A stretch of DNA of 64,000 nucleotides from Rothia nasimurium. GTDB lineage: Bacteria > Actinomycetota > Actinomycetes > Actinomycetales > Micrococcaceae. Shown here in pieces: positions 1-64,000 of the stretch. The translations under genes and the position numbers were made by a program. Location of the stretch: the NCBI RefSeq assembly GCF_014217215.1, contig NZ_CP056080.1, forward strand, positions 2,294,001 to 2,358,000, given 5' to 3'. The number at the start of each line of letters is the position of its first letter. Within the stretch, counting starts at the first letter, position 1. The notes beneath the pieces are model-generated. The model had not been told where the DNA came from. It did not search any database and saw nothing but the letters and a program-made list of their open reading frames with translations.

Positions 1-423
1 GACAATCACCTCCCGCCCCGGCTGCAGGCGGGCAAGCTCTTCAAAGACCCGGTCAACCAGCAGGCGGGAACGCTCCGCCCCCTGCTCGTTGGATTTCAGT
101 TCGATGTTAAGGTTGAGCCCGCGCTCATTAGCCAAATCAATCAGCTGGGCCAGGGTGGGCACCGCCTCCCCCGCCGTGTCGGGCGAAAACCAGGCGCCGG
201 CGTCCGCCCCGGAAAGCTGCTTGGCGGTGTAGCCGTAGAGGGGGCCGGTGAGGTTGGTGGTGCGGTCGAGGTCGGTGTCGTGCAGCAGGACGGGCGTGCC
301 GCAGGCGGCGATGTCAACGTCGGTTTCGACCCAGGTTGCGCCGGAGTCAGCGGCGGCGGTGAAGGCGGCGAGGGTGTTTTCAGGGCGGGTTCCGGACGCC
401 CCGCGGTGAGCAAAAATACGCAT
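1..423 (-). CDS. Glycerophosphodiester phosphodiesterase, N-terminal part
   Basis: The gene starts with ATG at 423 and runs off the left edge, so only about the first 141 residues are present. The translation begins MRIFAHRGASG and continues with RPENTLAAF and VETDVDIAACGTPVLLHD. This is the HRG...PENT...E-x-D signature of the GDPD TIM-barrel family, with the catalytic His of HRG and the metal-binding Glu/Asp. An IELK segment further on fits another metal-ligand strand. Family members hydrolyse deacylated phospholipids to glycerol-3-phosphate and an alcohol. There is no signal peptide, so a cytoplasmic enzyme is likely. It lies downstream of mcrC on the same strand with a hairpin repeat between them. 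Family call is firm; exact substrate is unknown. Confidence 0.88.
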   Translation of the reverse strand, partial: MRIFAHRGASGTRPENTLAAFTAAADSGATWVETDVDIAACGTPVLLHDTDLDRTTNLTGPLYGYTAKQLSGADAGAWFSPDTAGEAVPTLAQLIDLANERGLNLNIELKSNEQGAERSRLLVDRVFEELARLQPGREVIV

Positions 424-474
424 GGCACCAGTATGGAACAGGACGGCCAGCAGAAGACACCCCGCCATAGAGCT

Positions 475-538
475 CTGTGCAGGGTTCTTGGGCTGTGTGC
501 AGGGTTTTCCCTGCACAAGCGCTAAGAACCCTGCACAG
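475..538. repeat. Nested hairpin repeat, copy 1
   Basis: Perfect 15-bp outer arms (CTGTGCAGGGTTCTT at 475-489 and its complement at 524-538) enclose a second hairpin (TGTGCAGGG at 496-504, TTTT loop, complement at 509-517). Related elements lie at 6695-6748 and 15891-15952. All three follow the 3' end of a gene, so a terminator-like or REP-like role is likely. The mcrC stop codon (522-524) and its last codons are inside this element. Confidence 0.8.
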
Positions 539-1976
539 GTTGGATATGACTCTCAGGACCGGGAAAGGGCAGGGAAAGGACGCCGATGCGGTGACTCAGC
601 GCCTCAAGGTCAAGCCTGCCGCTGGCTGGGCTTCCAGGCTTGGACAAGTAGAACTCACTGTGTAGCGGCTCCTGCCCTGGTTTATGGGGGTAGACCAGGA
701 AGGCGTCAGCGGCTAGACGGTAGGCGTAGGTGGCAAGCTGGTACTGGTCCCCCATCAAAGCGTCATCGATGTTCTTTCCACGGAGCTTCTTGTACTTGGC
801 GTCGTAAACGACGGTTTTGTCACCGTGCTTGAGCACAATATCAGGTTTCTTAGCTTTGGCCGCCGGCGTACCATCAGCCCTGTAATAGAGATGAAGGTTA
901 GACTGTTCTTCCACTTCAGCCTGTGGAATACTTTGCCGCACATAATCCGCAACAATCTTTTCCCAAAGGTCGCTAGAAACCACCTTAAGGTTAGCGATAA
1001 CACCACCTGCGTAGGTTGGTTCTTCAAACCCTACGCCCAACTGCATGGCCAGAATGGAACGGGCCAAAAGGTAGGCTTTTCTAAGCGGAGAGCCGATGCG
1101 GGAAAGCTCTGTAGAACTCAGTCTCCTACCCAAAAGCTCTGCTGAAGTTTTGATTCCTACATCTCGAAGGTGAGCGTCGATCTCCACAGAATAGGCCTGT
1201 AGGTACCGGTCTTCTACCTGTCCAGTTACTTGCACCGCAGCACGAATTACCTGCCAGATATGGTTATCGGCAGTGAGTGAATCGAACTCACAGAGCACAG
1301 GCACTCGATGGTAGATTTTGCGCTTAATTAGACCCTGGGGCACCATGCGCCCGCGCACAAAGTTCAGTTCATCTTGGGTTTGCAGGAAGACAGGCTTGCG
1401 TTGCCTGACAGCCCCTTCGGCCTGCCGCAGAAATTGCCGGTAAAACTGAATTTTCAGTTCAGGAACATCGGGCAAGATAGAGACGCCAGAAGGTGGAAGG
1501 TCGATTTTGTCAGCCAGTGGCACGGGGCTCATGCCGTAGGTGTTGATGAGCTCCCAGAGGGTGTTGGCATGGCCCGTATTGAGGACGCCGAGCGGTTCAG
1601 TGTACGGCCGACTTCTGGTTTCTGACCAGAGAGGGTCGGTTGCGCCTTCCTCTTCTTCATCTGCTGATTGTTCTTGAAGTTGTGCTGGTGCAACCCTTGA
1701 GAAATGGGAGGCCCAGCTCTCGTCAAGGGCTATGACGTCCATTTCGTAGACAAAGGTATGAAAGGTTTCTGTGCTGATGCCTTCGGGTAGGGTGAAAACC
1801 GTATCGTATGTACCCTCGTCCCTCCATAGTTTGGGAAGAATATGGATGGTAAGAGTTCTGCACTTCTCCCCTTCTGGAACTTCTCGTTGTAGCACGGTAA
1901 GCCCCACCCCATTGCCCAGTTTGCTGGCTTGGAAGTAGCGGAGTGGGGCCTGCCAGGTTTCCTCGTGGTTGCTCAT
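522..1976 (-). CDS. mcrC: McrC-family nuclease subunit of a McrBC modification-dependent restriction system
   Basis: A 484-residue protein starting 2 bp after the mcrB stop. McrC is the nuclease partner of the McrB GTPase, and the complex cuts DNA carrying modified bases. The C-terminal third shows a PD-(D/E)xK nuclease core: KKPDIVLKHGDKTVVYDAKYKKL with Asp379, Asp392 and Lys394, preceded by an SDLWEKIV helix typical of McrC. The N-terminal part (about 1-330) is the less conserved McrB-contact region, with an acidic insert at residues 104-112. The last six residues are encoded by the hairpin repeat at 475-538, so the native C-terminus may have been altered when that repeat arrived. McrC identity is inferred from the nuclease motif plus its position beside mcrB. 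Confidence 0.85.
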   Translation of the reverse strand: MSNHEETWQAPLRYFQASKLGNGVGLTVLQREVPEGEKCRTLTIHILPKLWRDEGTYDTVFTLPEGISTETFHTFVYEMDVIALDESWASHFSRVAPAQLQEQSADEEEEGATDPLWSETRSRPYTEPLGVLNTGHANTLWELINTYGMSPVPLADKIDLPPSGVSILPDVPELKIQFYRQFLRQAEGAVRQRKPVFLQTQDELNFVRGRMVPQGLIKRKIYHRVPVLCEFDSLTADNHIWQVIRAAVQVTGQVEDRYLQAYSVEIDAHLRDVGIKTSAELLGRRLSSTELSRIGSPLRKAYLLARSILAMQLGVGFEEPTYAGGVIANLKVVSSDLWEKIVADYVRQSIPQAEVEEQSNLHLYYRADGTPAAKAKKPDIVLKHGDKTVVYDAKYKKLRGKNIDDALMGDQYQLATYAYRLAADAFLVYPHKPGQEPLHSEFYLSKPGSPASGRLDLEALSHRIGVLSLPFPGPESHIQPVQGS

Positions 1977-1978
1977 AC

Positions 1979-3451
1979 CTAACCCTGGTATGACTCATCA
2001 ACGATGTCGGGGCGGGCACCGAGACCAGTACCTCGTGTGATGATTTTTTGGCCGTGTACAGGGCCAATTGCATCGAGGATGGTCTGGCTGATATTGAAGG
2101 TAAAGGCAACTTCTTTGAGCTGGTTGAGCAGGGCTTCAGCGATAGCTTCCGCGTCACCGTCCTTGCCGAAGAAATAGGCGTGGCCCAGGCGGGCGTCAGG
2201 GCCAACCTGATTGAGCAAAATAGTGTTGGCGTTCTCGTACCAAGATGCAATATCTTCAGGGTAATCTTCACCGTTTTCTTCCATTGCCTCTTGCAGTTCT
2301 TCTGCGGTGAAGGGGTGCTGGGTGACCCAGTGGAAGCGGCGGCGCAGGGCCAGGTCAATGGTGCCCACGGAACGGTCGGTGGTGTTCATGGTGCCCAGGA
2401 CGTGCAGGTTAGTGGGCACTGCCAGCTTGTTATATTCTTTGCCATTCTTGAAGATGGGGGTTTGCAGGCGGACGTATTCACCCGGCATTTCTTGAACAGA
2501 GGATTCAAAGAGGGCGCCGTCTCTGCCTTCTTCTGCCAGGTCTTTAAACTCTTGGCGTTTGCTCTTTTCAAGGACCAACATGAGGTCACCGAAGACTCGG
2601 GCAGTATTAGCACGGTTGATTTCGTCGATGAAGAGCAGGTAAGCGTTATCAGGATCTTGAGCTGCCCTGTTGCACATCTGTACGAAGGTTCCCTCTTGGG
2701 TCACAAAATCGCTCTCACCTGCCTGCTTACTGAAGTTAGGGCGGATACCGGAAACGAATTCTTCATATGAAGTGGAGGGGTGGAAGACCACAACTTCAAT
2801 ACGGCTACCGTTGTCGCCGTAGGATTTGCTAGTGCGGAGTTCCTGCAGCATATGAGATTTGCCAGAACCAGCGACGCCATCAACAATAATATTCAACTTG
2901 TCCTCCAGATCACGTAAAGGACCGTTGATATGAAACGTGCTAGAAATTTCAAATTTTTTTAAAAAATCATCGATCGATTTATTATAAATAGAAAAATGAG
3001 TATGATGAAACCAAAGCTTTCCCAGAAAATTATCAAATAGATCATAATAAGAATAAGATATATCCGACAGCCTGAGCAAGTCGTAATTAGCATTCTTCTC
3101 AAAATCAATGAGAAAACTGTGACTTTCTAGGTCATACTCTTTAATAACAATATTTCCAACATAAACCCGATTATCCATTGCGGAACTTTCAATCATTAGA
3201 TTCTGGCGCCCGGAGGAATCATTAGGAACCCAAGAAAAGTCCTCTTCCACTTTAAATTCACTCGTTACAAAAACAGGGATTTCCTCTAACTTATTCTTCC
3301 AAAAATGAAAATCATTCAATATGCCTGACTGAAAACCCTCTTCACCTTTTGGAACCCGCAAAAATCTAATACTATGATTATCTTTTGACAATTTAATGTC
3401 TTTTAAATTTTCTACATTCTCTATATTTCCAAGAATTAACACACCAAACAT
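1979..3451 (-). CDS. mcrB: McrB-family AAA+ GTPase subunit with an AT-rich N-terminal domain
   Basis: A 490-residue protein. The AAA+ module spans about 187-490: Walker A GVAGSGKS at 192-199, Walker B LLFIDEINR at 272-280, the McrB-type GTP signature MNTTDRS at 355-361 and an LRRRF arginine-finger segment at 369-373. McrB proteins bind modified DNA with the N-terminal domain and drive McrC through GTP hydrolysis. Residues 1 to about 172 match no DNA-binding domain I can name, and their DNA (about 2940-3451) is strikingly AT-rich (10 of 60 bases are G/C at 2941-3000, against 30 of 60 at 2401-2460). The specificity domain therefore seems to come from another source. A ribosome site AAAAGGA precedes the ATG, inside the last codons of the upstream fic relic. 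Confidence 0.88.
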   Translation of the reverse strand: MFGVLILGNIENVENLKDIKLSKDNHSIRFLRVPKGEEGFQSGILNDFHFWKNKLEEIPVFVTSEFKVEEDFSWVPNDSSGRQNLMIESSAMDNRVYVGNIVIKEYDLESHSFLIDFEKNANYDLLRLSDISYSYYDLFDNFLGKLWFHHTHFSIYNKSIDDFLKKFEISSTFHINGPLRDLEDKLNIIVDGVAGSGKSHMLQELRTSKSYGDNGSRIEVVVFHPSTSYEEFVSGIRPNFSKQAGESDFVTQEGTFVQMCNRAAQDPDNAYLLFIDEINRANTARVFGDLMLVLEKSKRQEFKDLAEEGRDGALFESSVQEMPGEYVRLQTPIFKNGKEYNKLAVPTNLHVLGTMNTTDRSVGTIDLALRRRFHWVTQHPFTAEELQEAMEENGEDYPEDIASWYENANTILLNQVGPDARLGHAYFFGKDGDAEAIAEALLNQLKEVAFTFNISQTILDAIGPVHGQKIITRGTGLGARPDIVDESYQG

Positions 3452-3456
3452 TTACA

Positions 3457-3752
3457 CTATCCTTTTCTGAGAATTTCCATCAGCTCCTCGTTCACGAAGA
3501 GCTTTTCTCTACCAACCTTTTCTTCCCGCAGAACCCCGACTGAGACAAGCTCTCCCAGGTACTTGGTTGCGGTCTGGCGGGTTACCACATAGCGGTTCCC
3601 CACGTCCTTAATGCGGTAGTAGGGCTGTTCAAAGAGAACCACCACTACACTCCGCTCCTGAAGGGCCTGAATCTGCTTAATCTTTGCCAGAGTCTGCACC
3701 GTGGTTTCCCGCATAGCCTCAACCATGTACAGCGTCCAACAGACCAAGTCAT
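3457..3752 (-). pseudogene. Deleted copy of fic (start region joined to C-terminal domain)
   Basis: This is a collapsed duplicate of the Fic gene at 5476-6567. The first codons (ATG ACT TGG TCT) are joined after a large deletion to the segment matching WTLYMVEAM near residue 255 of the intact protein, but out of frame. The remaining C-terminal winged-helix part is well preserved: KIKQIQALQE, VLFEQPYYRIKDV, VTRQTATKYLGELVS, VLREEKVGREKLFVNE. It also lacks the KERASSQMPLG segment present in the intact gene. The Fic catalytic motif is gone. Its upstream control region survives at 3769-3832. The remnant ends 5 bp before the mcrB ATG. Confidence 0.85.
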
Positions 3753-3768
3753 GTGCACAATCTATCGA

Positions 3769-3832
3769 TTTTTTGACGTATAGGCCCTCAAAACTGCTGA
3801 TATTTCAAAATTTTCGTGTTTTTGACAGGTTC
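3769..3832. promoter_or_regulatory. Duplicated fic control region, partly decayed
   Basis: TTTTTTGACGTA, then TATTTCAAAA and TTTTTGACAGGTTCC in the same order and spacing as the block upstream of the intact fic gene (6578-6668). The inverted-repeat arms have acquired mismatches. It lies upstream of the fic relic and hence of mcrBC. Confidence 0.6.
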
Positions 3833-3864
3833 CGCGCTAGACAGCTACTTCCACCTGCTGAGAA

Positions 3865-5337
3865 CTACCCGACAACACCATAGACAGCCCCACGCTTCCC
3901 AGGAACATGAGAAGAGCTAATGAGCCCAGTGTCCTTGAGCTTACCGAGATTGTAGGCAACCTGCCGGCGGGTCAGCTGAAGCCCCTCCATAATTTCTGCG
4001 ACGGTTCGATCGCCACCCTGGAGCAGATAAGAGTAGATTTTCTGCTCAGTTTCTGCAAGCTCCAGAGGCGCACCGTCCTGCCCAGACTCAAGAAGCTGAG
4101 CTACTTCGTCCTTCTGCACGTCCATCGAAGGGCGCCGAATAATCACAGTAAATTGGAAGCCCTTATCTACAAACTCCAGCGGCGGCAGACCGGCCTGCCG
4201 CATGGCCTTTTGAGCCTCAAAAATACCGTTCCCTTCACCCTCAATCACCCTGGAACCATCAGAAATCTGAGCAAGTTTACAAATTTCATAGAGGGCAGAA
4301 TTAACCGCAGTTTTGTGCCCCGGTTGAGCAAGGTTGGCAGTAGTCACAGCCCATAATCCTCCAGGGTTAGTGATAACAATGCGATTGCGATAAACCCGAA
4401 TAACAACGTCTTTCGCGTAGGCAGTATCAGCGTCAAGGGCACGGTGAACCAGAGCATTCGCCACCAGCTCACGAAGCACAATGAGCGGAATCTCAGGCTG
4501 ATTTTTCAGCCCTCCCTGACCATCAGGAACCACAGAAAAACGAAGATTTCTTACTAACCATTGCAGGGTTTGCTCCAGCATCTCTACCAAGGGGCCGTCA
4601 GCTTCTAACTTGTCTGCGTTACGCAAGACCTCATCTTCAACCCACCCAGAAACTTTGAGAGCAGGGTAGAACTGCTGCGGGTAGTTACCCAGGGCATACA
4701 AGCCAGCCAGGGTCAGCTGTCGGTGGTTTGCTGTAGTAACGCTTTTGCGAGCAAGCACGACCTTGTCGTCTATCTGACTCAGCCGTTGCGAAGTATGCCG
4801 GGCAGCTGAAACAAATTTTTCAGTGTACCGCCTGTCGAGGTCTTCAGGGCTCGTGTGAGCAACCGCTTCAAGGTCATGCTGCCTGCGTTCCCGTGCAGCC
4901 AGAACACGGGTAATCTCGTAGTCGTCCATGGCGTAGTCGCCGTCGGAATAGCGCATGTAGGCCTTGCCCCGGTAATAGCAGGGGCGGTCAACCAGGGGGA
5001 GGGGCGCAACGCTCACGATGAGGACGGCAGCATCACCCACTGTTATGCGATCAAAGGTGGCGTTCCCCTTAGGGGTCAAAGAGTTTCGCAGGGCAGAGGC
5101 AATGGACTTTTCAAGTTCATCTATGTCATAGACTCCAACAACGGAGAAGTTCTCCGCTTCATCGATACCGCAGATAAGGGTTCCCCCGTCAGGCATATTG
5201 GAGAAGGCACAGAGGGTTTCAGGGATGCTGGTGGGGTAGCCTTCCGTTGCCTTTTTAATTTCGAGGCGGGGTTCTTCGGAACCGTAGGTTCTGAGCCGGT
5301 TCAGGGTCTCATTGAGATGTTCTAATGTCCATTCCAT
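3865..5337 (-). CDS. AlbA_2 / HATPase_c_4 ATP-binding protein with C-terminal winged helix
   Basis: A 490-residue protein. Residues about 5-130 form an AlbA_2 (Schlafen-like) domain with LEIKKATEGYPTSIPETLCAFSN and the glycine strand GGTLICGI. Residues about 285-405 carry a GHKL-type ATPase fold: N box ELVANALVHRALD (Asn294) and G1 box NPGGL (324-328). A C-terminal winged helix follows (about 428-490, TVAEIMEGLQLTRRQVAYNLGKLKDTGLI). Such proteins, often labelled RecG-like transcriptional regulators, are common near defence genes; their biochemical role is mostly unproven. I chose ATG at 5337; an in-frame GTG at 5355 is possible. No good Shine-Dalgarno is visible, so a leaderless transcript is plausible. 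Three ATGTACAT palindromes surround the start. Confidence 0.8.
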   Translation of the reverse strand: MEWTLEHLNETLNRLRTYGSEEPRLEIKKATEGYPTSIPETLCAFSNMPDGGTLICGIDEAENFSVVGVYDIDELEKSIASALRNSLTPKGNATFDRITVGDAAVLIVSVAPLPLVDRPCYYRGKAYMRYSDGDYAMDDYEITRVLAARERRQHDLEAVAHTSPEDLDRRYTEKFVSAARHTSQRLSQIDDKVVLARKSVTTANHRQLTLAGLYALGNYPQQFYPALKVSGWVEDEVLRNADKLEADGPLVEMLEQTLQWLVRNLRFSVVPDGQGGLKNQPEIPLIVLRELVANALVHRALDADTAYAKDVVIRVYRNRIVITNPGGLWAVTTANLAQPGHKTAVNSALYEICKLAQISDGSRVIEGEGNGIFEAQKAMRQAGLPPLEFVDKGFQFTVIIRRPSMDVQKDEVAQLLESGQDGAPLELAETEQKIYSYLLQGGDRTVAEIMEGLQLTRRQVAYNLGKLKDTGLISSSHVPGKRGAVYGVVG

Positions 5338-5398
5338 ATGTACATATATACACACTTATATACATGATGTACATGGTTTTGCACATTTCAATGTACAT
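5338..5398. promoter_or_regulatory. Three ATGTACAT palindromes at the AlbA_2 gene start
   Basis: Perfect 8-bp palindromes ATGTACAT lie at 5338-5345, 5367-5374 and 5391-5398, in a locally AT-rich stretch with TATATA-type -10 candidates between them. Their place at the start of a winged-helix protein suggests autoregulation. This is inference. Confidence 0.5.
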
Positions 5399-5475
5399 CT
5401 CCCCTATCAATCCGCGCAGACCCCTCAGGCCGTATGCAGCGATAAACCGGCACAGAGCGAATACGACAAGGAGTT

Positions 5476-6567
5476 CTACCCTTTCACTACGTCACTCTTC
5501 AAAATTTCCATCAGCCCTTCATTCACGAAGAGCTTCTCTCTACCGACTTTTTCTTCCCGCAGCACCCCGGCTGAGACAAGCTCCCCCAGGTATTTGGTTG
5601 CGGTCTGGCGGGTCACCGAGCATCGGCCCACCACGTCCTTAATACGGCAGTAGGGCTGCTCGAAAAGAACATCCACTACACCTAGCGGCATCTGAGAGCT
5701 AGCCCGTTCTTTCACCTGCTCCTGCAAGGCCTGAATCTGCTTAATCTTCTGCAGAGTACTCACCGCCGTTATCCGCATGGCTTCAACCATGTAGAGCGTC
5801 CAGTCTTCCCAGGCCCCCTCAGAGGTCACCGCATTCAAGAGGCGGTAGTAGTCATTCTTCTGGGCAATGATGCTCTGAGAAATATAAAGAATAGGTTCGC
5901 TCAAAAGCCCGGAAGATACCAGCATCAGCACGTTCAGAATTCGCCCGGTGCGCCCGTTGCCATCATCGAAAGGATGGATAGCCTCAAACTGATAATGGGC
6001 AAGCGCAACCTTCACCAGTGGGTCAAAGCTATCAGCAGAGTTCACGAACTCTTCCCAGTTGCGTAGTTTCTCAGAAATCACGTCAGCACCCTGGGGCGGG
6101 GTGTAGATACGACGGCGAGTTACCGGGTTACCGATATACACGCCGTCCCCGTGTCTGACCCGGGTATCAACGTCACGGATAGTACTGCAGATTTCCCGGG
6201 CAGTGTTAGCAGTGATAATACCCTGACGCTCCCTCATCGCTTCAAGTCCAGCAAAGAGGGCTTTTTGATAGCGCAGGGCCTCCCTGGTCGCTCCGCTAGC
6301 CTCCGTTGATATCGTTGCTGCCTTAAAGAGTTCGTCGGTGGTAGTTACAATGTTCTCGATTTCAGAGCTTGCCTGGGCCTCAAGTAGGGCAAGAGAATGC
6401 AGGAAGATACCCGGATTAGGCAGGGACATCAGGGCCTCGTTCAACCCGGCTATAGTTGCCCGCGCCTCGATGACCGCCTTGAGTACGCGGGTAGTTTCCA
6501 CGTAGTCGACTGGCGGTAGCAGTGGCAGATCGTTGTAGGGTTCATCAGCAGACCAGGTCATGTACAA
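5476..6567 (-). CDS. fic: Fic-family AMP-transferase, self-inhibited (class II) type
   Basis: A 363-residue protein. The complete Fic motif HPFDDGNGRTGR is at 198-209 with catalytic His198, and a target-binding flap GVYIGN...RRIYTPP lies at about 142-158. An N-terminal inhibitory motif of the (S/T)xxxE(G/N) type is present as SSEIEN (Ser67-Asn72, inhibitory Glu71), so the protein carries its own inhibitory helix. The C-terminal region (about 270-363) is a winged helix (VTRQTATKYLGELVSAGVLREEKVGREKLFV). Fic proteins usually transfer AMP to protein hydroxyls; the target here is unknown. It is the first gene of the leftward block with the AlbA_2 gene, and its upstream region has an inverted repeat. 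A deleted copy lies at 3457-3752. Confidence 0.9.
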   Translation of the reverse strand: MYMTWSADEPYNDLPLLPPVDYVETTRVLKAVIEARATIAGLNEALMSLPNPGIFLHSLALLEAQASSEIENIVTTTDELFKAATISTEASGATREALRYQKALFAGLEAMRERQGIITANTAREICSTIRDVDTRVRHGDGVYIGNPVTRRRIYTPPQGADVISEKLRNWEEFVNSADSFDPLVKVALAHYQFEAIHPFDDGNGRTGRILNVLMLVSSGLLSEPILYISQSIIAQKNDYYRLLNAVTSEGAWEDWTLYMVEAMRITAVSTLQKIKQIQALQEQVKERASSQMPLGVVDVLFEQPYCRIKDVVGRCSVTRQTATKYLGELVSAGVLREEKVGREKLFVNEGLMEILKSDVVKG

Positions 6568-6577
6568 AATCTACCCA

Positions 6578-6668
6578 TTTTTTGACATATAAGCCCCAAA
6601 AACCGCTGATATGTCAAAAATTTCTGGATTTTTTGACAGATCCAAGTCACATGCTCAATCTTTTGACA
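6578..6668. promoter_or_regulatory. fic upstream operator: inverted and direct TTTTGACA repeats
   Basis: TTTTTTGACATAT at 6578-6590 faces ATATGTCAAAAA at 6609-6620 (12-bp arms). Two further direct copies, TTTTTTGACA at 6629-6638 and TTTTGACA at 6661-6668, follow. The block is duplicated before the fic relic at 3769-3832. The C-terminal winged helix of Fic or the AlbA_2 protein are candidate binders. Confidence 0.55.
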
Positions 6669-6694
6669 GGTTCCAGGGTCGCCCCCCACCCGCT

Positions 6695-6748
6695 CAGGGC
6701 TCTTTGGGTGTGTGCAGGGAAAACTCTGTACACACCCCAAGAACCCTG
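6695..6748. repeat. Hairpin repeat, copy 2
   Basis: An imperfect long hairpin (CAGGGCTCTTTGGGTGTGTG paired with TACACACCCCAAGAACCCTG) related to the elements at 475-538 and 15891-15952. It lies just past the aminotransferase stop and upstream of the fic control region. Confidence 0.7.
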
Positions 6749-6768
6749 CACGCATTCGACAAAGGGCT

Positions 6769-8040
6769 TTAGCCCTTCAGCACCTCAGCCAACCGTCGCA
6801 CACCCTCGGTCAGGGCGTCCGGCTCAATCGCCGAGAAGGCGATACGCAGCTGGTTGGCGCCGGGGTTGCGCGAAACACCATCTAAACCCACCACCGGCTC
6901 ATAGAAAGCCGAGCCGGGAATGAAGACCACACCGGCCTCGATGGCGGGGGCGAGGGCGTCCGTCGCGTCCTCGTACTTGCCGCCGGACGGCAGGGTCAGC
7001 CAGGTGAAGAAGCCGCCCTCGGGCACCGTCCAGGTGGTTCCCTCGGGCATGTACTTTTCGCAGGCGTCCAGCACGGCCTTGCAGCGGGCCTCATACAGGG
7101 CAGCGGTGGCGCGGGTATGGGACTCCCACAGGCCCTCGCTCATGAAGCCCAGCACCAGGCGCTGCGACAGCACCGACGGGCAAATCGTCACGGCCTCACC
7201 CGCAATCTGCAGGAACTTCCGCACGCGGAAGGGGGCGACCATCCAGCCCACGCGCACGCCGGGCGAGAAGACCTTCGAGAAGGAGCCCAGGTAGAGCACG
7301 TTCTCAGGGTCCAGAGAATAGAGGGAGCGGCGGCGTTCCCCGGTGAAGGAGAGCTGGCCGTAGGGGTTGTCCTCAACGATCAGCACGTCGGCTTCGCGGC
7401 AGACGCGCACCAGCTCGGCGCGGCGCTCATCCGACAGGGAGATACCGGTGGGGTTCTGGAAGTTGGGGATGGTGTAGAGGAACTTGACCTGCTTGCCCTC
7501 GGCCCGGATCTCTTCAATGGCCCGGGCGACGGCGGCCGGGTCGAGGCCGTCCGCGTCCAGGGGTACCTGGCGGACGTCCGCCTGGTAGCCCTCGAAGACG
7601 CCCAGGGCGCCGGTGTAGGTGGGGCCCTCAGCCAGGATCACGTCGCCGGGGTTGACGAAGAGTTTGGTGGCAAGGTCTAGACCCATCTGGGAGCCCGCGG
7701 TCATCTGAATGTCATCGACCGCAGGGCGGGCACCCTCGGACTCCATGAACTCGCAGACCAGTTCGGCCAGGGCTTCCAGGCCAGCACCTGAGCCATACTG
7801 CAGAACTTCCAGGCCCTCTTCTTCGATAATGCGGGCGCTCATGGCTCCGAGTCGGTCAAGGGGCAGCAGGTCGAGGTCGGGGTTGCCACCGGCTAGGGAG
7901 ATAATGCCGGGGCGCATAGCTACCTCAAAAACATCGCGCACGGCGGACGGGCGGAACCCGGCAGCGCGGTCAGCGAAGTGGCGCATAATGCGGGCTTCGG
8001 CAGGGTTAGCTTCAGCTAGTAGAGCTGCAATCTTGCTCAT
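6769..8040 (-). CDS. PLP-dependent class I/II aminotransferase
   Basis: A 423-residue fold-type I aminotransferase of the LysN/2-aminoadipate-like subgroup. Visible features are the substrate loop LAGGNPDLDLLP (49-60), the cofactor segment FQNPTGISLSDERR (194-207), VEDNPYGQL with Asp224 and Tyr227, and the Schiff-base lysine in SFSKVFSPGVRVGW (Lys256). It starts 2 bp after the ureohydrolase stop, so the two are co-transcribed. That pairing, with a ThDP decarboxylase at 17287 that resembles AruI, suggests a role as an arginine or guanidino-amino-acid transaminase (AruH-like). Other 2-oxo acid acceptors or substrates such as 2-aminoadipate cannot be excluded from sequence alone. Confidence 0.85.
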   Translation of the reverse strand: MSKIAALLAEANPAEARIMRHFADRAAGFRPSAVRDVFEVAMRPGIISLAGGNPDLDLLPLDRLGAMSARIIEEEGLEVLQYGSGAGLEALAELVCEFMESEGARPAVDDIQMTAGSQMGLDLATKLFVNPGDVILAEGPTYTGALGVFEGYQADVRQVPLDADGLDPAAVARAIEEIRAEGKQVKFLYTIPNFQNPTGISLSDERRAELVRVCREADVLIVEDNPYGQLSFTGERRRSLYSLDPENVLYLGSFSKVFSPGVRVGWMVAPFRVRKFLQIAGEAVTICPSVLSQRLVLGFMSEGLWESHTRATAALYEARCKAVLDACEKYMPEGTTWTVPEGGFFTWLTLPSGGKYEDATDALAPAIEAGVVFIPGSAFYEPVVGLDGVSRNPGANQLRIAFSAIEPDALTEGVRRLAEVLKG

Positions 8041-8042
8041 GG

Positions 8043-9101
8043 TTACTCCTTGCCACCGTAGGTAATGTCGGCGACGCCGGATGCCGGTGAGGTCGGCTCA
8101 GCACCTGCCCCGGCGGCGTGCAGGGAGATAAGTTCGTAGACGGTGTGGGCGGCAGCGATGCCGGTCAGTTCGGCGTGGTCGTAGGCCGGGGACACCTCAA
8201 CAACCTCGGAGCCCACCAGGTTGAGGCCGCGCAGGCCGCGCAGAATTTCGAGCAGTTCGCGGGAGGTAATGCCGCCCGCTTCGGGGGTGCCAGTGCCGGG
8301 TGCGTGGGCGGGGTCGAGCACGTCGATGTCGATGGAAACATAGAGCGGCTTATCGCCAATGCGCTCCCGCAGCAGCTCAACGACCTTCTGCACACCCAGG
8401 TAGTAGACGTCCGCGCTGGTGACGATGCCGAAGCCGAAGCGGGCGTCGTCCTCGAGATCTTCGGTGCCGTAGAGGGGGCCGCGGGTGCCCACGTGGCAGA
8501 GGGCGTCGGTGTCGAGCAGGTCTTCTTCGAAGGCACGGCGGAAGGGGGTGCCGTGGGTGTATTCTGCGCCGAAGTAGGTGTCCCAGGTATCCAGGTGGGC
8601 GTCGAAGTGCAGCAGGGCGATTTTGCCGTGCTTCTTGGCCAGGTTGCGCAGGTTGGCAAGCGCAATCGTGTGGTCGCCGCCGATGGTGACCAGGCGGGCA
8701 CCGTCCTTGGTGAGTTCGTGGGCACCGGCCTCGAACATGGCGAGGGCTTCTTCGATGTTGAAGGGGTTGCCGATGATGTCGCCGGCGTCGGCTACCTGGG
8801 CTTCTTTAAAGGGGGAGATGTTGGCGGCCGGGTTGAAGGGGCGCAGCAGGCGGGAGGACTCGCGCACGTGGTTGGAGCCGAAGCGGGCTCCGGGGCGGTA
8901 GGAGACGCCAGAGTCCCAGGGCATACCTGCCACCACGATATCGGCTTTCTCAACCTCGTCGAGGCGGGGCAGGCGGGCGAAGGTGGCAAGGCCGGCCCAG
9001 CGGGGTACTTCGGCTGCGTTGACGGGGCCGACGCGTTCGACGCCGTCGGCGCCGGTGGCGATGACGCGGTTGGGGTCAGCTGAGAAGAAGGCTTGAGTCA
9101 C
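8043..9101 (-). CDS. Agmatinase/guanidinobutyrase-family ureohydrolase
   Basis: A 352-residue member of the arginase superfamily, which hydrolyses guanidino groups to urea and an amine with a binuclear manganese centre. All expected metal ligands are present: His144 in GGDHT, Asp167/His169/Asp171 in FDAHLDTW, and Asp258/Asp260 in [19 protein letters not shown]. The start is GTG at 9101 with GGAG upstream. It is the first gene of a two-gene operon with the aminotransferase and is divergent from a sodium/solute symporter. Agmatine, 4-guanidinobutyrate and 3-guanidinopropionate are all possible substrates. The neighbouring aminotransferase favours 4-guanidinobutyrate (inference). Confidence 0.88.
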
Positions 9102-9454
9102 GGGTTCTCCAAGGGGTTAGGACGCTGGTAGCTAGCTCAGTGCGCGGGGCAGGTTAGGCGCGGGGCGAGCCCTGCGCCGGTGTGGCCGGGCACACTAGAA
9201 TCGCTACCACTATAACCCGCCTGCGCAGCAGCGGCGGGGCAGTTTTAACCGCGACCGCGCGTGCGATTCTGATACTTATTCACCGGTCAGTAAAGCTATG
9301 CTAACCCACCGGTGGTAGCCAAGCGGGGGCAAGCGTCCTCACCTATCCACCACCGCGCACAGGTGCATAAGTTTGCAGAAAATGAAGTTAAAAAATCATG
9401 GTACGGTTTATACTTTCACTATTCCCCACATCACACTCCCTGGAAAGAGCTTCT
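9102..9454. promoter_or_regulatory. Divergent intergenic region, ureohydrolase / symporter
   Basis: 353 bp without a gene. A rightward promoter for the symporter is suggested by TATACT at 9409-9414 with GTTAAA at 9387-9392 (16-bp spacing), placing transcription start near 9421. A leftward TATAGT lies at 9214-9209 for the ureohydrolase operon. CACCGGT and ACCGGTGG half-palindromes lie near 9280-9320. No clear operator is identified. Confidence 0.4.
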
Positions 9455-10873
9455 ATGAATCTCGCTATTATCCTGCTCTATCTGGCAGCCCTGGTCTTCT
9501 TTGGCTACGTGGGTAAACGCCGGGCTAAGAACGCCGAGGACTTTCGTGTCGCCGGCCGCCGCCTGGGCCCCGTACTGTACACCGGCACCATGAGCGCCGT
9601 TGTATTAGGTGGTGCCTCTACCGTGGGCGGCGTTGGCCTGGGTTATACCTACGGCCTGTCAGGTATGTGGCTGGTAGTCGCTATTGCCGCTGGCGTTCTG
9701 CTGCTCTCCCTGCTCTTTGCGCCCATTATCTCGCGCCTCAAAATCTATACCGTCTCGCAGATGCTTTCCCTGCGCTATGGGGTACGAGCTACTCAGGTTT
9801 CTTCTATTGTCATGCTGGCATACACCGTCATGATTGCGGTGACATCAACCGCCGCCTACGCTTCAATCTTCCGCGTGATGTTCGATATGGATCGCACCTG
9901 GGCTATTCTGCTCGGCTCCCTGGTGGTCATTGGTTACTCGCTGCTCGGCGGCATGTGGTCCATTACCCTGACCGACATGATGCAGTTCGCGATTATGACC
10001 GTGGGCATGTTCTTGCTGATGCTGCCCTTCTCTCTGAGCCAGGCTGGAGGCTGGCAGGGGCTCACTGAACGCTTGGACGCCGAGTTCTTCCAGTTAGGTT
10101 CTATGGGCATGAACTCCATCATCACCATGTTCGTGATTTATACCCTGGGTATTTTGGTTGGCCAGGACATCTGGCAGCGCGTCTTCTCGGCCCGCTCCCC
10201 CGAGGTGGCCCGCTGGGGTGGTGCGAGCGCCGGTATCTACATCGCTCTCTACGGTGTAGCCGGTGCGGTCATTGGCATGTCAGCTGCGGTGCTGGCCCCT
10301 CAGCTTGAGAATCAGGACGACGCCTTCGCGGCTATCGCTCAGAACTACCTGCCTGTGGGCGTGGGCGGCATCGTGCTGGCAGCCGGTGTAGCTGCGATGA
10401 TGTCAACGGCTTCGGGTGCCCTGATTGCGTCCGCGACCGTAGCCCGTGTAGATGTGATTCCCTTTATCACCGGGCGTCCGGCACTTGAGGAGGGCGAGGA
10501 AACCGATGCCACCCTTAAGGCTGACCGTCTTTACCTGCTGGTCTTGGGTGTGCTGGTTACTTTTATCGCCATTTTCTTGACCGATACCGTCACCTCTTTG
10601 ACCATTGCCTACGACATCCTGGTGGGCGGCCTGATGGTTGCGATTCTGGGTGGCCTGGTATGGAAGCGCGGCACTGGCATGGGCGCTGCTCTTTCTATGG
10701 CAGTAGGTTCCCTGGTGACACTGGGTTGCATGCCGGTCTTTGGCGTGCTGGCTAACGAGCCAATTTACTACGGTCTGGCAGCCTCGCTGGTGGTCTACGT
10801 GGTTGCTTCACTTGCTACTAAGCCCACAGCGCCCGAGGTTATGAAGGCATGGCAGGAGCGAATCAACAGCTAG
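9455..10873 (+). CDS. Sodium:solute symporter (SSS family)
   Basis: A hydrophobic protein of 472 residues from the ATG at 9455. The longer reading frame starts at 9398, but that lies upstream of the predicted transcription start, and GGAAAG at 9442-9447 supports 9455. It opens with a membrane helix (IILLYLAALVFFGYVGKRR), then the SSS signature region DFRVAGRRLGPVLYTGTMSAVVLGGASTVGGVGLGYTYGLSGMW, and about 13 hydrophobic segments, matching the family topology. Sodium-coupled uptake of an organic solute is expected. Being divergent from guanidino-compound genes it may import arginine or a guanidino acid, but SSS substrate specificity cannot be read from sequence. Confidence 0.88.
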   Translation: MNLAIILLYLAALVFFGYVGKRRAKNAEDFRVAGRRLGPVLYTGTMSAVVLGGASTVGGVGLGYTYGLSGMWLVVAIAAGVLLLSLLFAPIISRLKIYTVSQMLSLRYGVRATQVSSIVMLAYTVMIAVTSTAAYASIFRVMFDMDRTWAILLGSLVVIGYSLLGGMWSITLTDMMQFAIMTVGMFLLMLPFSLSQAGGWQGLTERLDAEFFQLGSMGMNSIITMFVIYTLGILVGQDIWQRVFSARSPEVARWGGASAGIYIALYGVAGAVIGMSAAVLAPQLENQDDAFAAIAQNYLPVGVGGIVLAAGVAAMMSTASGALIASATVARVDVIPFITGRPALEEGEETDATLKADRLYLLVLGVLVTFIAIFLTDTVTSLTIAYDILVGGLMVAILGGLVWKRGTGMGAALSMAVGSLVTLGCMPVFGVLANEPIYYGLAASLVVYVVASLATKPTAPEVMKAWQERINS

Positions 10874-10897
10874 CATATAGCTCTTAGTACCTCTAAT

Positions 10898-10954
10898 GTC
10901 GTAGAAACCTTCATAGGCGAGCGGGAAGCACTTACCTATGAAGGCTTCTACGAC
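10898..10954. terminator. Long hairpin between convergent genes
   Basis: 20-bp arms with one mismatch (10898-10917 and 10935-10954) and a 17-base loop, between the symporter stop and the GH32 stop. No U-tract follows on either strand, so it may stabilise both 3' ends rather than act as a classic intrinsic terminator. Confidence 0.65.
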
Positions 10955-10973
10955 CCACAGTGAACGGTTAAGT

Positions 10974-12473
10974 CTAGCCCTCCCAGATGGTGCCCAGCTC
11001 CCAGAGGGTCAAGGAGTCAAGGACGGCGGCGCCCGACTCAGCGGTCAGTACCAGCTGGCGCGGGCCCTCTCCAAAGAAAGCGAAAGAAGTTACCGATGCG
11101 GCACCATCATTCACAAAAATTTCAATAGACCCGCGGTCCACTAAAACCCGAAGTTTCAGTGTGGCACCAGCAGGGACAGGGGCAGCCCGGTAACCGCCAT
11201 CCCCGTCCGTCAGGCGACGGTCAATAAAGATGCGCTCAGCCAAATCGTCATAGCCAATGAAGGCATGGCTCCCATCAGAGCCAAGACCTATCTTGAAACC
11301 GATCCGTTCGGCGTCACTCTCCTCAAGGTTAAGCACAGCCTCAAATTCGTAGGTTTCAATGTCAGAGGTCAGAACCTTCTGTTCATTCGCAGCAAGAGTG
11401 AGAGCACCAAAATCTTGGGCTGCACCTCGTAGCTTTTCCACCTCAGTGATGGGTCGGTTCATCAACATCAGGTCCTGCCCCAGCGTGAATTCGCGGGGTA
11501 CGGTCAGCTGCCCAGCCCAGCCGTCCTCAGCTTGGGAAGCTAAAGGAAGGGTAAAGGAGCCCATCCAGCCGTAGCCAACCCGGCGGCCGTCCGGAGTTTC
11601 GAAGGTCTGCGGGGCGTAGAAGTTATGCCCCCAGTCAACTAGCCGATAATCGGTAGCAACCTCGAAGTCACCACCAGGTTCCCAAGAGCCCACCACGTAA
11701 CCTGAGTTATGCCCGTTACGCGAAGCGTACCCCTTCTTTTTCACGCCCATGGGGCAGTAAAGCAAAACCCAGTGATCGCCCAGTTTGAAGAAGTCAGGGC
11801 ATTCGAGCATGAACACATCGGGGTTGGGGTCCTCAAAAAGAATGCGGTCGAATTCCCAGGTCAGCATGTCGGTTGATGAGTACATCCACACCTGCCCCCG
11901 GTTTTCAACTGAAGTAGCGCCAAAGACCATGTACCAGCTCTGCCCTTCGCGGAAGACCTTGGGGTCGCGGAAGTTAGGCAGTTCAATCGGTCCCTCAACT
12001 ACAACTCCCTTTTTCTCGAAGGAAACCGCGTTCTGGGATGTTGCCAGGCACTGGACTTGGTCGCTGCCAGCGTCCTCGTTCACGCCGTTCGACCAACGAT
12101 GACCGGTGTAGTAAGCATACAGTTGACCGTCATTGCCGGTGACGGCTGAGCCTGAGAAGACTCCGTCCCTGTCAGCTTCAAGGGTGGGGGCGAGGGCGAT
12201 GGGCTCCCGGCGCCAGGTCACCATATCTTTCGAGGAGACGTGCCCCCAGTGCATGGGGCCCCACTGGGTTGAGTAGGGGTGGTGCTGAAAATAGACCTGG
12301 TAGCGGCCCTTGTAGTGAGAGAGACCGTTAGGATCATTAATCCAGCCCGCTTTAGCTGCGATATGGAATGAGGGGTACCAGCGCTGCTTGACCTGGGCTT
12401 CTAGTTCAGTGTTTGCTTGTTCGGCAGCAAATAGTTGATGAGCGAGTTTTTCGGAGTCGTGTGCGGTAGTCAT
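10974..12473 (-). CDS. GH32 beta-fructosidase / sucrose hydrolase
   Basis: A 499-residue glycoside hydrolase family 32 enzyme without signal peptide, so cytoplasmic. Catalytic features are WINDPNG (nucleophile Asp47), FRDP (transition-state Asp170) and ECPD (acid/base Glu224). A C-terminal beta-sandwich (about 345-495) includes the family's RVLVDRGSIEIFVNDG strand. It is the second gene after the sucrose-type permease and under LacI operators, so hydrolysis of imported sucrose or a fructo-oligosaccharide is likely. A close paralogue lies at 23419-24912 in the galactoside island. GAAAGAG precedes the ATG. Confidence 0.9.
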   Translation of the reverse strand: MTTAHDSEKLAHQLFAAEQANTELEAQVKQRWYPSFHIAAKAGWINDPNGLSHYKGRYQVYFQHHPYSTQWGPMHWGHVSSKDMVTWRREPIALAPTLEADRDGVFSGSAVTGNDGQLYAYYTGHRWSNGVNEDAGSDQVQCLATSQNAVSFEKKGVVVEGPIELPNFRDPKVFREGQSWYMVFGATSVENRGQVWMYSSTDMLTWEFDRILFEDPNPDVFMLECPDFFKLGDHWVLLYCPMGVKKKGYASRNGHNSGYVVGSWEPGGDFEVATDYRLVDWGHNFYAPQTFETPDGRRVGYGWMGSFTLPLASQAEDGWAGQLTVPREFTLGQDLMLMNRPITEVEKLRGAAQDFGALTLAANEQKVLTSDIETYEFEAVLNLEESDAERIGFKIGLGSDGSHAFIGYDDLAERIFIDRRLTDGDGGYRAAPVPAGATLKLRVLVDRGSIEIFVNDGAASVTSFAFFGEGPRQLVLTAESGAAVLDSLTLWELGTIWEG

Positions 12474-12514
12474 GGTTAAGCTCTTTCGTGCATAGGGTTT
12501 GGGCAGGACGCGAC

Positions 12515-13792
12515 TTAGGCAGCTACCGGGGATTTTTTGGATTCTCGGATGAAGGGGTCGCCGTCAACCTGCTCATCATCGTTCTTGAGAATGAAAAGGC
12601 CGTAAACGAAAGCGAGGGCAACGACGCCAGCAATGAGGTAGAAGGTGGGCTGGTAGCCAATTGCGTCCCGAACGGAACCGAGGACCGGGGAGAGGATGAC
12701 GTTACCAATCTGTGAGGCAATCTGGAAGCCCACCATGTAGAGGGTGGCAGAGAGAGCGGGGTTAAAGTGCAGGGTGAAGTAACGGAAGACCGGCAGGATG
12801 CAGAGGGCCACTTCGGGTGCATGGAGCATTTTAACAAGAGAAATGATGATCGGGTCAGTGAAGATAGCACAGCCCAAGATTCGGATGAACATGACACCGA
12901 TTCCCATCATAAGGGTGGTCTTCACACCGTAGCGTCGCATAATGATGGGAACCAGGCCCATCATGAGGGCTTCAACAAACACCTGCACAGAATTGAGTAC
13001 ACCGTAGATCTGTTGGCCACGTTCCTGGGTTTCAAAAAGGTTGGTATAGAACTCGGGGAACATCTGCTGATCAAAGACGGTGTAGAAGGTCCAAGAGAGA
13101 AATACGAAGCCGATAATTGCCCAGAGAGATTTGATTTTGAGCAGGCCCACCATCTCACGGATACCGGGTGTTGCCTGGGAGATGTTAACGGCTATGGTAT
13201 CTGCGGGAATGGGTGCGTTCTTCCAGAAGAGCTGGACGAGCAGGCAGAGCAGACCAAAGAACGAGCCAAGCCAGAAGTTGATGTTTGGGTTGATGGTAAA
13301 CAGGAAACCCGCAATGAGAGCGACGACGGCGTAACCAATAGAGCCCCACATGCGGGCTTGACCGTATTCGAAGTTGTAGACGCGGCTATAGCGTTCACTA
13401 ATTGCCTCGAGCAGACCGGCTGCTGCCAAGAAGCCAAAAGATAGGACGATGGAACCCACGATAGCGCCGAGCATGAAGTTGGATTCAAGCAGGGGCCGAT
13501 AAACCCAAATCATGAAGGGACCAGTAAGAGCCATAATCGAGCTGGCAATAATAGCCAGGTTTCTCTTGAGCCCTAGACGGTCTTGAGTTGTGCCATAGAA
13601 GAGCATGACGACGAGGGTACCGATGGAGTTGATTGAGTAAAGAGTACCCACCTGTGCACCGGAGAACCCAAGGCCTTTTTCCTCGTTGGTGAGCCAGATT
13701 TGGAAGAAGGACCACCAGATCCCCCAGGAAGCAAAGAAGAGGAGAAAGGTAGTGGAGCTTTGAAGATATGAGGGATTTTTTAGCGCCTGCAT
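12515..13792 (-). CDS. MFS oligosaccharide:H+ symporter (LacY/CscB type)
   Basis: A 12-helix major facilitator protein of 425 residues from ATG at 13792, which has AAGGT 9 bases upstream. The longer frame starting at 13861 would run through a LacI operator and is rejected. The N-terminus (YLQSSTTFLLFFASWGIWWSFFQIWLTNEEKGLGFSGAQVGTLYSINSIGTLVVMLFYGTTQDRLGLKR) resembles the LacY/CscB oligosaccharide-proton symporters. The partner GH32 enzyme points to sucrose or a related fructoside as substrate. Transcription is leftward from the operator pair shared with the divergent LacI gene. Confidence 0.82.
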   Translation of the reverse strand: MQALKNPSYLQSSTTFLLFFASWGIWWSFFQIWLTNEEKGLGFSGAQVGTLYSINSIGTLVVMLFYGTTQDRLGLKRNLAIIASSIMALTGPFMIWVYRPLLESNFMLGAIVGSIVLSFGFLAAAGLLEAISERYSRVYNFEYGQARMWGSIGYAVVALIAGFLFTINPNINFWLGSFFGLLCLLVQLFWKNAPIPADTIAVNISQATPGIREMVGLLKIKSLWAIIGFVFLSWTFYTVFDQQMFPEFYTNLFETQERGQQIYGVLNSVQVFVEALMMGLVPIIMRRYGVKTTLMMGIGVMFIRILGCAIFTDPIIISLVKMLHAPEVALCILPVFRYFTLHFNPALSATLYMVGFQIASQIGNVILSPVLGSVRDAIGYQPTFYLIAGVVALAFVYGLFILKNDDEQVDGDPFIRESKKSPVAA

Positions 13793-13845
13793 CGCGTGAC
13801 CTTGTCTGTACGGTTGAATCTTCTGCCTATATTCAGCAGAAGTGC

Positions 13846-13857
13846 TAAAACGTTTTA
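13846..13857. promoter_or_regulatory. LacI-family operator 1
   Basis: Perfect 12-bp palindrome TAAAACGTTTTA, central CG as in many LacI-family sites. Centre is 35 bp from the identical site at 13881-13892. It lies between the permease start and the LacI gene. Confidence 0.8.
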
Positions 13858-13880
13858 TCAAGATTAGGGTAGCACAGTGA

Positions 13881-13892
13881 TAAAACGTTTTA
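13881..13892. promoter_or_regulatory. LacI-family operator 2
   Basis: Second perfect TAAAACGTTTTA, 69 bp before the LacI gene start. The pair can control both the leftward permease/GH32 operon and the rightward regulator gene. Confidence 0.8.
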
Positions 13893-13960
13893 CCAGCACT
13901 AGGGAAAGATTTTCTCTACACTAGGGAGAAAAGACTTTAGCCCTTATATCAAAGGCAGGT

Positions 13961-15007
13961 ATGGCACGACGAATCACCCTCGCCGACGTAGCAGCACGCT
14001 CCGGCGCTTCTAAGGCAACCGTCTCCCTCGTCCTCAACAATAAAGAAGCGCGCATTTCACCTGAAACCGTGCAACGCGTCAAGCAGGCGGCTGAGGATCT
14101 GGGCTACTCCCCCAACCAGGCAGCACAGACCCTTCGTACCGGAAAAACTAATACCCTCGCCTTTATCTCAGACGAAGTACTCACCACACGCTTTGCCTCA
14201 GCCATGACCCATGGAATTCTCGAGGTTGCCGAACGTCATGATCAGATGATTCTCATGGCAGAAACAGAGCACGAACAGGCTCGCTGGGCTAAGACCTTGG
14301 AGTCTATGAAAAGTCGGCAGGTCGATGGCTACATTCTTGGACTCATGCAAGCTCGCGACCTGGCCGATATAGACCTACCAACAAACCACCCCGCTGTTGT
14401 TGTCAACGGCCGTGCCCGCGGAATACCGTCCATCCTCCCTAATGAGCACCAAGCAGGTCAGGTCGCAGTCCGATACTTAATCGATGCTGGGCACCACCGC
14501 ATTGCATTCATCGGACGCCCACCGCATCTGGACGCAGAGCCTGGGACCATGAACATCCCTCGCCGAATTGCAGGAATTGACCAGGCCATGACGCATGCAG
14601 GGTTCACTTTTCACAACGAGTACAGGAGCCTACTATGGGAAAGTGAGACCGGCTACGAGGGCACGAAGGTAATCCTGGATCAAACCCCTGATGCCACTGC
14701 CTTTATCGCTGCGAACGACCGGGTTGCCTTTGGTATCTACCGCGCCCTTCAAGAGCGCAACCTACGCGTGCCCGATGACATTTCCGTCATTTCCTTTGAC
14801 GACGAAGAACTGGCCAGCTACATGCACCCGGGTCTCACCACCATCCGACTGCCCTACGCAGAAATGGGCCAGGTTGCAACCCAGGTCTTACTTCAAGAAC
14901 CACCTCAGGAGCTCATTGACGGGATTGAGGCAAAGGGAAACGAGCTACTTATTCCTATGCCTCTCATTGAGCGTCATTCTGTTTCCAGGCCCTCCAAGAG
15001 CTCATAG
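13961..15007 (+). CDS. LacI-family transcriptional regulator of the adjacent sucrose-type operon
   Basis: A 348-residue LacI/GalR protein. The N-terminal helix-turn-helix is ITLADVAARSGASKATVSLVLNN (about 5-27), followed by the hinge region GYSPNQAAQTLRTGKT and a periplasmic-binding-protein-like sensor domain (about 60-340) with typical FIAANDRVAFGIYRAL and DDISVISFDDEELASYMHPGLTTI segments. It is divergent from the permease/GH32 operon, with two identical palindromic operators between them. The effector is unknown, probably the transported sugar or its product. A GNAT gene begins 8 bp after its stop. Confidence 0.92.
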   Translation: MARRITLADVAARSGASKATVSLVLNNKEARISPETVQRVKQAAEDLGYSPNQAAQTLRTGKTNTLAFISDEVLTTRFASAMTHGILEVAERHDQMILMAETEHEQARWAKTLESMKSRQVDGYILGLMQARDLADIDLPTNHPAVVVNGRARGIPSILPNEHQAGQVAVRYLIDAGHHRIAFIGRPPHLDAEPGTMNIPRRIAGIDQAMTHAGFTFHNEYRSLLWESETGYEGTKVILDQTPDATAFIAANDRVAFGIYRALQERNLRVPDDISVISFDDEELASYMHPGLTTIRLPYAEMGQVATQVLLQEPPQELIDGIEAKGNELLIPMPLIERHSVSRPSKSS

Positions 15008-15015
15008 GTTCCAGT

Positions 15016-15882
15016 ATGAGTTCACCTCGGCATATTCATCAACCACTGAAGTTCTCAAGCGCTCCAGCTGGCCATCGTGAGCAGCTGCCGGCCTGGGCGC
15101 AAGCCGTGTATTTTGAGGATTTCACCCGCGATGAGCACACGCGCTGCCTCCTGGCCTACCACAATGAGGAACTGGTAGGAATCGTTGCCTGGTGGACGGC
15201 CCGCGCCCACCACACCCACTACGAATTCCAGCTTGCAGTGGCCCCTCATCTGCGGCGGCAGGGCATAGGAACCGCCCTCTACCAGCAGGCGCGGGCGCAG
15301 GCGTCCGCGCCCCTGCCCTTCTTCATGCGGGACTACCTGGGCGAGCCGGCCCTGCACTTTGCCGACTCGCTGGGTGCCCAGACTATTCAGATGGTGCCAC
15401 CTGCCGCTATGCCCACCGACTCGGCGCAGAATCTGCGGGAGCACGCGTCCGTCCGCTCTGCCCAAAGCGTGAGCTACCCGGAATTTGAACAGGCCTACGT
15501 CGATTTTTATGAGTGGACGCACGCCAGCTGGCACCCCGTCTCGGGCGACCATCGGCCGGTTCTGGCCCGCCACGCTACCGAAGCCTACAACGACTATTCT
15601 TCGGTTGCGGTGGACGCCGGTGGGCAGGTGTGTGCGGTGATAGCAGTTTTTCCCGGTGATCAGCCTGAACTCTGCGGGGAGACGACCACCCCAGCCCCTC
15701 ATCAGGGGGAACTACTCCTAGAGGCGTGCCTGCGACGTTCCCTCGAAAAACTAGCAGACGCAGGGCACAGCACGGTCGAAGCTGACGGGCACATCTCAGA
15801 CCCGCATCTATTCCCCGCCTGGGCAAAAACCGGAGCAAGCGGGCGCTGGTACCGGCTAGTGGAGATACCTGCCGAGCCATAG
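15016..15882 (+). CDS. GNAT-family N-acetyltransferase
   Basis: A 288-residue protein with a GNAT core near the N-terminus: LAYHNEELVGIVAWWTARAHHTHYEFQLAVAPHLRRQGIGTALYQQA. The Q/RxxGxG/A acetyl-CoA loop is RRQGIGTA at about residues 86-93. The second half resembles a further degenerate acetyltransferase lobe (LLLEACLRRSLEKLADAGHSTVEADGH). The substrate is not recognisable. It follows the LacI gene by 8 bp and may be read through with it. The 3' end is followed by a hairpin repeat. Confidence 0.75.
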   Translation: MSSPRHIHQPLKFSSAPAGHREQLPAWAQAVYFEDFTRDEHTRCLLAYHNEELVGIVAWWTARAHHTHYEFQLAVAPHLRRQGIGTALYQQARAQASAPLPFFMRDYLGEPALHFADSLGAQTIQMVPPAAMPTDSAQNLREHASVRSAQSVSYPEFEQAYVDFYEWTHASWHPVSGDHRPVLARHATEAYNDYSSVAVDAGGQVCAVIAVFPGDQPELCGETTTPAPHQGELLLEACLRRSLEKLADAGHSTVEADGHISDPHLFPAWAKTGASGRWYRLVEIPAEP

Positions 15883-15890
15883 CATCAGCT

Positions 15891-15952
15891 TGTGCAGGTT
15901 TCTTGGGCTCTGTGCACAGAAAAACCTGCACAGAGCCCAAAAACCCTGCACA
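15891..15952. repeat. Hairpin repeat, copy 3
   Basis: Outer arms TGTGCAGG / CCTGCACA and inner arms TTGGGCTCTGTGCA / TGCACAGAGCCCAA give a stem of roughly 25 bp around a short A-rich loop. It is the most complete of the three related elements and sits between convergent genes, consistent with bidirectional termination. Confidence 0.78.
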
Positions 15953-15963
15953 CCCCGCCGTAT

Positions 15964-17028
15964 TTACTGGTAGGTCACTACATAGGGTTTGGGAGTGAGG
16001 GCGTAGGTCTGGGCGGGAGTCAGAGTGGGGGTGTCCTCGTCGTAGAAGTTCTTCCACGAGGGCTTAATGGCCGGGTCAAGATCGCGGATAAGTTCCTGGT
16101 AAGTAGAGTTTTTCAGCTCAGGCGTGCCGTGGCCGTCCGCGTGCAGGGTAAGGGCCAACTCCGGGTGGCTCGTGTCAAGCGCTGCACGATTGGTAATCAT
16201 GGAATGCGTGAACTGGTGCAGCACCACCATCTTCTGGGGCAGGCGGTGCTTATCGGTCAGCGCCGCCAGGTACTCCAGAGTTTCATTAATTTCTGAGGCA
16301 TCCACGGTACCAATTTGTTGCAGGTGCACCTGCCCGGGGTAAATACGCCATTCGGGGTCAATGCCCAGACCAACGTGGGGTTCCTTGAGCAGCTCTTCAT
16401 ACTGTTTGACCTGCTCGGTGAAGGTGCTGCGGCCGGGCTGGAAGTCCAAGATAACGTAGACCCCATTTTTGCGGGCCTCATCAATAAGCGGGCGTAGGCT
16501 TTCAATGGTTGCTTCATCGGAGTAATCGCCGTCAGGCCCGGGAGCTGAGCTGGCTACCGTGGTAATGATTTCAAAGGCGGGAATGACCTTTTCGTCGGTG
16601 TGCGCCTGGTATTCAGCGGCGAGATTTTTAACCCGGGCAACAGATTCAGCCGGGCCCTGCTCACCGAGCACTCCCAGGGACGGGCCGCCGGGGTTACCGT
16701 AGAGTGCCACGTAGCGGTGGGCAAAGATTTGATCGCCGCCACCGAGCACCTCGCTCTTTGGAGCATTGGCACGTGAGGACTGCTCGGGAGCGGACGCCGT
16801 GGCACTGGCACTTGCAGACGGGCTAGTCGTCGAGGGGGTAGAAACAGATGGAGATGCTGTTGCACTCGTACTGTGCGCAGGGCTGGCGCTTGCCGAGGAA
16901 CTACTTGCAACCGTTGTCGGGGTAGAGGTTTCGCTTGTGGGTTCCTCAGTTGAAGTGGCTGAGCACCCTGCCAGAGCGAGGGCAGAGAGAGTCATAAGGG
17001 CAAGAAAGCGGGTGTGGCGAGTGTGCAT
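15964..17028 (-). CDS. Secreted lipoprotein with Ser/Thr-rich linker, unknown function
   Basis: A 354-residue protein with a lipoprotein signal peptide and lipobox LAGC (Cys22). Residues about 24-90 form a Ser/Thr/Ala/Pro-rich linker, as expected for a domain held away from the membrane. The rest (about 95-354) is globular and alternates strands and helices in a TIM-barrel-like manner: FAHRYVALYGNPG, KVIPAFEIITTVA, GVYVILDFQPG, HVGLGIDPEW, QKMVVLHQF. The acidic residues after strands (FE, LDFQ, IDPEW) suggest a glycoside-hydrolase-like fold. I cannot assign a family. It is monocistronic and convergent with the GNAT gene. Confidence 0.75.
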   Translation of the reverse strand: MHTRHTRFLALMTLSALALAGCSATSTEEPTSETSTPTTVASSSSASASPAHSTSATASPSVSTPSTTSPSASASATASAPEQSSRANAPKSEVLGGGDQIFAHRYVALYGNPGGPSLGVLGEQGPAESVARVKNLAAEYQAHTDEKVIPAFEIITTVASSAPGPDGDYSDEATIESLRPLIDEARKNGVYVILDFQPGRSTFTEQVKQYEELLKEPHVGLGIDPEWRIYPGQVHLQQIGTVDASEINETLEYLAALTDKHRLPQKMVVLHQFTHSMITNRAALDTSHPELALTLHADGHGTPELKNSTYQELIRDLDPAIKPSWKNFYDEDTPTLTPAQTYALTPKPYVVTYQ

Positions 17029-17286
17029 GGTGTCCTGTGAGTTGGCTGGATGTGTTTAATCAGTCTACTGAACACCCACCATCAACGCCTTTCTATTACA
17101 CAGAGTAAAATCCCAAGTCGGGCACCCACCCCCAAGCTCGCCAGACCCACCCAAGCTGCCACAGGCGTCCGCTCATAAACATACTGTGCTCCGCATAACA
17201 TTTCAGGAACGAAAATCCCGCATATCTATACATTCACCCCTTAAGCTGAATCGGAAGCCCGCACCACACGCCGACGAAAGGCCCTC

Positions 17287-18936
17287 ATGACTCACCCCTC
17301 ACTCCCCGACCGTTCCGGTGAAACCACCGAGCCCCGCCGCAACGCCGGCTATGCCATTCTGGCGACCCTGCGCAGCTACGGCATCGACACCGTTTTCGGC
17401 ATTCCCGGCACCCACAACCTAGAGTTCTACCGCCACCTCGAAGAACTCGGTATCCACCCGGTCACCACCCGCCACGAGCAGGGCGCTTCCTACGGGGCGG
17501 ACGGCTGGTCGCTGACCCGCGGCCTGCCCGGCGTCGTCATCACCACCTCGGGCCCCGGCCTGCTCAATTCTCTCTCGGGTGCCGCCACCGCCTATGCCGA
17601 GTCGCGCCCCATGATTATCCTGTCCCCCGGTCGCCCCGTGGGTCACGAGTTCCGCGACATCGGCGCCCTGCACGAGACTAAGAATCCCACCGGCGCCGTC
17701 AACTCCATTGTCGAGTTCTCCCGCCGCGTGAACTCCGCCGAAGAAGCCGTGGACATCATCCACAACGCTTTCCGCTCCTTCGCCCACAACCGTCCGCGCC
17801 CCATCCACATCGAAGTACCCCTCGACGTGCTCGAACGCGAGGTTGAGCTTGACCCCGCAATTCTTCAGGCCCGCCCTCTGGGTAAGCCCCAGCCTGCTCC
17901 GGTCGATGACGTGCGCGAAGCAGCCCGCATGCTGGCTGAATCAAAGAAACCCATCATCGTCGCAGGTGGCGGCTCTATCGGCGCGGCAGCCGACCTGCTG
18001 CGCCTGGCAGAAATCCTGGAAGCTCCCGTCATCACCTCGGTCAACGGCAAGGGCGCCATTCCCGAAAAGCACCGCCTCTCCCTCGGCGCTGACCTGCGCC
18101 TGAGCGCAGCCCACGCCTTCTGCCGTGAGGCTGACGCCATGCTGATTATCGGCTCGAAGGTCGGTGAAGCGGAGCTCTGGGACGGCGACATCCGCCCTGC
18201 TGGTCCCGTCATTCGCATCGATATTACGCGCGACCAGATGCTGACCAACATCACCCCCGACATTGAGTTGCCGGGCAACTCCAAGGCCGTCATTCCGCAG
18301 CTTCTGGACGCCCTCGCCGAGCTCGGTCTGGCCCCCGGCTCCCGCGAGCCCCGCGACCTGCAAAACATCTTTGACGCCCTCGATAACGAGGGGCGTGCAA
18401 TCGCACCCGAGCTGGCAGAGCTCAACGAGAAGATCATGGAGATCCTGCCCGAGGACACCATCATCGCCGGTGACTCCTCTCAGGTCACCTACATGGGCAC
18501 CACCACCTTCTACCGGGCGGCCCGCCCCAACTCCCTGCTCTACATGGCCACCTACGCCACCCTGGGCTACGGCCTGCCCGCCGCTATTGGCGCCAAGGTA
18601 GCCGCGCCCGAGCGTCCTGTGGTCTGCCTACTCGGTGACGGCGCCCTCATGTTTGCCATCCAGGAGCTCATGACCGCCGTTGAGCAGCAGCTCGACCTAC
18701 CCATCATCTGCGTTGAGAACGGTGGCTACGGCGAGATCCGCCAGAACGAGCGCGACCGCGGCATCGCCCCCGTTGCGGTGGACCTGGTGCAGCCCGACTG
18801 GGTCAAACTGGCCGAGGGCTTCGGTGCCACCGGCTTCTCAGCCACCATGGATACCCTGGCCGAGACCGTCCAGCAGGCTCTTGCTACCAGCGGCCCCTCG
18901 GTCGTGCACCTAAAGATTGGTGAGACCCTGCGCTAA
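17287..18936 (+). CDS. ThDP-dependent decarboxylase, AruI-like (2-ketoarginine decarboxylase candidate)
   Basis: A 549-residue thiamine diphosphate enzyme of the acetolactate synthase superfamily. It has the N-terminal PYR domain with catalytic Glu64 (TRHEQGAS), a central Rossmann-like domain (about 205-345), and the C-terminal PP domain with GDG at 450-452 and the cofactor Asn478 in VENGGYGEIR. The GYGEIR...RGIAPVAVDL segment after the cofactor loop resembles 5-guanidino-2-oxopentanoate decarboxylases rather than acetolactate synthase. Together with the aminotransferase and ureohydrolase at 6.8-9.1 kb this would form an arginine transaminase route. The specific substrate is inference; a generic acetolactate-synthase-like activity remains possible. 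Confidence 0.75.
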   Translation: MTHPSLPDRSGETTEPRRNAGYAILATLRSYGIDTVFGIPGTHNLEFYRHLEELGIHPVTTRHEQGASYGADGWSLTRGLPGVVITTSGPGLLNSLSGAATAYAESRPMIILSPGRPVGHEFRDIGALHETKNPTGAVNSIVEFSRRVNSAEEAVDIIHNAFRSFAHNRPRPIHIEVPLDVLEREVELDPAILQARPLGKPQPAPVDDVREAARMLAESKKPIIVAGGGSIGAAADLLRLAEILEAPVITSVNGKGAIPEKHRLSLGADLRLSAAHAFCREADAMLIIGSKVGEAELWDGDIRPAGPVIRIDITRDQMLTNITPDIELPGNSKAVIPQLLDALAELGLAPGSREPRDLQNIFDALDNEGRAIAPELAELNEKIMEILPEDTIIAGDSSQVTYMGTTTFYRAARPNSLLYMATYATLGYGLPAAIGAKVAAPERPVVCLLGDGALMFAIQELMTAVEQQLDLPIICVENGGYGEIRQNERDRGIAPVAVDLVQPDWVKLAEGFGATGFSATMDTLAETVQQALATSGPSVVHLKIGETLR

Positions 18937-18961
18937 AACAGGCGCTGGCCCCCAAAGAAAT

Positions 18962-19003
18962 ACCCCCTGTTCTTTCTGGTAGTTACCGGAAAGAACAGGG
19001 GGT
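18962..19003. terminator. Bidirectional intrinsic terminator
   Basis: Perfect 15-bp arms (ACCCCCTGTTCTTTC at 18962-18976, complement at 18989-19003) with a 12-base loop, between the convergent decarboxylase and ABC permease genes. A short TTCTTG follows on the plus strand. Confidence 0.85.
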
Positions 19004-19024
19004 TCTTGCGCTATAGCTAAAGAT

Positions 19025-20323
19025 TTATTCGTAGCGCAGGGATTCAATGGGGTCGAGCTTAGCTGCCTTATTAGCCGGGTAGTAGCCAAAGAAGAGGCCA
19101 ATAGCTAGCGAGAATCCCAGAGATAGGGCGACCGCGCTCAGCGGCGGGAAAACAAAGGTTCCCAGCATATTGGCACCTATCATACCGAGCCCTCCGCCCA
19201 CCAGGACGCCCAGGATGCCACCAACCAGGCAGACAATCATAGCTTCTACCACGAACTGTAGTCGGATAGCTCCTCGGGTAGCCCCCAGTGCCTTGCGGAT
19301 GCCAATTTCGCGAGTACGTTCGGTCACGGTCACCAGCATAATATTCATGACGCCAATGCCACCGACCAGCAGCGAGATACCGGCGATAGCCGAGATAGCT
19401 GCGCTAATTCCGGCCAGAACATCATTGAAAGACTGGGTAGCCGCCGAGAAGTCCATAATTTCCGCCATGAACTTTTCATCCGACCGGTACATGCTGGTCA
19501 GGTGAGCCTGAAGGAGAGCCTTCACCTGGGCCAGGTCTTTACCCTCTGCCGGGCGCACGCTCAAGTAAGACCAGCCGTCTGCATTCATGCTGCTTAATTG
19601 TCCCTCAAAGGTATAGGGCATATAGACCGAGCCGGGCCCTGACATATTAAAAATGCCACCCGTATTCTCGGGCTGATATACACCAATGACTACAGCATAG
19701 GTAGTATTCAGGCCGCCCACGCCCACTTCAACCTCTTGTCCCACAGCCTGAACGGGGTCGCCCCCAAAGAGTGAAAGCTGATCGGTGGAAATCATGAGGA
19801 CCGGTCGTTTGTTATCAATATCGGTCTGGGTAATAGCTCGCCCTGCGACCATTTTCTTGGGATTAAGGTCCAGGTAATCCATATTGATGAAGTACACCAA
19901 GCTAGAGGAATCTGTCTCAGCCCCGTAGGTGAGGTCAACACTGTATGAGGACTGGCCTCCCAGCGGAATCCCGGCGATATTGTCACCCATAGCCTCTTTA
20001 AGGGTGTTGATATCGTCAATACTGATGAGAGAGCTTCCGGTAGGCGGCTCAGATGAGCCACCCATCATCCCGTAGCCACCCATCGGGTTAGAGGGCGCGT
20101 TTTTCTCATCTTCACTGGGGCGCGGCTTCACCTGAATATTGAGGTCGTTAGCGCCTGAGCTTACAACAGCTTGGTTAGCTTGGGTCTGTAGGGAGTGCCC
20201 CAGCGTCAAAATCGCGATGACCGATGCGATGCCCATGATGATACCCAGAAGGGTAAGGAAGGACCGCATCTTGTTATTGCGTAGGCTCCCCAGGGCCAGG
20301 CTGATTGACTCTTTCACATTCAC
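19025..20323 (-). CDS. MacB-like ABC transporter permease (FtsX fold)
   Basis: A 432-residue type VII ABC permease. It has an N-terminal membrane helix after KMRSFLTLLGIIMGIASVIAIL, a large extracytoplasmic domain (about 45-300), and three C-terminal helices with the conserved ERTREIGIRKALGATRGAIRLQFVVEA coupling segment. It is the third gene of a membrane-fusion/ATPase/permease set, and its start overlaps the ATPase stop by 4 bp. Such systems use mechanotransmission to export peptides, toxins or antibiotics, or to act in envelope stress. The substrate here is unknown. Confidence 0.9.
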   Translation of the reverse strand: MNVKESISLALGSLRNNKMRSFLTLLGIIMGIASVIAILTLGHSLQTQANQAVVSSGANDLNIQVKPRPSEDEKNAPSNPMGGYGMMGGSSEPPTGSSLISIDDINTLKEAMGDNIAGIPLGGQSSYSVDLTYGAETDSSSLVYFINMDYLDLNPKKMVAGRAITQTDIDNKRPVLMISTDQLSLFGGDPVQAVGQEVEVGVGGLNTTYAVVIGVYQPENTGGIFNMSGPGSVYMPYTFEGQLSSMNADGWSYLSVRPAEGKDLAQVKALLQAHLTSMYRSDEKFMAEIMDFSAATQSFNDVLAGISAAISAIAGISLLVGGIGVMNIMLVTVTERTREIGIRKALGATRGAIRLQFVVEAMIVCLVGGILGVLVGGGLGMIGANMLGTFVFPPLSAVALSLGFSLAIGLFFGYYPANKAAKLDPIESLRYE

Positions 20324-21156
20324 GGCTGGGCCTCCTCGGACGTGGGCTGGGCACCTTCTGCTAGGGGCATACCCGCCCCAACAACCGGTGCCGGAAGTAC
20401 ACTGGTGGGCGAGGTAAGCCCGCTAGCGCTTACGTAAGGGGCGGCGGCTTCTTCACCGGTGACGATACGGCCATCAACCATGGTGACGATACGGTCAGTT
20501 TCTGCGGCCAGCTCTGGGTTGTGTGTAATAAAGACAATGGTCTTGCCCTGCTCCCTATTGAGCTGGTGGAAGAGATCCATGACCATACGCCCAGTCTGGC
20601 TATCGAGAGCACCCGTTGGCTCATCGGCAAGGAGCAGGGGTGGGTCATTAGCCAGCGCACGGGCAATTGCTACACGCTGTTTCTGACCGCCAGAGAGAGC
20701 CGCCGGGCTATTTTCCATACGGTCAGCCATACCCATCTGTTCCAGCAGGTAAGCGGCTCGTTCCCTACGGTCGCGAGCATTCATACCCGCATACATCATG
20801 GGCATCTCAACATTCTTAAGCGCCGAGATGCGCCCAATCAGGTTAAAGCTCTGAAAGATAAACCCGATGTTCTGGCTCCTGTAGAAGGCCAGTTCGTCAT
20901 CGCTCAGGCTGGGGATATTCTCGCCGTCAAAGGTGTAGTGGCCGTAGGTGGCCCGGTCCAGCAGACCGATGATATTCATGAGGGTGGTCTTACCGGATCC
21001 GGACTGCCCAACAACCGATACGAACTCTCCGCGATTGACGTGGAAGTCGATGCCGGGGAGCACGGTAATTTCGCTGGGGGCACCCAGGTTAAAGGTTTTG
21101 ACGATGCCCCGCATATCGAGCAGGGGTTCCGGGGGCTGTATGAGTTGCTGGTTCAT
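20320..21156 (-). CDS. MacB/LolD-type ABC transporter ATP-binding protein
   Basis: A 278-residue ATPase. Motifs: Walker A GQSGSGKTT (about 49-57), Q-loop FIFQSFN, ABC signature LSGGQKQR, Walker B LLLADEPT with the D-loop GALDSQ, and the switch His in VFITHN. A non-conserved Pro/Ala/Ser-rich tail of about 35 residues follows the ATPase domain. It lies between the adaptor and permease genes; 4-bp gap upstream, 4-bp overlap downstream, so the three subunits are translated as one operon. Confidence 0.93.
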   Translation of the reverse strand: MNQQLIQPPEPLLDMRGIVKTFNLGAPSEITVLPGIDFHVNRGEFVSVVGQSGSGKTTLMNIIGLLDRATYGHYTFDGENIPSLSDDELAFYRSQNIGFIFQSFNLIGRISALKNVEMPMMYAGMNARDRRERAAYLLEQMGMADRMENSPAALSGGQKQRVAIARALANDPPLLLADEPTGALDSQTGRMVMDLFHQLNREQGKTIVFITHNPELAAETDRIVTMVDGRIVTGEEAAAPYVSASGLTSPTSVLPAPVVGAGMPLAEGAQPTSEEAQP

Positions 21157-21160
21157 GGTT

Positions 21161-22678
21161 TTACCAGTTGTAGCTCACGCCGGCGTCCAGGGTCACCGTC
21201 TCACCGATACGATTGCGGTAGTTCTCACCGTAGGTCAGAACCATATCGCCTTCGACCAGCTCACCGCCGGTAATAGCAATGTCGATATCGTTAGCGAGCC
21301 CGGTTTCTACAGTGCGCTCTTCAAGAGTGTAGGCCCCGCCGTCCTGGGGAACAGCAACTACAACGCTCTTAGCACCCATGTCGTTGGTGTAGACGGCATC
21401 TACGGGAATGGACAGGGCGTTGCGCTCTTCAGCAGTAATAATGTTGGCCTTGACGCTTGATCCTAGGTAAAGGCCTTCACGGTCGCCTGTTACTTCAATA
21501 GTCACGGTAAAGGTGGGGCTACCACCAGAGCCAGCGCCACCTACGGCAGAAGCACCAGCGGCTTCACTACCGGCCTGCTGAGCTGAATCCGCGATAGATG
21601 CCACAGAAGTAACAGTTCCGGTGTATTCTTTCACACCGCTTGACCCGGCAGTGAACGTAACCTTGTTTCCTTCTTTAACCTTGGGCAGGTCAACTTCGCG
21701 GACGCTCGATGTGATGGTGAGTTTGGAGTCGTCACCGATAGTCACGACAGGGCCGGTTGCAGGCGCGCCAGCCTTTGCCACAGACATAACAACCCCGTTA
21801 ATAGGTGACTTAACGGTGGCTGAGTCGATGTCTTCCTGCAAGGAAGTCAGAGCCTGGTCGCGCGCTGTTTGGGCACCGGTCAAGGCGGTGCGGGCGTTAC
21901 CCAGCTCCGTTTCGAGAGTTGCAAGCTGGGTGGAAGCAGCGGTCCTGGCAGTGGTAACACCGGTGTCAGCGTCGGTCTTCGCCCCGGCTGCTAGACGCTG
22001 GGCGGATTCTGCCGCCGCAACCTCTGCGTTCAAGGCGGTCAGATCTGCGCCCTCAGCGGCAGCCCGATCACGTGTAGTCCGGGCAGTAGCCAGGGTGTTA
22101 TTAGCCTGGTTGAGCTGTTCATTTGCGGAGCGCTGGGTAGCGAGTGCCGCAAGGATTTCGGGGTTAGTCCCCTCGTTGATACCCCGGTTGTACTGGTCAT
22201 AGGCAGTTTGTGCGGCGGTAAGTGTTGCCTGAGCGGTGGTCACTGTTCCCTCAAGCTGAACCCGCTGGCTGTCCAGTTCACCCTGCAAAGTTGATGTATC
22301 TATAGTCGCTAGGGTCTGGCCCATTTCAACTCGGTCACCCACAGCTACGTTCACAGCGCTGATAGGGGCGGTCAGGTGAGTGGTAATGTTACGAACTTCT
22401 CCGGGCTGAATAGTACCGTCTACACGGACTTTATTACTGACCTCTTCTTTACTCAGAATCATGTAGTCAGTAGCGGGGATGGACCCACCGGAGGCTGTTG
22501 AGCTGCGGCCAAAGAGACTGCCGAAAGCCAATACCCCAACCACGATTAGAGCCAAGACACCGGCAGCAATGCCGATGAGGACTTTGGTGAGGGTGGATGT
22601 CTTCTTTTTCCGGGGTGGCCGGTGAGCGGCAACTGGAGGAGCGGGGGGAGGGGTCATAGGCGTTGTGGGGGTATCCAT
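21161..22678 (-). CDS. MacA-like membrane-fusion adaptor of the ABC efflux system
   Basis: About 505 residues from ATG at 22678, which has AGAAGG upstream; an in-frame GTG at 22696 is less likely. A proline-rich cytoplasmic N-terminus and KKK stretch precede one membrane helix (about 30-50, VLIGIAAGVLALIVVGVLAF). The extracellular part has the lipoyl halves (TAPISAVNVAVGDRVEMGQTLATID and ATVKSPINGVVMSV), a long alanine-rich coiled-coil hairpin (about 115-290), and a beta-barrel. In a Gram-positive cell this adaptor cannot reach an outer membrane, so it probably works with the MacB-like permease at the cell surface. Confidence 0.88.
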   Translation of the reverse strand: MDTPTTPMTPPPAPPVAAHRPPRKKKTSTLTKVLIGIAAGVLALIVVGVLAFGSLFGRSSTASGGSIPATDYMILSKEEVSNKVRVDGTIQPGEVRNITTHLTAPISAVNVAVGDRVEMGQTLATIDTSTLQGELDSQRVQLEGTVTTAQATLTAAQTAYDQYNRGINEGTNPEILAALATQRSANEQLNQANNTLATARTTRDRAAAEGADLTALNAEVAAAESAQRLAAGAKTDADTGVTTARTAASTQLATLETELGNARTALTGAQTARDQALTSLQEDIDSATVKSPINGVVMSVAKAGAPATGPVVTIGDDSKLTITSSVREVDLPKVKEGNKVTFTAGSSGVKEYTGTVTSVASIADSAQQAGSEAAGASAVGGAGSGGSPTFTVTIEVTGDREGLYLGSSVKANIITAEERNALSIPVDAVYTNDMGAKSVVVAVPQDGGAYTLEERTVETGLANDIDIAITGGELVEGDMVLTYGENYRNRIGETVTLDAGVSYNW

Positions 22679-22778
22679 AGTCTGGCCCTTCTGCACAGGT
22701 TAATTGTGGTGTAGTTATCTTTAGTTTAGGGCCCCCTTGCCCAGAAAATATTGAGTAGATACCCAGAAACCAATAAAT

Positions 22779-22792
22779 CATACCCGGGTATG
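22779..22792. promoter_or_regulatory. Perfect 14-bp palindrome upstream of the efflux operon
   Basis: CATACCCGGGTATG lies 101 bp upstream of the adaptor ATG and immediately next to the left edge of direct repeat A. An operator for a TetR- or MarR-like regulator would fit, but no such gene is nearby. Confidence 0.4.
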
Positions 22793-22817
22793 AGGAGGGG
22801 CGCAGCGAGCTCATCCT

Positions 22818-23219
22818 CTAGGCGAAGGCGCCGCTCACCCACATGATGAAAGTGATTGCCAGGAAGGCGAGCAGGGGAACAGAAACTATAACGAGTACGC
22901 CCAGAATGAGGGCGATAATCGCGGTTATTTTTTCTCTGTTTTTCATAAAGAGGGCCCCTATGCCGAACCCCATGGCGCCGAGCCAGGTAAACCCTGTGGG
23001 CAGAACTATTCTGAGTTCCCAGTTGAAAAAGATGAGGTTGATGAACCCTATACAGATCATGAGTAGCACCATCACGAGGGCGGTGAGGCCGTAGGGGTTG
23101 AGCTTGTTTGTCTCGTGGGGCGGGCGGACGCCGGTGGGCTGGGCAGGGTGGGCCGGGTGGGCCGGGGCGGTGGGCAGCGGATAGGGCTGATGTTCGGAGT
23201 GCCAGTGTGTAGTATTCAT
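22818..23219 (-). CDS. Small proline-rich membrane protein, copy A
   Basis: 133 residues from ATG at 23219 (MNTTHWHSEHQ). Residues 1-45 are rich in Pro, His and Ala and should be cytoplasmic. Three or four hydrophobic segments follow (YGLTALVMVLLMICIGFINLIFF, TWLGAMGFGIGALFM, ITAIIALILGVLVIVSVPLLAFLAITFIMWV). The layout resembles DUF4190-type small membrane proteins. A longer frame from 23312 would cross the inverted DnaA-box-like region and is not preferred. The C-terminal 90 residues are identical in the copy at 35179-35571. Function unknown. Confidence 0.7.
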   Translation of the reverse strand: MNTTHWHSEHQPYPLPTAPAHPAHPAQPTGVRPPHETNKLNPYGLTALVMVLLMICIGFINLIFFNWELRIVLPTGFTWLGAMGFGIGALFMKNREKITAIIALILGVLVIVSVPLLAFLAITFIMWVSGAFA

Positions 23220-23268
23220 GGCACCAGTATGGGAAAAAATGTTGGATCCCACTAGGTCTTTTAGAAAT

Positions 23269-23330
23269 CTGTGGATAACTCCGGGGCGCCCGGCAGGTTT
23301 ATGACCGAGCATTGCGGGAGTTATCCACAG
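23269..23330. promoter_or_regulatory. Inverted DnaA-box-like pair, copy A
   Basis: CTGTGGATAACTCC at 23269-23282 faces its exact complement at 23317-23330 across 34 bp. Each arm contains a perfect TTATCCACA. Located just upstream of the small membrane-protein gene. Confidence 0.6.
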
Positions 23331-23418
23331 ACGTGCCGATAGGTAGGCGCCTCAAGGAGCGGAGGAGCCGTGCATGGTATGCAAAATAATCAACAAGTCT
23401 CCACCTAATATATGAGGG

Positions 23419-24912
23419 CTAATCCCAGATACTGCCTAACTGCCAAGTACGGCAGTCAGTTATCATCGCACTTCCTGACTCGGCAACAATAGCCAGGCCA
23501 CGAGATCCAGGCTCAACAAAAGCCAAGGACGAGATTGCATCAACACCATCATTAATAAAAATCTCAACAGAACTTCGATCGACAAATACTCGCAAAGTAA
23601 GTTTCCCTTCGGCGGGCACAGCGACAGATCGATAACCGCCATCGCCCACAGTCAAGCGGCGGTCAAGGAAAACCCGCTCTGCCTGGGCGTCGTATCCAAG
23701 GTAGGCATAGGAGCTCTGGGCAAGGTTCCCTACCATGATGCCGATTCGTTCGGCAGAACTGGCAGATACGTCAAAAGCAATCTCTAATTCGAAAGCTTCT
23801 GCCCCTTCAAGCAGGGAAATTCGCTGGTTAGCCTCCAGACGAAGAGACCCGATATCGGTTTCTTTCTGCCTCAGATGTTTTAGCTCTTCTAGAGGGGTGC
23901 TCACGAGATTAAGGTCCAGCCCCAAAGAGAGGTAACGGGGCACAGTTAACTGGCCTGCCCAGCCGTCCTCAGCTTGGCTCGCCACGGGTAGGGTGAAAGA
24001 CCCCATCCAGCCCCAACATATCCTTCGCCCATCGGGGGTCTCAAGAGTTTGTGGTGCATAAAAGTTGTGCCCCCAATCTACCTGTCGGTAGTCAGTATGG
24101 GGAATAAAGGTACCACCTGGTTGCCAATCCCCTACCAGGTAACCAGCATTATGGGTATTGCGGTTACTATAACCAAGCGGGCGCGGACGTTCTGGGCAAA
24201 ACATCAAAACCCACTTGCCATCTAGTTCAAAGAGATCTGGACATTCAAGCATGAAGACATCTTCGCGGGGATCCTCATAAAGCACACCGAAAAAATCCCA
24301 GCCCACCATGTCGTTTGAGGTATAGAGGTGCACCTGTCCACGCCCATTTTGACCAGTGGCTCCCAGAACCATATACCAGGTACCTTCTCGTTGAAATACC
24401 TTGGGGTCGCGGAAGTTCTCTAGTCCAGTTGCGCCAATGACGGTGCCCTGTTTGGTGAAGGTAATGCCGTCCGAAGACGTAGCAAGACACTGCACCTGTA
24501 CGTTGCCCGCATCGCGGTTAGCTGGATTCTTCCAACGGTTACCTGTGTAGTAGGTGTAGAGCAGGCCATCAGCTCCAGTGATTGCTGACCCCGAGTAGAC
24601 CCCACCAGAGTCCTCAACGAGAGACGGGGCAAGGGCGATAGGTTCTCGCTGCCAGGTCACCAAATCCGCAGATGAAACATGACCCCAGTGCATAGGCCCC
24701 CATACAGTGGAATAGGGGTGGTGCTGGTAAAAAACCTGATAGCGCCCCCCATAGTAGACAAGGCCGTTGGGATCATTAATCCACCCGGCGGGGGCTGCTA
24801 TATGAAAGACCGGGTACCACCTACTTTTGACCTGGTGGGCAAGAGAAATATTGGCTTGCTGGGCGCGATCTAACTCGGCAAGGTGGGTTTTCGAAGCAGA
24901 CATGTTGGTCAT
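23419..24912 (-). CDS. GH32 beta-fructosidase of the galactoside island
   Basis: 497 residues from ATG at 24912, which has GGAAAG at good spacing; the longer frame to 24978 runs through a terminator hairpin. Catalytic residues are Asp47 (WINDPNG), Asp169 (FRDP) and Glu223 (ECPD). There is no signal peptide. Strong similarity along its whole length to the enzyme at 10974-12473 marks it as a paralogue. It is the last gene of the alpha-galactosidase/ABC importer operon. It would release fructose from the sucrose left after alpha-galactosidase acts on raffinose, or from raffinose directly. A hairpin terminator separates it from the ATPase gene upstream. Confidence 0.9.
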   Translation of the reverse strand: MTNMSASKTHLAELDRAQQANISLAHQVKSRWYPVFHIAAPAGWINDPNGLVYYGGRYQVFYQHHPYSTVWGPMHWGHVSSADLVTWQREPIALAPSLVEDSGGVYSGSAITGADGLLYTYYTGNRWKNPANRDAGNVQVQCLATSSDGITFTKQGTVIGATGLENFRDPKVFQREGTWYMVLGATGQNGRGQVHLYTSNDMVGWDFFGVLYEDPREDVFMLECPDLFELDGKWVLMFCPERPRPLGYSNRNTHNAGYLVGDWQPGGTFIPHTDYRQVDWGHNFYAPQTLETPDGRRICWGWMGSFTLPVASQAEDGWAGQLTVPRYLSLGLDLNLVSTPLEELKHLRQKETDIGSLRLEANQRISLLEGAEAFELEIAFDVSASSAERIGIMVGNLAQSSYAYLGYDAQAERVFLDRRLTVGDGGYRSVAVPAEGKLTLRVFVDRSSVEIFINDGVDAISSLAFVEPGSRGLAIVAESGSAMITDCRTWQLGSIWD

Positions 24913-24946
24913 AGAGGTTCTTTCCAGAGTAATCCAGCAAACAAAA

Positions 24947-24976
24947 GCCCACCTATCTTTCGAGGAATAGGTGGGC
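24947..24976 (-). terminator. Intra-operon terminator/attenuator before the GH32 gene
   Basis: Perfect 10-bp arms (GCCCACCTAT and complement) with a 10-base loop, followed on the minus strand by TTTTGTTT. It lies 12 bp after the ABC ATPase stop and 35 bp before the GH32 ATG. No room for a promoter remains, so GH32 expression depends on read-through. Confidence 0.75.
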
Positions 24977-24988
24977 ATTCATAGTGAG

Positions 24989-26098
24989 CTAGAGCCCGAT
25001 GTTTTCTCCAGTGGCAGCATCAAAGAAATGAATATTGCCCTTAGGTGCGATATTCAGCTGGTCAAACTGGCGGATGGCAGAGCGTCCCGGTACACGCAGG
25101 ATAACCTGAGCCGGACGGTCAGCCGAAGGCCGAGCCAGGTGTACTGGAACAGAGCGGGGAATGGAAGCATAAACGTAGGCATCTGCACCCAGTTCCTCTA
25201 CTAAGTCAACATGGACGGGAATGCCCTCGCCTGCACCGACAATTTGCAAATCTTCGGGGCGGACGCCGACTGAGACGGTATCACCAGTGAGCTTAGCCCG
25301 GACTGGTTCAGGCAGGGAAATGACGGTATTGCCCATCTTAGCTCCGGTAGAATCCACAGTGCAGCGGAAGAGGTTCATAGAGGGAGAACCAATGAAACCG
25401 GCAACAAATTCGTTGGCTGGCTTATCGTAGAGAGCCGACGGGGTATCAACTTGCTGCAAAACTCCGTCCTTGAGAACAGCGACACGATCCCCCATGGTCA
25501 TCGCCTCAGTCTGATCATGGGTGACATAAACGGTAGTTACACCGAGCTGTCGAGTAAGTTCAGAAATCTGAGTACGGGTCTGTACGCGCAGTTTGGCATC
25601 CAAGTTGGATAGCGGTTCATCCATGAGGAAGGCCCGAGGGGAACGGACGATAGCACGCCCCATAGCAACACGCTGCCGCTGACCACCAGAGAGAGCCTTG
25701 GGCTTACGATCTAGATACTCGGTTAAGTCAAGTAGTTTAGCGGCTTCTTCGACACGCTGGTTACGCTTTTCCTTGGGGTACTTGGCAACCTTAAGGGAAA
25801 AGGCGATATTCTCGCGCACAGTCATGTGGGGGTAAAGTGCATAGTTCTGGAAGACCATAGCGATATCGCGGTCTTTGGGAGCAACGTTAGTGACGTCCTT
25901 CCCACCAATAGTAATCGTGCCACTAGTAATATCTTCCAGACCCGCGATCATCCGGAGAGTGGTAGATTTACCACAGCCAGAAGGGCCAACGAGAACAAGG
26001 AACTCCCCTTCTTTGATCTCCAGGTTGACATTTGATACCGAGGGACGTTCTGCTCCAGGGTACTGAAGGGTGACGTTTTCAAGGGTTACGCCTGACAT
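24989..26098 (-). CDS. Sugar ABC importer ATP-binding protein (MsmK/UgpC type)
   Basis: A 369-residue carbohydrate-importer ATPase of the MalK family. Motifs: Walker A GPSGCGKST (about 38-46), Q-loop VFQNYALYPHMTV, signature LSGGQRQRVAMGRA, Walker B FLMDEPLSNLDAK, switch His in VTHDQTEA. A C-terminal TOBE-type regulatory domain (about 235-365) is present. Unlike many actinobacteria that share one ATPase gene among several importers, this cluster has its own. It follows the binding-protein gene with a 36-bp gap. Confidence 0.92.
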   Translation of the reverse strand: MSGVTLENVTLQYPGAERPSVSNVNLEIKEGEFLVLVGPSGCGKSTTLRMIAGLEDITSGTITIGGKDVTNVAPKDRDIAMVFQNYALYPHMTVRENIAFSLKVAKYPKEKRNQRVEEAAKLLDLTEYLDRKPKALSGGQRQRVAMGRAIVRSPRAFLMDEPLSNLDAKLRVQTRTQISELTRQLGVTTVYVTHDQTEAMTMGDRVAVLKDGVLQQVDTPSALYDKPANEFVAGFIGSPSMNLFRCTVDSTGAKMGNTVISLPEPVRAKLTGDTVSVGVRPEDLQIVGAGEGIPVHVDLVEELGADAYVYASIPRSVPVHLARPSADRPAQVILRVPGRSAIRQFDQLNIAPKGNIHFFDAATGENIGL

Positions 26099-26134
26099 GA
26101 GTGGCGTCCTTTCTTCAAAAATTATGAGGGCAGC

Positions 26135-27517
26135 TTACTTGCTGGAGTTTTCAAACATGTTATTGATAGAGCTATTCAGCTCTTCGAGCTCAGGAGCAGC
26201 CGGCTTACGGTTAGCATAAATCTCTTCGAAAGCCACAACAGAAAGAGCTGAGATATCAGCGCCAAAGCTGGTAATAGGGAAGAAGAAAACCTCCTGCTTC
26301 TCTACAGGTTCTGTGAAGGCCCAAGTGTCAATACCCATTTCGCTGTAAGTACGGGCTGCTATTTCCGTGGCCTCGGTACGAGAGGGGAAAACCACGCCTT
26401 CTCCACCAATGTGGTTCTGGCATTCAGCGGTTGCCATGAAGGCTACCCACTCGGCGGCTCCTTCAGGGTCATCCGTATTCTTACTGATAGAATCAGCCAA
26501 CCCATTCATCATGGTCATATTCAGGCCAGTGTCGGTGTTGGTGGGGAATTTGGCAGTTCCCACCTCGAAGTCTGCCTTGGCATAGGTTGAAATCATCCAT
26601 GCACCGTTGAAGGTAATAGCCGCAGCGCCAGAGGTCAGCTGAGGAGCAGCACCATCGGCTTGGCTAAAGACTCCGTAGGCAGGCATATAGCCTTTGTCCA
26701 CCAGACCGAAATACCACTCTAAAGTTTCTGACAGGGCAGGGTCATCAAAGTTGTATCGGTCACCCCAGGTAGGTTTGTTGGTTATCTGCCAATCGTTAGC
26801 GGCAGCAAAACCAGACCACTGTCCCTGGCCAAAGGTCGAACCTCCGGACTCAGAGATACCTAAACCGTAAACTGCGACGTTATTCTTGTCGAACCCAGGT
26901 TCATCGCCACGCACGCCATTCTTATCAATCGTCAGATGGGCAACGATTTGCTCAAAGGTGCCACCATCCATGGTATTGAAGTCCCAACTGGCTAGGTCTT
27001 CATCGCTATAGCCAGCTTCACGAATCATATCCTTGTTGTAGAAAGCTGCGATGGTATCCCAGTCCTTAGGCATACCATAAAGGTTTCCATCAGGACCAGT
27101 CCAAATATCAGTCAAACCTCCCTGAAAAGCCGAAGTATCAACGTTCTTAGTAGCTTCAAGCTCATTGAGAGGCATGATGACTTCAAGATCAACGTATTGG
27201 GGGTATTTTGCAACGTGGTCGGTGAAAACGTCCGGCCCCTGATCAGCAATAAATCCAGCGGTCAGCTTCTGCCAGTAATCGTCCCAACCGTACTGGGTGA
27301 TAGTAACTTTCTTCCCAGTTTTCTCTTCAAAGAGATTAGCGCACTGCTGATAGCCGGGTAGCTGGCCGGTGTCCCACAGCCAATAGTCAATGGTTCCAGC
27401 ATTGTTGCCTTCAGCCTCAGAGGATGAACCGGTGAGGGCACACCCACTGAAAGCAAGCACAGCTGCTACCGAGAGGGCGGCCGTACGGCGGATTTTTTTA
27501 CCAATTGATGTAGTCAC
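26135..27517 (-). CDS. Sugar ABC importer solute-binding lipoprotein
   Basis: A 460-residue extracellular binding protein of the MalE/MsmE (cluster B) type. It has a twin-Lys/Arg N-terminus, a hydrophobic core and lipobox FSGC with Cys26. The mature protein starts with an Asn/Gly-rich linker, then the usual IDYWLWDTGQLPGYQQCANLFEEKTGKKVTI strand-helix opening and the family segment GAAAITFNGAWMISTY. Aromatic residues rich in Trp/Tyr are consistent with oligosaccharide binding. The presence of alpha-galactosidase in the operon suggests raffinose, stachyose or melibiose as ligand (inference). Confidence 0.9.
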   Translation of the reverse strand: MTTSIGKKIRRTAALSVAAVLAFSGCALTGSSSEAEGNNAGTIDYWLWDTGQLPGYQQCANLFEEKTGKKVTITQYGWDDYWQKLTAGFIADQGPDVFTDHVAKYPQYVDLEVIMPLNELEATKNVDTSAFQGGLTDIWTGPDGNLYGMPKDWDTIAAFYNKDMIREAGYSDEDLASWDFNTMDGGTFEQIVAHLTIDKNGVRGDEPGFDKNNVAVYGLGISESGGSTFGQGQWSGFAAANDWQITNKPTWGDRYNFDDPALSETLEWYFGLVDKGYMPAYGVFSQADGAAPQLTSGAAAITFNGAWMISTYAKADFEVGTAKFPTNTDTGLNMTMMNGLADSISKNTDDPEGAAEWVAFMATAECQNHIGGEGVVFPSRTEATEIAARTYSEMGIDTWAFTEPVEKQEVFFFPITSFGADISALSVVAFEEIYANRKPAAPELEELNSSINNMFENSSK

Positions 27518-27528
27518 GGTAGAGCTCC

Positions 27529-28458
27529 TTACTTAAGACCATTGAAGCCGATGGAGTTCACAATTCGCTTAGCAAAGAACATGAACAGAATAATCATGGG
27601 AAGGGCAGCGATAAGAGTTGCTGCCATCAAGCCGGCCCAGTCGGTACCGAGTTGGGGGGACTGGGCACGGAAGACGCCTAGCGCCACGGTAAGGACGCGG
27701 GACTCGTCGGTGTAGGAAACCATCAGAGGCCACAGATAGTCGTTCCAGGCCGCGATATAGGTGAGAATACCAAGCGTGGCCATGGGAGCTGTCGCCATGG
27801 GAAGAATGACCTTGAAGAAGATACCGATACGGGAGATACCGTCAAGCAAGGCTGCCTCTTCAATCTCACGAGGAATATTCATGAAGAACTGGCGAAGGAA
27901 GAAAACAGCGAAGGGGGTCATAAACATCGTTGGCAAAGAGATCCCCAGGAGAGAATCAATCAGCCCCAGCTCTTTGATAAGAACGAAATTGGGAAGCAGG
28001 GTAAAGATTGAGGGAACCATCAGCCCCAGTAGAAAAGCAGCGTAGATGAAATCTCTGCCACGGAATTTAAGACGGGCAAAGGCGTACGCAGCCATGGCTG
28101 AAAAGAACAGCTGCCCTGCTGTGACCAGTGTAGCTACAATGACAGAGTTAAAGATGTAGCGCCAAAAGTTCATATCGGTAACGGCACCACCTTCTGCAAC
28201 TGCTTCTTCAGGGGTCTGTAGGCCAAATACTCGCTCAAACCCACCAGTAGAGAACTCAGCAGGCAGCAAAGAGCCTGGGTTTTCATAGAGGGCGGTGTTC
28301 GTAGAAAGAGCTGTACGAAGCACCCAGTAGAACGGCAAGAGGGTAATAACCATGATCAGGATCATGAAAGCCCAAGCAAGAATCTTGCCGAGGGGAGACT
28401 TCTTTTTGAAGTCTTTCTCTACAGCACGGGGCATGGTGTCGACGGTTGAGGTAGTCAT
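27529..28458 (-). CDS. Sugar ABC importer permease (MalG/MsmG type)
   Basis: A 309-residue inner-membrane permease with six predicted helices. The coupling EAA loop EEAALLDGISRIGIFFKVILPMATAPMATLGI is present at about 205-235. A hydrophilic N-terminus precedes the first helix (FMILIMVITLLPFYWVLRTAL). It lies 11 bp upstream of the binding-protein gene in transcription order and 12 bp after its partner permease. Confidence 0.92.
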   Translation of the reverse strand: MTTSTVDTMPRAVEKDFKKKSPLGKILAWAFMILIMVITLLPFYWVLRTALSTNTALYENPGSLLPAEFSTGGFERVFGLQTPEEAVAEGGAVTDMNFWRYIFNSVIVATLVTAGQLFFSAMAAYAFARLKFRGRDFIYAAFLLGLMVPSIFTLLPNFVLIKELGLIDSLLGISLPTMFMTPFAVFFLRQFFMNIPREIEEAALLDGISRIGIFFKVILPMATAPMATLGILTYIAAWNDYLWPLMVSYTDESRVLTVALGVFRAQSPQLGTDWAGLMAATLIAALPMIILFMFFAKRIVNSIGFNGLK

Positions 28459-28470
28459 GGGTGTATTCTC

Positions 28471-29376
28471 CTAGTCCAGATCCGTGTCGTTGGCGCGAGT
28501 TACCTTGAACTGGATAAAGGTGATAATGGCAAGCACTATAAGAAGCGCTACAGACATCGCAGATGCGTAGCCAAACTGGAAACGGCCAAAAGCCATATCG
28601 TAGATGTACATCTGTAGGACGTTGGTTGCGTTCGCAGGGCCGCCACCAGTGGTGACTGAGACAGTATCGAAGACCTGGAAAGAGCCGATAACAGTCATGA
28701 TAAGAACCAAAGCCAAAATCGGCCGAAGTAGGGGCATCGTAATCGAGAAGAAAATACGAGTTTCGCTAGCCCCGTCCATGCGAGCAGCCTCATAAACCGA
28801 ATTGGGCAAGGTCTGCAAACCGGCAAAAATGAGGAGGGCGGTGTAGCCCATATGACGCCACACGTTAATCATGGCGATAGTCGGAATTGCCCAGTTAGGG
28901 TCTGTTAGAAAACCGATACGGTCAATGCCAATCCACTCAAGAATCTGGTTCACGATACCGAACTGACCGTCTAGGATCCAGAGCCAGATGACTGCCGCCA
29001 CCACATTGGACACTAGATAGGGTGAGAGCACAACTGAACGGACAAACGTCGATTGAGTCAGTCGATGCATCAAAACAGCAATGAGCAAAGCCACAATAGT
29101 CTGGATACCGATGTTGAGCACTACATACCAGATGGTGACCCGCAGGGCGTTCCAGAAGATAGGATCGCCAAACATGCGGACATAGTTATCAAAACCAATA
29201 AAAGTGGCGGGTGTAAGTAGGTTGTATTCGGTAAAACTTAACCAGATTCCCCTTACAGTAGGCCACAAAAAGAAGACTATGTAGCCTAAACCGGCAGGAA
29301 AGAGGAAAAGCCATGGCAGCCAGGGCTGCTGGGTTCTGGAGGAAGATTTTGCTCTTCCGGTGACCTGTGTACTCAT
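28471..29376 (-). CDS. Sugar ABC importer permease (MalF/MsmF type)
   Basis: A 301-residue permease with six helices. The EAA loop reads YEAARMDGASETRIFFSITMPLLRPILALVL (about 195-225). N-terminal PWLPWLFLFPAGLGYIVFFLWPTVRGIWLSFTEY is typical of MalF-type sugar permeases. It is the first transporter gene after the alpha-galactosidase, 66 bp downstream. Confidence 0.92.
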   Translation of the reverse strand: MSTQVTGRAKSSSRTQQPWLPWLFLFPAGLGYIVFFLWPTVRGIWLSFTEYNLLTPATFIGFDNYVRMFGDPIFWNALRVTIWYVVLNIGIQTIVALLIAVLMHRLTQSTFVRSVVLSPYLVSNVVAAVIWLWILDGQFGIVNQILEWIGIDRIGFLTDPNWAIPTIAMINVWRHMGYTALLIFAGLQTLPNSVYEAARMDGASETRIFFSITMPLLRPILALVLIMTVIGSFQVFDTVSVTTGGGPANATNVLQMYIYDMAFGRFQFGYASAMSVALLIVLAIITFIQFKVTRANDTDLD

Positions 29377-29442
29377 ATTGACCTCTGAGGTACTAGGTAT
29401 ATCCGTGGAGACGGGAATACAGATGGATAGAACTAGGTGGAT

Positions 29443-31650
29443 TTAGATAGCTTCAAAGTGGAGAAGACGGACTGATTCAGGCCATTGTGCAGGCAGGTAG
29501 AAGCCGGCTCTTTCAATCATGGCGCCAGTCATTTCGACGGGTTGCTCACCGGGCCACCAGGGGGCTGCGAAGTAGTTTCCGCGAGGGGCGTCGGGAGTGA
29601 CGTCCTGAACTCGATAACGACGAGTGGGGTCAAGACCACGGATGCGGAAGGTACCCACGGGGTCGACATCTGATACGGCCAAAGCGGTGATAGAGAAGAG
29701 TGCTTCGCTCTGATCGGATGCAACGACGCCTTGGACGTATACAGCCGGGTCTGTCTGATCCATTCGCACTAAATCGCCGGTGTGGATGAGTGAGCGGTGC
29801 TTCTTGTGGAAGCTAATCCAAGCGCTCAGGCCCTTGAGTTCTTCCTCAGTAGCTGTCGCTAAATCCCATTCGATACCGAGATGGCCCCAGATGGCAGTAG
29901 CCGCACGGAAGTGCAGGGAGTGGTAGCGGCCAGTAGTGTGGGAGCTACCCGAGGCAATATGGGATCCCATCATTTCGGCGGGGACTAGCTGCTGGGTCCA
30001 GGTGTGCATTTGCTGACGTTCGAGGGGGTCAATGCAGTCAGAAGTCCAGACCCGGTCAGTGCGCTGCAAGACTTCCAGGTCTATGCGGGCTCCACCGGAG
30101 GCACAGGATTCAATTTCAAGGCCGGGGAAAGTTTCTTTCAGCTCGTCCATCAGACGGTAGGCAGCGAGCGTCTGCCCGTGCACCGCCGGAGTGCCGGTAA
30201 GCGAGTGTGAGGCTTCAAGGAGATCTCGGTTGTGATCCCACTTGATGTATTTGATACCGGGGTACTCACTGAGAATAGCGACCATCTGGTCGCGCACGTG
30301 GGAGTAGGCTTCGGGGATGGTCAGGTTCATGACCTGCTGGGTACGAGCAGCGTGGGGAGTGCGGCCGGGCACCTGCATAATCCATTCAGGGTGGGCACGA
30401 GCAACATCGGAGTCGGGGTTAACCATTTCAGGTTCGAACCATAGGCCAAATTCCATGCCAAGGTCATTCACGTAGTCAATCAGAGGGGAAAGACCCTCTG
30501 GCCAGACCTCTTCTGAGACAACCCAGTCTCCCAGGCCTGAAGTGTCGTCACGGCGGGAGCCGAACCAGCCATCGTCCAGCACATAGCGTTCGATACCAAG
30601 GGCAGCAGCCCGGTCTGCAAGACCCTTGAGCCGGGGCAGGTCGTGGTCAAAATAGACGGCTTCCCACACGTTGATGGTAACGGGGCGGGGCTGGGTAGGA
30701 TGCTGGGGGCGTGAGCGGAGCCAGGAGCGGACGCGGCCGGCCTGTTCGTCCTGCCCCTGACCGTAGGCGGCATAGACCCAGGCTCCGGCGTAGGTTTCTT
30801 GTTCAGCCAGATTAACTTCCCCGGGAAGAAGCAGTTCAGAACCGCCCAGGAACTGTTGCCCCAGGAAGGATCGTTCCGCCCAGGTGCGGTGTCCACCAGA
30901 GAAGGCTGTGTGTACGCCCCACACTTCTCCCTTTTCAAAGCCGAATCCAGGTTCACCAGCAGTAAGCATAAAAGCAGCATCTGCCCCGGTGCGTCCCTTA
31001 CGACCTTCACGGAGATGGGTGCCGACATTGAAAGCGGTACGCTGAGGGGCACGTTCCTTAGCCCAGTGGCCGCGAAAATCCTGCAGTTCCCGTGCGGCCG
31101 CAGGAACCGGTAGAACAATTCCGAGCTCGCGAACATTATAGGCACTTGTCCCGGTATTGGTTAGTGCAGCCCTGGCACGCAACAAACCGCTAGACAGCAA
31201 CTCCACTTCAAGAGTAATAGCAAGGTTTGCCAAAGGGTCAGTAGCAGTGATAGTCAGTGCAGCTGCACCGGTTTCTATAAGGGATCCACGGCGTTGCAGA
31301 GGCTGAGTGGCAAGAACTGTCAGTTGCTCAGTGATGAACTTAGGTGACCAGTCAGAACCATCGGCACGAGAGCCCTCTAAACCCGTGCGGCCATACCAGC
31401 CTGGCTCGTGAGTAGCCAGGAGATTAACGCGAACAGGCTCATCCTGGTTGTTAACAGAGAAAGGTTCAGTTTTTCCCAGGACAAGGAGGGAGGCGTCTGT
31501 CTCGGTAAGTTCGCCTAAATCTTGACCCCAGTGAGTTATTGCCGGCAGTAAACCACCATTTATGTCGAGGAGAACCGATACTCCATGAGCACGCAGGTGG
31601 ACTACCTTGCTGGTTTCAGGGCCTAGTTCGAAAATTTGAGCATCCTGCAT
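29443..31650 (-). CDS. Alpha-galactosidase, GH36
   Basis: 735 residues from ATG at 31650; AGGAAGG lies upstream, and the in-frame start at 31704 gives a non-family N-terminus. This is a full-length GH36 enzyme of the large intracellular type: N-terminal beta-supersandwich (1 to about 320), catalytic barrel (about 325-650), C-terminal beta-domain. Nucleophile Asp472 in IKWDHNRDLLE and acid/base Asp538 in WTSDCID are present, as are YVLDDGWFG and the substrate-binding ESCASGGARIDL. It releases galactose from raffinose, melibiose and similar sugars. The first gene of the importer operon and divergent from the DeoR-galT-galK operon that would consume the galactose. Confidence 0.93.
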   Translation of the reverse strand: MQDAQIFELGPETSKVVHLRAHGVSVLLDINGGLLPAITHWGQDLGELTETDASLLVLGKTEPFSVNNQDEPVRVNLLATHEPGWYGRTGLEGSRADGSDWSPKFITEQLTVLATQPLQRRGSLIETGAAALTITATDPLANLAITLEVELLSSGLLRARAALTNTGTSAYNVRELGIVLPVPAAARELQDFRGHWAKERAPQRTAFNVGTHLREGRKGRTGADAAFMLTAGEPGFGFEKGEVWGVHTAFSGGHRTWAERSFLGQQFLGGSELLLPGEVNLAEQETYAGAWVYAAYGQGQDEQAGRVRSWLRSRPQHPTQPRPVTINVWEAVYFDHDLPRLKGLADRAAALGIERYVLDDGWFGSRRDDTSGLGDWVVSEEVWPEGLSPLIDYVNDLGMEFGLWFEPEMVNPDSDVARAHPEWIMQVPGRTPHAARTQQVMNLTIPEAYSHVRDQMVAILSEYPGIKYIKWDHNRDLLEASHSLTGTPAVHGQTLAAYRLMDELKETFPGLEIESCASGGARIDLEVLQRTDRVWTSDCIDPLERQQMHTWTQQLVPAEMMGSHIASGSSHTTGRYHSLHFRAATAIWGHLGIEWDLATATEEELKGLSAWISFHKKHRSLIHTGDLVRMDQTDPAVYVQGVVASDQSEALFSITALAVSDVDPVGTFRIRGLDPTRRYRVQDVTPDAPRGNYFAAPWWPGEQPVEMTGAMIERAGFYLPAQWPESVRLLHFEAI

Positions 31651-31694
31651 AGGGAAGTGATACCTTCCTGTAAGAAAAAATCTTATATGTTTAC

Positions 31695-31825
31695 TCTTGT
31701 TCACATGAACATTGAGAACAGTGTAACACGCAACATAAGCAAATAGGATAGTCCCCTATATTATTTGATGCAGGCCTACTGAAAGCACTGAACATAATGT
31801 TAATTTTTGTTCGATTTATGCCATA
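31695..31825. promoter_or_regulatory. Divergent control region of the galactoside island
   Basis: Between the alpha-galactosidase and DeoR genes there are repeated GAACA/TGTTC words: TGTTCACATGAACA near 31700, GAACATTGAGAACAGTG just right of it, then TGAACATAATGTTAA near 31790-31803 and TTGTTCG near 31807. They are plausible DeoR operators flanking both promoters. No single consensus can be fixed by eye. Confidence 0.4.
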
Positions 31826-31882
31826 CTGTTGTTAAGACAGCCCAACAGGCAGCCTGCCTGTTCCGCAGCAATAAGGAAAACC

Positions 31883-32659
31883 ATGCTTCCCGACGTCCGC
31901 AAAAAACGTATTCTTCAGGAGGTTCAGGCCCGCGGCTCAGCCCAGGTCAACGACCTTGCTAAGTTGCTTGGCGTCTCGTCCATGACCGTCCGCCGTGATT
32001 TAGCAGAACTCGATGAACAAGGCCTCATTAACCGTATTCACGGAGGTGCAGAGGCATCCACCACCACTCTAGAACCAGCATTCGCCGAAAAAATGGGCCT
32101 CAACGCCAGCGAAAAAAGTGCCATTGCCGCTGCCGCGACGACCATTGCCCGAGCAGGTCAAGCTATCTCTATTGCAGGAGGTACTACCTGCCTGCATATT
32201 GCCCAACATCTCGCCGATGACACTTCTCTGGCAGATCTCACCATTATCACCAACTCCCTCCCCGTTGCTGACGAGTTCTTTGCCCGCAGTTCCTCTCATC
32301 CTCATCCGGCCCGTGTCTTACTCACCGGTGGCGAGCGAACTCCATCAGACGCCCTGGTAGGGCCCATCGCAGAGGCCTCTTTAACTAACCTTCACGCCGA
32401 TATTCTCTTTATCGGATCCCATAGCGCGACCGAATCAGGGCTGCTCACACCTAATCTGTATGAGGCTCAAACCAACCGAGCCCTCATCCAAAATGCCCAT
32501 AAGGTTGTGACTGTTTTCGACGGCTCAAAATGGAACACCGCCGGTTTAGCTCGCTACGCTGACTGGTCCGATATTGACATGGTTATTACCACCAGAGAAC
32601 TACCTGTAGATGCCCTATTCTTCCTAGAACAGAATGTGAATGAGGTTCTTATCGCATGA
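31883..32659 (+). CDS. DeoR-family repressor of the galactoside/galactose island
   Basis: 258 residues from ATG at 31883, preceded by AAGGAAAA; the upstream in-frame codons from 31829 are not family-like. The N-terminal DeoR helix-turn-helix is RKKRILQEVQARGSAQVNDLAKLLGVSSMTVRRDLAELDEQGLINRIHGGAEA. The sensor domain (about 75-258) has the DeoRC sugar-phosphate fold with GGTTCLHIAQHL, TNSLPVADEF and FDGSKW. A phosphorylated sugar, possibly galactose-1-phosphate or a relative, is the expected effector. Its stop overlaps the galT start (ATGA). Confidence 0.9.
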   Translation: MLPDVRKKRILQEVQARGSAQVNDLAKLLGVSSMTVRRDLAELDEQGLINRIHGGAEASTTTLEPAFAEKMGLNASEKSAIAAAATTIARAGQAISIAGGTTCLHIAQHLADDTSLADLTIITNSLPVADEFFARSSSHPHPARVLLTGGERTPSDALVGPIAEASLTNLHADILFIGSHSATESGLLTPNLYEAQTNRALIQNAHKVVTVFDGSKWNTAGLARYADWSDIDMVITTRELPVDALFFLEQNVNEVLIA

Positions 32660-33792
32660 GTACGGTAAAAGTCACCCGAGGCACCCTAGCCGACGGGCGC
32701 GAAATCATCTTCTTTGATGACTCTGAGCCCTACCTCTCAGGGACAGCGACACGAAATATACAAGATATCCGCCCCTTGGAGTCTCGCACCTTGCCCCCCA
32801 GCGAGGCCGCCTGTATACGCACTGATCCGCTCACCGGTGACTCAGTTACTATTGCTGCACATCGAAATAACCGCACTTTTCTCCCTCCAGCAGACGAAGA
32901 CCCTCTAGCTCCATTGGGGGCTGGATCAGTGCCTGGTGAAATTCCCGAACCAACCTACGATGTTGTTGTTTTTGAGAATCGCTTTCCTTCTCTACAAGGC
33001 CCACTAGAGACCCTCCGTGATGATCCACTTTTCAAAGAAACTACCCCAGGCGGGCGCTGTGAGGTCGTATCTTTTACCCCTGACCAGTACGGTTCTTTCG
33101 GAACTCTGAACTACAGTAGAGCTCGTACAGTAGTTGAGGCCTGGACCCATCGGACCAAGGAACTTTCAGCCCGCCCAGGCATTGCCCAAGTCTTTCCGTT
33201 TGAAAATCGGGGGCAAGAAATCGGAGTGACTCTACCGCATCCTCACGGACAGATTTATGCCTACCCCTACCTCCCCTCCTACACGGCTCAATTAGTACGC
33301 CAGGCAGACACTTGGACGGCTAAAACAGGCGGTGACCTACTAGGTGATGTGCTAGCTGCTGAGCTAGGTGAGAGACACCGCATTGTCGCAGAAACTGAGT
33401 ATTTTGTGGCGTACGTTCCCTACGCTGCTAAGTGGCCTGTTGAGTTCATGGTAGTACCCCGTAGGGCTGCCCGCGATTTTACTGAGCTAACCGAAGAAGA
33501 AAAGGACGAGCTAACTGCTCTCTACTTAGACCTTCTGAATCGCCTAGATCGTTTTTTCCCTGGCGTGGACCAGCTACCCTACATATCAGCCTGGCACCAG
33601 GCTCCTCTCGTTGGGGGGGAAAATATCTCACGCATGTACCTTCATGTTTTCTCGCTCATGCGCTCTCCTGGCAAGATGAAGTACCTCGCTGGCTCAGAAT
33701 CAGCCATGGCAGCCTGGATTAGTGACACTACCCCTGAACGTATCGCGGCCCGCCTGCGCGAATTAGCGCAGCCTACTATTGAGGAGAAATAA
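32656..33792 (+). CDS. galT: Galactose-1-phosphate uridylyltransferase
   Basis: A 378-residue HIT-superfamily enzyme of the Leloir pathway that exchanges UMP between UDP-glucose and galactose-1-phosphate. The active-site HPHGQ is at 195-199 with nucleophile His197. FENRFPSL and GRCEVVSFTPDQYGSF match the family. It overlaps the DeoR stop by 4 bp and the galK start by 1 bp (TAATG), so it is translationally coupled to both. No galE lies in the window. Confidence 0.93.
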   Translation: MSTVKVTRGTLADGREIIFFDDSEPYLSGTATRNIQDIRPLESRTLPPSEAACIRTDPLTGDSVTIAAHRNNRTFLPPADEDPLAPLGAGSVPGEIPEPTYDVVVFENRFPSLQGPLETLRDDPLFKETTPGGRCEVVSFTPDQYGSFGTLNYSRARTVVEAWTHRTKELSARPGIAQVFPFENRGQEIGVTLPHPHGQIYAYPYLPSYTAQLVRQADTWTAKTGGDLLGDVLAAELGERHRIVAETEYFVAYVPYAAKWPVEFMVVPRRAARDFTELTEEEKDELTALYLDLLNRLDRFFPGVDQLPYISAWHQAPLVGGENISRMYLHVFSLMRSPGKMKYLAGSESAMAAWISDTTPERIAARLRELAQPTIEEK

Positions 33793-35120
33793 TGCCTGCG
33801 GTGTGGAAGAAAACTATATCTGCTACAGCACTCATCCAGAACGTTTCCGAAAAGTTCTATTTAGCCTTCGGGTCTAAACCTACCGGGGTATATTCGGCAC
33901 CGGGACGAGCTAACCTACTCGGCGAACACATCGACTACTGCGGGGGTACGGTTCTGCCGTTTGCCCTACCTCAGCGCACCTACATCGCGCTATCTCCCCG
34001 TCAAGACGGCCAGATTCGAGCCATAACTGCTCAGGGCGACGCCGGAGCAACTCCCGATCAGGATGTCAAAACTATTCCTTTCAATGAAGTAGCTCCGGGA
34101 GCGCTCAGTGGCTGGCTATCCTATGTAGCCGGGGTTCCCTGGGCAATGGCAGCCGAAAACCTGGGCGACTTTACAAACTTTGGAGCTGATATAGCCATTG
34201 ACTCATCGGTACCGTTAGGAGCCGGGCTATCATCATCAGCTGCGCTAGAGTGCGCTGTGGCTTTAGGAGTTGACGATATACTCTCAACACAGAATCCTAC
34301 CCGTGAGTGCCTAGCTACTACAGACAAAGGGCGGGCAGCCCTAGCTGCTGCAGCAATTCGTGCTGAAAACGAAATTGCTGGAGCATCGACAGGAGGCATG
34401 GATCAGTCTATTTCATTGCGTGCCTCCGAGGGTGCTGTTCTTGCTATTGATTGCCGTGACTTCTCAACCCGACCTCTGACTATCGATATGGAATCAGCGG
34501 GTCTGGCAATTCTCATTATGGATACTCGTGCCCACCATAACCTTTCAGATGGGCAGTACGCAGCTCGGCGGGCGTCCACGGAGGTAGCGAAAGATGTTCT
34601 AGGTCTAGCAAGTCTGCGCGATGCGTTTGAGGGCACCCCGACCTTGGCAAAGGCTGAGGCTCTGTTGGCCGACTGGGATGCCCGCGTCCGCACGCTGTCT
34701 CTGCCCGAAGGAACCGACCCGGCTACGATGCGAGACGCTTTAGAGCATGTCTGGACTGAAATTGCCCGAGTTGAAGAGTGCATCTCGCTTTTTGAAGATC
34801 CACAGCAGGTTCCAGACAATGCATGGGAACGTCTCGGGGGTCTGCTGAACGACTCGCATGATTCTCTGCGTTACCGCTATAAGGTCTCGTGCGATGAGCT
34901 TGATGTGGCTGTTGAAGCGGCGCGGACCGCTGGCGCATTAGGTGCCCGCATGACCGGTGGCGGGTTCGGGGGATCGGCAATCGCTTTGGTTCATCAGAAC
35001 GAAATCACAGATGTAGCGGATTCAGTTGCTAGTGCCTTCGATAAAGCTGGTTTTGATGCCCCAGAATTCCTGGTGGCTTCTCCGTCCGCTCCCGCTCACG
35101 CCGAGCCTGCGAGGCCTTAA
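33792..35120 (+). CDS. galK: Galactokinase
   Basis: A 442-residue GHMP kinase. The galactokinase signature appears as GRANLLGEHIDYCGG (38-52); the usual N-x-I-G-E-H-T-D-Y-N is slightly varied (Leu, Ile and Cys). The ATP loop is VPLGAGLSSSAALE and the C-terminal GHMP motif is GARMTGGGFGGSAIALV. An additional 25 residues rich in Pro and Ala close the protein. It phosphorylates galactose freed by the divergent alpha-galactosidase. It ends 36 bp before direct repeat B. Confidence 0.92.
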   Translation: MPAVWKKTISATALIQNVSEKFYLAFGSKPTGVYSAPGRANLLGEHIDYCGGTVLPFALPQRTYIALSPRQDGQIRAITAQGDAGATPDQDVKTIPFNEVAPGALSGWLSYVAGVPWAMAAENLGDFTNFGADIAIDSSVPLGAGLSSSAALECAVALGVDDILSTQNPTRECLATTDKGRAALAAAAIRAENEIAGASTGGMDQSISLRASEGAVLAIDCRDFSTRPLTIDMESAGLAILIMDTRAHHNLSDGQYAARRASTEVAKDVLGLASLRDAFEGTPTLAKAEALLADWDARVRTLSLPEGTDPATMRDALEHVWTEIARVEECISLFEDPQQVPDNAWERLGGLLNDSHDSLRYRYKVSCDELDVAVEAARTAGALGARMTGGGFGGSAIALVHQNEITDVADSVASAFDKAGFDAPEFLVASPSAPAHAEPARP

Positions 35121-35178
35121 GAATAGCTGCGTCTGCCCCTGGGGATAGGCCATGTCAGGGGTGCAGCGAACTCATCCT

Positions 35179-35571
35179 CTAGGCGAAGGCGCCGCTCACC
35201 CACATGATGAAAGTGATTGCCAGGAAGGCGAGCAGGGGAACAGAAACTATAACGAGTACGCCCAGAATGAGGGCGATAATCGCGGTTATTTTTTCTCTGT
35301 TTTTCATAAAGAGGGCCCCTATGCCGAACCCCATGGCGCCGAGCCAGGTAAACCCTGTGGGCAGAACTATTCTGAGTTCCCAGTTGAAAAAGATGAGGTT
35401 GATGAACCCTATACAGATCATGAGTAGCACCATCACGAGGGCGGTGAGGCCGTAGGGGTTGAGCTTGTTTGTCTCGTGGGGCGGGCGGACGCCGGTGGGC
35501 TGGGCAGGGTGGGCAGGGGCGGCGGGCAGCGGATAGGACTGATGTTCGGAGTGCCAATGTGTAGTATTCAT
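35179..35571 (-). CDS. Small proline-rich membrane protein, copy B
   Basis: 130 residues from ATG at 35571. It is identical in the membrane part to the protein at 22818-23219 and lacks three residues of the Pro/His/Ala-rich head. The strict conservation of the membrane part argues for a recent duplication or gene conversion. Located between galK (convergent) and the erythronate dehydrogenase-like gene. Function unknown. Confidence 0.7.
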   Translation of the reverse strand: MNTTHWHSEHQSYPLPAAPAHPAQPTGVRPPHETNKLNPYGLTALVMVLLMICIGFINLIFFNWELRIVLPTGFTWLGAMGFGIGALFMKNREKITAIIALILGVLVIVSVPLLAFLAITFIMWVSGAFA

Positions 35572-35620
35572 GGCACCAGTATGGGAAAAAATGTTGGCTC
35601 CCACTAGGTCTTTTAGAAAT

Positions 35621-35682
35621 CTGTGGATAACTCCGGGGTACCCGGCGGGTTTATGACCGAGCATTGCGAGAGTTATCCACAG
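35621..35682. promoter_or_regulatory. Inverted DnaA-box-like pair, copy B
   Basis: CTGTGGATAACTC and GAGTTATCCACAG arms, each with a perfect TTATCCACA (35622-35630 reverse, 35673-35681 forward), upstream of the copy B gene. Confidence 0.6.
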
Positions 35683-35759
35683 ACGCGCCGATAGGCAGGC
35701 ACCTCAAGGAATCACAAGAACAAGTCTGGTAATCCGATTAGCCATGATATTCACTGTGG

Positions 35760-36728
35760 TTACCAGTGGTTACTTTTCATGCCGTCCTGATACTGCATAA
35801 TCACATCATCAAAGCTGGAGTCAGCGATGAACCCGAGAGCCAGCTCCTGACTTACATCAAAAGCACCGGGCCAGGTGCACACTATATCCGCCACGGCAGG
35901 GTTTAGCTCATCGGTTACAAGAGAACGCACAGCTTCTCCTGCAACCCGCTGCAAAGATTCCAACATGCCACCTACAGTCACAGAAATTCCGGGAATATTG
36001 AGCACACGCCATGATGGCAGTTGCTGAGCAGGTACTGATAAAGCGTGAACGAGATTAGAAACAACGGTTTGTGGCGATGACAGCCACATCAAAGTGGTGT
36101 GAGGGACCGGGCAGGTAGCATCAATACCGTTTAGTGGCTCGCGGATGATACCTGAGGCGAACGATGACGCTGCCGAGTTAGGAACCCCGGGACGCACTGA
36201 GATAGTAGGCAAGCGGCATACTAGCCCGTCGATGTAGCCCTTACGGGTGTATTCATTGACCAGCAATTCTCCGATCGCTTTAGTAGCCCCATAGGTAGAA
36301 TCTGGGTGGATTCCCCAGGAGGCAGGAACCACATCAGGAAGTGCACCCCCAAACACCGCCAAAGATGAGGTGAAAATAAACTTAGGTGTAACGCCCACCA
36401 CTCGGGCACGCTCTAAAAGCAAGCGGGTGGCATCTACATTGATACTCATTGCCCCATCAAAATTATTGGCAGATCCTCCCGAGAGTACAGCTGCGAGATG
36501 ATAGATGACCGCAGTATCTGAAGTAATAACAGATTCAATAAAACCAGGGTCTGATATATCCCCCACCATGCTTCTAACCCGGGCATCTTCCACCGAAGCA
36601 GCAACCAAATCCACAGCTACTATGCCGTCAAAATCTATAGGTTCTATCGCACTATCTTTGAGATGAAGCAGAGTTTTGATGAGTTGGGTGCCAAGAAAAC
36701 CTGCGCCACCTGTAATCACAATGTCCAT
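35760..36728 (-). CDS. NAD-dependent epimerase/dehydratase-family dehydrogenase, DenD-like
   Basis: A 322-residue extended short-chain dehydrogenase. The Rossmann motif GGAGFLG is at 7-13, Ser121/Ser122 and the Y-x3-K pair Tyr146/Lys150 (YGATK) form the catalytic set. It could be mistaken for galE because of the nearby galactose genes. However, the pattern LSGGSANNFDGAMSINVDATRLLLE and its pairing with a DUF1537-type kinase locus fit D-erythronate 4-dehydrogenase (DenD). It is the second gene of a leftward unit after the GntR gene. Assignment to erythronate is inference. Confidence 0.75.
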   Translation of the reverse strand: MDIVITGGAGFLGTQLIKTLLHLKDSAIEPIDFDGIVAVDLVAASVEDARVRSMVGDISDPGFIESVITSDTAVIYHLAAVLSGGSANNFDGAMSINVDATRLLLERARVVGVTPKFIFTSSLAVFGGALPDVVPASWGIHPDSTYGATKAIGELLVNEYTRKGYIDGLVCRLPTISVRPGVPNSAASSFASGIIREPLNGIDATCPVPHTTLMWLSSPQTVVSNLVHALSVPAQQLPSWRVLNIPGISVTVGGMLESLQRVAGEAVRSLVTDELNPAVADIVCTWPGAFDVSQELALGFIADSSFDDVIMQYQDGMKSNHW

Positions 36729-36760
36729 AATTCTCCATTCAAGCTATTAGCCACTGATAT

Positions 36761-37450
36761 CTATTGAGCGAGAGTCTTCTTTATGCCCTCAGAGGTCTGC
36801 AACATATGGGATTCCATCGCTGCGCGTGCAGCCATTTCATCGCGTGTGGTAAGCGCTTGGTATATAGCCCTATGCCAGTGCTGAGCTTCTTGCCGAACAT
36901 CAGCTGAAGAGGAAGTTTTTTGGCGAATAGAGCGAAGAATTGTTTCAAGACTGTCATATGTTGCAGTGATGTATTCATTAGCAGCCGCGTCAAAGATAAG
37001 GCGATGAAACGCCATGTCAGCAGCTACAACCGCCTCAATATCGTGAGAATCCATCACGACTAGAAGATCTTTCATCTGTTCGAGGTCATTATCGGAAATA
37101 CGTCGAGCGGCGAGAGCAACCGCCCCTACCTCAACGATTGTGCGAGCTTCCATTAGTTCAAGAGCCCAAGCAAGGGGATCTCCAGTGAGCTTCCCTCGAG
37201 TAATAGCAATATCCGGGTCTAAGATAGACCACGTCTCTGCATGGGCTAGCTGGTTGCGACGCCCATGAGCAACGTCAAGAACACCACGGGCAGCTAAATA
37301 TTTAACAGCTTCGCGAACTGTAAGTCGAGAGACCCCGTAGTGCTCAGCCAGTTCTGCTTCGGAGGGCATAGATTGCCCTACCGTATACCGGCCACGCTCA
37401 ATATCAAACAGAACCTCTTCGATAACGCGCTCAGCTTTTAGCCTGCTCAC
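36761..37450 (-). CDS. FCD-type GntR-family regulator of the acid-sugar locus
   Basis: A 229-residue GntR regulator. The N-terminal winged helix is IEEVLFDIERGRYTVGQSMPSEAELAEHYGVSRLTVREAVKYLAARGVL (about 9-57). The C-terminal FCD effector domain (about 85-220) has the metal-binding acidic/His pattern (DMAFHRLIF, AMESH). It is divergent from the GntP-kinase-dehydrogenase operon and co-directional with the DenD-like gene, so it probably controls both. The effector is likely a four-carbon acid sugar. Confidence 0.88.
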   Translation of the reverse strand: MSRLKAERVIEEVLFDIERGRYTVGQSMPSEAELAEHYGVSRLTVREAVKYLAARGVLDVAHGRRNQLAHAETWSILDPDIAITRGKLTGDPLAWALELMEARTIVEVGAVALAARRISDNDLEQMKDLLVVMDSHDIEAVVAADMAFHRLIFDAAANEYITATYDSLETILRSIRQKTSSSADVRQEAQHWHRAIYQALTTRDEMAARAAMESHMLQTSEGIKKTLAQ

Positions 37451-37474
37451 AACTCTCCTCTTCTTAGTTTCATA

Positions 37475-37502
37475 TTGACTCTATGATATAAACTACTATA
37501 CT
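37475..37502 (+). promoter_or_regulatory. Promoter of the GntP-kinase-dehydrogenase operon
   Basis: TTGACT at 37475-37480, 16-bp spacer, TATACT at 37497-37502; close to the vegetative consensus. A tandem ATCAGATATCAGAT at about 37504-37517 just downstream is a candidate GntR site. GAGGA precedes the GntP start. Confidence 0.65.
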
Positions 37503-37569
37503 CATCAGATATCAGATAAGTTTAAGCTGTTACAGCCCCCCTGAACAGCTAGAGATCAACGAGGATTTC

Positions 37570-38964
37570 ATGGCAACAAGTACGCTCGTCCTGCTCGGAC
37601 TCGCATCCGTCACAGCGATTCTGGCACTCATCATTAAGGGCAAAGCCCACCCCTTCCTGGCCCTATTGGTCGTCTCCGTCGCTCTGGCTCTAGTCGGCGG
37701 CATTCCCCTGGCAGAAGTTGTTCCCACCCTAACCGCAGGTATGGGCAAAACCCTGGGCTCCGTCGCTCTCATCGTTACACTAGGCGCCATGATGGGTCGC
37801 ATCATCGAGGTCTCCGGTGGCGCGGATGTCCTCGCCAAAACCCTGCTAGATAAGTTCGGACCCAAGCGTGCCCCATGGGCCCTCGGCGTCGCGTCCTTCC
37901 TCTTTGGTATTCCCGTCTTCGTTGACGTTGCCCTTATCGTTCTTATTCCTATCGTCCTCTCCGTTGGTCGCCGTCTACAGGGCAACATGCTCAACTACGC
38001 CCTGCCTACCGTGCTGGCCCTACTAACCGTCCACGTCGTGCTTCCCCCGCACCCCGGCATCGTCGGTGGCGCCCAGCTCATGGGCGCAAACGTTGGTATG
38101 GTCCTGCTGATCGGTCTGGTGCCTGCCGCTATCATGTGGTTCGTCGCCCAGCTCATCATCCCATCCATTACCAAGCGAGTCTTCTCCCCTGTCCCCATGA
38201 TTGATGCTGCAGCTGCCGCTGAAATGGGCCAGGAACTCGACGAAGATGCCAACACTCAGTCCTTCCCCGTCGTCAAGAATCCGCCCTCAGTCGGCCTCAT
38301 TGTCGCTCTCATCCTGACCCCGCTCTTCCTCATCATGGGAGCCACCGTTTCAGCTATGATCATGCCTGAGGACGACCCCATCCGTACTTTCCTTGGCTTT
38401 ATCGGCGCATCCCCCATGGCCCTGCTCATCGGCGTTATTCTCTCCACTGCACTGCTTGGCTACCGCCGTGGATGGGGCCTAACCGAGGCTGAAGACGTTA
38501 TCAACTCATCCCTACCCCCGGTTGCAGCCGTCATCCTAATTACCGGCGCAGGTGGCACCTTCGGCCACGTCCTTTCCACCACCGGTGTTGCTACCGCAGT
38601 TGCTGAAGTCCTGGCAGCTAGCGGTCTTCATATCCTGGTTCTGGCCTGGATCATGGCAGCGCTCATCCGCGCTGCTCAGGGATCTGCAACCGTCTCGACC
38701 CTCACCACTGCGCCTCTGCTAGCGCCTCTGGTCGCCACCATGGAACTAGCTCCCCTACAGATTGCTCTGGTGACTGTCACCATTGGCATCGGGTCCATGG
38801 CTCTATCACACGTCAATGACTCGCTCTTCTGGGTCTGGTCACGCTACTTCAAGGTCACCACCGCAAATGCTCTGAAGTCCTACAGTATCGTTACCACTTT
38901 TGCTTCCATCGTGGGCTTTATCGTTTGCCTACTCATGTGGCCCCTTATCGGCATGATTGCCTAA
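37570..38964 (+). CDS. GntP-family acid-sugar permease
   Basis: A 464-residue, highly hydrophobic permease of the gluconate:H+ symporter (GntP) family. Recognisable segments include KGKAHPFLALLVVSVALALVGG, GGADVLAKTLLDKFGPKRAPWALGVASFLFGIPVFVDVALIVLIPIVLSV and the C-terminal HVNDSLFWVWSRYFKVTTANALKSYSIVTT. About 12 helices are predicted. It is the first gene of the operon with the DUF1537-type kinase. Import of erythronate, threonate or a similar acid is likely. Confidence 0.92.
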   Translation: MATSTLVLLGLASVTAILALIIKGKAHPFLALLVVSVALALVGGIPLAEVVPTLTAGMGKTLGSVALIVTLGAMMGRIIEVSGGADVLAKTLLDKFGPKRAPWALGVASFLFGIPVFVDVALIVLIPIVLSVGRRLQGNMLNYALPTVLALLTVHVVLPPHPGIVGGAQLMGANVGMVLLIGLVPAAIMWFVAQLIIPSITKRVFSPVPMIDAAAAAEMGQELDEDANTQSFPVVKNPPSVGLIVALILTPLFLIMGATVSAMIMPEDDPIRTFLGFIGASPMALLIGVILSTALLGYRRGWGLTEAEDVINSSLPPVAAVILITGAGGTFGHVLSTTGVATAVAEVLAASGLHILVLAWIMAALIRAAQGSATVSTLTTAPLLAPLVATMELAPLQIALVTVTIGIGSMALSHVNDSLFWVWSRYFKVTTANALKSYSIVTTFASIVGFIVCLLMWPLIGMIA

Positions 38965-38982
38965 AGACAGATATTCCTTTCC

Positions 38983-39014
38983 GCCTGCCAGCAGGCTGAT
39001 TCCTACTGGCAGGC
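38983..39014 (+). terminator. Hairpin between permease and kinase genes
   Basis: Perfect 9-bp arms GCCTGCCAG / CTGGCAGGC with a 14-base loop and no U-tract. More likely an mRNA processing or stabilising element than a full terminator. Confidence 0.45.
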
Positions 39015-39038
39015 ATCCACATCCGTTGAAAGACCGCA

Positions 39039-40382
39039 ATGCTCACTTCACCCCGTCGACTGCTCGTCCTCGATGACGACCCCACCGGCTCCCAGTGCGT
39101 TTCTAACGTCCAGGTCGCTTTCGAAGAAGATGCTGCCCTTATCGCAACTACCCTCGAAGAACCCGGTTCAACCTGCTTCGTCCTGACCAACACCCGAGCT
39201 CTTGATGAGGCTGAAGCTGTCGCTAAGAACCGACGCATTCTAGCTGGCGTACTCGCCGAACGGGGCGCCGAGGGCCTCCACCTTGTCTCCCGTTCAGACT
39301 CCACCCTCCGCGGGCACGTCATCGCCGAACCCAATGCTCTGGCCGACGCTCTGGCTGAAGCTGGAGTTGAAGCCGACGCCTTCCTCTTCTGCCCCGCCAT
39401 GATTGAGGCAGGCCGGTTCACCGAAGACAACGTTCACTACGCTGTAGTCGACGGCCAGCCTGTTCGTGTTGAAGACACTGATTTCGCCCGCGACGCAACC
39501 TTTGGCTACAAGAACTCAGACCTCACCACTTTCTTGGAAGAGAAATCCGGTGGTGCTATTGCTGCTACTGACGTGATTACGCTAAGCCTCACCGATATCC
39601 GTGAAGGTGGGGTCGAAGCCATCAAGCAGAAACTGGCCGGGGTGAGCAAACGGCAATGGGTCGTTATCAATGCCACCGACTACTCCGATATGGAGATTGT
39701 CGCCGACGCTATCACCCAGCTCGAAGCTGCCGGCAAGGTTTTCATCACCCGTTGCGGCCCCTCTTTCGTTCGTCCCCTGGCTGGACAGCAAGGCACTAAC
39801 GTTCTGACCTCCGAGAGCATTACTCTTGAGAGCGACCGCCTACCCCACGGGCTGCTCGTTGTTGGTTCCCACGTTGGTCTCACCACCGCCCAACTAGCCG
39901 AAGTTCAGGTATCTAGCGGACTTGCTGAATTTGAACTCCAGGTCGAAAAACTCCTCGACCCGGCAACCCGCGCCCCCCATCTTGACGAGATGGTCGAAGC
40001 CGTCCGCGCCGAACTCGAAACTAACGACTGTGTGGTCTACACCAGCCGCACCCTCATCTCCACTGAAGACCCCGCCGAATCTCTTGCTATCGCCCGCAGC
40101 GTCTCAGATGCCGTCGTTGAGGTCGTGCAACGAGTACGGTCCGCCCGCCCAGCCTGGGTCATTGCAAAGGGTGGTATCACCTCCCACGAGGTAGCCCACA
40201 AGGGATTAGGCATTCGCCTCGCTACCGCTGAGGGTCAATTCTTTCCCGGTCAGATTTCCCTCTTCACACCACAGGACGCACCCACCGAAGTGCTCGGTGC
40301 CCCCTACGTAGTATTCCCCGGCAATGTCGGTGGCCGTACAGCCCTTGCCGAGGTCGTTGCCCGCCTCAAAAGTGCAGCTTAA
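39039..40382 (+). CDS. Four-carbon acid sugar kinase (DUF1537 family)
   Basis: A 447-residue member of the DUF1537 kinase family. The N-terminal substrate domain starts RRLLVLDDDPTGSQCVSNVQVAF with the family DDDPTGxQ motif (about 10-17) and continues with SRSDSTLRGH. The nucleotide-binding C-terminal domain has VVGSHVGLTTAQL, VIAKGGITSHEVA and GAPYVVFPGNVGG. Such kinases phosphorylate D-erythronate, L- or D-threonate derivatives. The neighbouring dehydrogenases suggest a 3-oxo-tetronate substrate (OtnK-like), though DtnK-type activity is possible. Confidence 0.88.
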   Translation: MLTSPRRLLVLDDDPTGSQCVSNVQVAFEEDAALIATTLEEPGSTCFVLTNTRALDEAEAVAKNRRILAGVLAERGAEGLHLVSRSDSTLRGHVIAEPNALADALAEAGVEADAFLFCPAMIEAGRFTEDNVHYAVVDGQPVRVEDTDFARDATFGYKNSDLTTFLEEKSGGAIAATDVITLSLTDIREGGVEAIKQKLAGVSKRQWVVINATDYSDMEIVADAITQLEAAGKVFITRCGPSFVRPLAGQQGTNVLTSESITLESDRLPHGLLVVGSHVGLTTAQLAEVQVSSGLAEFELQVEKLLDPATRAPHLDEMVEAVRAELETNDCVVYTSRTLISTEDPAESLAIARSVSDAVVEVVQRVRSARPAWVIAKGGITSHEVAHKGLGIRLATAEGQFFPGQISLFTPQDAPTEVLGAPYVVFPGNVGGRTALAEVVARLKSAA

Positions 40383-40414
40383 TTTCACAATCATCTCTCA
40401 CAAAGGAAAATACC

Positions 40415-41287
40415 GTGTCACTTAACGTCGCCTGGATTGGTCTCGGAGCAATGGGGGCACCCATGGCTCTTGTCACCGCAGCAGCAGGTCACACCGTCAC
40501 CGCCTTCGACATGAACCCCGCCGCCCAAGAAGCAGTTGCTCCTTCTGTTACTTCTGCACCCACCGCCCAAGAAGCAGCCACCGGGGCAGATGTCGTTGTC
40601 ATCATGGTCGCCACCGGCGCCCAGCTGAACTCCGTGCTCTTCGGAGAACAGGGCATTGCCCCCGTACTGACCTCAGCAACCCGCATACTGGTCATGTCAA
40701 CAGTTGGCCCCGCAGCAGTTGAATCAGCAGCAGCCCAGCTTGCTTCCGTGACTACCCACTTAGTGGACGCTCCCGTTTCAGGTGGTGTTGCCCGTGCAGG
40801 CACTGGCGACCTGCTCGTCATGGTTGGCGGTGCTGCTGAAGACATCGACTTTGTAGCCCCCCTGCTTGAAGCCATGGCCTCCAACTGGCCAGTTGTGGGC
40901 TCACGCGTTGGTGATGGCCAGCGCTTCAAGGTCGTCAATCAGCTTCTTTGCGGCGTGCACATCGCTGCTGCGGGTGAAGCTCTTGCACTTGCAGATTCCA
41001 TGGGCCTGGATGTTGAGCAGTGCCACCAGGTACTCAACACAGGGGCAGCTCACTCCTTCATGTTCAACGACCGCGGAACCCGAATGGTCACCGAAGATTT
41101 CGACAATGTACGCTCAGCCCTTGATATTTTCGTTAAGGATATGGGTCTGGTGACCGATGCGGCTCGTCAGGTCGCTCAGCCTGTTCCTCTAGCCTCTGCT
41201 GCCGAACAACTTTATGTACGCGGACGCCGTGAGGGTCTGGGACGTAAAGATGACTCCATTGTCTATCAGCTGCTCAAAGACCAGTAG
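40415..41287 (+). CDS. 3-hydroxyacid dehydrogenase family enzyme, LtnD-like
   Basis: A 290-residue beta-hydroxyacid dehydrogenase. NAD(P)-binding GLGAMG at 9-14; substrate segment DAPVSGGVARAGTGDLLVMVGG; catalytic Lys in the RFKVVNQLLCGVHIAAAGEAL helix; C-terminal GRKDDSIVYQLL. It follows the kinase by 32 bp. In described tetronate pathways LtnD oxidises L-threonate to the 2-oxo acid that is then acted on by isomerase, kinase and aldolase. Those last enzymes (OtnI, OtnC) are not in this window. Confidence 0.85.
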   Translation: MSLNVAWIGLGAMGAPMALVTAAAGHTVTAFDMNPAAQEAVAPSVTSAPTAQEAATGADVVVIMVATGAQLNSVLFGEQGIAPVLTSATRILVMSTVGPAAVESAAAQLASVTTHLVDAPVSGGVARAGTGDLLVMVGGAAEDIDFVAPLLEAMASNWPVVGSRVGDGQRFKVVNQLLCGVHIAAAGEALALADSMGLDVEQCHQVLNTGAAHSFMFNDRGTRMVTEDFDNVRSALDIFVKDMGLVTDAARQVAQPVPLASAAEQLYVRGRREGLGRKDDSIVYQLLKDQ

Positions 41288-41315
41288 TCGGCATTTTTGC
41301 CCCACTATTTAACGA

Positions 41316-41346
41316 GAGAAAGCGAGCCATCTGGCTCGCTTTTCTC
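41316..41346. terminator. Intrinsic terminator after the acid-sugar operon
   Basis: GAGAAAGCGAGCC, loop ATCT, GGCTCGCTTTTCTC: a 13-bp stem with one bulged T and a run of four Ts in the 3' arm. Confidence 0.85.
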
Positions 41347-41387
41347 AAACACACACATTTCTCGCGACCCTCACGGGCAAGGAAACC

Positions 41388-41876
41388 CTATGCGAAGAAA
41401 GATTTGCCCTTCTGCACTTGGGAGGCCTCAAGAATAGCCGCCTGCTGCTCCGGAGTATAGGTAGCATCAACAGTCCGAATGGCCTCGCCCAGGTCGTAGG
41501 CGTCCTGCTCGGCCAGCAGCTGGGCAGAATCAGCCAGCACATCAGCTACCCGGGCCTTCAGATCAGCCGCACTCGCCAAGCCGTCCTCCTGCAGCACCAG
41601 CTGCTCACCGGCATCCGCACCGGTCTCAGAACCCGGCTCCGCGGCGTCCTCAAGCTCAAAGAGGGCGAAGCCGTAGCGGCGTTCGTCCCCGATATAAAAA
41701 ATGTTGAGGAGCAGGGTGAAGACGCGGCCGGTCAGGTCGATGTAGGTCTTCTCAAGTTCGGCGGTTTCCAGCCACAGGCCGTCAACCTCAGCCGGGGTGT
41801 CGTACTCAAAGTCGTAGCCGAAATCGGTAGCCAGGGCGTGGGCCAGCGGGCCAATGCCGTAGTCGGGGCGAGCCAT
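41388..41876 (-). CDS. Hypothetical acidic cytoplasmic protein
   Basis: A 162-residue acidic protein with no signal or membrane segment. AAGGAA precedes the ATG. The first 90 residues look like a compact alpha/beta domain (DYGIGPLAHALATDFGYDFEYDTPAEVDGLWLETAELEKTYIDLTGRVFTLLLNIFYIGDERRYGFALFEL), then a Gly/Ala/Glu linker and a helical C-terminus (LKARVADVLADSAQLLAEQDAYDLGEAIRTVDATYTPEQQAAIL). I do not recognise a family. It reads leftward 41 bp after the MFS transporter stop and may be in the same transcript. Confidence 0.65.
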   Translation of the reverse strand: MARPDYGIGPLAHALATDFGYDFEYDTPAEVDGLWLETAELEKTYIDLTGRVFTLLLNIFYIGDERRYGFALFELEDAAEPGSETGADAGEQLVLQEDGLASAADLKARVADVLADSAQLLAEQDAYDLGEAIRTVDATYTPEQQAAILEASQVQKGKSFFA

Positions 41877-41917
41877 AGGGGTTCCTTAGGGTAGTAGGGC
41901 GGACGGACACCGGGCGG

Positions 41918-43156
41918 CTAGTCCATATCGCGGCCGGCGGTTTCGGGCACCGCTGCGCGCGTGAAGGTAATCAGGCCAACGCCGATGACGGCGAAGACCG
42001 CAAACGTCATGCCCAGGCCAAGGGCAGCCACCATCTGCGGGAAGAAGAGGGAGACCGTAAAGTTAGCGATCCAGGAGACAAAGGTAGCCACGCCCATGCC
42101 AGCGCCGCGCACGCGGGCCGGGAAGACTTCACTCATCAGCACCCAGGTCACCGGCGATACGGCGCCCTGCTGGAAGACCAAGAAAATGATGGAGATAAGG
42201 AGGGTGGCCCAGGGGCGGGCGGCGGCATCAAGCACCTGGGACGTTATCGCCAGCATAGTCAGGGAGAAGGTGGTGCCTACCAGGCCGATGGTCAGCACTA
42301 GGCGGCGGGGGAAGCGTCCTACAAACCAGAGGCCCACGGCGGCACCCAGTACCGACAGCACGCCGTTGGAGATATTGGCGGTCAGGGCAGCGTCGGTGGA
42401 AAAACCCGCCTCGCGCAGCACCTGGGTGCCGTAGTACATCAGGGCATTGACCCCGGTTGCCTGCTGCACAATACCAATAGCCGCAGCCAGCAGCAGGGTG
42501 GTGCGCAGGGCCGGGTCGCGCCAGAGCAGCTTCAGGGCACCGCGCTCGGCGGCAGCCTCCCGCTTGTAGCCCGGCGACTCGGGCACCAGGAACATGCCCA
42601 CAAAAAGCACCAGCGCAGGAATAATCGAGATAGCGAACATAACCCGCCAAATCATCACCTGATGAGCAAAAATATTGCCAATCATCGCATTGACCACGTA
42701 GGCGGTGAGCTGGCCAAAGACGATCATGAACTGGTTGCGGGTGACAATCGCGCCGCGGCGGTTGGCGGGAGAAATTTCCGCCAGATAAATCGGCACGACC
42801 GCCGAGGCAGCGCCAACCGCAAGGCCCACCAGCACACGGAAGACAATAAAAATGCCCAGGTTAGGGGCAGCAGTAAGCCCCAGGGAGCTGGCCGCAAAAA
42901 CCAAAGCCAGTACGAAGAGCACGCGACGGCGTCCGAACTGGTCAATCAGCTGCCCGGCAAGGAACGCACCAAAGGCGGCACCCAGGGTCAGCGCGGACGT
43001 TGCCACCCCCTCCGCCGCAGGCGACAGAGTAAAGTCCTGCTGCAAGAAGGGAAGGGCGCCGTTAATGATTCCGGTGTCATAGCCGAAGAGAAAGCCGCCC
43101 ACCGAGATAATCCAGGTGTAGAGGGTGACCCGGCGGGGGTCGGTAGCGTGTGTCAT
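41918..43156 (-). CDS. MFS sugar porter family transporter
   Basis: 412 residues from ATG at 43156, which has AAGGAG 6 bases upstream (the longer frame from 43213 is rejected). It has 12 predicted helices with sugar-porter signatures: GFLFGYDTGIINGALPFL, DQFGRRRVL, the LVPESPGY stretch after helix 6, QQATGVNALMYYGTQVL and RGAGMGVATFVSW. The C-terminal PETAGRDMD replaces the usual PETKG. Substrate could be a hexose, pentose or polyol such as myo-inositol. No catabolic gene next to it decides this. Confidence 0.88.
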   Translation of the reverse strand: MTHATDPRRVTLYTWIISVGGFLFGYDTGIINGALPFLQQDFTLSPAAEGVATSALTLGAAFGAFLAGQLIDQFGRRRVLFVLALVFAASSLGLTAAPNLGIFIVFRVLVGLAVGAASAVVPIYLAEISPANRRGAIVTRNQFMIVFGQLTAYVVNAMIGNIFAHQVMIWRVMFAISIIPALVLFVGMFLVPESPGYKREAAAERGALKLLWRDPALRTTLLLAAAIGIVQQATGVNALMYYGTQVLREAGFSTDAALTANISNGVLSVLGAAVGLWFVGRFPRRLVLTIGLVGTTFSLTMLAITSQVLDAAARPWATLLISIIFLVFQQGAVSPVTWVLMSEVFPARVRGAGMGVATFVSWIANFTVSLFFPQMVAALGLGMTFAVFAVIGVGLITFTRAAVPETAGRDMD

Positions 43157-43288
43157 GCGCACTCCTTTGTAGACCTCAGCAATTCTAGCCCTCTTACCCC
43201 GCCCTGGGAACATGCCCGCCCGGGTGCGGCGGACGTCCGCGCCCCAGCAGGTGCGCCCGGCAGGCAGGCGCGGCGGTAGGCTAGTGCC

Positions 43289-44050
43289 ATGAGCACCCTA
43301 CATATTGATGTGAATTCTGATTCTGGGGAGTCCTTTGGATCCTGGACCATGGGCAACGACGCTGCAATGATGCAGACCGTCTCTTCAGCCAATATCGCCT
43401 GCGGTTTCCACGCGGGTGACCCCTCGGTTGCGCGTACCACCGTGCGGGCGGCGCATGAGAACGGCGTGACGATTGGAGCCCACGTTTCTTACCCTGACCT
43501 GACCGGCTTTGGCCGCCGGTTCATGGACATGACCGCTACCGAACTCACCGATGCGGTGATCTACCAGGTGGGGGCGCTTGAGGCGGTGGCCCGGGTTGAG
43601 GGCACCGAGGTTCGCTACTGCAAGCCCCACGGCGGTCTCTACAACGCTATTGTTCACCACGAGGTGCAGGCTGCGGCAGTAGCTCAGGCCCTGCACGAGC
43701 TGGGGGATTTGCCGATTCTCTGCCTGCCCAACTCTGCGGTTGCCCGTGCGGCTGGCGCCCTGGGCGTTCCTGTTTTTTATGAGGCTTTTGCCGACCGCGG
43801 CTACACCCCTGAGGGTACCCTGGTGTCCCGCCGTGATGCCGGTGCCGTGATCCACGACCCGCAGGCTGTGGCCGAGCGCGTGGTGCGCATGGCGGTGGAC
43901 CGCGAAGTTGTAGCCGTGGACGGCTCAGTTGTGCCCCTGCAGGCCGATAGCATCTGCGTGCACGGCGACACCCCCGGTGCAGTTGCTCTTGCCCGGCAGG
44001 TGCGGGCGGCGCTTGAGGACGCCGGTGCGAACGTCCGCGCCTTTGTCTAG
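43289..44050 (+). CDS. pxpA: 5-oxoprolinase subunit A (LamB/YcsF family)
   Basis: A 253-residue LamB/YcsF protein. The N-terminus [71 protein letters not shown] is near the family consensus. CKPHGGLYN and the C-terminal [18 protein letters not shown] also match. With PxpB and PxpC it hydrolyses 5-oxoproline (pyroglutamate) to glutamate with ATP. The ATG is preceded by TAGGCT about 7 bases away and no ribosome site, so the mRNA may be leaderless. It is separated from pxpBC by a 1.24-kb inserted cassette. Confidence 0.93.
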
Positions 44051-44086
44051 GTAGGCGGGGGGTGGCGTCCTTCCCCTACTGCCCTA

Positions 44087-44154
44087 CCGAATGCGACGTG
44101 TTTTCCCGAGCGGGTGTTGCTTTAACGCCCGCTCGGGAATTCAAGTCACATTCG
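44087..44154. repeat. Palindromic end element, left copy
   Basis: About 68 bp. Outer arms CCGAATGCGAC (44087-44097) and GTCACATTCG (44145-44154); inner arms TTCCCGAGCGGG (44103-44114) and CCCGCTCGGGAA (44128-44139). It matches, in reverse-complement orientation, the element at 45257-45324. The stop codon of the DUF559 gene (44146-44148) lies inside the outer arm. Confidence 0.85.
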
Positions 44155-45066
44155 ACGACGCGAGCCTTCACGAATTCCAGCCCTCGCTAACTTTGCACGC
44201 AGGCGCTCAGGGTGCACCACAACGTCCTCCCATAAAGCGCGCACCACGGTATACCCTAGGCTCTCTAATTCGTGCTGACGGCGGCGCTCGTTCTGAACCG
44301 TATCCTCTGCAGCCTCACCAAAAGTACCCGCATACTTGACCTTCCCATCAACTTCCAAAATGACCCGCTCTTTCTCCCACAAAAAGTCAGGTCGCAAAGT
44401 TCTTCCACTAACCCATAAAGGCACCTGCTCCACAGGCGGCGCAAGACCCCACGTCAGGATCCAATACCGTGCCACAGTCTCCAGCGGCGACTCCGCCTTC
44501 ATGCTCATCAAACGGGCCACCTCACGCGCAGTACAAACACCACGACCGCTTAACTCCCTCAAGTGTTGGGCTAAAACCTCATAATCCACCAGTCGGCAAT
44601 GCAAAAAGTAATCGGCAATGCAGAGGGCATCAATGATCGGAAGCGTCCGCGCACAATCGATAGTCGTCTGCAGCGGCGATGTCACACGGGCTCCCCGGTG
44701 AAACACTGCACTGTCACACTCCTTCTGCCGGTTGCGGCTGACCTGCACCCGCCCTCGAGACTTAACTGAATCGTGCGGATGGCTCACCCATATTTTGTGC
44801 GGTAACCGCAGCACAGGGGCACCCCACCAGAGAGCGGCAGACACATGGCTCAACACATACCCCCGATTTGTTTTTATGAAAGCCACATGCCCGGCTAGAC
44901 ACCTATCGGTATTGCTCAGTGACTCCCATAAAGCTGTCTTTATATAGGCATTGTGACCGATTTTAAAGAGCTCTCCCCTAGCGCATTCACGGCTTACGCC
45001 GGAAGTGCTCTTACCCAGGTGTCTAAGCTCAACCGAAGTTTTGACAGTCTCAAACAAGTGTTCCAT
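44146..45066 (-). CDS. DUF559 (Vsr-like nuclease fold) protein with AbiEi-like N-terminus, cassette-borne
   Basis: A 306-residue protein. The N-terminal part (about 1-50) looks like an AbiEi-type winged helix (GVSRECARGELFKIGHNAYI). The C-terminal DUF559 domain (about 190-295) has a PD-(D/E)xK-like arrangement: Glu196 in SPLE, Asp227 in RPDFLW, then EVDGK with Glu238, Asp240 and Lys242, and a final NERRRQHELESLGYTVVRALWEDV segment as in very-short-patch endonucleases. The key acidic and Lys residues are intact, so nuclease activity is possible. It lies against the direction of the pxp genes and is enclosed by inverted palindromic elements that split pxpA from pxpBC. Function of this family is not established. 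Confidence 0.8.
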   Translation of the reverse strand: MEHLFETVKTSVELRHLGKSTSGVSRECARGELFKIGHNAYIKTALWESLSNTDRCLAGHVAFIKTNRGYVLSHVSAALWWGAPVLRLPHKIWVSHPHDSVKSRGRVQVSRNRQKECDSAVFHRGARVTSPLQTTIDCARTLPIIDALCIADYFLHCRLVDYEVLAQHLRELSGRGVCTAREVARLMSMKAESPLETVARYWILTWGLAPPVEQVPLWVSGRTLRPDFLWEKERVILEVDGKVKYAGTFGEAAEDTVQNERRRQHELESLGYTVVRALWEDVVVHPERLRAKLARAGIREGSRRRM

Positions 45067-45256
45067 GGGTTAAAAATGCCCTATACAGCACGTGCCTACT
45101 AGCCGTTTTCTACTATCTGTGGATAACTTTGAGGCCTAGCTGCGGTAGTTTGCTCAGGGCGAGAAGTATGACGTCAGTGCGTCAAGGTTTTCCACAGAGA
45201 TAGAGTCGCTGAGCTAGGCCCACCCCCGGTGCGTGCCCAGACGCATGGCTTCACCA

Positions 45257-45324
45257 CCGAATGCGACTCATCTTCCCCAAAGGACGTTAAAACAACACCC
45301 GCTCGGGAAAACAAGTCGCATTCG
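45257..45324. repeat. Palindromic end element, right copy
   Basis: Inverted relative to 44087-44154. Outer arms CCGAATGCGAC and GTCGCATTCG are perfect over 9-10 bp. The inner half AACACCCGCTCGGGAAAAC is conserved, while the opposite inner arm has decayed (TCTTCCCCAAAGGACGTT), so its inner hairpin is weaker. Confidence 0.82.
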
Positions 45325-45383
45325 CCAGAGAGAACAGCTACGGCAAAAGCGCAGCTTGCGTGGGCGGCGCCACATCTGCCAGA

Positions 45384-45396
45384 ATTGTTGAACAAT
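45384..45396. promoter_or_regulatory. Putative GntR operator upstream of pxpBC
   Basis: ATTGTTGAACAAT, a perfect 13-bp palindrome centred on G, 80 bp before the pxpBC start. The same sequence lies at 51085-51097 before the transporter gene. The regulator at 49084 is the obvious candidate. Confidence 0.75.
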
Positions 45397-45475
45397 CCTG
45401 AGCGATGGGTGAGAGGTCTCCGTTTACTCCAACCACCGACAGGCCATTCAGCACAACCGGGCAGAGAGGGGCGCC

Positions 45476-47227
45476 ATGACCACCGCGCATACACCCGGCG
45501 GGCGCACAACCAGCAAGCGCGACGCCACCATCTATACAGTCAAGCCCTTCGGCTTACTAGCCGCTATGGTTGACTGCCGAACCCTCGAAAACGCCCTGCA
45601 CCTGCACGGCCATATGCAGCAACACCCTGCCGCAGGGCAGACCGAGCTGGTCCCGGCAGCCCAAACCGTGCTCGTCCGCTTTGAAACCACCCGGCAGGCC
45701 GCTGACTTTCTTGCCGCGCCCAGCCTGCCGCAGGCGTCCGGAGACGTACGCACCCACGGCCGCACGGTCACCATCCCGGTCGTCTACGACGGCCAGGACC
45801 TCACCGACGTCGCCACCCACCTGGGTATGAGCGAGCAGGCAGTAATCTACGCCCACACCACAGGGCACTGGTCGGTTGCCTTTGCGGGCTTCGCCCCGGG
45901 ATTCTTTTACTTGCACCGGCACGATAACGTGCTCGATGTTCCGCGGCGGGCTACCCCGCGCACCTCGGTACCCGCTGGATCGGTGGGTCTGGCCGGTGAT
46001 TTCTCGGGTATTTACCCGCGCACCTCCCCCGGCGGCTGGCAGCTCATTGGCCGCACGGACGCGCCCCTCTGGGACCTCACCCAGAACCCGCCCGCCCTGC
46101 TCGAGCCCGGTATGCAGGTGCAGTTTGAGGCGGTGCGCGAGCTGATTTCCGCAGGTCAGGGGAAGGGTCAGGACGCCCCCGCCCACCCCACCGAGGACGA
46201 GCGAGTATCTGCCCGCCCCGTACTTGAAGTGAAAGTTCCTGGGCTACAGACCCTCTTCCAGGATTCCGGTCGAGCGGGGCTGACCCACTGGGGTGTCTCT
46301 CCTTCCGGACCGGCTGACCGGGAAGCGGCAGCCGAAGCTAACCGCTTGGTCGGTAATTCTGCAGGTGCAACCGTTCTTGAGAACCTGGCTGGCGGACTAA
46401 AAATTACCGCCCTAGCCGACGTAGAGTTGGCCCTGACCGGGGCAGACACCCCGGCGCAGATAACCGAGGGCGCCAGCGGGCAGGCCGCTGACCCTGAGCA
46501 GGGCGCAGCCCAGGCGACAGACGCCCATCTGGCCGTTCGCCCCTACGCCCCCTTTGCCCTGAAGCCCGGGCAGACCCTGACCCTGGGGGTACCCGCACGC
46601 GGTCTGCGTACCTATCTTGCGGTGCGCGGCGGGTTTGCAGCTAGAACCGAGGCAGCGAGCGCCTCCCGCGACACCCTGGCAGGGCTGGGCCCGAAGCCCC
46701 TGGCGGCCGGTGAGAGGCTTTCGCTGGCTAGCCTGCCGGTGGCGGTGGTAGCTGATCCGGCACCCGTCCTCCCCCTGCCGGAACCGGGTAAGGTGCTGGA
46801 GGTCCGCGCCCTGCCCGGCCCCCGCAACGACTGGTTTACACCCGAGTCTCTGGGTCGTTTCGCCGAGGTGACCTGGGAGGTTTCCCAGTCCAGCGACCGC
46901 ATTGGGGTCAGGCTCCTGTTGGCAGATACCCCAGCCGACGGCGGCGCAAGCGCCCAGCCCACTGACGTCCAGCCCACCGACGTCCTTACCCGGGCCGTGA
47001 CTCGGGAGCTGCCCAGTGAGGGCATGGTAGCCGGGGCAATCCAGGTACCGCCGAGCGGTGAGCCCGTGGTCTTCCTGGCCGACCACCCGGTCACCGGCGG
47101 CTACCCCGTGATTGCCACGGTTCACCCGGCTGACCTGCGCCTCCTGGCCCAGGCTCCGCCCGGCACCCGTCTGCGCTTCACCCTGCTAACCCCGCCCCAG
47201 ACCACCCCTACCCTGATCGAAAAGTGA
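45476..47227 (+). CDS. pxpBC: Fused 5-oxoprolinase subunits B and C (KipI-KipA)
   Basis: A 583-residue fusion. Residues about 15-230 are the PxpB/KipI domain (FAPGFFYL...VPRRATPRTSVPAGSVGLAGDFSGIYPRTSPGGWQLIGRTDAPLWDL). Residues about 240-583 are the PxpC/KipA biotin-dependent-carboxylase-like domain (FQDSGRAGLTHWGVSPSGPADREAAAEANRLVGN, later QSSDRIGVRL and SEGMVAGAIQVPPSGEPVVFLADHPVTGGYPVIATV). Both halves are needed, with PxpA, for ATP-dependent ring opening of 5-oxoproline. Residues about 325-345 form a Gly/Ala/Asp-rich insertion. The stop overlaps the start of the biotin carboxylase gene. Confidence 0.92.
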   Translation: MTTAHTPGGRTTSKRDATIYTVKPFGLLAAMVDCRTLENALHLHGHMQQHPAAGQTELVPAAQTVLVRFETTRQAADFLAAPSLPQASGDVRTHGRTVTIPVVYDGQDLTDVATHLGMSEQAVIYAHTTGHWSVAFAGFAPGFFYLHRHDNVLDVPRRATPRTSVPAGSVGLAGDFSGIYPRTSPGGWQLIGRTDAPLWDLTQNPPALLEPGMQVQFEAVRELISAGQGKGQDAPAHPTEDERVSARPVLEVKVPGLQTLFQDSGRAGLTHWGVSPSGPADREAAAEANRLVGNSAGATVLENLAGGLKITALADVELALTGADTPAQITEGASGQAADPEQGAAQATDAHLAVRPYAPFALKPGQTLTLGVPARGLRTYLAVRGGFAARTEAASASRDTLAGLGPKPLAAGERLSLASLPVAVVADPAPVLPLPEPGKVLEVRALPGPRNDWFTPESLGRFAEVTWEVSQSSDRIGVRLLLADTPADGGASAQPTDVQPTDVLTRAVTRELPSEGMVAGAIQVPPSGEPVVFLADHPVTGGYPVIATVHPADLRLLAQAPPGTRLRFTLLTPPQTTPTLIEK

Positions 47228-49041
47228 GCCCCCGCATGCGTAAAGTTCTCGTTGCTAACCGTGGCGAAATTGCCCTCCGTATTATTGGCGCTTGCGCCGC
47301 CCAGGGTATCGCGTCTGTGGCGGTTTACGCCGATTCGGACGCCGAGGCCCTGCACACCGCTCTGGCCGATGAGGCCTACGCCCTGGAGGGCACCGGCCCG
47401 GCCGAAACCTACCTGGATATTGAGAAGGTCCTGGCGGTTGCGGTGGCCTCGGGAGCTACCGACGTGCACCCCGGCTACGGTTTTTTGGCGGAGAACGCTG
47501 ATTTTGCCCGGGCGGTCATGGCCGCCGGGCTAACCTGGATTGGACCTGCCCCCGAGACCATTGAAGCCCTGGGCGATAAAGTTAAGGCCCGCGAGCTAGC
47601 CCAGTCGGTGGGTGCCCCGCTGGCGCCGGGGTCAGACGGCCCCGTGGCCTCCCCCGAGGAGGCTCGCGCCTTTGCCCAGGAGCACGGCCTGCCCTCTATT
47701 ATCAAGGCCGCCCACGGTGGCGGCGGGCGCGGTATGCGCATTGTGCGGGAGCTGGGCGAGGTTGAGGACGCCTTCGTCTCGGCTTCGCGCGAGGCTGTGG
47801 CTGCTTTCGGTAACGGGGAGTGCTTCATTGAGCGCTTCCTAGAGAAGCCCCGCCATGTGGAAGCCCAGGTGGCTGCGGATTCCCACGGGAATGTGGTGGT
47901 GGTTGGCACCCGCGACTGCTCCCTGCAGCGTCGTAACCAGAAGCTGGTGGAGGAGGCTCCCGCCCCCTTCCTCACCGCTGAGCAGCAGGCCCAGATTGAG
48001 CAGGCGTCCGCTGAGATTTTCCGGGCCGCCGGGTATGTGGGTGTGGGTACCGCCGAGTTTATGGTGGCCCTCGACGGCACGATTTCCTTCCTTGAGGTCA
48101 ACACCCGCATTCAGGTGGAGCACCCGGTCACCGAGGAGGTCACCGGCGTTGACCTGGTAGCCCTGCAGCTCGATATTGCGGCGGGCAAGCCCCTGCCCTT
48201 TACTGAGACTCCCGAGCCGGCTGGTCACGCCTTTGAGTTCCGTATCAATGCCGAGGACCCCGCCCGGGGCTTCCTGCCTGCCGCTGGCCGCATTGAGTCC
48301 ATCACCGTGCCCTCTGGCCCCGGGATTCGCTGGGACGCCGGGGTGCGCCCCGGTTCTGTAGTCAGCGGGGAGTTCGATTCCATGCTGGCCAAGCTGATTG
48401 TCACCGGCCCAACCCGCGAGGTGGCCCTGCGCCGGGCCCGCTTCGCCCTGGCCCAGATGGATATTGCCGGGGTGGCGACCGTCCTACCCTTTGACCGGCA
48501 GGTGCTTGAAGCCCCGGCCTTTACCGCCGAGAGCGGCGACTTTGGGGTCTACACGACCTGGATCGAGGACGCCTTCCTCCCCTCCCTCACCCAGGGCAAT
48601 GGTGCCACCACCCCTGCCAGCCCCGAGGCTGGGAGCAGGGTGCAGGCGTCCTACCGTCAGCCCCTGCTGCCGGTGGGTGCCAGTGCCTTCCCGGGCACCG
48701 GCATCACCCGCTTCACCCTGGAGATTGACGGCACCCCGCACAGGGTGGGTCTGCCCGATTCGGTGTTTGCTTCTTTGGGTTCGGGTGCGGACGCCGCCAC
48801 CCCAGCCAGCGGGCAGGGGCAGGCAGGTGCCGGGCAGGTACTGGCCCCCATGGGCGGGGCCCTGCTCAAGTACACCGTTGCCGTGGGTGATGAGGTAGCT
48901 GCCGGGGACCAGGTGGCCCTGCTGGAGGCCATGAAGACCGAGGTTCCGGCGCTGGCTGAAACCGCCGGTACCGTGGCTGAGCTCCCCGCCCAGGTAGGCG
49001 AGCGCCTGACCGCGGGCCAGGTGCTGGTGGTTTTCGAATAG
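47224..49041 (+). CDS. Biotin carboxylase fused to biotin carboxyl carrier domain
   Basis: 605 residues from GTG at 47224 (overlapping the pxpBC stop), or 601 from ATG at 47236, whose MRKVLVANRGEIALRI looks more canonical. The biotin carboxylase part (1 to about 450) has the ATP-grasp loop HGGGGRGMRIV and EVNTRIQVEHPVTEEVTGVDLV. After a linker, the C-terminal biotinyl domain has LEAMKTEV with biotin-accepting Lys571. Similar AccC/AccB proteins occur beside KipI/KipA genes. Their contribution to 5-oxoprolinase activity is not clear to me. It might instead act with another carboxyltransferase elsewhere in the genome. Confidence 0.9.
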   Translation: MSPRMRKVLVANRGEIALRIIGACAAQGIASVAVYADSDAEALHTALADEAYALEGTGPAETYLDIEKVLAVAVASGATDVHPGYGFLAENADFARAVMAAGLTWIGPAPETIEALGDKVKARELAQSVGAPLAPGSDGPVASPEEARAFAQEHGLPSIIKAAHGGGGRGMRIVRELGEVEDAFVSASREAVAAFGNGECFIERFLEKPRHVEAQVAADSHGNVVVVGTRDCSLQRRNQKLVEEAPAPFLTAEQQAQIEQASAEIFRAAGYVGVGTAEFMVALDGTISFLEVNTRIQVEHPVTEEVTGVDLVALQLDIAAGKPLPFTETPEPAGHAFEFRINAEDPARGFLPAAGRIESITVPSGPGIRWDAGVRPGSVVSGEFDSMLAKLIVTGPTREVALRRARFALAQMDIAGVATVLPFDRQVLEAPAFTAESGDFGVYTTWIEDAFLPSLTQGNGATTPASPEAGSRVQASYRQPLLPVGASAFPGTGITRFTLEIDGTPHRVGLPDSVFASLGSGADAATPASGQGQAGAGQVLAPMGGALLKYTVAVGDEVAAGDQVALLEAMKTEVPALAETAGTVAELPAQVGERLTAGQVLVVFE

Positions 49042-49071
49042 GGGTCTGGGCCCGCTCAGGGGCCCACGCCG

Positions 49072-49084
49072 TACAATAAAACGG
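49072..49084 (+). promoter_or_regulatory. -10 element giving a leaderless GntR transcript
   Basis: TACAAT at 49072-49077 ends 6 bases before the GTG start at 49084, the spacing expected if transcription begins on the start codon. No ribosome site is visible. Confidence 0.5.
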
Positions 49085-49779
49085 TGACTTCCCTAGCTCC
49101 TGAACCCCTGCCGTCCGCGTCCCTTGATGAGATAGCCCGCACTCGCCCCGCCGAGTTGCGGGCGTCCGAGTGGGCTGTGTATGCCCTGCGTACCGCCATG
49201 GATACGGGTGTTCTCACCCCCGGCACCCAGCTCACGGAAGAAGCGCTGGCCGCCACCCTGGACGTCTCCCGCAACACCCTGCGCCAGGCCTTTACCGAAC
49301 TTGAGGGGCAGAACCTGGTGCAGCGCATCCCTCACCGCGGGGTTTTTGTGGCCCTGCCCGACAGCACGCAGGTGCGAGAGCTTTTTATTGAACGGTGGGC
49401 GGTGCAGGCGGCCGCCCTTGACCTGGCTCCCGCTGGAGAGAATAAGGACGCCCGGGCCGCCCTCGCGCGTGCAAGAGCGGCCCGGGATGCGGGGTCGGTG
49501 GACGGTATGGCCAACGCCAACCAGGATTTTCACCGGGCTCTGGTTGCGGCTGCCGGGTCAGAGCGGCTGAGCCGCACCATGTCACGGTTGCTTGCCGAGA
49601 TGCGCCTGCTCTTTTTTGAGTACGCCCAGGACGGGGGCTTCCACGCTCCCTACGTTGAGATGAACGCCCACCTGCTCGGTCTGGTCGAGCACGGTGAGCG
49701 GGCCGCCGCCCACGAGGCCTTACGCAGTTACCTGGTGGCCTCGCGGGATAAGTTTTTGCAGCGGCAGGCAGATTCCTAG
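49084..49779 (+). CDS. FCD-type GntR regulator of the pxp locus
   Basis: A 231-residue GntR regulator starting with GTG. The winged helix (about 22-75) reads AVYALRTAMDTGVLTPGTQLTEEALAATLDVSRNTLRQAFTELEGQNLVQRIPHRGVFVAL, and an FCD domain (about 85-225) includes NQDFHRALVAAAGSERL. It lies between the oxoprolinase operon and the convergent transporter, and the 13-bp palindromes before both fit a GntR-type site. It is therefore proposed to control both transcripts. Its 3' end overlaps the transporter 3' end by 4 bp. Confidence 0.88.
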   Translation: MTSLAPEPLPSASLDEIARTRPAELRASEWAVYALRTAMDTGVLTPGTQLTEEALAATLDVSRNTLRQAFTELEGQNLVQRIPHRGVFVALPDSTQVRELFIERWAVQAAALDLAPAGENKDARAALARARAARDAGSVDGMANANQDFHRALVAAAGSERLSRTMSRLLAEMRLLFFEYAQDGGFHAPYVEMNAHLLGLVEHGERAAAHEALRSYLVASRDKFLQRQADS

Positions 49780-51011
49780 CCGGCCCAGAGGGCGGCGATA
49801 CCGCTGAGGGACTTGTAGCCCAGGTAGATGGTCAGCAGCCAGGAGACCCAGCCGATTACGATGAGCCAGGCGGGGTAGCGGTAGCCACCCAGCAGGGTTT
49901 TGGCGCGGAAAGTTGCCACGAAGAGAAGCACCGCAAAACCTACCGGCAGGATGAGGCCGTTGACGGCACCTGCCACAATCAGCAGGGTGGCGGGGGCCTT
50001 GCCCGCAACGATGAAGACAACGGTTGAGACGACGATGAAGCCGATGGTCAGGGCGTTCTTGACGGTTACGGAAGTCTTAGCGGTGGTCAGGAAGGACACC
50101 GAGGTGAAGGCCGCACCGATCACGGATGAGATTGCTGCGCCCCAGAGAATCAGACCGAAGAGGCGGGTTCCAATCTCACCGGCGGCGATGCCGAAGGCCT
50201 GACCGGCGATGGACTTGTCGGTATCGAGGGCTACGCCGGTAGCGACCACGCCCAGAATGGCGAGGAAGAGTAGGAAGCGCATGACACCGGTGATGACGAT
50301 GCCGGTGACGGATGAGCGGGAGATGTCCTTGACGTACTCGGGGCCGTGGATGCCGGCGTCCAGCATGCGGTGGGCACCGGCGTAGGTGATGTAACCGCCT
50401 ACGGTGCCGCCAACCAGGGTGGTGATGACGGTGAAGTTCACTTCACTGGGAATAACGGTGTTCTTGAGGGCCTCACCGACGGGCGGGTTGGAGACAATCG
50501 CGACGTAGAGGGTTGCCAGAATCATGACCGCGCCGAGTACCACGACGATGCGGTCGAGGGCGACGCCAGCTCGCTTGGAAAGGAAGACACCGATAGCGAG
50601 GGCGGCGGTGATGATGCCGCCGGTGGTGGCGTCCAAGCCAAGCATGGAGTTGAGGCCCAGGCCGCCGCCGGCGACGTTACCGACGTTGAAGACGAAGCCG
50701 CCGAGGGCTACCAGGATAGCGAGGAAGACACCGAGGCCGGGAAGGACGGAGTTGGCAAGTTCCTGGGCTTTCATGCCAGAGACGCCAATGACGCGCCAGA
50801 CGTTGAGCTGCACGGCGATGTCGATGATGATCGATACCAGAATCGCGAAGGCGAAGGCTGCACCCATCTGGTAGGTGAACTGGCCGGTCTGGGTGATGAA
50901 ACCTGGACCGATGGCGCTGGTAGCCATGAGGAAGAGGGAGCCGAGCAGAGCTGTACGGCGCCCCTTGGCGGCCTGGTCTTTGGGGGTGATCAGGGCGTTT
51001 GCGTCTGCCAT
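49776..51011 (-). CDS. NRAMP-family transporter associated with 5-oxoproline use
   Basis: 411 residues from ATG at 51011, with AAGGAG upstream. About 11 helices. The first helix contains ATSAIGPGFITQTGQF where metal-transporting NRAMPs have DPGN. The expected Asp and Asn metal ligands are absent (AIGPG replaces DPGN), so divalent-metal transport is unlikely. Homologues such as YcsG sit beside ycsF and kipIA in Bacillus. An organic substrate such as 5-oxoproline is therefore a reasonable inference. A GntR-type palindrome lies about 75 bp upstream. Confidence 0.85.
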   Translation of the reverse strand: MADANALITPKDQAAKGRRTALLGSLFLMATSAIGPGFITQTGQFTYQMGAAFAFAILVSIIIDIAVQLNVWRVIGVSGMKAQELANSVLPGLGVFLAILVALGGFVFNVGNVAGGGLGLNSMLGLDATTGGIITAALAIGVFLSKRAGVALDRIVVVLGAVMILATLYVAIVSNPPVGEALKNTVIPSEVNFTVITTLVGGTVGGYITYAGAHRMLDAGIHGPEYVKDISRSSVTGIVITGVMRFLLFLAILGVVATGVALDTDKSIAGQAFGIAAGEIGTRLFGLILWGAAISSVIGAAFTSVSFLTTAKTSVTVKNALTIGFIVVSTVVFIVAGKAPATLLIVAGAVNGLILPVGFAVLLFVATFRAKTLLGGYRYPAWLIVIGWVSWLLTIYLGYKSLSGIAALWAG

Positions 51012-51084
51012 GTCTCTCCTTGGGGGTAGGAGCACGCGACGAGGCCGTCATAGTGCGTGCTAGGTCATAGACATAGATTACACA

Positions 51085-51097
51085 ATTGTTGAACAAT
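51085..51097. promoter_or_regulatory. Putative GntR operator upstream of the NRAMP-like gene
   Basis: ATTGTTGAACAAT, identical over 13 bp (14 with the following C) to the site at 45384-45396. Confidence 0.75.
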
Positions 51098-51187
51098 CGC
51101 AAATGTGTTGGCGTCTCAGACTACAACCAACCCATCACACCCCTCAATCCAGCATCTACAACGCATGCTTGCTAGATATAGCAGAAG

Positions 51188-51260
51188 TATTCTTCCGTTT
51201 TCTATTTATACCGACTAGAATCAGAGCCACAATCCCGTATTTCAGAAATATTTTTCCGTT
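51188..51260. promoter_or_regulatory. hipBA control region with 12-bp direct repeats
   Basis: TATTCTTCCGTT at 51188-51199 and TATTTTTCCGTT at 51249-51260 (11 of 12 identical), 61 bp apart, with ATTTCAGAAAT palindrome just before the second copy and AT-rich -10 candidates between. The second repeat ends 8 bp before hipB. Likely HipB binding sites (inference). Confidence 0.5.
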
Positions 51261-51268
51261 AGGCCTTT

Positions 51269-51475
51269 ATGGACACCGCAACAGAACTAGGGAACGCTAT
51301 CCGCCAGGCACGCAAACACTTCCTCCTCACACAGACCGACCTAGCTGAGCTCGTAGGGGTCAGCGACCGAACCGTCCGGGATATCGAAAAGGGCAAATCA
51401 GGCGCATCTTTCGCCACGGTCTTAGCAGTAGCGCACGCGGTTGGTGTTCGCCTTGAGATAGTAAGTAACGCATGA
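51269..51475 (+). CDS. hipB: HipB-like XRE antitoxin
   Basis: A 68-residue XRE helix-turn-helix protein: GNAIRQARKHFLLTQTDLAELVGVSDRTVRDIEKGKSGASFATVLAVAHAVGVRLEIV. The protein is little more than the DNA-binding domain, as in HipB-type antitoxins. Its TGA overlaps the hipA ATG (ATGA), so the pair is translationally coupled. It should repress its own operon and neutralise the HipA-like kinase. Confidence 0.88.
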   Translation: MDTATELGNAIRQARKHFLLTQTDLAELVGVSDRTVRDIEKGKSGASFATVLAVAHAVGVRLEIVSNA

Positions 51476-52638
51476 ACCTCGAAGCTCTCAAAACCGTCAA
51501 TGCTGCCGATGTGTATGTCGCAGGTCAGTTTGCAGGAACACTCACAAGAGAAGCCGGATCACACACAACGTTTACATACGACCCAAACTATCGGGGACGT
51601 CCAGTCGCCAGCACCTTACAGGTAGGGCCCGCACCCGTCACAGCGCACGGTGGAGCAGTCCCTCCCTTTTTTGCAGGCCTACTCCCCGAAGGTTATCGAC
51701 TCTCACTTCTCCAAAAAGATGTGAAAACCAGCCTCAACGATGAGTTTTCACTCCTCCTTGCGATAGGTCAGGATACCCCTGGAAATGTGCAGGTTGTTCC
51801 AGCAGGAACCCCTCTAACATCAGTGGCCAGCAGTATCACCGGTGACCCAAGTACCCTGGACTTCAGCCATATTTTTTCTACTGTTGACAGGCACGGCCTA
51901 CCGGGAGTGCAAGCAAAAGCAAGCGCCTACATGCTGACAGCCCCCGTTGCATCGCAAACAGGTGCCGCTCTTGTCAAAATTAGTCCCAAAGCCTACCCCC
52001 ATCTCATACGCAACGAGTACCAGCATCTACTAGCCGCCAAAAAACTTAGACTCGCTACCGTCAGAGCCTCACTGGTAAAAGATCGGCACGGCACGGAGGG
52101 GCTCTGGATTCAGCGATTTGACCGCCAGGAAGAACGCAGAATCGCCTTCGAAGATGCTACCCAGATACTCAACGTGCACCCCGCCCAGAAGTACACACTA
52201 ACAACCGAGAGTGTTATTCAAGCTCTCTCAGAACTATCTGCGTCTCCCCTTGTAACGACACGCAATCTGTATCTTCAGTTCGTCTTTGCATGGCTGACAG
52301 GTAATGGCGATTTGCATGGTAAGAACGTTGGTCTTTTAGAAAATATACGGGGCACCTGGGAAGTAGCCCCCATCTACGACATACCGTGCACACTCGTCTA
52401 TGGCGATGATTCCCTTGCCCTACCCGTTGCGGGGCGCACCAAGCGTCTGCGCCGCCAACATTGGTTTGAGCTTGCGGAGGGTATTGGCCTCCACAAAAAA
52501 GCAGCGCTGTCAGCACATCGATTAGCACTTACTGCCGCTGCGACTGTCGACTGGGATTCTATTGGCTTGGAGGGCTCTTCGCTTCGCGGTGCACAACGAG
52601 AGCTACGGTTTCGCCGCTACGAGCTAGACCCCCTCTAA
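51472..52638 (+). CDS. hipA: HipA-like serine/threonine kinase toxin
   Basis: A 388-residue HipA-family kinase. N-terminal subdomain 1 with LPEGYRLSLL (70-79); Lys169 in LVKISP is the candidate ATP lysine; the catalytic loop NGDLHGKN (278-285) has Asp280, and YDIPCT holds the metal-binding Asp303. The motif order agrees with E. coli HipA, which phosphorylates glutamyl-tRNA synthetase and causes growth arrest. The target here is not known. All catalytic residues seem intact. The pair sits between metabolic genes. Confidence 0.9.
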   Translation: MNLEALKTVNAADVYVAGQFAGTLTREAGSHTTFTYDPNYRGRPVASTLQVGPAPVTAHGGAVPPFFAGLLPEGYRLSLLQKDVKTSLNDEFSLLLAIGQDTPGNVQVVPAGTPLTSVASSITGDPSTLDFSHIFSTVDRHGLPGVQAKASAYMLTAPVASQTGAALVKISPKAYPHLIRNEYQHLLAAKKLRLATVRASLVKDRHGTEGLWIQRFDRQEERRIAFEDATQILNVHPAQKYTLTTESVIQALSELSASPLVTTRNLYLQFVFAWLTGNGDLHGKNVGLLENIRGTWEVAPIYDIPCTLVYGDDSLALPVAGRTKRLRRQHWFELAEGIGLHKKAALSAHRLALTAAATVDWDSIGLEGSSLRGAQRELRFRRYELDPL

Positions 52639-52642
52639 ACAA

Positions 52643-52682
52643 AACCGCCCCACCAGAGCCTTCGGGCCCCGGCGGAGCGGTT
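52643..52682. terminator. Bidirectional terminator between hipA and the alcohol dehydrogenase
   Basis: An imperfect GC-rich stem (AACCGC...GCGGTT ends) with a TTCG tetraloop, and TTTTG following on the minus strand. Confidence 0.8.
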
Positions 52683-52695
52683 CATAGGCAGGCGG

Positions 52696-53751
52696 TTAGC
52701 CTTCGCGGGAGATAACTACCTTAACGGCCTTGTTCACTGCAGCGTTAGCAAAGAGGTCGTAGGCTTCTTCGAACTGGTCAAAAGTGAAGTAGTGGGTGGC
52801 CATGGCCTTAGCGTTCAGGCGGCCTGAGCGCACCATATTGAGCAGGTTCTCCACGGTGTTGCAGTCCACCAGGCCCATGTTGATACGCACGTTGGAAATC
52901 CACAGATCCTGGATAGGTAGCTCCACGGCCTTACCGTGTACCCCGGCGTTGGCGATGGTGCCGTAGGGGCGCACAATATCGACACAGGTCTTGAAGGTCG
53001 CGGGAACGCCGACTGCCTCAATAGCAACATCCACACCCAGGCCGTCAGAGGACAGCGCCTTAATCTTCTCGATAGCGTCGGGGTCGGCGGCGTTCACCTT
53101 GTGGGTTGCACCTAGTTCCAGGGCGGTGTCCATACGGTTTTCGTCCATGTCCACGGTGATGACGGTGCCAGCACCGGCCAGGTTAGCGGTCATGATTGCG
53201 CCCAGGCCAACGGGGCCAGCACCAATAACAGCTACGGTGTCACCCGGCTTGGTGTTGCCGTTGAGGATACCGATTTCAAAACCGGTGGGCAGGGCATCGG
53301 TCAAGAAGAGGACTTCGTCATCGGCTAGACCCTCGGGGACCCGGTGCAGGGAGGTTTCGGCGTAGGGTACGCGCACATATTCGGCCTGAGTACCGTCAAT
53401 GAGGTGACCAAAGATCCAGCCGATACCGCCCACGGTCTGGCAGTGGGAGTACTGGCCCTTCTTGCAGTAGGAGCACTTTCCGCAGTTGGTGACGGCGGGG
53501 ATAATCACGCGGTCCCCTACCTTGAGTTCGGTGACAGCAGCGCCGACTTCGGTGATGGTGCCCACGGCTTCGTGGCCCAGGATTCGACCGGGCTCAACGG
53601 CGGGTACGTCGCCTTTGAGGATGTGCAGGTCGGTTCCGCAGATGGTGGTGGTATCTACTCGCGCAATGACGTCGGTGGGCTCGATGATGGTGGGGTCGGG
53701 CACTTCTTGCCAGCTGCGCTTGCCGGGGCCGTGGTAGACGAGGGCTTTCAT
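52696..53751 (-). CDS. Zinc-dependent alcohol dehydrogenase
   Basis: 351 residues from ATG at 53751, with AAAGGAG upstream. A medium-chain dehydrogenase: catalytic zinc ligands Cys and His in TTICGTDLHILKG and GHEAVG, structural zinc Cys cluster CGKCSYCKKGQYSHC, NAD-binding GAGPVGLGAI and VDMDENR with an Asp that favours NAD. Residue pattern (KALVYHGPGKRSWQEVPDPTI) resembles the broad short-chain alcohol/formaldehyde-insensitive group. The physiological substrate could be an alcohol or 2,3-butanediol. It is monocistronic with terminators on its 3' side. Confidence 0.9.
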   Translation of the reverse strand: MKALVYHGPGKRSWQEVPDPTIIEPTDVIARVDTTTICGTDLHILKGDVPAVEPGRILGHEAVGTITEVGAAVTELKVGDRVIIPAVTNCGKCSYCKKGQYSHCQTVGGIGWIFGHLIDGTQAEYVRVPYAETSLHRVPEGLADDEVLFLTDALPTGFEIGILNGNTKPGDTVAVIGAGPVGLGAIMTANLAGAGTVITVDMDENRMDTALELGATHKVNAADPDAIEKIKALSSDGLGVDVAIEAVGVPATFKTCVDIVRPYGTIANAGVHGKAVELPIQDLWISNVRINMGLVDCNTVENLLNMVRSGRLNAKAMATHYFTFDQFEEAYDLFANAAVNKAVKVVISREG

Positions 53752-53970
53752 GGGTTCTCCTTTGAACAAAAGCAAGCAGGGTTGTGCTCCCGGTCACCAT
53801 CATACGGGTGTGGGTTTAGGGGCCCTCAAAAACACGGCTCCGTTAAGGAGTTCTTCACCCAAAGAACACTCAAGAGAAGATTGACGCCCATTCACAAGGT
53901 AGGGCGCACTATAAGTAGCTATATAAGATGTCGGTACAGTAAAACTCAAACCGCGCAAGTTCATGGGAGA

Positions 53971-55764
53971 ATGAGGGAATTAGTCTTATCGAAAGGCCCG
54001 GTATTTACGTTGTCACGGTTTAACCCTCCACCCAACTGGCCGCGATTCCCCGAAGGCTGGGTGCCGCCGGAGGGCTGGGAGCCTCACCCTTCATGGGGTG
54101 CCGTTCCTCCCGGCTGGCAGCTGTGGGTTCCAAGCGTTGACCAGTCTCGCTCAAGCGAGAGTGGCAAAGACCTGCCAGACTACGGTTCCACACCCCGGAA
54201 GCAACAAAAATCTAGGTGCTTCGGAGCCTACTCCTCTATCATTACGGCTGGCTCCATAACCTTGAGTACAGCTGTAGTTGCTTTTGCAACGTTGGGTAAT
54301 GGTGTTGACGAGATTCTTTCTCCTGAGTACGTTCAAGCCCTCGACACCCTCAGCTTCTGGAACGGTCACAATAAGACAGTTGATTTCTCTAATACGGCCA
54401 CTTGGCCAGCCCATACTCTCTACCAAAACTACAGTGAAGTAGGTAGCAACTCACCCACCATAACCTCAACTCAAGAGTTATCAGGAACCGGTGAGGCTCT
54501 CCTCGATCTTTCCCGCCCCGATGGACCAGTTGAACCTGCCTGGGTTGAGTATGAAATTACCCCCTCTGATACCAATGACCCAGAAGTAACTTTTCTGGGT
54601 GGGAGCCAGGAGCAGTTTATTAATGTCATCGCTTCAGCTAATAAGCAGGAAGAACCGGTGAAGGGATCAATCTGGCTAGATACTAATGTCAGCAAAAGCA
54701 GTCAGAAGGTTCAGGTAAGCACTCGTGGGGAATGGAAGATTACAGTGCATCCAGTTTCTGATGCCCCCTTGTATGATTCCATCAGTCAGCTAGCCGGAAC
54801 AGGGCAGCAAGCCTTTATTTTGCAGCAGATTCAAGGAGCGCACCTTATATACGCGCCACAGTCAGAAGTATCTGCACAATCTTTGAGCCCTTTTAGTGTT
54901 ACTGTCCCCGATCAGCTCGGCAGAGAAGATATACAGCCAACGCAGGTTTTTACCTCCGCCTTACCAGCCCAAGACACCGATTTTAAAATACCGTCTTCCC
55001 CGTGGTTTGTTACGGTAGACGGCCAAGGCTACGACTGGTGGATAGGCTTTAACCATGAAGCTATTTCTCCAATCGGGGCACTCAACGCTCAGCCGTATAA
55101 GTTCCCCCACGATGGGGGCCAGGAAATCGCAGCGTCAGACAGATCGCAGATTTTTACACTTGAAAATACAAACCCTGTGATTCTGACGTATACGACCACG
55201 CCCACAGAACAGACGGAAAGAAGAAAGCGATACCAGAAATACGGGCCGGAAGCTATTGATTTCTCCGAAGCTCAAAAATTTGCGGTAACCAACCCCGATA
55301 AGGACCTTGATGAGCCGGGGGCAATTCGCGCTAAAGAGTTCGGTCACGACGGGACCGTATATGACCTTGTCAATATGACCCCAGATCCCGTAAACCGCCT
55401 GGAGGTCTTGACCCAAAACCAGGAAAGCTGGCAGGTCAAAGCCTACCCTCTTGATGCAGCACCTGAGATTAAACCGGGAGATGCATTTTATGGCAGAAGA
55501 GGAGACGGTGCAGGGATCTTCTTCTGGTCTGGAGGAACCGAGGCAAAACTTGAGTTTTACCGAGAAGTGCAGGTGAGCTGGGGGTTTGAGGAGGCCTCGA
55601 TAACTTTCTACCGTCCGGATGGAACAGGACACTATCGGTCACAGACGGTCTTCGCCTCAGATCTTTCAAGTACCAAAATATCTGTGGATCTCCCTGCGGA
55701 ACCACTCTATATTGATGTTCGGACTCCCCTAGCCAGTAGCTGGTCTGTGTATGTGCCTCAATAA
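53971..55764 (+). CDS. Membrane-anchored protein with PPxNWP head and repeated extracellular beta domains
   Basis: About 597 residues from ATG at 53971; a TTG at 54010 is also possible, because the first codons include two rare TTA. The head has FNPPPNWPRFPEGWVPPEGWEPHPSWGAVPPGWQLW, an actinobacterial proline-tryptophan motif. One membrane helix follows (about 90-110), then an extracellular region of several beta-rich segments. One part (GTGEALLDLSRP...WVEYEI...GEWKITVHPVSDAPLYDSISQLAGTGQQAF) also occurs in the protein at 55779-56645. Lower GC than neighbours. No family recognised; a surface or carbohydrate-contact role is only a guess. The upstream 219 bp hold no gene. Confidence 0.65.
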   Translation: MRELVLSKGPVFTLSRFNPPPNWPRFPEGWVPPEGWEPHPSWGAVPPGWQLWVPSVDQSRSSESGKDLPDYGSTPRKQQKSRCFGAYSSIITAGSITLSTAVVAFATLGNGVDEILSPEYVQALDTLSFWNGHNKTVDFSNTATWPAHTLYQNYSEVGSNSPTITSTQELSGTGEALLDLSRPDGPVEPAWVEYEITPSDTNDPEVTFLGGSQEQFINVIASANKQEEPVKGSIWLDTNVSKSSQKVQVSTRGEWKITVHPVSDAPLYDSISQLAGTGQQAFILQQIQGAHLIYAPQSEVSAQSLSPFSVTVPDQLGREDIQPTQVFTSALPAQDTDFKIPSSPWFVTVDGQGYDWWIGFNHEAISPIGALNAQPYKFPHDGGQEIAASDRSQIFTLENTNPVILTYTTTPTEQTERRKRYQKYGPEAIDFSEAQKFAVTNPDKDLDEPGAIRAKEFGHDGTVYDLVNMTPDPVNRLEVLTQNQESWQVKAYPLDAAPEIKPGDAFYGRRGDGAGIFFWSGGTEAKLEFYREVQVSWGFEEASITFYRPDGTGHYRSQTVFASDLSSTKISVDLPAEPLYIDVRTPLASSWSVYVPQ

Positions 55765-55778
55765 GATTTTCCGCAAGC

Positions 55779-56645
55779 CTATCTAAAGGTTAGAGTCCAC
55801 CCTGATTCAGCTTGGACAGATACATATTCTGCATTGGAAAGATCGATGGCTTCTGTCCGGTCCGCAGATGATGGGGGGATTATCGAGCGTTCGGTAGAGC
55901 CAAAAGGCCCTGCTGTATAAAGCGCAAGACCTAGGCGATCTTCGGACGGCTTATCAGTGGAGTAGCTAATATCTACTGTGGTTGCACCAGGCGGAATCCG
56001 GAAGGCTTGGTGCCCTAACCCCTGTATCGGTTCATTGAGGCCATGAAGGGGTATCTGAGATGCCGGATGAACCCTCACCTGCCAGCGTCCTTGAGTCTCG
56101 ATTCTGAGGGTGTTTATACCCCTATCGATGTCTTTTAACGGCGGTAGGTAGGGATTTACGAGTAGAGAATACGTGCCAGCTTTAGGGATATCTATTGTTC
56201 CGTACCCCCACAGTAAATCGTCCGATACCAGTCGGCTCTCTAAAAATATGCGTACCGTATCTTGAGCATGGGCTGGCTCGTATTCAACCTCTACCCATAT
56301 AACGCTTTGGTCACCGCTGGGATCTTTAATACGGAAGTCATTGTTGCCGGTGCCAGAATACTCTGCTCCACCGTCCTCCAGGTCAGCTACCGAGACAGGT
56401 TGAGGGTCCAAAGGTTGAGGGACCGCCGGTGTCGTTGCCTCCGAGATAGCGGGGGATTCTGCAGAGACATTTGAGTCCATACTCCGGGAAGTGTATGTCT
56501 GGCCTGATTGAACAGAATTATCTGTAGTCGATTCTCTGTTCATAACCCCAAGCAGAACATAGATTAGTGCGGTAGATAGCGCCACAAAAACAACTACGAT
56601 AGCTGCCAGCACTCCGCTGGAGGAGCTAAAGCCTATCTTTTTCAT
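55779..56645 (-). CDS. Membrane-anchored protein sharing a beta domain with the convergent gene
   Basis: A 288-residue protein with an N-terminal signal anchor (VLAAIVVVFVALSTALIYVLLGVM, about 12-35), a Ser/Thr/Pro-rich linker (about 36-85), and a beta-rich extracellular domain. The domain's WVEVEYEPAHAQDTVRIFL...GRWQVRVHPASQIPLHGLNEPIQGLGHQAFRIPPGATTVDISY matches segments of the protein at 53971-55764 in order. A common ancestor is likely, and the two genes are convergent and 14 bp apart. It follows the gene at 56650 by 4 bp and is probably its operon partner. Function unknown. Confidence 0.7.
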   Translation of the reverse strand: MKKIGFSSSSGVLAAIVVVFVALSTALIYVLLGVMNRESTTDNSVQSGQTYTSRSMDSNVSAESPAISEATTPAVPQPLDPQPVSVADLEDGGAEYSGTGNNDFRIKDPSGDQSVIWVEVEYEPAHAQDTVRIFLESRLVSDDLLWGYGTIDIPKAGTYSLLVNPYLPPLKDIDRGINTLRIETQGRWQVRVHPASQIPLHGLNEPIQGLGHQAFRIPPGATTVDISYSTDKPSEDRLGLALYTAGPFGSTERSIIPPSSADRTEAIDLSNAEYVSVQAESGWTLTFR

Positions 56646-56649
56646 GGTT

Positions 56650-58398
56650 TCAGCTATTCCTCATGCTTTGAGATGTATCTGCCGACTCTAAATCCTGATT
56701 GTATTCATGAAGGAAAGCAATGAGCTGAGACGTCTCTTCAATGAGCTGGTCTTCATAGCCTAGGGCAAGACCCATTCCGGTATTCCGTTCAAGTTCTTCT
56801 ACGTCCCGAAGCGCCAGGGCTAATGCTCTCTCATAAAGTCGTTGAGACAGCGAAGAATAGGCAGATTGTGAATGTTCGATAATAAGTTTATTGAGCCGTG
56901 TACCGTCCAGATTAATCATGAACGTTTCAAGCTGGGAACGTAGGGCTTTTACGCGCTTACGCTGCAGTCCGATTGTTGCTAAGGCGCCCCGGTTCACGGC
57001 TTTTTTCCACGAAAGATAAAGGGCTACCGTAGCGCACGGTATAAAAAGTATCGTGAAGCCAAGCATAAAAGATGTTGGAACAATGAGCAGCAGGTTGAGA
57101 GCAGTGTGTGCACTACTGACGAAGTTAATAGAGCTCACAAAAAACCAGAGAGTAACTAAACCCAGGCCTATTCCACCCGCGATACCAACCGCTAGCGCCT
57201 TCCTCGGAGCACCACTATCCGTGTATGTTGCTTCTGTGACAATTTGGTCCAGCCGACTAAGGATTGAATGGGCTTTGAGAGTATCCGGTTGGGTGAGAAG
57301 CTGCCGCGCATAGTCTCTTTGGGCTTTGAGCAAACGGAATGTACCTATTTTTTGTCTAGGTGCTGGCCATAAAGCTTTTGGCCGCCAGTCTGTTCTGATG
57401 TATGAGTAGGACAGAGCAGTAGACCGTTGGAGCATGTATTCGACACTGGTCTTCGCATCAACGGGCAGGCCAAGGGCCTTTCTCAGGGTCAATAAGCTGG
57501 CCCCCTGCGGTGGTAGGGGAACGGGGTAATAGGCTACTTCTTCGGGGTTTCTGGCAGCACTAAGCCCCCTATATATCTTCTGCGCGGCTCGATAGACTGC
57601 CCGCTCAGCTTCTTTCCATTTCACAAGGTAGTGCCGGAGGGTAACTAGATCAGCCTCTTGCTGTGTAGGCGGTAAAGCCTGACTACCTGAGTTCATATTG
57701 ATGGACTGCTGGCGGGGTAGAAAACCTGCCGTGAGACCCTCATCGGCTAATGAAACAAGTGCCCCATAAGCCCTCCGAAGTTCCGTAGCCCATTCCTGTT
57801 GCATATACTCGCCCGGAATATCCTCTATATAGAAAAGTTGTTCACGAACAAGCAGAGTAATTGGCCGGAGTAAAGTATCAAAAACTGATTGTGCTGTATC
57901 GCCAGATACCCATATCGCGCCTGATCCCATAAGCCCCTGCGCTAAATCCTCTAATCGTGCTATTCCGCTCTCATATTCAGTGAGTTCATTGCCTAAGAGG
58001 TCGCTGGCTATAGGCAAGGTTTCAACATATTCCTGATGTTTGAGCATACTGTAGGCAAGGTTTTGGAGAGAGTCCCACGCTACCTCTAGGTCTGCGAGAC
58101 GTAATTCCACAGGAATAGTTTCGTAGGTTACCTCAAAGCTATCCATGTCTAGGACAACCTTCGCAAGGGAACGCTTAACACAAACCCACCGTCTATAGCG
58201 CTGAGCTTTCCGAGTGTAGATGCTCCACTGCCACCAGGAAGTAGCGCCGAGAATAAACACCGCAGGAAAGATAAGAACAATCGCATTCAAAGAGGTGCGG
58301 GGATCTGGGCTGGCCACTATCCATACCACCGTTATCGCAAGAATAAGTATGGTTAGAAGGCTAGTAAGAACGGCCAGGTAGGGGCGTGGTTTGCGCAC
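56650..58398 (-). CDS. Multi-helix membrane protein with coiled-coil regions, unknown function
   Basis: A 582-residue protein starting with GTG at 58398. Two N-terminal membrane helices (about 8-30 and 40-56), a mostly helical cytoplasmic stretch (60-390) and two more helices (about 402-425 and 437-460), then a helical tail. The order and length recall actinobacterial proteins of the TPM/DUF5129 type, but I see no motif that proves it. It is the first gene of a leftward pair with the membrane-anchored beta-domain protein; they probably act together at the envelope. Its lower GC sets it apart with the neighbouring unknown genes. Confidence 0.65.
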   Translation of the reverse strand: MRKPRPYLAVLTSLLTILILAITVVWIVASPDPRTSLNAIVLIFPAVFILGATSWWQWSIYTRKAQRYRRWVCVKRSLAKVVLDMDSFEVTYETIPVELRLADLEVAWDSLQNLAYSMLKHQEYVETLPIASDLLGNELTEYESGIARLEDLAQGLMGSGAIWVSGDTAQSVFDTLLRPITLLVREQLFYIEDIPGEYMQQEWATELRRAYGALVSLADEGLTAGFLPRQQSINMNSGSQALPPTQQEADLVTLRHYLVKWKEAERAVYRAAQKIYRGLSAARNPEEVAYYPVPLPPQGASLLTLRKALGLPVDAKTSVEYMLQRSTALSYSYIRTDWRPKALWPAPRQKIGTFRLLKAQRDYARQLLTQPDTLKAHSILSRLDQIVTEATYTDSGAPRKALAVGIAGGIGLGLVTLWFFVSSINFVSSAHTALNLLLIVPTSFMLGFTILFIPCATVALYLSWKKAVNRGALATIGLQRKRVKALRSQLETFMINLDGTRLNKLIIEHSQSAYSSLSQRLYERALALALRDVEELERNTGMGLALGYEDQLIEETSQLIAFLHEYNQDLESADTSQSMRNS

Positions 58399-58523
58399 TA
58401 CGGTAGCTTTCGTCAGGTACAGGTCTACCCCAGTTTAGCGCGCTAAAAGAGTTACCCCTGGTTCGCATGACTCACTATTGCGTTATACACCTGCACCCAC
58501 ACTCTGAGCGCACATGTTTCCAG

Positions 58524-59009
58524 CTAGTCGTCCTCCCCCAGTTGAGCGTCCAGGCGCTGGCGGTCCCGCTGCCGCTGCTTGGTAGAAATATCACGCAGCA
58601 CAAAGAGACTCCCTATCGCGCCCACTACACCACCGATAATCATTCCGCGTGACATATCTGGGTCTACAACCCCCAGAGTATTGCGGTAGATTCCGCTCAT
58701 AATGAGTATGGAAACCACTACGACAAACGCCCACCCAAGTTTTGAGTACGGGGTAATCCGAGGCGTGGGAGCGTACTGACGTAGCCAGAAGTCTCGAATC
58801 GCCATTGAGAAGATAAGCACCCCCATAGGGAGCACAGCCCACAGTGCATACACACCGGGCAACACCCACGCCAGAACTGCGCAGGTACCAAACATTAAAT
58901 TGATAACCCAGGCGTAGGAAATTGCGATAGCCCTGTAGAGGACCTGCCGTTCAAACTCATCATCCATGGACGCGTCGTAGCGGTCCAAGATTTTCTGGTT
59001 GATGCTCAT
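58524..59009 (-). CDS. Small membrane protein paired with an XRE regulator
   Basis: A 161-residue protein with four predicted helices (about 27-52, 55-72, 88-108, 121-140) and a charged C-terminal tail (STKQRQRDRQRLDAQLGEDD). Its gene begins 2 bp after the XRE regulator stop, so the two form an operon. This arrangement (XRE regulator followed by a DUF2178-like or similar membrane protein) is frequent in Gram-positive genomes, where the membrane protein's role is unknown; signal relay to the repressor has been proposed. Confidence 0.75.
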   Translation of the reverse strand: MSINQKILDRYDASMDDEFERQVLYRAIAISYAWVINLMFGTCAVLAWVLPGVYALWAVLPMGVLIFSMAIRDFWLRQYAPTPRITPYSKLGWAFVVVVSILIMSGIYRNTLGVVDPDMSRGMIIGGVVGAIGSLFVLRDISTKQRQRDRQRLDAQLGEDD

Positions 59010-59011
59010 GT

Positions 59012-59227
59012 TTAGTCGTCCTCTCGGGGGTCAAAGATGTCCTCCACTGACCTACCTAGAATCTTTGAAATCGTCAGGGCTAGGTAGACCGAGGGGGCAT
59101 AGTTACCCTTTTCGATATTGGCGATGGTCTGGCGGGATACCCCTGCCTGCTCGGCAAGTTCTACCTGCGATAGCTCGTTCCACCGCCGGTACTTTCGCAC
59201 CAGGTTGGTGCTTGGTTGTGGTGTCAT
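59012..59227 (-). CDS. XRE-family transcriptional regulator
   Basis: A 71-residue helix-turn-helix protein: NLVRKYRRWNELSQVELAEQAGVSRQTIANIEKGNYAPSVYLALTISKILGRSVEDIF, the compact YozG-like type. It is the first gene of a two-gene operon with a membrane protein. Two TATTCTTTA direct repeats upstream are probable operator sites. Confidence 0.9.
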   Translation of the reverse strand: MTPQPSTNLVRKYRRWNELSQVELAEQAGVSRQTIANIEKGNYAPSVYLALTISKILGRSVEDIFDPREDD

Positions 59228-59266
59228 AGTGTTCTTTCGGGTTGAGATCTCCCCTTAAATGTAAAT

Positions 59267-59296
59267 TATTCTTTACAAAAGAACAACTATTCTTTA
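59267..59296. promoter_or_regulatory. Direct repeats upstream of the XRE gene
   Basis: TATTCTTTA at 59267-59275 and 59288-59296, 21 bp apart (two helical turns), in a short AT-rich stretch 40 bp before the XRE start. Confidence 0.55.
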
Positions 59297-59416
59297 TCAC
59301 CTCAAGTAGCCCCAAACATGCACCCGCATCCTCCCCGACTCAAGGCTTGAGCCAGGCACCCGGATAGGCCTAGGGTTAAAAGTGACCCACTCCCACCGAG
59401 CAAAGGACACACGAAC

Positions 59417-59737
59417 ATGATTTTTATTGTGGTTAAATTCCAGGTTAAAGACGGCAAGCGCGAAGAGTTCCTAGAGGCAGCCCGCGATTTCACCCTGGCC
59501 ACCCGCGCAGAGCCGGGCAACAAGTGGTACGAATGGTCCCTAAGCGTTGAAAACCCCAACGAGGTAGTCCTGGTTGAGGCTTTCAACGACGACGCGGCAG
59601 AAGCCCACGTTAAGTCCGAGCACTTCGCCAAGGGCATGGAGAGCATGCGCCCCTGGCTGACCGAGACCCCCAAGATTATCTCCCGCCTCATTGAGGGCGA
59701 TGACTGGGACCGCATGGGCGAACTCACCATCGACTAA
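59417..59737 (+). CDS. Antibiotic biosynthesis monooxygenase (ABM) domain protein
   Basis: A 106-residue dimeric alpha/beta-barrel protein of the ABM/YgiN kind: MIFIVVKFQVKDGKREEFLEAARDFTLATRAEPGNKWYEWSLSVENPNEVVLVEAFNDDAAEAHVKSEHFAKGMESM. This is the usual length for a putative quinol monooxygenase. Physiological substrate is not known. It is a single gene, closed by a strong terminator. Confidence 0.9.
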   Translation: MIFIVVKFQVKDGKREEFLEAARDFTLATRAEPGNKWYEWSLSVENPNEVVLVEAFNDDAAEAHVKSEHFAKGMESMRPWLTETPKIISRLIEGDDWDRMGELTID

Positions 59738-59758
59738 TCCAGCGCACCCAGAAACACA

Positions 59759-59792
59759 CAAGGGGCGGCCACCGCATGTGGCCGCCCCTTTG
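59759..59792. terminator. Bidirectional intrinsic terminator
   Basis: AAGGGGCGGCCAC / GTGGCCGCCCCTT with a 5-base loop, followed by TGT; AAGGGG on the other side pairs the T-run. It separates the ABM gene from the convergent lipoprotein gene. Confidence 0.9.
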
Positions 59793-59828
59793 TACATGGC
59801 TGCGTCAGAAAATTACTGAGCGCAGGCA

Positions 59829-61028
59829 TCACAGCTTAAGCAGTGCTTCAAGGTCCAGAATCTCAACGGTAAAAGGGTACTGGTCGCGGGGGGTCGCATC
59901 ACCCAGACCGGGCACGGTAGCGCGTGATTCCAGCTTCTCAGTCTCTAGGTTGTAGCGGTAGATGGTGGTCTCCCCCGAAAGGTCAAAGATAAAACGGAAG
60001 AGGTACTTATCTTCTTGCACCAGGTAGCCGATATCCTTGCTCGGCTCAAAGTCACCCAGGTCAAAAGCAACCGTGTTCTGGGCGTTAGCCAGGTCCGTTT
60101 TCACGACTTTTCCGTACCCCGATACCCACCACAGGTGCCCATCGTAGAGGTAGAGCGGCGAGAGGGTGGGGCTCCACATCTGATCGTTCAGGCGGGTAGC
60201 GAGGTCCCCGCCTATTTCCTGCTCCCTATACTCGCCGGTGTGCGTGTCATAGGAGACCAGCTTTGACCCGGTATAGTGCTCGGGACCAGCGTAGGCCAGC
60301 CCCTCAGCAGGCGGGGTGATACTATCAATAATGTAGTAGATAACGTTGTCAGAGCAGACAAAATGCTGGGTAGTTTGAGCCGGCTGGTCACTCTTGTATT
60401 CAGCAACGGAGGTAGCTGAGAACTCCGGGTAGAGCCTATAAAGCCGGTCTGGTGGGTAGGCTGACTCAACGGGATCTGCACTCGTCTCCCAGCTTTGACC
60501 CATAGCCCACACCGTCCCATCGGGGCAGGTTGCCATCATAGAAAGAGAATCAGGCACCTCTTGAACGGTGCGTTCCTGACCCTTCACGGTAATAATTTTG
60601 GTGGGGTTCCCTGAATTGACAAGGGCTATGGATCCAACCCCTTCACCGGGTAGGGGTATCTGTTTAGAGATAGTGAGCATTTCTTGCTCAGGGTGCTCTA
60701 TTGTTTTTACCCCGTCGGCACTCAAGCTATAGTCGTTCAGTTTGTCTTTGTAGTGGAGCTCTTGACCATCAAAACTGAGGGCACCGCCGTTCAGCCCTTT
60801 AAGGTCCAGTCGCGACCACTCCTGTTTTTCGGGGTGATAAAAAAGGATTCCGCTCCCCGGGTTTTGCGGGAGAGGCGAGTCATACCGCCCCGAGAGATAC
60901 ACGGCAAAAGCCCCATCGGACAGCTGTTCTTGGGGCGAATACTGGGGCAGGGGCTGCGAGAACATGCCACACCCACTCATGAGGGCAATAACTGAAAGAC
61001 AAGAAAATAATTTTGCTTTTTTCATCAT
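59829..61028 (-). CDS. Lipoprotein with beta-propeller-like repeats, unknown function
   Basis: A 399-residue protein with lipobox MSGC (Cys20). The mature part alternates short beta-strands with aromatic-rich turns (GILFYHPEKQEWSRLDL, YLYDGHLWWVSGYGKVVKTDL, YLFRFIFDLSGETTIYRYNLETEKL), the pattern of a six- or seven-bladed propeller. No catalytic motif is seen. The CGMF sequence right after the lipid cysteine also occurs in the lipoprotein at 63076. Monocistronic and convergent with the ABM gene. Confidence 0.72.
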   Translation of the reverse strand: MMKKAKLFSCLSVIALMSGCGMFSQPLPQYSPQEQLSDGAFAVYLSGRYDSPLPQNPGSGILFYHPEKQEWSRLDLKGLNGGALSFDGQELHYKDKLNDYSLSADGVKTIEHPEQEMLTISKQIPLPGEGVGSIALVNSGNPTKIITVKGQERTVQEVPDSLSMMATCPDGTVWAMGQSWETSADPVESAYPPDRLYRLYPEFSATSVAEYKSDQPAQTTQHFVCSDNVIYYIIDSITPPAEGLAYAGPEHYTGSKLVSYDTHTGEYREQEIGGDLATRLNDQMWSPTLSPLYLYDGHLWWVSGYGKVVKTDLANAQNTVAFDLGDFEPSKDIGYLVQEDKYLFRFIFDLSGETTIYRYNLETEKLESRATVPGLGDATPRDQYPFTVEILDLEALLKL

Positions 61029-61394
61029 TTCTCAACTTCTTTGTTGATACCTGTCCCCATTATTTTGTGAGGGACCTTCCCCAGAAAATTCACCACGATA
61101 AAACAATGTGGATTATAAATTAATAATAACTATATTTGCCTGCTTCCAACACCCCCACTTTAGCTTCCCCAGCCGGGGTAAGGGTCATCTCCCTGTTGGG
61201 GCTGTCATCAGCGCTTCTCTTCCCAGAAACCAATGAATGATGTACCCAGCTACCGATTCAAGAGCGGTAGCTGCGGGGCCCACCACAGTTGAAGAAGCCC
61301 CGTGAAAGGTTCCTCTTCCGTGCCGCACGAACTCTGCCCCTTTTTCTTGACTAGAATGTAGGAGACAAGACCATCACTAACCGTGGGGAACCCT
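61029..61394. other. Intergenic region before the Nudix-related gene
   Basis: 366 bp without a gene. The left half is AT-rich (61090-61140) and probably holds the leftward lipoprotein promoter. CCCCAGCCGGGG near 61170 is a small hairpin. A TTGACT occurs at 61348-61353. No clear operator is seen. Confidence 0.4.
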
Positions 61395-62222
61395 ATGACT
61401 TTGCCTGAGTCCACCACCCAGAGCCGCCATGAAGAGCATCTCGATGCCGATCACACCTCGGTTTCGCTCGCTGTTTCCACAGTGATTTTGGCCTTGCGCC
61501 GCAAGGAAGGCGAAAGCCACCACTCCCTCTGGCTACCGCTTGTACGCCGCCTACGCGAACCCTACAAGGGCCAGTGGGCTCTACCCGGCGGCCCCCTGCA
61601 CCCGGAGCTCTCACTCGAAGAAGCCGCAGGGTCCACCCTCAAGCGCGCAACGGGTCTGGTACCGGGCTATCTGGAACAGCTCTATGCTTTTGGCGATGTG
61701 CACCGCACCCCGGATTACAAGATTATGCGTGAGGGCGGTTCTCTACCTGTTCCTGCTGAGGAAGATCAGCATGAGCGTGTGGTGTCGGTGATTTACTGGG
61801 CGTCAATCCCCCAGACCGAGGTGAACCGCACCCGCGTGCACGAGAACATCCGCTGGTTCCCGATTGACGAGCTCCCCATCCTGGCGTTTGATCACAATGA
61901 GATCGTTGAGTACGCCCTCTACCGCCTGCAGAACAAGGTGGAGTACTCCCGTATCGCCCACTCCTTCCTGGGTGAGGAGTTTACGCTCGCTCAGCTGCGT
62001 GAGGTCTACGAGGCTATCTTGGGCCGGGCGCTTGACCCGGCGAATTTCCGCCGTCAGATTGCGGCGTCCAAATCTATTATTGATACGGGAAAGCGCGTTG
62101 AGGGTACCCGTCACCGTCCGCCGCGTCTTTACCGCTACAACCACTCGCGCGCCTTTGCAGACCAGGGCCCCCTGGGCATGTACCGTGAAGCCGCCTATAA
62201 AGCCGAGAAGGGTGATGCTTAA
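61395..62222 (+). CDS. Nudix-related transcriptional regulator (NrtR/NadQ-like), catalytically degenerate
   Basis: 275 residues from ATG at 61395, 8 bases after GGGGA; an in-frame GTG at 61383 is the alternative. The N-terminal Nudix fold has LPGGPLHPE...LEEAAGSTLKRATGL; the catalytic REUxEE is replaced by GSTLKRA, so hydrolase activity should be lost. A C-terminal winged helix (about 195-275) contains FLGEEFTLAQLREVYEAILGRALDPANFRRQI, typical of NrtR, which represses NAD biosynthesis genes in response to ADP-ribose. No NAD genes are adjacent here, so its targets lie elsewhere. It overlaps the next gene by 1 bp (TAATG). Confidence 0.85.
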   Translation: MTLPESTTQSRHEEHLDADHTSVSLAVSTVILALRRKEGESHHSLWLPLVRRLREPYKGQWALPGGPLHPELSLEEAAGSTLKRATGLVPGYLEQLYAFGDVHRTPDYKIMREGGSLPVPAEEDQHERVVSVIYWASIPQTEVNRTRVHENIRWFPIDELPILAFDHNEIVEYALYRLQNKVEYSRIAHSFLGEEFTLAQLREVYEAILGRALDPANFRRQIAASKSIIDTGKRVEGTRHRPPRLYRYNHSRAFADQGPLGMYREAAYKAEKGDA

Positions 62223-63079
62223 TGAAGCGTGCAGCTCCTGTTCTTGCGGTAGCACTACTGTCACTCTCAGCCTGTGGGTCTGGTGATACTGCCGGTAGCA
62301 CTGCGAGCGCTCCGACGATTACTTACACCGACGGCATGACGGCTACGGTGGTGTCGGTTGAGTCGGCTAATACTTTTACCGCCAGTTTTGATGGGGTTGA
62401 GAAGCAGATTCGCCTGATTAATACATCTGCCCCGACCGATAACGGTATAGCCCTGTCTGCTAACTGCCTGGTGGAAGAGTCTAAGTCTCTGCTGGCTGAG
62501 AAGCTGCCCGAGGGTAGCCAGGTAACCCTGAATTTTGATGAGTCTCAGCGCGGTGCAACCGGCTATGTTGAGGCTGCAGTATATGCGGGTGATGCTTTTA
62601 TCAACAGTGATATGGCGCGTGCCGGAATGGTAGCCACTACTTTCACAGCCGCTGAAGATGAGTTCTACGGCGAGATTTCTCAGGCCCAGCAGGACGCCGC
62701 CAATGAAGGTGTAGGCCTATATTCTAAGGGCACCGAGTGTACCATTCCCGCTGAAATTCAGGCTCAGCAGGCGAAGGTTGAGGACGCCCGCAGCTGGGAG
62801 ATTGACACGTCAGCAGAGGCTTCGGTTGAGGACCAGAAGCGGGCTTCTGAGCGGGAGACCATTTATCAGGATGCATCAGCCTTTTATAACGAGCTCGAGG
62901 GGCAGAAAGCTGCTCCGGCTCAATGGGTCGGTTCTATCGTGACTCTTGATGTGGTGTCCAACCAGCTGACTGACCTTAAGAATCTCTTAGGAGATGATTT
63001 TTACCCTGAAAACAGTACCAGCGTGAACCAGCAGAAGAAGACTGAAGCTGAAGCCACCCCCGTACGACCGGGGTCTTAG
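62222..63079 (+). CDS. Lipoprotein with degenerate staphylococcal-nuclease-like domain
   Basis: A 285-residue lipoprotein with lipobox LSAC (Cys18). The SNase/OB-type domain (about 38-170) is recognised from MTATVVSVESANTFTASFDGVEKQIRLINTSAPTDNG, SANCLVEESKSLLAEKLPEGSQVTL, and NSDMARAGMVATTF. In true nucleases the RLIGIDTPE loop holds catalytic Arg, Asp and Glu; here IRLI keeps the Arg, but TSAPTD lacks the Asp and Glu. A helical tail (about 185-285) follows. It is translationally coupled to the Nudix-related gene and overlaps the convergent paralogue by 4 bp. Confidence 0.75.
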   Translation: MKRAAPVLAVALLSLSACGSGDTAGSTASAPTITYTDGMTATVVSVESANTFTASFDGVEKQIRLINTSAPTDNGIALSANCLVEESKSLLAEKLPEGSQVTLNFDESQRGATGYVEAAVYAGDAFINSDMARAGMVATTFTAAEDEFYGEISQAQQDAANEGVGLYSKGTECTIPAEIQAQQAKVEDARSWEIDTSAEASVEDQKRASERETIYQDASAFYNELEGQKAAPAQWVGSIVTLDVVSNQLTDLKNLLGDDFYPENSTSVNQQKKTEAEATPVRPGS

Positions 63080-63978
63080 GTAGAGCTTTCGGAGGGGTTT
63101 TCCGGGGTTTCAGGTTGAGGCATGTCGGCGGGCTGACCTGCATCTGAGGTCGCTGGTGCAGGCTCTATTCTTTCGCGTTCTGCTTCTTCTGCCAGGTTGT
63201 AGACAATACGTTTGCTGTCGCTGGCTCGGGTCAGGGCATCTCGCTGGGTTTTAACGGATTGGGTTTGCGCGATTGCTGAGAGAAGGGGCAGGTCGCTGGA
63301 TGTCTCATACTCTTCGAGACGACGGGTGAGAGAGTCTGCTGCCTCTAGGGGGTCTTTGAGGTCAAGACCCTGCGCTTTATTGACGTTGGTTAGGGCAGTA
63401 TCAAGACGGGCAGGCAGGGTGCAGCCGTTGGTTCGGCTGTACATTCCGGCCTGTTGCTGGGCAGCTTCTTCCTGGGCTGCGCTGATGTCCTCTTGGAGGT
63501 CGGAGTCACCCTGGTTTATGGCTACAGCAAAGCCTGCACGAGTAACTTCGGTGTTCACCATGCGGCGGTCAGGGAGGGTAACTCCCGCTTGAATGGTGGG
63601 GGGTGTTTTATCGTCTGCTTCACGGTCTCCCTCAGCAGATTCGTGGGTGAGGGTGACCGGTGAGCCGATGGGCAGGAGTTTAGCTAGGTATTCTTTGGCT
63701 TCAGGAGCCATGCACCGCATATCTTCATTGTCGTGCTTAACTTGGGGGACTGCGATGCCCAGAAGGTCCACGTAAATAATTTCACCGTTACGGTCTACTT
63801 TAACGGTGTCGGAGTCAATGATATCGATGACTTTAGCAGCAGTTCCTGCCTCATCTGCCGCAACGACGGTGGATTCAGAAGCTACTTCACTACCGCCGCC
63901 AAACATTCCACACCCGGTGAGGGCCAATACACTAGCAGTTAGCGCTAGAGCGGGAAAAAGGGGGCGAGGATACATCAT
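63076..63978 (-). CDS. Second lipoprotein with degenerate staphylococcal-nuclease-like domain
   Basis: A 300-residue lipoprotein with lipobox LTGC (Cys23) and AAGGAG before the ATG. Its domain (AAKVIDIIDSDTVKVDRNGEIIYVDLLGIAVPQV, CMAPEAKEYLAKLLPIGSPVTL, NTEVTRAGFAVA) aligns with the neighbour at 62222-63079. The catalytic loop is changed even more: IYVDLLGIAVPQV has no Arg, Asp or Glu at the nuclease positions. A coiled-coil C-terminal part ends in a Pro/Glu/Ser-rich tail. The two genes face each other, an inverted duplication. They may bind rather than cut nucleic acid, or have another role at the cell surface. Confidence 0.75.
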   Translation of the reverse strand: MMYPRPLFPALALTASVLALTGCGMFGGGSEVASESTVVAADEAGTAAKVIDIIDSDTVKVDRNGEIIYVDLLGIAVPQVKHDNEDMRCMAPEAKEYLAKLLPIGSPVTLTHESAEGDREADDKTPPTIQAGVTLPDRRMVNTEVTRAGFAVAINQGDSDLQEDISAAQEEAAQQQAGMYSRTNGCTLPARLDTALTNVNKAQGLDLKDPLEAADSLTRRLEEYETSSDLPLLSAIAQTQSVKTQRDALTRASDSKRIVYNLAEEAERERIEPAPATSDAGQPADMPQPETPENPSESST

Positions 63979-64000
63979 TGTCTACTCCTTGTGTGTCGCA

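Follow-up and report, generated by a model that had tools for sequence, protein, structure and literature searches.

Why should a single nuclease gene lie between pxpA and pxpBC, enclosed by two copies of a long palindrome? In the 64,000-nucleotide stretch of DNA that we analyzed (the window), from a genome of 2.53 Mb whose closest named kin are Rothia nasimurium and two Rothia MAGs, two 67-bp palindromes of one family, OG1, enclose the gene (44146..45066, minus strand, 306 amino acids) together with its upstream region (45067..45257, minus strand). The left palindrome (44088..44154) lies at the gene's 3' end and contains its stop codon; the right one (45258..45324) lies upstream of the gene. 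On the left, the neighbor is pxpA, a LamB_YcsF gene (43289..44050, plus strand); the other neighbors are a single fused pxpB-pxpC ORF (45476..47227, plus strand) and biotin carboxylase. The two elements are 84% complementary over 67 nt in inverted orientation, and each is itself palindromic, with 31-nt arms around 5 nt (complementarity 84% and 74%). An earlier reading of this DNA (the sequence-only reading) had already recognized the inverted pair, the enclosed gene with its upstream region, and the stop codon inside the left element. It gave the elements as 68 bp, however, by taking in an extra C, and the inner hairpin that it saw in both has one degenerate arm in the right element.

The encoded protein joins an AbiEi-like region (residues 6 to 188) to a nuclease domain resembling Vsr and I-Bth0305I (residues 191 to 300). 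Both the AbiEi fold and the nuclease fold of EDxHD (Vsr-like) homing endonucleases are present, and the predicted structure has an AlphaFold pLDDT of 93. Glu196, Asp227, Glu238, Asp240, and Lys244 are invariant in all 20 relatives, which bears out the earlier claim of intact nuclease residues for Asp227 and Glu238 but moves the conserved lysine from position 242 to 244. The gene is intact under purifying selection in five relatives. A Pfam scan of 20 members returned only MTES_1575, AbiEi_4, DUF559, and one RAP match, with the tyrosine transposase domain (Transposase_17) absent from all 20; the nuclease part is still a domain of unknown function in Pfam. An NCBIfam search of the nuclease gave no family, and PADLOC called it AbiEi (best E 3.2e-05). 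The AbiEi-like part, the nuclease fold, and the McrBC-family and Fic genes elsewhere in the window would all suit a role in defense, with the nuclease acting on invading DNA and the palindromes marking self or regulating the nuclease. Such a role leaves dispersed, lineage-private palindromes unexplained, and the cassette lacks a partner gene: it is a single gene with pxpA and pxpBC as neighbors, and an AbiEii toxin gene is absent at the locus. We consider defense highly improbable.

The layout is shared by most such genes examined. Among nuclease loci with adequate flanks in Rothia and other Actinomycetes, matched and mostly palindromic repeats enclose the gene at 53 of 62 (31 of 34 in the genus-centered set and 22 of 28 in the class set). 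Flanks were scored by the best local alignment of the 600 bp upstream against the 600 bp downstream, with a threshold of 60. The 64 loci (L040-L074 and L177-L205), from which L060 and L191 were left out for short flanks, were best-scoring matches, mostly one per genome, and so form a sample that is not random. Nine fell under the threshold: L069 (57), L184 (54), L072 (53), L181 (47), L196 (39), L204 (35), L193 (34), L074 (25), and L180 (22). In an earlier set scored by the same measure, 31 of 33 nuclease loci passed vs none of 58 pxpA or pxpBC control loci (33 of 35 and 58 of 60 loci, respectively; some pxpBC loci contain fragments of the gene). An outer-flank control passed at 1 of 59 loci (score 988), and flanks paired across different loci passed in 13 of 600 cases, relatives included. 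Hairpin scans found alike palindromes at both ends of most nuclease genes, differing between lineages; some families have near-perfect hairpins (L053 and L067), and the repeats are barely palindromic at L177, L185, L198, and L202. Most downstream copies begin no more than some tens of bases from the stop codon, and the upstream copy ends 37 to 300 bp before the start codon. Inverted orientation, on which the sequence-only reading had built, turned out not to be general: the repeats are direct at 31 and inverted at 22 of the 53 passing loci.

The AbiEi-DUF559 family is present in 88 of 118 genomes of the class, own genome included (E 1e-20), often several times per genome. Plasmid or phage cargo was considered and rejected: there were two matches among 72,556 plasmid records and one among 50,697 phage records. 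Scored outside the main sets, both plasmid records pass (Tsukamurella, L296, and Collinsella, L297, of another class; scores 145 and 91), and the phage record, with guessed gene ends, fails (34). Near the match, the two plasmid records carry genes for ribosomal proteins or glutamate synthase, and they may in fact be chromosomal.

Repeat type follows protein lineage. We compared repeats and proteins across 52 loci (1326 pairs; 52 because the flanks used were shorter). Repeats were alike in all 23 pairs with a protein identity of at least 0.8, in 2 of 17 pairs between 0.6 and 0.8, and in none of 1286 pairs below 0.6. Repeat and protein were correlated (Mantel r = 0.76, 0 of 999 permutations as high), with r = 0.41 when close pairs were removed. 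Common descent explains part of this correlation, as at least 15 of the 23 close pairs come from six orthologues of the given locus. These sequence comparisons support the view that a nuclease lineage and its palindrome belong together and back, short of proof, specific recognition of one by the other. They also bear on the suggestion that the palindromes are independent small elements of another enzyme, between two of which the nuclease gene lies by capture or for its own protection. That suggestion would accommodate the same layout around an AAA_14-DUF4143 gene, palindromes in genomes without the cognate gene, and mixed flank orientation; however, capture would not give each protein lineage its own repeat, nor does it sit well with the layout at 53 of 62 loci, and we regard it as very unlikely.

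The palindromes are not confined to the cassettes. OG1 occurs at five places in its own genome: four copies are full and one is a half copy, and two of the five places are at the cassette. Across 59 genomes, own included, it was matched in 10, all of one genus, at 43 places. The cassette accounts for 14 of these, in seven genomes; the other 29, including two half copies, lie away from it. Two relatives, G012 and G014, have four solo OG1 places each and no cassette, and G005 has only two flanking copies. A second family, OG5, is dispersed in 9 of the 10 relatives searched, the exception being G005. Three solo OG5 palindromes lie in the window, at 475..538, at 6695..6751, and, between two ORF 3' ends, at 15891..15952; the cognate OG5 gene is at G000:C1:2187388-2188266. 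The first of these overlaps the stop of an McrBC-family gene (522-1976). In a distant genus, one genome (G043) has one palindrome with two flanking and four solo copies, and none was found in four other genomes of the order. By one fixed rule, the 464 kb scanned in the own genome, made up of stretches partly picked to include such genes, contained 28 long hairpins, vs 0 in 120 kb of mononucleotide-shuffled sequence. Nuclease-associated families account for 15 of the 28, one of which is next to the AAA_14 gene. According to the sequence-only reading, its cassette idea would fail if the palindrome occurred widely without DUF559 genes. It literally does so, at 29 of 43 places, but since a REPIN-like or homing-site system would be expected to have solo copies, this alters the idea rather than ending it.

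The gap between pxpA and pxpBC itself was compared in relatives, as the sequence-only reading had proposed. Our survey of the genus covered 35 genomes, own included, with pxpA matched in 26 and pxpBC in 26. Between the two genes, the nuclease gene is intact in G000, G002, G005, G011, G026, and G028, and broken in G027. In G012 and G014, the distance from pxpA to pxpBC is ~160 bp, and the segment 44068..45348 is missing, with a 3-base GCG overlap at the junction. Insertion between pxpA and pxpBC, as first proposed, agrees with empty sites in these two relatives, although an empty site could also be the result of a deletion. Because gene trees of the region conflict, gain and loss are indistinguishable here. 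Relative to G000, dS for the nuclease, pxpA, and pxpBC was 0.166, 0.867, and 0.517 in G005; 0.347, 0.594, and 0.858 in G026; 0.09, 0.245, and 0.345 in G028; 0.212, 0.121, and 0.274 in G011; and 0.216, 0.199, and 0.56 in G002. The lower nuclease values would fit a later transfer of the cassette in three of the five relatives; the region is, however, a mosaic. In G018, other DNA of ~5 kb fills the gap (L143 4011-9090), with the C-terminal remnant of a nuclease gene and, by eye, a different long palindrome. Behind the remnant are ORFs that resemble, by eye, a PTS transporter, a glycosidase, and an antiterminator.

The palindromes had been proposed as the ends of the cassette, and we rejected them as exact transposon ends at this locus: the missing segment runs 20 bp past the left palindrome and 24 bp past the right one. 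As for target duplication, one empty site has the GCG overlap, outside the palindromes, and no constant duplication was seen by eye at other copies.

Orthologous sites elsewhere show palindromes of different types at one position. At the site of a further family, OG2, G027 has palindrome, gene, and palindrome; G011 and G033 each have just one palindrome, and these are of other sequence types. G033 has its own such nuclease gene ~3 kb away. In G005, the same right flank (the left one could not be located) adjoins an opposite-oriented nuclease gene that has its own palindromes and 53% identity to the nuclease of the given locus. The solo-palindrome sites of G011 and G033 are candidates for the alleles without the gene that homing would cut. 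Site A carries an OG1 palindrome in two genomes, G000 and G026; at this site G005 has two different palindromes, G028 yet another one (left flank match only), and G018 a plain terminator. At site D (L158, L278, and L276; window 6695-6758), OG5 and OG1 palindromes are adjacent in G012 and G002; G000 and G028 have OG5 only, beside 7 to 8 bases resembling one outer OG1 block. In the window, these bases are GCATTCG (6752..6758), possibly a remnant of the OG1 palindrome found there in G012 and G002 or else the state before insertion. Differing palindromes at one site would fit terminator turnover as well.

It is here that regulation has to be weighed. On this account, the protein would be AbiEi-like and regulate its own gene, with the upstream palindrome as operator and the downstream one as terminator; the solo copies would be terminators or further sites of regulation. 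Antitoxins of the AbiEi type are described as binding inverted repeats in the promoters of their own genes (PMC7319586), and one palindrome does sit upstream of the gene start. Solo copies lie a median of 13 nt from the nearest gene 3' end (39 of 52 measurable, many of them orthologous sites), and 13 of the 52 are inside an ORF of at least 100 amino acids by a crude rule. The plain terminator at site A in G018 also points this way. A repressor, however, would have no need of a matched copy past the stop codon; all 20 relatives retain the same nuclease residues, an orthologous site carries different palindromes in different species, and G012 and G014 keep solo copies without the gene of the given locus. 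We judge regulation unlikely.

What is strongly conserved in the palindrome is sequence rather than pairing. In an alignment of 38 of the 41 full-length OG1 copies (L159, L164, and L171 were omitted and two half copies skipped; either set comprises 34 distinct sequences), the blocks GAATGYGAC and TTCCCGAGCGGG are near-constant, with a variable spacer between them. Pairs altered on both sides numbered 5 vs 6.2 in shuffles, and pair types 27 vs 29.2. Other measures were slightly above shuffles: 87.7% of cells were paired vs 86.7% (12 of 500 shuffles as high), 26 cells were altered on both sides vs 18.9 (24 of 500), and the covariation score was 0.139 vs 0.130 (56 of 500). The palindrome structure beats every slid version, as any palindrome would. 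Support from these sequences for kept base pairing is thus weak and mixed. Because blocks of sequence rather than pairing are conserved, we read the palindrome as a site that would be recognized on double-stranded DNA; pairing slightly above shuffles on some measures means that a hairpin may still be involved. Among known RNA families, only mir-642 matched the palindrome, far under its gathering score, and it was rejected.

A hairpin would be needed if the palindromes moved as folded single strands, as has been proposed for REPs, with the cassette as the remaining full unit of a RAYT-like transposition. As in RAYTs, a single gene is flanked by two palindromes that also have dispersed copies (PMC2817692), some families have near-perfect hairpins, and two of the pairing measures (those with 12 and 24 of 500 shuffles as high) lean in the same direction. 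However, none of the 20 scanned members has a tyrosine transposase domain, pairs altered on both sides are no more frequent than in shuffles (5 vs 6.2), and conservation lies in sequence blocks. Transposition of this kind seems to us quite unlikely.

The reading that we favor, with a probability of about 0.5, is a chromosomal nuclease-palindrome system in which each AbiEi-DUF559 lineage has a single repeat as its partner, in the present case a palindrome of ~60 bp. A protein dimer would bind the double-stranded palindrome through the AbiEi-like region, one subunit per half, and the Vsr-like domain would nick or cut it. Repair of the break would in turn place palindrome copies at new positions, often close to the 3' end of a gene, and the same repair could spread the gene or keep it between two palindrome copies. 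We infer that such a system is selfish. In a more specific form, to which we give somewhat less than even odds, Actinomycetota would harbor selfish "palindrome-homing" nucleases, dimeric AbiEi-Vsr fusions that act on a private double-stranded palindrome of ~60 bp, seed copies near gene 3' ends, change those copies in concert with their specificity, and persist between two of them, as a double-strand counterpart of RAYT/REPIN with an unrelated nuclease.

Known systems resemble this one in part. As with insertion sequences and MITEs, the unit is small, bears a repeat at either end, and has copies that are short and non-coding; unlike them, it has no transposase family that we found, the missing segment overshoots the repeats, and no constant target duplication was seen. 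The mycobacterial 13E12 repeat family likewise ties actinobacterial nuclease genes to a dispersed repeat and is another nuclease family. The system also resembles RAYT, REP, and REPIN (PMC2817692, PMC3116915): there, too, a palindrome scattered between genes has two copies around the single gene of a DNA-processing enzyme, the palindrome diverges along with the protein, and orthologous genes stay in place. Instead of a tyrosine transposase domain, however, the protein here has a Vsr-like nuclease and an AbiEi-like region. The palindrome is ~60 bp and has few copies (five places for OG1 in its own genome), whereas REP copy number is usually over 100 (PMC2817692). RAYT and REP flanks are inverted, and orientation here is mixed (31 of 53 direct), although the given locus is inverted. 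By likeness of lifestyle rather than by membership, the system could count as of the RAYT/REPIN kind, with an unrelated enzyme. I-Bth0305I, an EDxHD, Vsr-like homing endonuclease, is described as dimerizing on nearly 60 bp (PMC3943268), close to the length of the palindrome here; our genes differ in being chromosomal, between ordinary genes and with matched flanking repeats, in having an AbiEi-like region in place of phage DNA-binding parts, and in that their cleavage is putative. Compared with AbiE type IV toxin-antitoxin systems (PMC7319586), a nuclease domain is fused on, the given cassette has no toxin gene, and the repeats are found downstream and at distant sites as well.

In the PMC literature, we found no description of DUF559 linked to flanking palindromes (most subscription papers and bioRxiv preprints fall outside that scope). 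For most members, the DNA substrate can be predicted from the matched private repeats in the gene's own flanks, and binding and cutting are therefore directly testable. If both hold, these genes are a new kind of mobile or selfish gene and an independent invention of the REPIN-RAYT lifestyle. They would also supply actinobacteria with intergenic palindromes and offer a large natural collection of proteins paired with long, symmetric DNA targets.

Four observations speak against a simple mechanism: mixed orientation, no constant target duplication seen, the empty site, and a palindrome-flanked AAA_14-DUF4143 gene. As this last gene is unrelated and likewise lies between matched palindromes, something else might act on such units. 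The gene (G000:C1:147009-148462; L257 7009-8462) has direct matched palindromes that are 94.6% alike over 74 bp, and no homologue of it was found in the other fetched loci. In the 464 kb, there are 16 repeat pairs 0.5 to 4 kb apart. Five of them enclose nuclease genes, two rows belong to the AAA_14 gene, a DUF262-like gene and the Fic gene have one pair each, and seven are others. The DUF262-like gene (L275, G000:C1:2234340-2236584; 625 amino acids, so named by eye and with no family call) lies between 125-bp direct repeats that are 93.6% alike. One of these repeats is, by eye, the 3' end of an ABC ATPase gene, and the arrangement resembles an insertion that restores the gene end. In the window, 94-bp direct repeats (3737-3828 and 6546-6639), 82% alike and not palindromic, enclose a 496-amino acid ORF (3865-5355) and the Fic gene (5476-6567).
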